Positions 1-33,055 of a DNA stretch of 33,055 bases are shown here, piece after piece. Within the stretch, counting starts at the first letter, position 1, and each line of letters begins with the position of its first letter. The stretch is from Ferruginibacter sp. (lineage in GTDB: Bacteria > Bacteroidota > Bacteroidia > Chitinophagales > Chitinophagaceae): contig JANXTG010000033.1 in the NCBI GenBank assembly GCA_025352525.1, positions 1 through 33,055 on the forward strand, given 5' to 3'. The notes beneath the pieces were generated by a model. That model did no database searches. It saw only the letters and a list, made by a program, of their open reading frames with translations, and was not told the DNA's origin. Made by a program: the position numbers and the translations under genes.

Positions 1-768
1 ATTTGTGGGGCTTTGCTGCTCATGTTTATTTTTATCAGCTGGACGGTTTTGCCACCTGCGCCTGCAGTTGTGCAGGATTTAATGGAAATTAATCTTGGCA
101 ATAACGATGAAGGTTTTGGCGAAGTGCAACCACTCCTAAAAGGACCGGGAAAACCGGAAAAAGAAATTGCTGAACGGCCACAACCTTCACCTGCAAAAGA
201 AGAAGTGGCAGAAGAAAAAATTACGCCAGATGATAATGCAGAAGAAACCGCGGCACCAGTTGTAAAATCAGTAAAAAAATCTATCCCTGTAAAAATAACT
301 TCTAACACTCCTACTACTGCTGTACTGCCGGCACCAAAACCTAAAGCACCCAAACTGGTTTATAATGGTCCGGGCAAACAAAACGGTAATAATGCTACAC
401 AGGATAATGGTTACACCATGCAGGGAAATAATAAGAATGGAAAAGGGGATGCAGGTGACCCAACCGGCAATAAAGATTCGTACGGCAATACACCCGGTGG
501 AAAAGTAGGCGGACCAAAAGTAATAAGCGGTAACAGAAAAGTAGTACGCTATTATTCTTTTACAGGTGAACTTGCAAAGGCAACTATAAATGCAGTCATC
601 AAAGTTTCTCCTGCAGGTGTTGGATCATTTGTTCGAATTGGTCAGGGCAGTACAAGTTTTAGCAGAGATTATGCTACAGCAATATCAGGCTATTTAAGAA
701 CGATGCAATTTGATAAAGCTCCCGATGAAAGTGTGGTTACTGTTCAGTTTAATTTTAATGTGCAGTAA
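1..768 (+). CDS. TonB-like energy transducer protein (5' truncated by window edge)
   Basis: Frame is open to base 1. N-terminal hydrophobic segment, Pro/Glu/Lys-rich periplasmic spacer, and a C-terminal domain ending in VTVQFNFNVQ typical of Bacteroidota TonB-like proteins. Confidence 0.7.
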   Translation: MCGALLLMFIFISWTVLPPAPAVVQDLMEINLGNNDEGFGEVQPLLKGPGKPEKEIAERPQPSPAKEEVAEEKITPDDNAEETAAPVVKSVKKSIPVKITSNTPTTAVLPAPKPKAPKLVYNGPGKQNGNNATQDNGYTMQGNNKNGKGDAGDPTGNKDSYGNTPGGKVGGPKVISGNRKVVRYYSFTGELAKATINAVIKVSPAGVGSFVRIGQGSTSFSRDYATAISGYLRTMQFDKAPDESVVTVQFNFNVQ

Positions 769-793
769 TATTTTTTTATATAATTTTGAAATC

Positions 794-1093
794 ATGAATC
801 ATTTAGATACATATTTAAAAGAAATAAATTACTTATGCGAACAGCACAAAGTAAATAAGCTGTATGTATTTGGTTCGGCTCTTTCTAATAATTTTAATGA
901 AAAAAGTGATATTGATTTGATAGTAGATTTTAATACTTTAGCCCTCGAAGAGTATGCAGATAACTATTTTGATTTTAAATTTTCTTTACAAAAGGTTTTC
1001 AACAGATCAATAGATTTATTAGAAGAAAAAGCGATTAAAAACCCCTATTTTAAGAACGCTGTTTTAAAAGACCGAGCATTAATTTATGGATAA
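794..1093 (+). CDS. mntA: MNT-type nucleotidyltransferase antitoxin (MntA-like)
   Basis: GSALSNNFNEKSDIDL matches the GSX10DXD minimal nucleotidyltransferase motif. ATG at 794 is preferred over the upstream start at 710, which overlaps the tonB-like ORF. Confidence 0.85.
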   Translation: MNHLDTYLKEINYLCEQHKVNKLYVFGSALSNNFNEKSDIDLIVDFNTLALEEYADNYFDFKFSLQKVFNRSIDLLEEKAIKNPYFKNAVLKDRALIYG

Positions 1094-1427
1094 TGATTTA
1101 AAGACCTGGCTGTACGATATATTAAACGCTATTATGGAAATTGATAGCTTTTTTACAGAGGCAGATAAACAATTTTCGGCTTATCAAAATGATGTAAGAA
1201 CCAGAAGAGCGGTAGAACGAAATATTGAAATTATTGGTGAAGCAATGAATAGAATTGTACAGAAAGATTCAGATATAATTATTACCAACTCCCGTAAAAT
1301 TGTTGATGTAAGGAATAGAATAATTCACGGATATGATACCGTTTCCGATGATATTATTTGGGGAATCGTTATAAAATACTTACCCATACTAAAATCGGAA
1401 ATTGAATTTCATTTAAACGAAAATTAA
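1086..1427 (+). CDS. hepT: HEPN-domain toxin, HepT-like (DUF86)
   Basis: Contains RNRIIHGY, the Rx4HxY motif of HepT RNases. Overlaps the upstream MNT gene by 8 nt. Confidence 0.85.
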   Translation: MDNDLKTWLYDILNAIMEIDSFFTEADKQFSAYQNDVRTRRAVERNIEIIGEAMNRIVQKDSDIIITNSRKIVDVRNRIIHGYDTVSDDIIWGIVIKYLPILKSEIEFHLNEN

Positions 1428-1465
1428 AAGTGCTGTTTATATAAATCATTTCTACATTTTTGCAA

Positions 1466-2761
1466 ATGAATTACCAACAAACACTTGATTATCTATACAG
1501 CCAGCTACCAATGTTCAGCAGAATTGGCAGTGCCGCTTACAAAACAGATTTACACAATAGCATTGCATTGTGCAACAGCATCGGTAATCCTCAACAACAA
1601 TATAAAACTATTCATGTAGCAGGTACAAATGGCAAAGGCAGTACATCGCATATGCTTGCTGCTATTTTGCAACAGGCAGGTTATAAAACCGGGCTCTATA
1701 CTTCTCCGCACATAAAAGATTTTGGTGAACGCATTAGAGTTAATGGCAAAATGATTGCTGAAAAATTTGTAGTTGATTTTACAGAGCGAACAAAAGTTAT
1801 TACCAAAGAAATCGAACCTTCTTTTTTTGAAATGACGGTTGCAATGGCTTTTCAATATTTTGCAGAACAGCAGGTGGATTTTGCTGTTATAGAAACCGGG
1901 CTTGGTGGCTTGCTGGACAGTACAAATATCATCACACCCATGCTTTCTGTTATTACTAATATTGGTTACGACCACCAAAATATTTTAGGCAATACCCTGC
2001 AAGAAATTGCTACCCAAAAAGCGGGGATAATAAAAGAAAATGTACCCGTTGTAATTGGGGAAACATTACCTGAAACAAAACCGATTTTTGTTGAAACTGC
2101 TTCAAATAAAAATGCTAATATATATTTTGCTGAAGAAAATTTTATTACCTCTTATATAGATTCCGAAGGAGAATTATTGCTTTGTAACGTGCTGGATATT
2201 TCTGAAAACATTACTGAAAAATTCAGGTGTGGCCTGTCAGGATTATATCAGGCAAAAAATATTTGTACGGTTTTGGCGGCTGTAAAAGAACTTAGAAAAT
2301 TAAATATTAATATTCCTGAAACTGCGTTGCATAGCGGTATTGAGAGAGTAAAAGAAATTACCGGCTTGCGTGGAAGGTGGGAAATTTTACAGCATCATCC
2401 AACAATTATTGCAGATGTTGCCCACAATAAAGATGGTATAAAACAGGTAATTGACCAATTAAATACAAATTATCCAACTATACAACTTCATTTTGTGCTG
2501 GGTTTTGTAAGAGATAAAGATGTTGAAGATGTTTTAAAACTGTTTCCGGATAATGCAAAATATTATTTTACAAATGCGCATATACCCCGGGCATTTATAA
2601 ACAGTGAACTGCAGGAAAAAGCTGCTAAAGCCGGATTGGTTGGTGAATGTTTTGAAACAGTAGATGAAGCTGTAAATGCTGCAAAAAAAGTTGCTGCTGT
2701 AACAGATATAATTATGATTTGCGGCAGTTTTTTTATAATTGCTGAAAGCGAACTTTTATAA
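1466..2761 (+). CDS. folC: Bifunctional folylpolyglutamate synthase / dihydrofolate synthase
   Basis: HVAGTNGKGSTSHMLAAIL P-loop, TGLYTSPHIKDFGERIRVNG and ETGLGGLLDSTN are FolC hallmarks. ATG at 1466 is preferred over TTG at 1460. Confidence 0.93.
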   Translation: MNYQQTLDYLYSQLPMFSRIGSAAYKTDLHNSIALCNSIGNPQQQYKTIHVAGTNGKGSTSHMLAAILQQAGYKTGLYTSPHIKDFGERIRVNGKMIAEKFVVDFTERTKVITKEIEPSFFEMTVAMAFQYFAEQQVDFAVIETGLGGLLDSTNIITPMLSVITNIGYDHQNILGNTLQEIATQKAGIIKENVPVVIGETLPETKPIFVETASNKNANIYFAEENFITSYIDSEGELLLCNVLDISENITEKFRCGLSGLYQAKNICTVLAAVKELRKLNINIPETALHSGIERVKEITGLRGRWEILQHHPTIIADVAHNKDGIKQVIDQLNTNYPTIQLHFVLGFVRDKDVEDVLKLFPDNAKYYFTNAHIPRAFINSELQEKAAKAGLVGECFETVDEAVNAAKKVAAVTDIIMICGSFFIIAESELL

Positions 2762-3295
2762 TTTATTTAAAAATTCAGTTGCCCTGAAAAAACAGAGTTC
2801 GTGCATGCTTTGTTTAAATTGATGCGTCTGCACCATGGTTTTTACTTCCTCCAGAGGTTTCAACATAATTGTTATTTCTTCATTTGCATCAAGGGATTGA
2901 TCTGATGTTTTTTCTCCGCCGGTTGCTATGAATAAATGCGTAGCATTGGTTAAAACGCCGGGGTTCGAATATGTTTTACCTAAGTAATGAAATGCTGAAA
3001 AACTATAACCGGTTTCTTCCCGTAACTCACGAACGATCGCCGTTTCAGGCGTTTCTTTCTCGTCTATAAAACCACCGGGGAATTCGATTGATTGCTTTTG
3101 AATAGGGTGACGATATTGCTCGATAAGTAACACCTGCTTTTCTTTTGTAATGGCTACGGCTAAAACACATTCAGGAAGTTCAACTACAAAATAAGGATCT
3201 ACAATTTTACCGGAGGGGGTTTTGTAACTGTCTTTACGGGCAGTAAAATATGGGTGATTGCTAATGTATTCTTTTGAGAGTATTGTAAAAGGCAT
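2756..3295 (-). CDS. NUDIX hydrolase (ADP-ribose pyrophosphatase-like)
   Basis: Nudix box GGFIDEKETPETAIVRELREETGY. Confidence 0.9.
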   Translation of the reverse strand: MPFTILSKEYISNHPYFTARKDSYKTPSGKIVDPYFVVELPECVLAVAITKEKQVLLIEQYRHPIQKQSIEFPGGFIDEKETPETAIVRELREETGYSFSAFHYLGKTYSNPGVLTNATHLFIATGGEKTSDQSLDANEEITIMLKPLEEVKTMVQTHQFKQSMHELCFFRATEFLNKL

Positions 3296-3349
3296 AGAAG
3301 ATTTTTAAGCAAAATGTAAATAAAATTATGTTGTCATTAATTGCATAAT

Positions 3350-3461
3350 AAAAGCTTAAAAATGTTACAACGCTGAAGGGCTGCGGGATAGCAGTGCAAA
3401 TCTTTTTGTGAGGTACGAACAAAAGATTGTAAAGAATAGCCCGAACAAAAGCTTAAAAATG
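3350..3461. repeat. Structured intergenic element flanked by exact 15-bp direct repeats AAAAGCTTAAAAATG (3350-3364 and 3447-3461)
   Basis: Exact repeats bracket an 82-nt core that can fold: GGGCT(3378-3382)/AGCCC(3438-3442) outer pairing and AATCTTTT(3399-3406)/AAAAGATT(3421-3428) inner stem. Confidence 0.6.
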
Positions 3462-3495
3462 AAGAAATATTAACAGCCCCAAACTTTTAAAAAAT

Positions 3496-4023
3496 TCAAC
3501 TCCAACCCATACGTTCCCGCAAGTTGTTTATGTGTGCCGTGTGGTGTTTGCCATGCCATGCATATTGACCTAGTAAATACCAAACGCTCATTTGCTTTCC
3601 ATACTCGGGATGCACAACAGTACGGGTCCACTCATCATCTTTAACGTTTTTTAAAACCTCGAGCATGCGTACATGCAGCGCATGTAACAATGTGAGTGAT
3701 ACATTTATGGGAATATTTTTCACATCGCTCAGTTCTGTAAATGCTTGTTGATTGTAAGGTTTTATAGTTGGATTATCTTCTGTGAGCGCAAGTTTAAAAC
3801 GCATAAATGCGTTGATGTGGCTGTCGGCAACATGGTGCACAACTTCCCTGCTATTCCAGCCATCGGGGCGATAAGGTTCTTCGAGCTGCGCTGCATCTAA
3901 ATTTGTGATGGAATATTCCAAAGCTTTCGGCAATACTTCAATATCAAGCAACCATTCCTTCAACTGCCGTTGAGAGAATGGCTGTTCAATATATTTTCCA
4001 ATTGGATAACTTAAATCATCCAT
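3496..4023 (-). CDS. DinB/YfiT-family putative metal-dependent hydrolase (bacillithiol transferase-like)
   Basis: DLSYPIGKY N-terminus, RPDGWNSREVVHHVADSHINAFMRFKLALTED and YAWHGKHHTAHI metal-ligand pattern typical of YfiT. Confidence 0.85.
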   Translation of the reverse strand: MDDLSYPIGKYIEQPFSQRQLKEWLLDIEVLPKALEYSITNLDAAQLEEPYRPDGWNSREVVHHVADSHINAFMRFKLALTEDNPTIKPYNQQAFTELSDVKNIPINVSLTLLHALHVRMLEVLKNVKDDEWTRTVVHPEYGKQMSVWYLLGQYAWHGKHHTAHINNLRERMGWS

Positions 4024-4025
4024 AA

Positions 4026-4772
4026 TTATTTGGTTGATGCAGGCTGAGCAGGCTTTATATCTTCTAGAGTAATTTCGAAAACTAATAGAGCATTTGGTGT
4101 AATTGGTGAGCCCTGCGGAGGGTATTCGCCATACGCTAAATCACCTGGTATATATACTTTCCAATGTGCGCCTTTGGTCATTAACTGTAAAATTTCTGTC
4201 CAACCTTTTATTACGCCATTTAGTGGAAAAGAAGCTGCCTGTCCACGTTTGAAAGAATTATCAAACTCGGTGCCATTGGCAAGTGTACCAATATAATTTA
4301 CTACAACTGTATCAATTGCTTTTGGTTTTGCACCGTTGGGATCACCGGCTTTTATTACTTCGTATTGTAACCCATTTGCCAGTGCAATAACCCCACTGCG
4401 CTTTTTATTTGTTTCGAGAAATTTTTGAGATTCCTGTTTTTGAACATCAGTTTTCTTTTTTGTAAATGACTGTAATTTTTCCTGCAGTGTTTTACCTGCC
4501 TGTTCTATGGTGAAATCTGTTTTTGATTTGGAATACACATCATTTAAAGCTTTTGCAAATAATGTAGAGTTTATTTTTGTAGCGCCTGCCTGCATTAGGC
4601 TTGCAGCAATGTTCATTCCTGCTGCGTAGCTAAAGCTATCTACTGCATTTTTAAAACCTGCAGTAGATTTTACTGTAACAGGAGAAGTTTTTTTTATGGG
4701 CGACGCTTTCTTCTGTGCATTTACATTTATTAAAGCAATAGCTGCAAAAGCGGTTAATATTAATTTCTTCAT
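4026..4772 (-). CDS. FKBP-type peptidyl-prolyl cis-trans isomerase (exported)
   Basis: Signal peptide, Mip/FkpA-like N-terminal helical domain, then VVVNYIGTLANGTEFDNSFKRGQAASFPLNGVIKGWTEILQLM...GDLAYGEYP...LVFEITLEDI. Confidence 0.9.
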   Translation of the reverse strand: MKKLILTAFAAIALINVNAQKKASPIKKTSPVTVKSTAGFKNAVDSFSYAAGMNIAASLMQAGATKINSTLFAKALNDVYSKSKTDFTIEQAGKTLQEKLQSFTKKKTDVQKQESQKFLETNKKRSGVIALANGLQYEVIKAGDPNGAKPKAIDTVVVNYIGTLANGTEFDNSFKRGQAASFPLNGVIKGWTEILQLMTKGAHWKVYIPGDLAYGEYPPQGSPITPNALLVFEITLEDIKPAQPASTK

Positions 4773-4810
4773 TTTTATATTCTAGGTTTTTAATTTTTTA
4801 TAAATAAAAT

Positions 4811-5572
4811 TTAATCAGGACGCATTTCTTTTCCTGTTAAATGTATAAAAACATCTTCGAGGTTAGCAGACTTTACTTGTTTAGGCCTTTCAAATCCTGT
4901 TGCAACAAGTTCATCTATCATCTTATCCGGCGTATCGAGTTTTATTATTTTGCCTTCATCCATAATGGCAATTCTGTCGCAAAGTTGTTCGGCCTCATCC
5001 ATGTAATGTGTAGTCAGAATTACGGTTGTACCTGCTGATCTTATTTCACGAATTAAATCCCATAAATTTCTGCGGGCCTGAGGATCCAAACCGGTTGTAG
5101 GCTCATCTAAAAAAATAATTTTGGGGTCGTTTATTAACGTTGTCGCTATAGAGAAACGTTGTTTTTGACCGCCACTTAATTCCTTGCTTTTATTTTTTGC
5201 CTTATCAACCAGATTTACTTTTTTTAATAGCTCAAGTGCATTTACATCTCTATTATAAAGTCCGCTAAAAAGTTTGATAAGTTCCAACAAATTTAAACCG
5301 GGATAAAATCCTGAAGTCTGTAACTGAACACCAATAATTTTTTTTATTTCTTCAGGTTCTGTATCAAGGTCAAAACCGTTTACAAAAACTTTTCCTGATG
5401 TTTTGGGCCGCAGGGTTTCTATAATTTCCAGTGTGGTACTTTTACCTGCACCGTTAGGGCCAAGCAGCCCAAAGATTTCACCTTCTTCAACATTAAATGA
5501 AACAGATTTTACAGCTTCAAACTGGCCGTAATTTTTTACAAGATTTTCAACTCTTATTATTGAATTTGACAT
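4811..5572 (-). CDS. ABC transporter ATP-binding protein
   Basis: Walker A GPNGAGKST, signature LSGGQKQR, Walker B IIFLDEPTTGLD. Confidence 0.92.
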   Translation of the reverse strand: MSNSIIRVENLVKNYGQFEAVKSVSFNVEEGEIFGLLGPNGAGKSTTLEIIETLRPKTSGKVFVNGFDLDTEPEEIKKIIGVQLQTSGFYPGLNLLELIKLFSGLYNRDVNALELLKKVNLVDKAKNKSKELSGGQKQRFSIATTLINDPKIIFLDEPTTGLDPQARRNLWDLIREIRSAGTTVILTTHYMDEAEQLCDRIAIMDEGKIIKLDTPDKMIDELVATGFERPKQVKSANLEDVFIHLTGKEMRPD

Positions 5573-5617
5573 TGAAGTAAAGTTATGTAATGATATATTT
5601 AAAACAGCATTACAAAA

Positions 5618-6649
5618 TTAAACTGCTGCATCTTTTGAAGCTGCAAATAAATAACTTTCCAGTTCTTCCATCATATTAATACTTCCTACAAAGAAAGGTG
5701 TGCGCTGGTGCAATTCTGTTGGAACAATATCTAAAATATTAATTTTTCCATTCGTAGCTTTTCCTCCCGCTTTTTCAACAATGTATGCAAATGGATTACA
5801 CTCGTATAACAACCTAAGTTTACCGCCCGGTTTGTCAATAGTGCCTGGATACATAAAAATTCCGCCTTTTATAAGATTGCGGTGCACATCAGAAACCATG
5901 CTGCCAATGTAGCGTTGTGTGTATGGGCCACCGTTTGATTTATCTTTTTTCTGACATGCGGTAATATATTCCTTAACAGGTTGATCGTACCTAAAAAAGT
6001 TACCGTGGTTTACAGAATACATTTTACCTGCCGGGGGACATTGTATATTTTGATGGCTCATTAAATATTCGCCGATTTGCCTGTCTAGGGTAAAGCCATT
6101 AACCCCACGTTTTGTTGCATAAACCAACATGGTAGAAGAACCGAATACAACATAACCCGCAGCCACCTGCTTATTACCAGGTTGCAAAAAATCTGCTTTA
6201 GTTGCAGGTTTTCCCAGTTCACTAACACGCCTGTAAATACTGAAGATAGTTCCGATGGAAACATTTACATCGATATTGGAGCTCCCGTCCAAAGGATCAA
6301 AGAGACAAACATATTTTGATTTGTTGCTTGTCTCGTCATCAAATATTACAATATCATCCAACTCTTCGCTCCCAATTCCTGCACAGCTAATACCATGTCT
6401 TAAAACACCAACGAGTTGGTCGTTTGCAAAAATATCCAGTTTTTTTACTTCTTCACCCTGTATATTGGTGGTGCCGTGATCACCTAAAATATCTACCAGT
6501 CCTGCTTTATTAACTTCTACGTTTACTCTTTTACAGGCAAGACCTATATCTCTTAAAAGCCCCGCCAATTCTCCCGTTGCTAAAGGAAAAGCACGCATTT
6601 CCTGAATGGTAAATTCGTCAAGGGTAAGTATATTTCTGTTTATAGCCAT
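5618..6649 (-). CDS. fbp: Class 1 fructose-1,6-bisphosphatase
   Basis: FDPLDGSSNIDVNVSIGTIFSIYR, RYIGSMVSDVHRNLIKGGIFMYPGT, KLRLLYECNPFAYIVEKAGGKA. Confidence 0.95.
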   Translation of the reverse strand: MAINRNILTLDEFTIQEMRAFPLATGELAGLLRDIGLACKRVNVEVNKAGLVDILGDHGTTNIQGEEVKKLDIFANDQLVGVLRHGISCAGIGSEELDDIVIFDDETSNKSKYVCLFDPLDGSSNIDVNVSIGTIFSIYRRVSELGKPATKADFLQPGNKQVAAGYVVFGSSTMLVYATKRGVNGFTLDRQIGEYLMSHQNIQCPPAGKMYSVNHGNFFRYDQPVKEYITACQKKDKSNGGPYTQRYIGSMVSDVHRNLIKGGIFMYPGTIDKPGGKLRLLYECNPFAYIVEKAGGKATNGKINILDIVPTELHQRTPFFVGSINMMEELESYLFAASKDAAV

Positions 6650-6895
6650 GTAGTAGATTTAAGATTTATAATTGCAGATTTTAAATAATAAAAAAAATTC
6701 TATCTGATTTCGTATGAGAAATGCAAAGTAATAATAATTTTAGAAAAAATGACCTGACAGGTTGTTGGATATTGGATGATGCTTGTATATTAGATTTTAA
6801 AGTTTGATGCTGAGCAATTAAATTCGCATCAAAGGCTGCTTATTAAACGCAGCGAGAAAAATTTTACAACATACACTCAAATAGAAAAATAAAAC

Positions 6896-8161
6896 ATGTT
6901 TGTTTTCAAGTTTGGCGGAGCATCGATAAATAATATTGAGCGAATAAAAAACACTTCGGATATAATAAGAGATAAGGCAGATAAGAAATTATTGGTGGTT
7001 GTATCTGCGATGGGCAAAACAACTAATGCCTTGGAAAAAATTACAGAAGCTTATTTTGATGACCGAAAAGATGATGCCCTTACACTTTTTGAACAGGTTA
7101 AAAAGAATCACCTGGAAACAGTAAAATTTTTATTGGTTCACAAATGGAAAGCTGCTGAAGACCAGTTAAAAGATTTTTTTACAGAGATTGAATGGATGCT
7201 TCACGACAAACCTGTACGCAGTTATGACTATTATTATGATCAGATTGTTTGCTGTGGAGAATTGTTCAGCACCTGCATTGTAGCCCATTATTTAGCAGAA
7301 CAAAAAGTAAAAGTAAAATGGGTTGATGTTAGGGACATTTTTAGAACCGATAATAATTTTAGAGATGCAGGTGTTGATTTTGATTTTACAACATCAAAAA
7401 TAAAGAACAGTATTTTACCATTGTACAATGACTTTGATGTAATAATGACGCAGGGGTTTATTGGCTCTACTGATGAAAATGAAAGTACAACACTAGGCAG
7501 AGAAGGAAGTGATTACTCTGCAGCTATTTTTGCAAATATTATGAATGCAGAATCATTAACCATTTGGAAAGATGTGCCTGCAGTTATGAATGCAGATCCT
7601 AATAAATTTAAAGATGCGGTAAACATTCCTTTGTTGAATTATACAGAAGTTATTGAAATGGCTTATTACGGGGCTCAGGTTATTCACCCAAAAACAATAA
7701 AGCCTTTACAAAATAAAAATATCCCGCTTTATGTAAAAAGTTTTTTAGATACTAATTTGCCGGGAACCATTATCAATGCTGATAAAGCAATAAATCTCCC
7801 TCCTATTATTGTACTAAAAGGTCAACAGGTTTTAATACATTTTCGTTCAAAAGATTTCTCATTTATGGAGGGTAAAGCTTTGGGGCAATTGCATAAAATT
7901 TTTAATGCTGTAAAGTTGCAGCCAAATCTTACACAAAATACTGCCATATCATTTGTTTGCTGTTTTGATGGTCATGCAGAAAAAACCGGTCAGATAGCCG
8001 CAGATGCTTCTTTACTTTTTGATGTAGATGTTGAAAGAGATTTATCCCTACTTACAATTCGCCATTATGATAATGCAACAATAGAAATACTTACCAAAGA
8101 TAAAAATACTATTCTTGAACAAAGAACTCCTGAAACTTTGCAGGCTGTTATAAGAAACTAA
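6896..8161 (+). CDS. Aspartate kinase
   Basis: KFGGASINNIERIKN N-terminus, TLGREGSDYSAAIFA, IWKDVPAVMNADP, AYYGAQVIHPKTI. Confidence 0.92.
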   Translation: MFVFKFGGASINNIERIKNTSDIIRDKADKKLLVVVSAMGKTTNALEKITEAYFDDRKDDALTLFEQVKKNHLETVKFLLVHKWKAAEDQLKDFFTEIEWMLHDKPVRSYDYYYDQIVCCGELFSTCIVAHYLAEQKVKVKWVDVRDIFRTDNNFRDAGVDFDFTTSKIKNSILPLYNDFDVIMTQGFIGSTDENESTTLGREGSDYSAAIFANIMNAESLTIWKDVPAVMNADPNKFKDAVNIPLLNYTEVIEMAYYGAQVIHPKTIKPLQNKNIPLYVKSFLDTNLPGTIINADKAINLPPIIVLKGQQVLIHFRSKDFSFMEGKALGQLHKIFNAVKLQPNLTQNTAISFVCCFDGHAEKTGQIAADASLLFDVDVERDLSLLTIRHYDNATIEILTKDKNTILEQRTPETLQAVIRN

Positions 8162-8163
8162 AT

Positions 8164-8197
8164 AAAAAAGCCGCAAAATATATTTTGCGGCTTTTTT
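8164..8197. terminator. Bidirectional Rho-independent terminator
   Basis: Perfect 34-bp palindrome AAAAAAGCCGCAAAATATATTTTGCGGCTTTTTT between convergent genes. Confidence 0.9.
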
Positions 8198-8212
8198 ATT
8201 ATTTACCATACC

Positions 8213-8971
8213 TTAATTAACGACATATTCTCCTTTTTTGTTTACCATGATGATAGGCAGTTCTTTTTTCGTTTCAAAAAAATCAAAAACTTCTTTAAGA
8301 TTTGTATTAAAGTGTTGCATGTAACTGTTGTCTTTCATAGAGTTTTCTAAAAATTCCACTGACTTTTTTACGCTGTATTTTATCGGAAATACGTGTACGG
8401 GTATAAACTCCTGTCCTTGGTTTCTTACATTACTTGCTAAAAAATATAATTCTTCAATTGGTGCGTCCGTAATAGGAATGCAACCTGTAGAAACACAATT
8501 GCCATGAATATAAATTGCACTCCCAGGTCTTTTTTCGTCGCTTAATATTCTGTCTGAAGCATTGGGATAATTAAGCCCTAACGAAAGATGGTAATTGCTG
8601 TTAGGATTAAATTCATTAATGTAATAAAAACCTTCAGGCACTTGATAGTCTCCTTCGATTCTCTTAGGGCCCATAGCTCCACTTTGCTGGCAAACTTTAT
8701 ATGTTTTAAATAATTTGTAAGGTTCTTTTGTTGATGATTTTACCCAGATTTCAAGCTGTCTGTCATATTTAAAAGAACGCAGATACATAGCTTTTGGTGG
8801 CCATATCAGATTTTGCTTTTCAAATTGCTTTTTTAGGGAATCTTCCAAACGGTTAGCAGCCTCCGGCGAATTTAAAAAATATCTCGGGCCTGCTCCAGAT
8901 TGAGCTGAAACAGCTAAAACTGAAAAAAATAATATAAAAAGTAAAAAGCAAAACCTGAGTAAATTCTTCAT
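8213..8971 (-). CDS. L,D-transpeptidase (YkuD/YafK-like) exported protein
   Basis: Signal peptide and catalytic IHGNCVSTGCIPITD motif. ATG at 8971 is preferred over TTG at 8980. Confidence 0.85.
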   Translation of the reverse strand: MKNLLRFCFLLFILFFSVLAVSAQSGAGPRYFLNSPEAANRLEDSLKKQFEKQNLIWPPKAMYLRSFKYDRQLEIWVKSSTKEPYKLFKTYKVCQQSGAMGPKRIEGDYQVPEGFYYINEFNPNSNYHLSLGLNYPNASDRILSDEKRPGSAIYIHGNCVSTGCIPITDAPIEELYFLASNVRNQGQEFIPVHVFPIKYSVKKSVEFLENSMKDNSYMQHFNTNLKEVFDFFETKKELPIIMVNKKGEYVVN

Positions 8972-9071
8972 ATTAAACAAAGGGTATTTAGTAATTAGTT
9001 TCCACTAAAATATTAAAAATATTTAAATGAGTGTGTTAAAAATTCCCCTTTTTAAATTCGCAATACCCACA

Positions 9072-10205
9072 TTATAAATTTCCCCTTGCATCTTGTTCTC
9101 TTTCCAAAGCTTCAAACAATGCTTTAAAATTTCCTTTTCCAAAGCTTTTAGCACCTTTACGCTGTATGATTTCAAAAAATATTGTAGGTCGATCCTGTAT
9201 AGGTTTACTAAAAATTTGCAATAAATAACCTTCTTCATCTTTGTCAATTAAAATACCCAATTCACTTAAGGGTAAAAGATCTTCATCAATTTTGCCTACT
9301 CTATCCAAAACATCTGAATAATAACTCATGGGGATTTTTAAAAATTCAATTCCACGGCTTTGCAAATCTTTCACTGTCGTTACAATATCAGCAGTTGCAA
9401 TGGCCACATGTTGTACACCTTCACCGTTATAAAAATCAAGGTATTCTTCGACCTGGCTTTTTTTCTTTCCTTCTGCAGGTTCGTTTATGGGAAATTTTAC
9501 AAACCCGTTTCCATTACTCATTACCTTACTCATTAAAGCACTATATTCTGTTGAAATATCATTGTCATCAAAACTTAAAATATTTTTAAATCCCATTACT
9601 TCTTCGTAAAATTTTACCCATGGGTTCATCTGGTTCCACCCTACATTTCCAACACAATGGTCAACATATAACAAACCTGTAGATGTAGGATTGTATGCAC
9701 TTTCCGTTTTTTTAAATCCAGGCATAAATACCCCGTTGTAATTTTTTCTTTCAATAAAAAGATGAACCGTTTCACCATATGTATGAATTCCGCTCATTAC
9801 AACAACTCCATTTTCATCAGTGAGTTTTTTGGGCTCCATATAACTTTTGCCCCCACGTTTTGTAGTTTGTTCCCAGGCATCAGTAGCATCTTCCACCATT
9901 AAAGCCAATACTTTTACTCCATCTCCATGTTTATTTATATGGGCGGCTATTTCATGGTCTTGCCGCAATGCTGTTGTTAATACGAAAGTCAATTTATTTT
10001 GGCGGATAACATAACTTACTCTGTCCATTAATCCTGTTTCAGGCCCCGCATAGGCAAGACTTTGAAATCCAAAAGCGGCTTTATAAAAATGTGCAGATTG
10101 CTTGGCGTTGCCAACATAAAACTCAACATAATCGGTACCCATTAACGGTAAAAAATCTGCTTGTAAAGCGATGTTTTTTTCATCAATTATTTCTGTATTT
10201 TCCAT
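9072..10205 (-). CDS. hppD: 4-hydroxyphenylpyruvate dioxygenase
   Basis: VEFYVGNAKQSAHFYKAAFGF, two VOC-fold halves, C-terminal FFEIIQRKGAKSFGKGNFKALFEALEREQ. Confidence 0.95.
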   Translation of the reverse strand: MENTEIIDEKNIALQADFLPLMGTDYVEFYVGNAKQSAHFYKAAFGFQSLAYAGPETGLMDRVSYVIRQNKLTFVLTTALRQDHEIAAHINKHGDGVKVLALMVEDATDAWEQTTKRGGKSYMEPKKLTDENGVVVMSGIHTYGETVHLFIERKNYNGVFMPGFKKTESAYNPTSTGLLYVDHCVGNVGWNQMNPWVKFYEEVMGFKNILSFDDNDISTEYSALMSKVMSNGNGFVKFPINEPAEGKKKSQVEEYLDFYNGEGVQHVAIATADIVTTVKDLQSRGIEFLKIPMSYYSDVLDRVGKIDEDLLPLSELGILIDKDEEGYLLQIFSKPIQDRPTIFFEIIQRKGAKSFGKGNFKALFEALEREQDARGNL

Positions 10206-10377
10206 ATAAATATTTTTAAGTTGACCAAACCAGAGTTATTTGCAGCAAATGAGGCATGTAAGATTTGTCGTTTTTTTACATTTTAGGAAAAATATAGAAA
10301 ACAACATTTCATATTGAACTCTTTAAAGAATTTTGTTTAAAATGTTTGCATCGTAAATGATGCGTTTACAGAAAATT

Positions 10378-10470
10378 TTATTTTTCTCCATCCATGGCAA
10401 GTACCTCCATCAACAAATTGTAGTTGCAGCGCTTGTCAGTAAAAACTTTATGGGCGTAATCAGGAACCAT
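10378..10470 (-). CDS. Candidate 30-aa small ORF, MVPDYAHKVFTDKRCNYNLLMEVLAMDGEK (small protein, leader peptide or gene remnant)
   Basis: Complete ATG-to-TAA reading frame of non-low-complexity composition in the hppD upstream intergenic region. Below the size used in the supplied ORF track. Confidence 0.3.
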   Translation of the reverse strand: MVPDYAHKVFTDKRCNYNLLMEVLAMDGEK

Positions 10471-10542
10471 GAAATACAAAATTAATATTATTAGCTAATA
10501 AAAAAATAACAAAATAAAATATGAGTTAAAATAAACTCAAAA

Positions 10543-10566
10543 AAAAGAGACCGTTTAAGGTCTCTT
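10543..10566. terminator. Rho-independent terminator downstream of the metalloprotease gene
   Basis: Hairpin A-rich-GAGACC-GTTTAA-GGTCTC-T-rich, flanked by A and T runs. Confidence 0.8.
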
Positions 10567-10590
10567 TTTAAAATAAATTCTTGATAAGAT

Positions 10591-13125
10591 TTACTTTTTA
10601 GGATTAAGCGCTTTTTCAATCCTTCTGCTCATTTCTCTTAAATGAATTTTTGTCATTTGATCAGTTGAAGTTGCTGCAGCTGAATTAACTTCCGCTTTTA
10701 AAGAAATTAAATGTGCACGTACCGAAGCCTGTACATCAACATAATCATTGTCAACAGGTGGCGTAAATCCCCGCCCGAATGTTATGCCTTGAGGAATTAC
10801 AACTGGAGGAGGATTTAAAACTACATCCATTCTATCTACATACATCTGTTGCAATTGTCTGCGGTAAACATCTATTGCTTTATGAGCAGGCAATTCACTC
10901 CATACACCTTTTTTCACATCAATTAGCAATTCAGGTATCGTGTATGTTTCAGCGCCGGGAAAAGTTGCTGCCTGTACAAGATGGTTTAAGGTTGAAGATC
11001 TAAACATATTACCTATAATTCCTTCTTGTAAATCTCCTATAACTTTCAAACCGTTCAATCCTGTTTTACCATATATTTCATTATTTATAATCCAGTTTGG
11101 AGTTTTAAAAAGGTTTTCATTTAAATAATTTACAGCTTCTTTCTGTTTTGATTTGGCGACAGTTTCATAAACCATACCCGGCTCTTCCGTTACTTTTGGT
11201 GTTTTCATTATACCACCAATTGTTCTTAAAACATGGTTATTATATCTGTTAAACTGGGTTGTAACTTCACCGTACATCATTTCAAGATTAGCGTAATCTT
11301 CGTTAGGTTCTTTTGTCCATTCATTTAAATTAGGCATTATTCTTTTCAAATTTTTAATGCCATACATACTCCCTTTTACTGCATCATCTCCTACCTGTTC
11401 TGTTTGATTACGGGGATCATCTCTGTTTGTTTCACCATCTCCAAACCAAAGACGTTTGTTCTTCATTTTTTCCATCACCCATTTATTCATTGCTGTTTTT
11501 TCTGCATCAGCGCTTTTGTATTCCGCAAACCTGCGGTAACCCCAGGCTATTGCCCATTGATCATAGTCTCCTATTCTTGGGAAAATTCCTTTTGTACTAA
11601 TATTATCTTCCGGCTGCGCCACATAATTAAAACGGGCATAATCCATAATAGAAGGCGTATGGCCATTAGCTTCAACCCAGGCTTTGTCTCTTAATTTTTC
11701 AACCGGTACAGTTGAGGAAGATCCAAAATTATGTCTCAATCCAAGTGTATGTCCAACTTCGTGAGATGAAACAAACCGAATTAATTGTCCCATCAATTCA
11801 TCATCAAAAACCATTTTCCTTGCACGGCTATCCACAGGAGATGCCTGCACAAAATACCAGTTGCGTATTAACTGCATTACATTATGATACCAGTTTATAT
11901 GGCTCTCCATAATTTCTCCACTGCGTGGATCAGCAACACTTGGTCCGCTTGCATTCGGTATTGTTGATGGTTTGTAAACAATCGCAGAAAAGCGAGCATC
12001 TTCTAAACTCCATTCAGGATTTTCTTCTTTGGTAGGTGCTTTTTTTGCCATGATGGCGTTTTTAAAACCTGCTTGTTCAAAAGCCGTTTGCCAGTCATTT
12101 ACGCCTTGTATTAGATAAGGTACCCATTTAGCAGGAGTTGCCGGATCTATATAAAAAATAATTGGTTTTTTTGGCTCAACCAACTCTCCTCTTTTGTATT
12201 TATCCATATCCTCTTCCTTTGGTTCCAGGCGCCAGCGTTTTACTATAGAAACTCTTTTAACACCTTGAGGATTTAAATCAAAATCGGTGTAGCCCACATT
12301 AAAATATCCTACACGGGGATCAAAATATCGAGCCTGCATAGGGTTTTGAGGTAATAATACCATTGAGCTGTTTAATTCTAATGTTACATTTCCATCATTA
12401 AGAGCGGCAGGAGAACTTGCGTATGTTTTTACTGTAACAACTTCTAAATTTATAGGAAAAGTTTTTATAGCGACTACATACGATTTGTCCTTTTGTATTG
12501 TTGTAAGATTGGCTCTTTTTTTAGTGCCATTATCTAAAAACAATACGTCATTATCACCATTTACCATGTCAGTAACATCAATAACAATAGCGGATGAATC
12601 TTTTGAAAATGCTTTGATGTCAAATGCAAATTCAATAGGTTGTATATTGGAATTATTTACTGCTGTAAACATCGGCGAAGTAGAATCTTTGGTATATTCT
12701 GCATAAGAAATTGTACGTAAAAATATATTATCATTCGGTCCTCTCTCAAACCATATAACATTTTGTCCAATATCATCGCCAGCATATGAAAGCCCGGTAT
12801 TGCGCCCTGCTGTTGGTGCTTTTGAAATTCTGTTTACAACAAGAATTTCCCTTTTTAATAAGTTATTTGGTATTTCAAAAAAATATTTATCGTCCAAAAA
12901 GTGAACTTTAAACATACCTAAAGTCGTTTTTGCTTTTGCAGTAATAATTTCTGAATAGGGTTTTGGGCCTTTGGGTACGGGTTTAACTTTAGCATTTTTT
13001 GAAGTGTCAGATATAGCTGTTGCCGTATCAGCCGGCATTTTGTTACCTGGCTTTTGAGCTATAATATTACTTGCGTAAAAAAGCACGGTAATGATTAATA
13101 GCCATTTTGTAGTAGTTGATCTCAT
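10591..13125 (-). CDS. Zinc-dependent metalloprotease (DUF5117/DUF5118-type, exported)
   Basis: Signal peptide; FVSSHEVGHTLGLRHNFGSSS zinc motif HExxHxxxxxH; SIMDYARFNYVAQPED. Confidence 0.9.
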   Translation of the reverse strand: MRSTTTKWLLIITVLFYASNIIAQKPGNKMPADTATAISDTSKNAKVKPVPKGPKPYSEIITAKAKTTLGMFKVHFLDDKYFFEIPNNLLKREILVVNRISKAPTAGRNTGLSYAGDDIGQNVIWFERGPNDNIFLRTISYAEYTKDSTSPMFTAVNNSNIQPIEFAFDIKAFSKDSSAIVIDVTDMVNGDNDVLFLDNGTKKRANLTTIQKDKSYVVAIKTFPINLEVVTVKTYASSPAALNDGNVTLELNSSMVLLPQNPMQARYFDPRVGYFNVGYTDFDLNPQGVKRVSIVKRWRLEPKEEDMDKYKRGELVEPKKPIIFYIDPATPAKWVPYLIQGVNDWQTAFEQAGFKNAIMAKKAPTKEENPEWSLEDARFSAIVYKPSTIPNASGPSVADPRSGEIMESHINWYHNVMQLIRNWYFVQASPVDSRARKMVFDDELMGQLIRFVSSHEVGHTLGLRHNFGSSSTVPVEKLRDKAWVEANGHTPSIMDYARFNYVAQPEDNISTKGIFPRIGDYDQWAIAWGYRRFAEYKSADAEKTAMNKWVMEKMKNKRLWFGDGETNRDDPRNQTEQVGDDAVKGSMYGIKNLKRIMPNLNEWTKEPNEDYANLEMMYGEVTTQFNRYNNHVLRTIGGIMKTPKVTEEPGMVYETVAKSKQKEAVNYLNENLFKTPNWIINNEIYGKTGLNGLKVIGDLQEGIIGNMFRSSTLNHLVQAATFPGAETYTIPELLIDVKKGVWSELPAHKAIDVYRRQLQQMYVDRMDVVLNPPPVVIPQGITFGRGFTPPVDNDYVDVQASVRAHLISLKAEVNSAAATSTDQMTKIHLREMSRRIEKALNPKK

Positions 13126-13226
13126 TGCAGTTTTATTAATTAAAAAATTGTTATGAATTCCGGTACAATAATAATCAAAAACAAAGGATGCTCCTATAGT
13201 TTATTAAAAACATTTTAATACTGCCT

Positions 13227-13234
13227 TATCTTTG
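13227..13234 (+). promoter_or_regulatory. Bacteroidota-type -7 element (TATCTTTG), 5 nt upstream of purK ATG
   Basis: Exact match to TAnnTTTG. Confidence 0.5.
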
Positions 13235-13239
13235 AAGCT

Positions 13240-14364
13240 ATGATAAAAGCAGGAATACTTGGCGGTGGTCAACTGGGCAGAATGTTATTGCAGGCAGCTG
13301 CAAATTACCCTGTTGAAACTTTTATTTTAGAAAATGATTCAGCCTGCCCATCGGCACATCTTTGCCATCATTTTACTAAAGGTGACATTACAAATTTTGA
13401 GGACGTCTATAATTTTGGTAAAGGCCTGGATGTTGTTACCATTGAAATTGAACATGTAAATGAAGATGCTTTGCAAAAACTGGAAAATGAAGGTGTAATT
13501 ATTTTTCCAAATGTTGCCGCATTAAAAATTATTAAAAGTAAAATTCTGCAAAAAGAATTTTATAAAGCCATTGAAGTGCCTTCCGGAGAATTTGTAGTCA
13601 CCAATTCAAAGACTGACCTTCATCAACACACAAACTTTTTACCGGCAGTGCACAAAATTGCAAAAGGTGGTTACGATGGTAAAGGTGTTGAATTAATGCA
13701 TACATGTGCCGATTTTGAAAAAGGTTTTGATGCACCTGCTGTGCTGGAAAAAATGGTCGATATCAAAAAGGAATTATCAATGATAATTGCAGTAAGCCAA
13801 ACGGGTGAAATCGTTTTATACGAACCGGTAGATATGGTGGTAGATCAACGTTTAAATTTATTAAGCTACCAGATTTGTCCTGCTGTAATTCCGGAAAATA
13901 TAATGTGGAAAGCAGAAGCCGTTGCTTTAAAAGTGGTTAAAGAATTTAAAAGTGCAGGCATTTTTGCGGTGGAACTGTTTACAGACCAACAAGATAATAT
14001 TTATGTTAATGAAACTGCACCGCGTGTTCATAACAGCGGTCACCACAGCATTGAAGCCTGTTATAGCAGCCAGTTTGATATGTTGTGGCGGGTAATGCTT
14101 GGTTATCCTTTGGGCAACACAGACCATATATTACCGGCTGCAATTGTAAACCTTGTGGGAGAAGAAAACCATACCGGCGAAGCAGAATATACAGGGTTAA
14201 AAGAAGTACTTGCCATGGATAATGTGTTCGTCCACATCTACGGGAAAAAAATGACAAAGCCCGGAAGAAAAATGGGGCATGTCACTATTCTAAGCAACGA
14301 ACCACAGGAACTTTTACATAAAGCAAATCAAATAAAGCAGTTGCTAAAAGTAGTAACCAAATAA
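13240..14364 (+). CDS. purK: 5-(carboxyamino)imidazole ribonucleotide synthase
   Basis: IKAGILGGGQLGRMLLQAA N-terminus, IAKGGYDGKGVELM, NETAPRVHNSGHHSIEACYSSQFD. Confidence 0.95.
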   Translation: MIKAGILGGGQLGRMLLQAAANYPVETFILENDSACPSAHLCHHFTKGDITNFEDVYNFGKGLDVVTIEIEHVNEDALQKLENEGVIIFPNVAALKIIKSKILQKEFYKAIEVPSGEFVVTNSKTDLHQHTNFLPAVHKIAKGGYDGKGVELMHTCADFEKGFDAPAVLEKMVDIKKELSMIIAVSQTGEIVLYEPVDMVVDQRLNLLSYQICPAVIPENIMWKAEAVALKVVKEFKSAGIFAVELFTDQQDNIYVNETAPRVHNSGHHSIEACYSSQFDMLWRVMLGYPLGNTDHILPAAIVNLVGEENHTGEAEYTGLKEVLAMDNVFVHIYGKKMTKPGRKMGHVTILSNEPQELLHKANQIKQLLKVVTK

Positions 14365-14413
14365 ACATTGTACCCAACTAACAATTTTCATTCAAGTAAT
14401 AAAAAAAACGTTC

Positions 14414-15937
14414 ATGGATTTCTTACAAACATTAAATATTTCTGCCAATAACAAAGGCGTTTCAACCGGTGTACAATGGGTGAAATCTAAGGGTGAAAAA
14501 ATTTCATCCTTCTCCCCTGTTGATGGCGTTTTAATTGGAACGGTAACTGCTGCAGATCGGTTGGCTTATGATACTGTTACAGAAAAAGCACAGGAAGCTT
14601 TTGCAGAATGGCGCTTGTGGCCTGCTCCAAAGCGGGGAGAAATTGTAAGGCTTGTAGGAATGGAATTGAGGAAATTTAAAACTGAACTTGGAACACTTGT
14701 AAGTTATGAAATGGGCAAAAGCCTGCAGGAAGGTATGGGCGAAGTACAAGAAATGATCGACATCTGTGATTTTGCTGTTGGACTTTCCCGCCAACTGCAC
14801 GGTACAACAATGCACAGTGAAAGACCGGGACATAGAATGTACGATCAATACCATCCTCTAGGAGTTGTAGGCATTATCTCAGCATTTAACTTTCCTGTGG
14901 CGGTATGGGCATGGAACAGCATGTTGGCATGGGTTTGCGGCGATGTTACTGTTTGGAAGCCGAGTGAAAAAACGCCGTTGTGTGGAGTTGCATGTCAACA
15001 AATAATTCAATCAGTATTTAAGAAAAACAATGTGCCTGAAGGCGTTTGCGGTTTAATTAGCGGTGGTAAAAATGTTGGTGAATGGATGAGTGCAGATAAA
15101 CGAATTCCCTTAATCAGTGCTACAGGAAGCACACGTATGGGAAAAGCAGTGGGTGCTGTTGTAGGCGAAAGACTTGGCAGAAGTTTGTTGGAATTGGGTG
15201 GTAACAATGCCATCATTATTTCCAGCGAAGCTGATATTAATATTGCCATTACAGCAGCAGTTTTTGGTGCCGTTGGTACCGCAGGACAAAGATGTACTAC
15301 CACACGCAGATTAATTATTCACGAAAAAATTTATAATAAATTTAAAGAGAGACTTGTAAATGCATACAGTCAATTAAAAATTGGAAATCCATTGAATGAA
15401 AAAATGCATGTGGGTCCATTGATTGATAAAGATGCGGTAAATAATTACCTCAGCGCTGTAGCAAAATGCAAAGAACAGGGTGGGAATTTTATTGTAGAAC
15501 CCGGAGTATTAAAAGGTAAAGCTTTTGAAAGTGGTTGTTATGTAAAACCATGCGTAGCCGAGGCCAAAAACAGTTTTGAAATTGTACAGCACGAAACTTT
15601 TGCTCCTATTTTGTATATCATGAAATATAAAACAATAGAAGAAGCCATTGCATTACAGAATGGCGTACCACAGGGTTTATCATCTTCTGTTATCACTAAT
15701 AATTTGCGGGAAGCAGAACTGTTTTTATCGCAGGGCGGAAGTGATTGTGGCATTGCGAATGTAAATATTGGAACTTCAGGCGCAGAAATTGGTGGTGCAT
15801 TTGGCGGTGAAAAAGAAACAGGTGGCGGTAGAGAAAGTGGCAGCGATGCATGGAAGGTTTATATGCGCAGACAAACAAATACTATTAATTACACTGATAA
15901 ATTACCATTGGCACAGGGAATTAGATTTGATTTGTAA
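14414..15937 (+). CDS. Aldehyde dehydrogenase, ALDH7-like (aminoadipate-semialdehyde dehydrogenase type)
   Basis: GVVGIISAFNFPVAVWAWNSMLAWVCGDVTVWKPSEKTPL, LLELGGNNAIII, catalytic Cys in GTAGQRCTTTRRLI. Confidence 0.9.
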   Translation: MDFLQTLNISANNKGVSTGVQWVKSKGEKISSFSPVDGVLIGTVTAADRLAYDTVTEKAQEAFAEWRLWPAPKRGEIVRLVGMELRKFKTELGTLVSYEMGKSLQEGMGEVQEMIDICDFAVGLSRQLHGTTMHSERPGHRMYDQYHPLGVVGIISAFNFPVAVWAWNSMLAWVCGDVTVWKPSEKTPLCGVACQQIIQSVFKKNNVPEGVCGLISGGKNVGEWMSADKRIPLISATGSTRMGKAVGAVVGERLGRSLLELGGNNAIIISSEADINIAITAAVFGAVGTAGQRCTTTRRLIIHEKIYNKFKERLVNAYSQLKIGNPLNEKMHVGPLIDKDAVNNYLSAVAKCKEQGGNFIVEPGVLKGKAFESGCYVKPCVAEAKNSFEIVQHETFAPILYIMKYKTIEEAIALQNGVPQGLSSSVITNNLREAELFLSQGGSDCGIANVNIGTSGAEIGGAFGGEKETGGGRESGSDAWKVYMRRQTNTINYTDKLPLAQGIRFDL

Positions 15938-16167
15938 AAAGCTAAACCGGAATTATAAACACCTTATGTTGAATCGCAAACGTAAACTTTTAATATTATT
16001 GAATGATGAATGTATAAATTGAGTATTATAAGTTGTCCGTCATCTGTGGTTCTTAATATTTTTATTTCGTCTGCTATCTCACAAAATTTCTTAAAAGTAT
16101 ATAAAAGCTAACATTTGCTTAAGGGTATTTATTATTTTCGTAAGACAAAATAAACCTAATAAAAAGT

Positions 16168-17829
16168 ATGAATAAAATTACTACAATTGTCTTTGCTGCT
16201 TTGTTTTTGGGAGCAACAGCATTTGCACAAATTAGCAAAAATGAAGTGCCAAAAAACTGGTACCAGCTTGATCCGGTTACTACCGGTTACAATGGCATCA
16301 GTTTACAAAAAGCTTATGATCTTGTAAAAACGAAAAAACTTAAAAGCAAAAGAGTAATCGTTGCGGTTATAGATAGTGGAATAGATACAACACACGAAGA
16401 TCTTAAACCTATACTTTGGACGAATCCTAAAGAAATTCCTGGCAATGGAATTGATGATGATAAAAATGGTTACATAGATGATGTACATGGCTGGAACTTC
16501 CTGGGTGGCAAAGATGGAAGAAATGTAAAGGAAGATAGTTACGAAGGCGCAAGGGTATACCATAAATTAAAAAACAAATGGGAAGGTAAAACAGCTGCCG
16601 ATGCAATATCTGCCGCTGATAAAAAAGAATTTGCAGACTTTGAAAGAGCCAAACAAAAAACTGTTGGAGATGTAGATCCGCAACAATCAAAGCAAATAAA
16701 ATTTATGTACGGTAAGGTTGTGAAAGGAGATTCTGTTATCAGAAAAGAACTTGGTAAAAGTTCATACACCTCTGTGGATATGGAGGCATACAAACCCACT
16801 GATGCAGATGCCACAATGACCAAAGCGATTTTAATAAATATTTCAAAAGCGAACAACTCTACAGATATTACCAATGAGCAATTAATTGAAGAGTTGAGTG
16901 GCGAACTTCGCAAGGGTGAGTCTGCATTAAACGCTCCCGTTGAATATAGAAAAGATATTGTGAAAGATGATGAAACAAACATTAACGATCGCAATTACGG
17001 CAACAATGACTTAATGGCAAATACACCAATGCACGGAACACACTGCGCAGGCATAATTGGAGCTGTAAGAAATAACGGAAAGGGAGTGGATGGAATTGCT
17101 GATAATGTAAGCATAATGGCTGTACGTGCAGTACCTGACGGCGATGAACATGATAAGGATATTGCAAATGCTATTCGTTATGCTGTTGACAATGGAGCAC
17201 AGATAATCAGCATGAGTTTTGGAAAAGATTTTTCGCCTGAAAAAGAATGGGTAGATGATGCATTTAGATACGCCGCAAGTAAAAATGTTTTAATTGTACA
17301 TGCCGCCGGAAACGATTCTAAAAATGTAGATACAACGTATAACTTTCCCAATCCTTATTATTTGAACGGAAAAGGTCGAGCAGAAAATGTGATCACTGTT
17401 GGTGCATCAGGAGATTTAAAAAATGGTGGACTTACAGCAAGTTTCAGCAACTATGGCAAAAAAGAAGTTGATGTATTTGCACCTGGAGTAAATATATATT
17501 CGACATTACCGGGTGGTAATAATTACGGTAATTTAAGCGGCACATCAATGGCTTGCCCGGTAGTTGCCGGTACTGCTGCTTTATTATTGGAATATTATCC
17601 CAACCTTACTGCAGTACAATTAAAAGAAGCAATAGAAAAATCTGCGGTAATTCCGAAAGAAAAAGTAAACAATCCAGAAACAAAACAAAAAGTTTCGTTG
17701 AGTGATTTATCTAAAACTGGCGGTTTTTTGAATGCTTACGAAGCCATGAAATATGCAGGCAATATGCAACAGACTAAGAAATCAATAAAAATGCCACAGA
17801 CTAAAATTAAGACTTTAAAAAAAGGATAA
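16168..17829 (+). CDS. S8 family (subtilisin-like) serine peptidase, exported
   Basis: Signal peptide; catalytic Asp VIVAVIDSGIDTTHEDL, His HGTHCAGIIGAV, Ser LSGTSMACPVVAGTAALLL. Confidence 0.95.
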   Translation: MNKITTIVFAALFLGATAFAQISKNEVPKNWYQLDPVTTGYNGISLQKAYDLVKTKKLKSKRVIVAVIDSGIDTTHEDLKPILWTNPKEIPGNGIDDDKNGYIDDVHGWNFLGGKDGRNVKEDSYEGARVYHKLKNKWEGKTAADAISAADKKEFADFERAKQKTVGDVDPQQSKQIKFMYGKVVKGDSVIRKELGKSSYTSVDMEAYKPTDADATMTKAILINISKANNSTDITNEQLIEELSGELRKGESALNAPVEYRKDIVKDDETNINDRNYGNNDLMANTPMHGTHCAGIIGAVRNNGKGVDGIADNVSIMAVRAVPDGDEHDKDIANAIRYAVDNGAQIISMSFGKDFSPEKEWVDDAFRYAASKNVLIVHAAGNDSKNVDTTYNFPNPYYLNGKGRAENVITVGASGDLKNGGLTASFSNYGKKEVDVFAPGVNIYSTLPGGNNYGNLSGTSMACPVVAGTAALLLEYYPNLTAVQLKEAIEKSAVIPKEKVNNPETKQKVSLSDLSKTGGFLNAYEAMKYAGNMQQTKKSIKMPQTKIKTLKKG

Positions 17830-17861
17830 AAAATAGCGAATCTTAAATTTATTTAACAAGT

Positions 17862-17888
17862 AACCGCTTCAAAATTATTGAAGCGGTT
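17862..17888 (+). terminator. Rho-independent terminator after the S8 peptidase gene
   Basis: 11-bp perfect stem AACCGCTTCAA-AATTA-TTGAAGCGGTT followed by a T-rich run. Confidence 0.85.
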
Positions 17889-17930
17889 TTTATTTTCTTA
17901 AACGGTACATTTGAAAAAATTAAAAAAACT

Positions 17931-18437
17931 ATGAACGAACCTACGGTTTACAAAAATTATTTTGAGAAATACACAGCTCTCGTTCCTGAAAAAGAGATTA
18001 TATCTGCGTTAGCAAACCAATTAAAAATATTGAACGATTTTTTTAAATCTGTGTCTGAAGAAAAAGCTGAATATGCATATGCAGAAGGCAAGTGGACTTT
18101 AAGAGAAATGCTGCAACACCTGATTGATACGGAAAGAATATTTGGTTTTAGGGCATTGTCAATTGCACGAAAAGAAACTGCTACACTTAACGGATTTGAT
18201 GAAAATTCTTACGCAGCAAATTCCTCTGCAAATAAAAGAACATGGGCCGAGCTTGTAAATGAAATGAAAATCGTAAGAGAAAGTACAACACTTCTATTTA
18301 GATCTTTTACAGATGAAATGCTAAACACTGTGGGTAATTTTAGCGCTGCAACTGCTACTGTTAATACAATTGGCAGTATAATCGTGGGTCATTTTTATCA
18401 CCACCTAAATATTGCAAACCAAAGATATTTAAATTAA
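17931..18437 (+). CDS. DinB-family protein
   Basis: YAEGKWTLREMLQHLIDTERIFGFRALSIARKE and GHFYHHLNIANQRYL metal-ligand pattern. Confidence 0.85.
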   Translation: MNEPTVYKNYFEKYTALVPEKEIISALANQLKILNDFFKSVSEEKAEYAYAEGKWTLREMLQHLIDTERIFGFRALSIARKETATLNGFDENSYAANSSANKRTWAELVNEMKIVRESTTLLFRSFTDEMLNTVGNFSAATATVNTIGSIIVGHFYHHLNIANQRYLN

Positions 18438-18440
18438 ATA

Positions 18441-18470
18441 AAAGCCGCCATGTGTTTTGCATGGCGACTT
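18441..18470. terminator. Rho-independent terminator between convergent genes
   Basis: AAAGCCGCCATG / CATGGCGACTTT hairpin (one mismatch) with A and T tracts. Confidence 0.75.
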
Positions 18471-18489
18471 TTATTATAATGATCCCGGC

Positions 18490-20661
18490 TTAGTTTCTTT
18501 TAGCCATTTTATCATTCACAATCATTTTGTTTAAAATCTTTACTGATTCATCGATGTAGATATCTTCCCCTACTCTTTTCACAAATTGTTTGTTTCTGTC
18601 TATTTTTTCTTTTGTTTTATTAATCTCAATAGTATCTGCTACAATATTTTTTACATCCATAACTTTTGCTAATTTATAAGCCTCTTCCAGTTGTTTGTAA
18701 ACAGCCTTCAATTGCTTTTTTTCGTCCTCATATTGTTTAAGGTTTAAACTATAAGGCTTGTTCGTATTACTTTCTAAAATTTTAACGCTGTTCTTTATTT
18801 TTGTAAAATTAGGACTTGTAGCAGTTTGCATATTAGCTGCACTAATAACAGCACTAAGGTTTGTGTAATTTTCCCATGGCTTGTAATCTACCTTTTCAAT
18901 CTCATCCCACTTCAATGCATATTTATTGTCTTTCTCTCTAAATTTCAAATATTCAAGTCTGTCAGGTAAAACCACATCAGGCGTTACACCTTTAATTTGC
19001 GTAGCTCCTCCATTTATTCTGTAAAATTTTTGTAACGTTAATTTCAATGAACCAAGATCTTCTGCTTTATTACTATTGATCAAACTGTTCTCACTTTCGG
19101 GGTTTAAAGGAATAGTTCTTTGTACCGTGCCTTTGCCGTATGTGCTTGTGCTACCAATAATAATTCCTCTTTTATAATCCTGAATAGCCGCTGCAAATAT
19201 TTCAGATGCTGAAGCACTTGTTTCATCAACCATTACAGCAAAAGGTCCGGTATATTGTACTGATTTATCTCTGTCCCTTAAAATAGATGGTTTATCATCC
19301 CTGCTTTTTACCTGTACAATTGGACCGTCTTCAATAAACAAACCTGCCATTTGCACAACGTCATATAACGAACCACCACCGTTATTTCTAAGGTCAAGTA
19401 CAATTCCATCTACATTTTCTTTCTTTAATTTTTCAATCTCTTTAGCTACATCTGCAGCACATCTTGGTTTAGACGGATTTTGAAAATCTGCATAAAACTC
19501 AGGTAAATAAATATATCCGATTTTGTGATCGCTGTTGATGATAACAGATCTTGCAAAAGTTTCATCAATATTTATTTCATCTCTTAAGAGCGCAACTACT
19601 TTAGTACTACCATCTATTCGGCGGATGGTTAACCTTACTTCAGATCCTTTTTCAGAGCCCCTTATTATTTTTACAGCATCAGTTACAGAATATCCGGTTA
19701 CATCAATTGGTTCCTGCGCACCCTGTGCAATTTTTATTATTTCATCATTCTCTTTTAATTCACCACTTCTCCATGCAGGCATACCGCTGACCAAACTTGT
19801 GATCTTTATTTTTCCGTCTTCTTCTTTTAATTGTGCACCAATACCATAAAAACTTCCTTTCATAGATTCATTAAAACCACGTAACTCAACAGGAGCAAAA
19901 TAATCGGTGTGGGGGTCCATACTTCCAGCAATATCATTTACGAAAGTGCTGAAATTCTCATCAATTGTTTCTCTGTTTTTTTTAGTTGTAAAGTACCGCT
20001 CCAGCTGCTTTCTAACAAAATCCCGGGCTTCTCTCTCCAATGTTGAATCGACTTTTATTTTGAAATCTTTTTTATCTTTATTTTTTATTCTTTCTTCTAA
20101 AAAATCTGAGTATTTGCCAAGCGACATATACTTCATTCTCTTTCTCCACAAATCATTACGTTCTAGTTCGTTTTTTGGAAAAGAAAGTTTTTCAGGATTA
20201 GATTCTACAAATTCATTTATTGTAAAATCAAAAGGTTTTGCAAGAATTTTTTGATACAACAAGGAAACTTCGTTTTGTCTTTTTAAATAAAGTGTATTTA
20301 CTGCATAAAAAGATTCAATTTCAGCTCCATGTATTTCATCATCTATTCGATTGTTATATTTGCTTAATTCACTTATATCAGACTGGAAGAAAATGTTTTT
20401 CTCACCATCTAGATCTTCTTCAAATCTTTTAAGAACAGCTTTACTGAATTCATCATCAATTTTCTTCGGGCTAAAATGTCCTTCTTCTAACAATATACCT
20501 ACATTTTTTAAAATTTTTGCGTAACGTAATTTAGGATTTTCTTCTTTGCTACTTTCTGATTTACCCATAGATTTGAAACCAATAAATAAACCAATGCTCA
20601 TTAAAACAAGCATTACGGGAATAAATTTTTTACTCATCATAAATGATGCAATTTGTTGCAT
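18490..20661 (-). CDS. Carboxy-terminal processing (tail-specific) protease, S41 family with PDZ domain
   Basis: GIVLDLRNNGGGSLYDVVQMAGLFI, VDETSASASEIFAAAIQDYKRGIIIGSTSTYGKGTVQ; N-terminal TM and tail-specific protease N-domain. Confidence 0.93.
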   Translation of the reverse strand: MQQIASFMMSKKFIPVMLVLMSIGLFIGFKSMGKSESSKEENPKLRYAKILKNVGILLEEGHFSPKKIDDEFSKAVLKRFEEDLDGEKNIFFQSDISELSKYNNRIDDEIHGAEIESFYAVNTLYLKRQNEVSLLYQKILAKPFDFTINEFVESNPEKLSFPKNELERNDLWRKRMKYMSLGKYSDFLEERIKNKDKKDFKIKVDSTLEREARDFVRKQLERYFTTKKNRETIDENFSTFVNDIAGSMDPHTDYFAPVELRGFNESMKGSFYGIGAQLKEEDGKIKITSLVSGMPAWRSGELKENDEIIKIAQGAQEPIDVTGYSVTDAVKIIRGSEKGSEVRLTIRRIDGSTKVVALLRDEINIDETFARSVIINSDHKIGYIYLPEFYADFQNPSKPRCAADVAKEIEKLKKENVDGIVLDLRNNGGGSLYDVVQMAGLFIEDGPIVQVKSRDDKPSILRDRDKSVQYTGPFAVMVDETSASASEIFAAAIQDYKRGIIIGSTSTYGKGTVQRTIPLNPESENSLINSNKAEDLGSLKLTLQKFYRINGGATQIKGVTPDVVLPDRLEYLKFREKDNKYALKWDEIEKVDYKPWENYTNLSAVISAANMQTATSPNFTKIKNSVKILESNTNKPYSLNLKQYEDEKKQLKAVYKQLEEAYKLAKVMDVKNIVADTIEINKTKEKIDRNKQFVKRVGEDIYIDESVKILNKMIVNDKMAKRN

Positions 20662-21209
20662 GTCGTAAAATTAACGTAAAAATTAAGTTACAAGATTATT
20701 TGAATGGCTAAATGGTAATAATGTTTTGTTAAACGGAGTTTGTTTAGCTGATAAGCAATACTGTTAAGGCTTTGATGTTTTTTTTATTGCAAATATTTTT
20801 CTATAATCGAAAAAGTAAAATTGAAAAGAGAATGCCTCATTATCACAGAATAATGCTTTTATACAAGGAAATAAATTCTGAAATTTTTAAGTTCTTAAAT
20901 TTATTAAATATTAGGATAATTATAAGGAAGAATTTTAAAACTCAATTCAACAATTCATCGAAGGCAGATTTGTCCCTTTGATGAAAGAAGAATAATTCCA
21001 TCCAGCAATTGTAACAATTAAATAATTAACCTTGAATGTAATTAACGTTGGGGCTTTAAATTTTAAACAAAACGATTTGGCAATTGCTTAATCAACAAAA
21101 TTTGCTGTTTTCAACAAAAGTTTGTACCTAAATTTTCTTAAAATTCCGGCACCAATTTTTTTACAGGAATTTATTTTAAGGTGTAATGCTTATAATTTAC
21201 ACAGAAACA

Positions 21210-22253
21210 TTATCCTTTTTTATTGCTTTTTAAAAATGAAATAAGTCCAGGAAAATAATTAGGCTGATCATCCCACATACTGCAATGGCTGCCATTCGGG
21301 CAAGTTACTAATTGCCCGTTACCAAGTTTTTCGCTCATCATCTTCATAAAATCAGGGTCCATGGTATCATGCATACCTCTTATAACAAGCGTTGGTACTT
21401 TAATTTTATAGAGGTCTGCGGTACGGTCCCATGTAGTAAGGCGACCACTAATACCAAATTCTGATGGGCCCTGCATGATAGTATAAACCTGATTATTTGT
21501 GTGCCCAAACATTCTATTAAGTGGTTCAGGAAAGGGATAAATTCTGCATATATGTTTATTGTAATAATTATTCATCAACAAATTCATGTAAAGCGGATTT
21601 GCTGTTTTATTTTCTTTTTCAAAACTTAAAATACTATCTACAATTTTTGGATCCATTTGTTTTTGCAGTACATTTTTATTGTAAGCTGCATAGGCAGGGC
21701 AACTACTCATCATATTACTGATAATTAATCCTTTTAAATTTTGTTGATATTTTAAAGCATATTCCATAGCAAGAATTCCGCCCCAGCTATGACCTAGCAA
21801 ATAAAAATTTGAACTATCTAAATGAAGCGCCTGCCTCACCTGTTCTACTTCCTCCACAAAACGTTCTGTAACCCAAAGGCTGGTATCTGTTGGCTTATCA
21901 CTTAAATAGCTTCCGAGTTGATCATAATAAATAAACTCAATTCCTTCTTTTGGCAAAAAGCTTTCAAAGCTTTCAAAATATTCATGGCTACTGCCCGGTC
22001 CTCCATGCAATAACAAGACTTTTATTTTGGGATTATTACCAAATTTTTTGGTCCATACATTAAACTTCCCTTTTGGTGTATTAATTGAAACCATTTTAAT
22101 GCCGCCTGTTTTTACAGCAGCTGTGTCGGTATCTAAAAAATAATTATTTTCCGCAGTACTTAAAGATTTGTTGTTGCAGGATGTTAAAAATGCAATTGTT
22201 GCAAAGAATAGAATGTTGAAAAATCTCATGGTTAGTTTTTTATGCAGCATCAA
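21210..22253 (-). CDS. Proline iminopeptidase-family alpha/beta hydrolase, probable lipoprotein
   Basis: ATIAFLTSCNN lipobox; LLLHGGPGSSHEYFESF; YLLGHSWGGILAMEYAL; catalytic His in PNGSHCSMWDD. Confidence 0.88.
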   Translation of the reverse strand: MMLHKKLTMRFFNILFFATIAFLTSCNNKSLSTAENNYFLDTDTAAVKTGGIKMVSINTPKGKFNVWTKKFGNNPKIKVLLLHGGPGSSHEYFESFESFLPKEGIEFIYYDQLGSYLSDKPTDTSLWVTERFVEEVEQVRQALHLDSSNFYLLGHSWGGILAMEYALKYQQNLKGLIISNMMSSCPAYAAYNKNVLQKQMDPKIVDSILSFEKENKTANPLYMNLLMNNYYNKHICRIYPFPEPLNRMFGHTNNQVYTIMQGPSEFGISGRLTTWDRTADLYKIKVPTLVIRGMHDTMDPDFMKMMSEKLGNGQLVTCPNGSHCSMWDDQPNYFPGLISFLKSNKKG

Positions 22254-22441
22254 TTTACGTTTAAACTATTTATCTTTTCAAAACCTTTAAAAATTAATTT
22301 GTTGTGGGCTTAAAAAATCATTTTAAATGTTGAAACCTCTTTGTAAATTTTAGGATACATTCGTCCTTTAAATGCATTATAGTTTACTTATTGTTTTAAG
22401 AACGGTTAGAGCTGATTTAAATTTACAAAACAGACAGAAAG

Positions 22442-22867
22442 ATGATTTTAAAGATATTAACGGTTGCAGGTTTAGCCACATTTGAAATTTATGTGGCAAT
22501 ACCTACGGGTTTTGCTATGGGTTTATCTCCATGGGTTATATTTTTTTCAAGTGTCATTGGTGGGCTCACAGGTGTTTTTGTGGCTGCTTTTTTGGGAGAT
22601 AAAATAAAAAGTTTTGTTGCCCGATATAAAAAACCAAAAGTAAAAGAAATAAAAACAGATACACTTGCTCACAGAATATGGAATAAGTTTGGCGTAATAG
22701 GGCTTGGATTTTTTGGAACTTTTACAGTAGGTGCACCTATCAGCATTGCAGTCGGCGTTGGTTTAAATGCATCTTTAAACAAACTTGCTTTTTGGTGTTG
22801 TGTCGGTGTTATTGCAAGGTGCATTGTATTTACACTCACAGGTTATTATGGTATGAAGTTGTTGTAG
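22442..22867 (+). CDS. Small multi-drug export-like integral membrane protein
   Basis: 142-aa class hydrophobic protein with IYVAIPTGFAMGLSPW and FGTFTVGAPISIAVGVGLNASLNKL. Confidence 0.6.
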   Translation: MILKILTVAGLATFEIYVAIPTGFAMGLSPWVIFFSSVIGGLTGVFVAAFLGDKIKSFVARYKKPKVKEIKTDTLAHRIWNKFGVIGLGFFGTFTVGAPISIAVGVGLNASLNKLAFWCCVGVIARCIVFTLTGYYGMKLL

Positions 22868-23128
22868 GAATTCCAACTAGAGCCAAAAATAATTGGAAAT
22901 AAATAAAATGAAATTTTACATAATTTTATTTAGTTCTTCACTTAAAAATTATATGTCATAACCTTCAAAGTCACAACTTGTGATTTTGCTGTAAGAACCA
23001 CAGTTTCCTTGTAGACCCATTAAAATAGTTTTAGATTTTTTGTAAAAAATATTTTAAACGCATTGTCATTATTATAAGAATGATCTTATATGTTAGATCA
23101 AAAATGGATTTTCTCCCCTCTTTTTCCC

Positions 23129-23136
23129 TATTTTTG
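23129..23136 (+). promoter_or_regulatory. Candidate -7 promoter element TATTTTTG upstream of the membrane pyrophosphatase gene
   Basis: Exact TAnnTTTG match, 24 bp upstream of ATG 23160. Confidence 0.45.
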
Positions 23137-23159
23137 CCCACCAAAAAACACGAATTTAT

Positions 23160-25907
23160 ATGATGGAAAACTTGATTTATGTAGTGCCTGCATTAGGTAT
23201 TGTAGGATTAATAGTAATGGCAATAAAATCTGCATGGGTAACTAAACAAGATGCAGGCGATAAAAATATGCAAGAACTTGCGGGTTATATTGCAGATGGT
23301 GCCATGGCTTTTTTAAAAGCAGAGTGGAAAGTTCTCAGCATTTTTGTTGTTTTTGCTGCAGCACTGCTTGCATATTCTGGCACAATACATGAAATTAATG
23401 GCAAGCCAATTCACGGCAGTTGGATAATAGCCATTGCATTTATAATTGGTGCAGTGTTTTCTGCAACAGCAGGTTATATAGGTATGAAAGTAGCGACCAA
23501 AGCCAATGTTCGTACTACCCAAGCTGCAAGGACCAGTTTAAAACTTGCTTTAAAAGTTTCCTTCACAGGTGGTACTGTAATGGGTTTGGGTGTTGCCGGC
23601 TTGGCTGTTTTTGGATTAGGCGGTTTATTTATAGTGCTTCTTAAAATTTTTAATGTTGTAACAGTTGATAGTGATCAAATGAAAACTGCCATAGAGGTAT
23701 TGACAGGTTTTTCGTTAGGAGCTGAATCTATTGCGCTATTTGCAAGAGTTGGTGGTGGTATTTACACAAAAGCTGCGGATGTGGGTGCAGATTTAGTTGG
23801 TAAAGTAGAAGCCGGCATTCCTGAAGATGATGTGCGCAACCCTGCAACAATTGCAGATAACGTGGGAGATAATGTAGGTGACGTAGCCGGCATGGGTGCG
23901 GATCTTTTTGGATCTTATGTGGCAACTATTTTAGCAACAATGGTACTTGGTCAAGAAATAAAAGTAACCGATGCTTTTGGCGGAATGTCTCCTATCCTAC
24001 TACCAATGGTAATTTGTGGTTTAGGAATTCTTTTTTCAATAGTAGGTACCTGGTTTGTTACAATTAAAGATGAAAAATCGAATGTTCAAAATGCGTTGAA
24101 CCTTGGTAACTGGGCTTCAATGGCACTTACAGTAATAGCGTCTTACTTTATTGTAATATATATGTTACCTGATGGAGATATTACGCTACGCTCTGTAACG
24201 TTTACAAAAATGGGTGTTTTTTATGCTATTTTAGTAGGTACAGGAGTTGGTGCAATAATGAGTATTGTTACAGAATATTACACAGCTATGGGTAAAAAAC
24301 CTGTAATGTCTATCATACAACAATCTTCAACCGGGCATGCTACAAATATAATTGCGGGTTTGTCTGTAGGCATGAAATCAACCGTGATCCCAATTTTAAC
24401 TTTGGCTGCCGGAATTATGGGTTCTTATCATTTTGCCGGTTTATATGGTGTAGCAATTGCTGCAGCCGGTATGATGGCTACTACAGCAATGCAATTAGCA
24501 ATAGATGCATTCGGTCCTATTGCTGATAATGCGGGCGGTATTGCTGAAATGAGTCAATTACCTCCTGAAGTAAGAGAACGCACAGATAATTTAGATGCTG
24601 TGGGTAACACTACTGCAGCTACAGGAAAGGGATTTGCAATTGCTTCTGCTGCTTTAACTTCATTGGCTTTGTTTGCCGCTTTTGTAGGCATTGCGGGTAT
24701 TGATGCAATTGACATATATAAAGCACCGGTATTAGCTGGTTTATTTGTAGGTGGTATGATCCCTTTTGTATTTTCTGCGCTTTGCATACAGGCAGTTGGA
24801 AAAGCTGCTATGGAAATGGTACAAGAAGTTCGTCGCCAGTTTAGAGAAATTCCGGGTATTATGGAATACAAAGCTAAGCCTGAATATGATAAGTGTGTAG
24901 CAATTTCTACTAAAGCTTCTATCAAAGAAATGATGTTGCCAGGAGCTATTGCATTGATAACTCCGGTTGTTGTTGGTTTTGTATTTGGCCCTGAAGTTTT
25001 AGGTGGTTTATTGGCAGGTGTAACAGTGTCTGGTGTACTTATGGGAATTTTTCAATCGAACGCAGGTGGAGCATGGGATAATGCAAAAAAATCTTTTGAA
25101 AAAGGTGTTCTGATAAATGGTGAAATGTTCTACAAAAAATCAGAACCACACAAAGCTTCTGTTACGGGTGATACTGTTGGAGATCCATTTAAGGATACAT
25201 CTGGTCCATCAATGAATATATTAATTAAACTAATGAGCATTGTTTCTCTTGTGATAGCACCATATATTGCTTTGGATATTGCAGCAACAAGAAAAGTACA
25301 ATTAGAGAATCTTAATAAAATAATGGGTAAAACTGCTGTAGTTGCTGAAACAAGCGATTTATTAAAAGATGCGGAAGGCACTGAAACTGCAGCAACTGTG
25401 GTTGAAGCAAAAGTAAATGCAGCGGGAGATTATTTTTACAATACGGGTGCGGTAAGCGTAATTGATTTACCAAATGATGCAAAGATCTCTTTAGGAGCTG
25501 CAAGTGATTTAAACAGATTACATGAAAAAATAAAAGCAAACGATGCAGGTCTTTTAGATAAAAATAACTGGTTTGTTTTAGAAGATCTATATTTTGAAAG
25601 TGGCAGCAATAAATTAAAAGCAGGCTCAGAAAATACCCTGAAAAGTTTGTACGAAATGGCCAATGCTTATAATTTAAATGTAAAACTTGGCGGTTATACT
25701 GACAACACAGGTGACAGTACAAAAAACGTAATACTAAGCCAACAAAGAGCTGAAGCAACTAAAGCCGCATTATCTAAATTAGGATTGGCTGCTGATAGAA
25801 TTGAAACTGAAGGTTATGGCCCAATGCACCCAATTTGTACCACAGATAATTCTGCTGCGTGTTTGACGCAAAACAGAAGAATAGCCATAAGAATTACAAA
25901 GAAATAA
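23160..25907 (+). CDS. hppA: Membrane-bound ion-translocating pyrophosphatase with C-terminal OmpA-like peptidoglycan-binding domain
   Basis: M-PPase motifs [80 protein letters not shown]. After the last TM (~[18 protein letters not shown]) a linker leads to [10 protein letters not shown]...GGYTDNTGD...[16 protein letters not shown]...[11 protein letters not shown] (OmpA C-domain). Confidence 0.93.
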
Positions 25908-25924
25908 AAATTTTTAAAATTTAT

Positions 25925-25960
25925 AAAAGCCTCCACAGATTATTCTTTGGAGGCTTTTTT
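25925..25960 (+). terminator. Rho-independent terminator after the pyrophosphatase gene
   Basis: AAAAGCCTCC ... GGAGGCTTTTTT hairpin with T run. Confidence 0.85.
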
Positions 25961-25997
25961 ATTTCTAAACCCATCTACATTAATTATTTTTACCTCT

Positions 25998-26930
25998 ATG
26001 CAACTCCTCTCCGTTTCTAACCTTTATTATGAAAAACTAATAGGCAATTTTTCTTTGGAAAATATAAATTTTACGCAGCAAAAGTTTGAAAAAATTGCGT
26101 TGATTGGAGAAACGGGTTCAGGAAAATCTACCTTACTAAAAACCATTACAGGTTTAATACAACCAACAAGCGGAACAATTTTATTTGACGGGGAAAAAGT
26201 TATGGGGCCTGATTGGCAGCTGGTTGCAGGGCAAAAAGGAATTGCATATTTATCTCAACATTTTGAATTACGAAATAATTACAGAATGGAAGAACTGCTG
26301 ATGTATGCGAATCAATTTACACAACAGGAAGCAGATGAGCTTTATAGGCTTTGCCGAATCGGGCATTTAATGCAAAGGAATTCTTACGAACTTTCAGGAG
26401 GGGAAAAACAAAGAATCGCCCTTGCCAGATTGCTGATAACCAAACCAAAACTTTTAATACTAGATGAGCCTTATTCAAATCTTGATCTTATTCACAGAAA
26501 TATATTAAAAGAAATAGTTGAAAATATTTGCACGAAGTATGAAATTTCCTCTTTTATCACTTCGCATGAACCCGCAGATGTATTGCCTTGGGCAGATAAA
26601 ATAATTGTTTTAAAAAATGGAAAGGTTGTGCAGGAAGGAACTGCAGTTGAAATTTATAAAAACCCTTTTAATGAATACGTAGCCGGCTTATTGGGAAATT
26701 ATAATTTATTGGATAAAAATATTTTCTTATCTGATAAAATTATTCGTCCTGAAGATATAGAGTTGGTAAAAGAATGCCAAGGAGATTTTTGCGGAATAAT
26801 CTCATCAGTAAAATTTATGGGTAACTATTTTGAAGTTGAAATTGAAATAAAACAACAAAAGCTAAAAGTTCAAACTGCAAACAGCGATATAAAAGTTGGA
26901 GATATAATGGGGGTTGTTTTTCAAAAATAA
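25998..26930 (+). CDS. ABC transporter ATP-binding protein with C-terminal TOBE-like region (PotA/FbpC-like)
   Basis: Walker A GETGSGKST, ELSGGEKQRIALARLL, LLILDEPYSNLD. ATG 25998 is preferred because the ORF-track start at 25947 lies inside the upstream terminator hairpin. Confidence 0.85.
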   Translation: MQLLSVSNLYYEKLIGNFSLENINFTQQKFEKIALIGETGSGKSTLLKTITGLIQPTSGTILFDGEKVMGPDWQLVAGQKGIAYLSQHFELRNNYRMEELLMYANQFTQQEADELYRLCRIGHLMQRNSYELSGGEKQRIALARLLITKPKLLILDEPYSNLDLIHRNILKEIVENICTKYEISSFITSHEPADVLPWADKIIVLKNGKVVQEGTAVEIYKNPFNEYVAGLLGNYNLLDKNIFLSDKIIRPEDIELVKECQGDFCGIISSVKFMGNYFEVEIEIKQQKLKVQTANSDIKVGDIMGVVFQK

Positions 26931-26943
26931 ATAATTTTTACTA

Positions 26944-26985
26944 TTACGAACAAAGTCGTAAATTGTATTACGAATTTAATCGTAA
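26944..26985. promoter_or_regulatory. Two tandem dyads TTACGA-N6-TCGTAA; likely BlaI-family operators
   Basis: TTACGA-ACAAAG-TCGTAA (26944-26961) and TTACGA-ATTTAA-TCGTAA (26968-26985), 24 bp periodicity; the second ends 2 bp before the blaI ATG. Confidence 0.75.
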
Positions 26986-26987
26986 AC

Positions 26988-27374
26988 ATGAGAAATACAA
27001 AAGTTATAAAACCCACCGAAAGTGAATTGGAGATATTGACTGTGCTTTGGGCTAATGGTGAAGCCACAGTAAGAACTGTTCACGAAGAATTGACAAAAAC
27101 AAAAGAAGCCGGTTATACTACCACACTTAAATTGATGCAGATAATGCACGAAAAAGGATTGGTAACCAGAAATACAGAAAGCAAAACGCATATTTACATA
27201 CCAGCTGTGGACAAACAAAAAACCCAGTTGCAAATAGTAAATAAAATGATAAGCAGTTTATTTGCAGGTTCCCCTGCAGATATGGTGATGCAGGCTTTAG
27301 GAGGAAACAATACTACCGCAGCCGAACTTAAAAAAATAGAAGATTTAATAAAAACATTAAAAGCAAAAAAATAA
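26988..27374 (+). CDS. BlaI/MecI/CopY-family transcriptional repressor
   Basis: PTESELEILTVLWANGEATVRTVHEEL...GYTTTLKLMQIMHEKGLVTR winged helix. Confidence 0.93.
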   Translation: MRNTKVIKPTESELEILTVLWANGEATVRTVHEELTKTKEAGYTTTLKLMQIMHEKGLVTRNTESKTHIYIPAVDKQKTQLQIVNKMISSLFAGSPADMVMQALGGNNTTAAELKKIEDLIKTLKAKK

Positions 27375-27386
27375 AAGCTTGAAAGA

Positions 27387-28769
27387 ATGACTTTCTTTTA
27401 CTCATTTATAGAAACAATGTTGCACAGCATCTGGCAGGCTGCTTCACTTTTATGCATTTATTTTATTGTAAATAAAATAGAAAAAAAATTTCATCCTTTA
27501 CAAAAAAGAAATTTTTTATACCTCCTTCTTCTTTCCCAATTTTGTATATCAGTTGTTACTTTTTTAAGTTTTTTTATAGGTTTTAACTTAACCATTGACA
27601 TTAAAATTCCTTTTCAAAACAATCCCTTCGCATTTATAAATAATTATTGCCCAATAATTTTTACACTTTACACAGGTATTGTAGTTGTAAAAATTTTACA
27701 GGTAATAATACACTGGTCAAGTTTTAGAAAAAATTACACCCAACAAATTATAAGGCCTAATGCTGCACTAAAAAATTTTATGGATTTGCATGCAAACCGT
27801 TTATGTATAAAAAATAGGGTTACACTCTGGTTTAGCAACAGCATTAAAACACCGGTAACTTTTGGCTTTTTTAAACCTGTCATTTTATTGCCAATATCTA
27901 TAATAAACAACATCAGCATAGAACAGGCAGAATTAATTATACTTCACGAGCTTGTACACATAAAGAGCAAAGATTATTTGTATAACTGGTTTTTACTGCT
28001 CATGGAAGTAATTTACTTTTTTAACCCATTCATAAAAACGCTAGCCAATAATTTAAAACTAGAAAGAGAAAAGAACTGCGATGTGCAGGTTATAGATCAT
28101 CAATATGGGATATTAGAATATGCAGATGCGTTGTATAAAATTGCCCATAACAGTTTCATTTTAAAAAGTTTTCAATTGGGTGCTTTTAAAAACAATTCGC
28201 AATTGTACAAACGCATCAGGTATTTTTCAGAGGATAGAAATTTGGTTTATTCGAAATCAAAAGATCTGTTTTTTCTTCCTGTTTTTATACTTGTTACATG
28301 TGCTATTTGTTTTTTTAGTATAACAAAAAAATCAGCTTTACAAGCACCGCTTTTCTCTTCCTCAACATCTTTCAGTTATACTTTTTCGGAAAGAAAATCA
28401 TTTGTAATTGAAAAGCCCCCTTCTTCAAAAAAAATGACTTCAACCAAAAACAAAGAAAATGTATTAGCAAAAATTAAAACCACAACTACAACAAACACGG
28501 TCGAAAAAAGTATAAATGAATCACAAAATATTGATGATAATAATATTTTTACGCCCGTAGTGTTCGATGAAACCACAGACAGTGTAAAGGAGGTTATTTA
28601 CAATATTGAAACACAGTCAGGCACAGTAACCCAGTCTTATAAACTCATCCGTAAAAACGACACATGGATATTTATACCGCAGTGGATGATTGTAGAAACA
28701 AAAGACAGCACTTCAAAAAAAATAAGTACAGATTCCTCTCTCATAAAAAAGGTTTCTACAATACAATAA
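27387..28769 (+). CDS. M56 family (BlaR1-like) membrane metallopeptidase
   Basis: Multi-TM N-terminus, PVTFGFFKPVILLP, HELVHIKSKDYLYNW zinc motif; directly downstream of blaI-like gene. Confidence 0.9.
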   Translation: MTFFYSFIETMLHSIWQAASLLCIYFIVNKIEKKFHPLQKRNFLYLLLLSQFCISVVTFLSFFIGFNLTIDIKIPFQNNPFAFINNYCPIIFTLYTGIVVVKILQVIIHWSSFRKNYTQQIIRPNAALKNFMDLHANRLCIKNRVTLWFSNSIKTPVTFGFFKPVILLPISIINNISIEQAELIILHELVHIKSKDYLYNWFLLLMEVIYFFNPFIKTLANNLKLEREKNCDVQVIDHQYGILEYADALYKIAHNSFILKSFQLGAFKNNSQLYKRIRYFSEDRNLVYSKSKDLFFLPVFILVTCAICFFSITKKSALQAPLFSSSTSFSYTFSERKSFVIEKPPSSKKMTSTKNKENVLAKIKTTTTTNTVEKSINESQNIDDNNIFTPVVFDETTDSVKEVIYNIETQSGTVTQSYKLIRKNDTWIFIPQWMIVETKDSTSKKISTDSSLIKKVSTIQ

Positions 28770-28884
28770 TTTACACCTCTGGCTTTTTTTAATTTTATCT
28801 TATTCCACTTTTTTTCGATTAATCAATAGTTCAGCGAAATAGGGAATTGTTTTAACCTCTTACCTTCTCAGTATCACATAAATG

Positions 28885-28892
28885 TACATTTG
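28885..28892 (+). promoter_or_regulatory. Candidate -7 element TACATTTG upstream of DUF2805-photolyase operon
   Basis: Exact TAnnTTTG match, 45 bp upstream of ATG 28938. Confidence 0.4.
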
Positions 28893-28937
28893 CAACAAAG
28901 CTCAAATAAATCAATTTTTTTATAATATTTTCTTGAC

Positions 28938-29240
28938 ATGAGTAAATCATCAGAAACATTAAATCAATTTTCTGTAATTGAAACAGACAGAATAATTGAA
29001 ATGGCTTGGGAAGACCGCACACCTTTTGAGGCCATTGATTTTCAATTTGGCCTAAGCGAAATGAAAACTGTTGCTTTGATGCGCAAGAATTTAAAACGCA
29101 GCAGTTTTAATTTATGGCGCAAACGCACGCATAGTGGTGTCAGCCAAAAACACCTTGCAAAAAGGGAAAAAGGAATTAACAGATTTAAATGCACACTTCA
29201 GCGCAGCATTAGTATGAATAAAATAAGTAAAAGACGATGA
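28938..29240 (+). CDS. DUF2805 / TIGR03643-family protein
   Basis: IIEMAWEDRTPFEAIDFQFGLSEMKTVALMRKNLKRSSFNLWRKRTHSGVSQKH matches the family pattern. Confidence 0.85.
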   Translation: MSKSSETLNQFSVIETDRIIEMAWEDRTPFEAIDFQFGLSEMKTVALMRKNLKRSSFNLWRKRTHSGVSQKHLAKREKGINRFKCTLQRSISMNKISKRR

Positions 29241-30358
29241 GTAAAAGAGTTGAATATATTTTCCCCACAGAGTGGGAAAGTATTTTAAAAAGAATTGATG
29301 AAATAGATCCTGTAAAATATGCCCGAAGCCGAAACTTTATTGATGGCGACGTAACTTATTTATCTCCCTATATTTCCCGAGGAGTTATAAGCGTAAAAAT
29401 GATTAAGGACATAATCTTTAAGCGTGGTTATAAACTTTATGAAATAGAAAAATTTATACAAGAGCTTGCATGGCGGGAATATTGGCAGCGCATTTGGCAA
29501 AGCAAAGGAGACCAAATTTTATCTGATTTAAAGCAAATACAGCCCGATTTTGTACACAGAAAATTACCTGTTGCAGTTATCAATCATCAAACACGTATTG
29601 ATGCGATAGATAAATACATTGAACAATTGTACGAACAAGGTTACATGCACAATCATGTTAGAATGTACCTGGCAAGTATTGTTTGCAATATTGCAAAATC
29701 GCATTGGCTGCTACCTGCACGATGGTTATACTATAATTTGCTGGATGGAGATATAGCCAGTAATCATCTTAGCTGGCAATGGACATGCGGCAGTGCATCA
29801 TCAAAAAAATACTATTGCGATCAGGCAAACATCAGTAAATACACAGGCAGCAATCAACAAAGATCTTTTTTAGCGAACGACTATGAAATCCTTGCTGAAA
29901 TGGACATACCGGATATTTTAAAGGAAACAACGGTACCAGATTTAACTACAATTTTACCTGAAACTGCTGAATTAAAAATTGATACTACAATACAAACATG
30001 TGTTTACAACAGTTATAATTTAGACCCGCTTTGGCGAAAAGATGAAAATGTAAACAGGGTTTTGTTGTTGGAACCATCGCATTTTATAAAATATCCTGTA
30101 AATGAAAAAGTAATTGAATTTATTTTGCAACTTTCAAAAAACATTCCCGGCATAATTATTTTTAAGGGAGAGTTTAAAGAATTAGAATTATTGTACAATG
30201 GTAAAAAAGATCAAATAATTTTTAAGGAGCATCCGGCTTTTGTGCATTACAAAGGAATATGTGACAGCAGAGATTGGCTTGCTCCAAATACAACAGGAGA
30301 TTTTAATTCATTTTTTTCCTTTTGGAAAAAAGCTGAAAAAGAATTTAAACTTGATTGA
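29237..30358 (+). CDS. Photolyase/cryptochrome-like FAD-binding domain protein
   Basis: TYLSPYISRGVIS, AWREYWQRIW, IDKYIEQLYEQGYMHNHVRMYLASI, LLDGDIASNHLSWQWTCGSASSKKYYCDQANISKYTGS. ATGA overlap with the upstream gene. Confidence 0.88.
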   Translation: MSKRVEYIFPTEWESILKRIDEIDPVKYARSRNFIDGDVTYLSPYISRGVISVKMIKDIIFKRGYKLYEIEKFIQELAWREYWQRIWQSKGDQILSDLKQIQPDFVHRKLPVAVINHQTRIDAIDKYIEQLYEQGYMHNHVRMYLASIVCNIAKSHWLLPARWLYYNLLDGDIASNHLSWQWTCGSASSKKYYCDQANISKYTGSNQQRSFLANDYEILAEMDIPDILKETTVPDLTTILPETAELKIDTTIQTCVYNSYNLDPLWRKDENVNRVLLLEPSHFIKYPVNEKVIEFILQLSKNIPGIIIFKGEFKELELLYNGKKDQIIFKEHPAFVHYKGICDSRDWLAPNTTGDFNSFFSFWKKAEKEFKLD

Positions 30359-30419
30359 AAATGATTGTCCTAAAACTAGAAGTTTAACTTTTTCGAAACT
30401 GAAATCTAAACTCTAAATA

Positions 30420-31964
30420 ATGACAATTAAAAACAAATCAACCGGCTTCCTCGGTTTAATACTAGCTTTATTTCTTACCGCTGCTATTGTAAGTTGCAAA
30501 AAAAACAACTACAATGAAATTGTAACACCGCCAGCCCCTCCTGCTGTTAGACCTGATATAAATTTTTATGGTTTAACGGATGACAACCGTATTATAAAGT
30601 ATAATGCAAAAACTGCTGAAGCATCAACTTCAACAACAACTATTACAGGTTTATCACCCACTGAAAAATTGCTTAGTATTGATTTTAGACCAGCTACTGG
30701 TCAACTATATGCATTAGGAAACACAAGCAGAATTTACACAATAAACTTAAATTCCGGAGCAGCTACAGCTGTGGGTACAACATCATTTACACCTGCATAA
30801 ACCGGAAATTTTGCAAGCATCGATTTTAACCCAACAGTTGATAGGTTGAGAATTGTAACAAGCAATGGACAAAATTTACGTTTAAATCCGGAAACCGGTG
30901 CAATTGCTGCTACTGATGTAGCAATAAACGGAGGCGTATATCCATCAATAACTTCAATTGCGTATACAAATAACATTTCAGGTGCCGCAACAACTGAACT
31001 TTTTGACATTGATGCAACAACCGGAAAATTATACAAACAAACTCCACCAAACAATGGTACTCTTGTAGAAGTTGGTTCATTGGGTGTGACTTATACCGGT
31101 AAAGGCGGTTTTGATATTAATGCAGATAATACTGTTGCTCTTGCTACATTTAATGTAGGTACAACAACTAAATTATATTCTGTAAACCTTGCAACAGCAG
31201 CCACAACTTTTTTAGCAAACTTTACCAATAACCTTATTGATATTGCAGTTTTTACACAACCAGTCGCATATACTGTTAGTACAAATGGAATGCTTCAAGT
31301 TTTTAACCCTCTAGCCACAGGAACTGTAGTAAGCAAAGCAATTACAGGTTTAGCTGCAGGTGAATCAATTTTAGGAATAGATTTTCGTCCATTAAACGGA
31401 CAATTGTATGGCTTAGCAAGTACAACAGATGGTGCTGCTAAACTTTACACTTTTAATTTAAGTTCAGGAGTTGCTACGCCCCTTGGAGCCGGGTTTATGA
31501 TAGCCGCAGGCGTTACTGCCGTTGGGTTTGATTTTAATCCAACAGTTGATAGAATTCGTGTAGTTACCAATACAGGTCAAAATTTACGTTTAAATCCTAA
31601 CGACGGTACAATTGCCGCAACTGATGGTAATTTAAACCCAGGTACTCCTTCAATAACAGGAGCAGCTTACACAAATAATTTTGCAGGTGCAACTACAACA
31701 TCTTTGTTTGTATTAGATGCAACAACACTCTATATGCAAAGTCCTCCCAATACTGGAACCTTGACAAACGTTGGTTCGTTAGGTTTAACTAATGCAATTC
31801 AGAATGGTTTTGATATTGGCGGAACAAGTAACAATGCATTTGCGCTATTCACGATTGGTGGTATGACTAAGGTTTACGCAATTAACACAACAACCGGCGC
31901 AGCTACAGCAGGTATTGATTTTCCAAACACAGTTTCTGCTTTTGCTTTAGGGCTTGGTTTTTAA
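30420..31964 (+). pseudogene. DUF4394-like lipoprotein with two tandem repeats, interrupted by in-frame TAA at 30798-30800
   Basis: ORFs 30420-30800 and 30846-31964 are in the same frame with one stop between them. Sequence before and after the stop aligns with the intact second repeat (SIDFRPATGQLYAL / GIDFRPLNGQLYGL; FDFNPTVDRIRVVTNTGQNLRLNP / IDFNPTVDRLRIVTSNGQNLRLNP). Confidence 0.75.
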
Positions 31965-31980
31965 TTTAAATCTTTAATGA

Positions 31981-32017
31981 TTAAAAAGATCCTGTTGATA
32001 TAACAGGATCTTTTTAA
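31981..32017 (+). terminator. Rho-independent terminator after the DUF4394 gene
   Basis: Perfect 16-bp stem TTAAAAAGATCCTGTT-GATAT-AACAGGATCTTTTTAA. Confidence 0.88.
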
Positions 32018-32517
32018 TTATAAGTAGCATTTATGTAGATGAATTTTGAAAATCAATAATATTTTCTTGAGAATGAAAATATTGTAAACAAATAAAATAT
32101 TAAAGAGTAATTTTTTTTGGATTCTATTTACTTTACCTACTTTTTTTAACCAAAAAATAAACTTAAGATTTAAAAATTAAAACAAATTTCAGAAAATTTT
32201 TTTATTTGATTGCTATCCTATTGACTTCTGCCTTTTCGTTTACCTAGAATGAAAAATAGGTAAAAACATCAATACCAAAAGTGGTGATTCAAATATATTT
32301 ATATAACCGTAGGATAAGTTTTGGGGTGGTGCTTCTTTTATAGTGTTTCTGGTAGCGCTATTCAGAAATAAAAGTAATTAGACTCTGTGAGTTTAATACT
32401 GGTTGTCTCAAAAACCTTGTGGCAGTTTATCTTATAATACAAATTCCTTTTCTATTAAAAATTAGTTGTAGAATAAGGCATTTTAAATTTTAGTAATTTA
32501 TTGTACAAAATAAAATA

Positions 32518-33055
32518 CTAAAATACATTTCTGGGGCATGCATCACTGTATTTGTTTCCTAATGTAAATCCTACCATTATTTCATGTGTATTGCCTGAAT
32601 ATGTCCTCAAACGACTTGTAGTGGCTACTTCGTAAGAATAGCTTACGTTTAAGATATTGGAAATATTGAAACCTGCAAGTGCAGAATAACCTGCAAGAAA
32701 ATCTGAGTAACGGTAACTTCCCCCTACCCATGCCTTATCTCTATATTGTAATTTGGTATTAAAATGTGCCCCTAATAATTGAGGTTGCCAATACTGTAAC
32801 ATTACAGAAGGTATTAAAGTAAAATCTTCACCCATAGAAAAACGGTAACCTACAGTTGCAAAAAAATTTGGTGTAAAATAAGTACCATATCTATCATTAG
32901 CCGTAAACTTAGCTTTACCCGGGACAATATTTAAAACTGATAACCCTGCAAAATACCTTGCAGAATACAACCACAATCCTGCACCTATTTCAGGTTTTAT
33001 TTTTTTTAAATCGCCGTTGGCCACTCCAATAGCAGGATCATTGGTTGGATCCGCA
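32518..33055 (-). CDS. PorP/SprF family type IX secretion-associated outer membrane protein (5' truncated by window edge)
   Basis: Beta-rich sequence with GLWLYSARYFAGLSVLNI, GYRFSMGEDFTLIPSVMLQY, VGGSYRYSDFLAGYSALAGFNISNILNVSYSYE, THEIMVGF. Frame stays open from 33024 to the window end (DPTNDPAIGVANGDL). Confidence 0.85.
   Translation of the reverse strand, partial: ADPTNDPAIGVANGDLKKIKPEIGAGLWLYSARYFAGLSVLNIVPGKAKFTANDRYGTYFTPNFFATVGYRFSMGEDFTLIPSVMLQYWQPQLLGAHFNTKLQYRDKAWVGGSYRYSDFLAGYSALAGFNISNILNVSYSYEVATTSRLRTYSGNTHEIMVGFTLGNKYSDACPRNVF

Follow-up and report, generated by a model that had tools for sequence, protein, structure and literature searches.

Introduction

Flavo-1 (Rfam RF01705), the closest described system to the element reported here, has been listed since 2010 and has had no function assigned after 16 years. 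Weinberg et al. (2010; PMC2864571) scored it 'RNA? y', Rfam types it as an sRNA, and it counts among the most abundant sRNA families (PMC9029176). In F. psychrophilum, Flavo-1 matches lie indistinctly sense or antisense, many of them outside transcribed regions, and several structured 5' regions coincide with such matches (PMC9723704). A second class of dispersed sequences that bears on this element, the REP elements, consists of 20-40 bp palindromes tagged with GTAG or CGTC at one end (PMC3733652).

Here we analyse a stretch of 33,055 nucleotides from Ferruginibacter sp. (assembly GCA_025352525.1, contig JANXTG010000033.1, positions 1 to 33,055 of the forward strand; hereafter the window), in which an original prediction had singled out positions 3350-3461 as a structured intergenic element bracketed by exact direct repeats. 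We find that the feature belongs to the Flavo-1 family, as an old copy with an extended architecture. The family itself is known; this architecture is new.

Results

The neighbours of the element are two minus-strand genes, one for a NUDIX hydrolase (2756-3295), the other for DinB_2 (3496-4023), and it had been placed correctly upstream of the NUDIX start. On the plus strand, cmscan matched positions 3375-3450 to the full Flavo-1 model (1-76) with 46.0 bits (E=1.6e-8), above the RF01705 gathering score of 42, and the Bacteroidota host, the many copies and the lack of a fixed gene context agree with this assignment. The host genome contains 75 Flavo-1 matches at E<=10, 47 of them above the gathering score. 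The labels of the original prediction, 'recurrent Bacteroidota intergenic repeat', 'REP-like' and 'ncRNA', thus pointed at the right object, although the defining tests for a REP failed, as described below. Far from being a single-copy sequence without homologues, covariation or element-free relatives, the element has many copies and strong covariation, and there are genomes that lack it at this junction. The fold of positions 3350-3461 is no more stable than that of shuffled sequences on either strand (z = -0.79 on the plus and -0.15 on the minus strand), so that the element would be dismissed on energy alone.

For the anatomy of the family, 67 host copies were extracted with their flanks, the weakest being left out, and the 65 with both sides complete were used. 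Their alignment delimits an extended element common to the host copies, which spans 3347-3484 (+) in the window and is conserved relative to its flanks between orthologues. Read along the plus strand, it comprises a left flanking motif (AAAAGYTGAAAAAAG, 3350-3364), the 5' arms of an outer helix (GGGCTG, 3378-3383) and of an inner helix (CGGG, 3384-3387), a stem with two internal loops, an apical hairpin (AATCTTTT...AAAAGATT, 3399-3428, with its loop at 3407-3420), the 3' arm of the inner helix (CCCG, 3440-3443), a right flanking motif (AAATGYTGAANAAAG, 3447-3461) and, finally, the 3' arm of the outer helix (CAGCCC, 3474-3479) followed by CAAA. Both flanking motifs, which correspond to the first and second direct repeats of the original prediction, are conserved across loci and belong to the Flavo-1 family unit.

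The internal loops are symmetric, 5'-GNA-3'/5'-GNA-3', and two base pairs apart (62 copies). In the first loop (3391-3393, partner 3434-3436), G.A is found in 60/62 and A.G in 59/62 copies, and in the second (3396-3398, partner 3429-3431) in 60/62 and 50/62, the middle base being free in both. The two base pairs between them join 3394-3395 with 3432-3433; one of these is lost in the window copy, which has G.A at 3394/3433 where 48/62 copies have G-C. Such (GNA)2 loops are familiar from nucleic acid structure work.

Pairs of the inner helix and of the stem are Watson-Crick in 54-62 of the 62 copies, with extensive double substitutions, and the 3' arm of the inner helix takes part in this covariation. 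The outer helix changes as a unit, with the classes GGGCTG/CAGCCC, GCGG/CCGC, ACG/CGT and AGC/GCT, and its within-copy pairing was better than in all 10000 permutations (0/10000). In a pair count on the alignment, the covariation score was 0.399, compared with 0.154 for shuffles and 0.049-0.105 for slid controls, and double-change cells numbered 123 versus 43; the outer helix was only 57% paired in this count, since its classes are not brought into register by the alignment. These results show that one strand, plus in the window, is constrained to adopt a fold in which the outer and inner helices are followed by a stem that contains both (GNA)2 loops and ends in a variable apical hairpin. The same strand is favoured by the conserved G.A pairs, which exist on one strand only, and by 11 G-T versus 2 A-C pairs (13 to 6 once sister copies, parsed automatically, are added). 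Among the pairings proposed at the outset, AATCTTTT/AAAAGATT (3399-3406/3421-3428) is real and conserved. A GGGCT/AGCCC pairing was right only in that GGGCTG does pair, but with a CAGCCC located outside the span then considered, within which it is CGGG that pairs with CCCG; an alternative CTGC/GCAG hairpin is without support.

Several variants of this plan were seen. At three loci (L068, L065 and L066), a GCTGC-containing sequence (GGGCTGCGCTGCTTA...GCGGGCAGCG) stands in place of the inner helix and GATAG. Four stretches of the host genome (G000 C37:1551-1655, C187:2607-2737, C183:5786-5919 and C181:12398-12431) resemble a Flavo-1-like stretch whose apical arm is long and are unreported by the Rfam model; the genome probably has more than 75 copies in all. 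In a complete genome of another family, taken as Flavobacterium (G116), the outer arm follows almost directly after the inner helix in nine of the ten copies read, the tenth having a spacer like that of Ferruginibacter.

Among named relatives, a Ferruginibacter genome from a metagenome is the nearest, with identities of 91% for DinB and 79% for the window DNA. The sister genome (G060) contains 44 Flavo-1 matches, and at least 26 of its copies share flanks with host copies, with identical orientation in all. Flank searches covered in full 10 of 13 host sites and 10 of 14 sister sites, and one further sister site in part. Two apparent absences in the sister, once their sequence was read, turned out to be diverged elements missed by the model, and other sites lie at contig ends or beside longer inserts, for which reasons we do not claim a low overlap between the two species. 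As most copies are common to the sister, they are old. The window copy has its counterpart there at the identical junction; in the sister, the right motif has diverged (ACATGATGATAATTG) and the apical loop is of a different type (GTGAGGTACGAAC vs GCTGCATTTGAGC). The window copy predates the split of the two species.

Orthologous copies also allowed us to follow change in place. Over 23 copies and eight canonical pairs, 166 of 184 cells are unchanged Watson-Crick pairs, eight underwent compensatory double changes and three lost the pair; the free N.N position changed in 16/23 copies. Identity between orthologues is 88-89% in the helices, 82% in the distal outer arm and 68% in both motifs, versus 46% in the upstream and 63% in the downstream flank. 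In about 5-7 of 22 orthologous pairs, the two apical loops clearly differ in type, and the presence of the replacing types at further loci suggests that copies have exchanged them. Taken together, the frozen pairs, the compensatory changes and the loop data indicate that selection, or conversion from selected copies, acts on individual copies.

Other features of the sister genome were noted alongside. Several of its copies (L193, L167, L186 and L208) have an abrupt start behind ...AACTAAATGACATT, which looks like the terminus of a different element with inverted repeats, and the copy at L193 is split by a sequence with inverted ends AATGTCATTTAATTAAGG. The flanks of one host copy are found at the ends of two sister contigs (C123 and C279). 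A sister locus (L149) aligns to window positions 1-768 and 1448-7040, the two aligned parts being about 33 bp apart; a module of the MntA-HepT toxin-antitoxin type, made of a nucleotidyltransferase (NTP_transf_2/Polbeta) and a HepT-like RNase (710-1427), is thus present in the window and absent there.

The exact 15-bp repeats AAAAGCTTAAAAATG (3350-3364 and 3447-3461) and a 10-bp inverted copy (3301-3310) exist as claimed. The direct repeat is in fact one of 18 bp with one mismatch (3347-3364 vs 3444-3461), and all other places in the window differ from the 15-mer by two mismatches or more; the inverted 10-mer falls beyond the limits of the conserved unit, and the sister has not retained it. 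The explanation favoured at first was a recent MITE insertion that produced a 15-bp target duplication, for which the exact flanking repeat, the dispersed copies, the patchy distribution and one clear present/absent difference between sister species can be cited. However, left and right motifs are no more alike within a copy (8.29/15) than between copies (8.10/15; p=0.14, 65 copies), and are identical over 15/15 positions in only 2/65 copies. The flanking repeats are therefore family motifs, not locus-specific target duplications, and the exact repeat in the window is two related motifs coinciding by chance of sequence. In a genome of another family (G036, 60 matches), both flanks share a different motif, of ACGAAG type, so that the two motifs change together between lineages. 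Moreover, the closest two host copies are 85% identical and the mean across copies is 53%, which speaks against a recent burst. The motif comparison, together with the sister orthologue, which lacks the exact repeat, refutes target duplication for the window copy, itself older than the sister split, and we give a MITE origin hardly any credence.

The FolC-NUDIX-DinB-FKBP gene order is kept in most relatives, where the NUDIX-DinB gap is often only 13-50 bp. The element is absent at these orthologous junctions, whose flanks are too diverged to read a footprint, and the NUDIX-DinB junction of relatives yielded no precise empty site containing just one AAAAGCTTAAAAATG. Nine other loci searched had no Flavo-1. 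The present/absent difference mentioned above concerns a site (C60:10209-10736) that is occupied in the sister and unoccupied here, again with flanks too diverged for a footprint. In the sister interval that matches window positions 22858-23108 there are a Flavo-1 copy and a broken second copy, neither of which is seen in the window. Genomes of the same genus have 0-10 matches at E<=1e-5, compared with 52 in the host by the same search. Across the phylum, at least 17 of 148 genomes have Flavo-1 at E<=1e-6, several with at least 20 matches, these per-genome counts being lower bounds. A search of phages gave no match, and one of plasmids only four weak matches in Paraclostridium, which we take as chance. 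The distribution is thus patchy between genomes, yet mostly shared with the nearest sister.

Do the copies act through a transcript? They are intergenic and their orientation to genes is not consistent: neighbouring genes lie on the opposite and the same strand in ratios of 69:52, 44:30 and 12:26 in three genomes. In 21-23 copies, about a third and including that of the window, both neighbouring genes are antisense to the strand that folds, and the structure is kept there too. These observations weigh against the possibility that Flavo-1 is a cis-acting element of a neighbouring mRNA (a 5' leader, 3' UTR stabiliser or terminator). Many copies are indeed close to a gene end (within about 100 bp), and the structured 5' regions of F. 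psychrophilum (PMC9723704) would fit. Nevertheless, orientation is inconsistent both within and between genomes, the fold is kept also in copies antisense to both neighbours, and an associated gene family was not seen among the contexts inspected, leaving this explanation very unlikely.

Orientation relative to genes would be irrelevant if the copies were putative small RNA genes with their own promoters, acting in trans or binding a protein. This would accord with the Rfam type and with the score of Weinberg et al. (PMC2864571), and strong covariation with compensatory change in situ is what one expects of a functional RNA. Against it, the Bacteroidota promoter motif is not enriched upstream of the copies (3/65 vs 4.9 expected), although a promoter of another type could serve, and the upstream flank is poorly conserved between orthologues. 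There is no conserved T-run past the 3' end of the aligned copies, and wobble pairs are few, G-T occupying 11/620 paired cells as against 16/269 in 12 local tRNAs, a small contrast. Many F. psychrophilum copies lie outside transcribed regions (PMC9723704), and copy number ranges from 0 to more than 50 within one genus. We consider small RNA genes unlikely, if still a serious alternative, and an action as RNA of any kind doubtful. As for replication, a strand bias was not seen in one complete genome (15/27 copies), where GC skew is too noisy to judge.

A dispersed, intergenic, strand-specific imperfect palindrome invites comparison with REP elements proper, mobilised by a RAYT (Y1 tyrosine transposase), all the more as Y1 transposases are common in relatives. 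But the element is 138 bp long instead of 20-40, and the tags are missing, GTAG being found in 1/65 left feet and CGTC in 0/65. The host genome has one Y1 fragment and no intact RAYT, 20 transposase loci of relatives are without Flavo-1 within about 1.5 kb, and Flavo-1 copy number does not follow Y1 number. The CGTC repeats are likewise without a linked RAYT (PMC3733652). All considered, membership among REP elements proper appears highly improbable.

Discussion

Overall, we lean, if only slightly, towards Flavo-1 acting as DNA. The explanation that we prefer, and to which we would give about an even chance, is that of an old, dispersed, strand-specific family of DNA hairpins that acts as DNA and not as a transcript. 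Folding of the G/A-rich strand would take place in the single-stranded state, during replication, repair or transcription, or upon extrusion, and both (GNA)2 loops and the helix junction would serve as recognition features for a putative protein; no protein partner for Flavo-1 was found. Past spread may have occurred by strand-specific copying of hairpins, now rare in this clade, and copies would be kept as putative protein-binding sites, like REP/BIME in Proteobacteria. We infer mobility from the patchiness only: most copies predate the sister split, with no precise insertion footprint.

More tentatively, and with somewhat less than even confidence, we propose that Flavo-1 is specific to Bacteroidota and has its own recognition protein, its outer helix and motifs varying between lineages and its loop modules being exchanged while the fold is selected, in which case this strand-specific DNA hairpin family would be a separately evolved functional counterpart of REP/BIME. 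Should the copies indeed act as DNA, many sRNA annotations would concern the wrong kind of molecule, and an interspersed hairpin system of Bacteroidota would have gone unrecognised. A search for the binding protein can draw on concrete probes, namely the pairs of copies between sister species, the (GNA)2 loops and the extended anatomy. On the practical side, Flavo-1 repeats may break metagenome assemblies.

How does the element compare with known systems? With integron attC sites it has in common a structure conserved over sequence, a single functional strand and a variable apex. In contrast to attC, its flanking motifs are direct, inverted RYYYAAC...GTTRRRY boxes were not noticed when the aligned copies were inspected, and its copies are scattered, not set in cassette arrays. 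Non-autonomous ends of IS200/IS605 type resemble it in their folded single strand and in flanking motifs that differ between lineages, whereas Flavo-1 has neither a pair of left and right end hairpins nor a transposase, and no cleavage/guide pair is shown. The family of Weinberg et al. (2010; PMC2864571) agrees in core sequence and secondary structure, in its Bacteroidota hosts, in its many copies and in having no consistent gene association, but the unit described here is longer than the Rfam model, with flanking repeated motifs and a distal outer-helix arm about 30 nt away. Finally, REP/BIME with RAYT (TnpA-REP) share with Flavo-1 dispersed, intergenic, strand-specific imperfect hairpins with heterogeneous stems and loops and a long retention; Flavo-1 is longer than these, without a GTAG/CGTC tag and without a linked Y1 transposase. 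In our reading, it is a family that works like REP elements, yet it fails the tests for being one.
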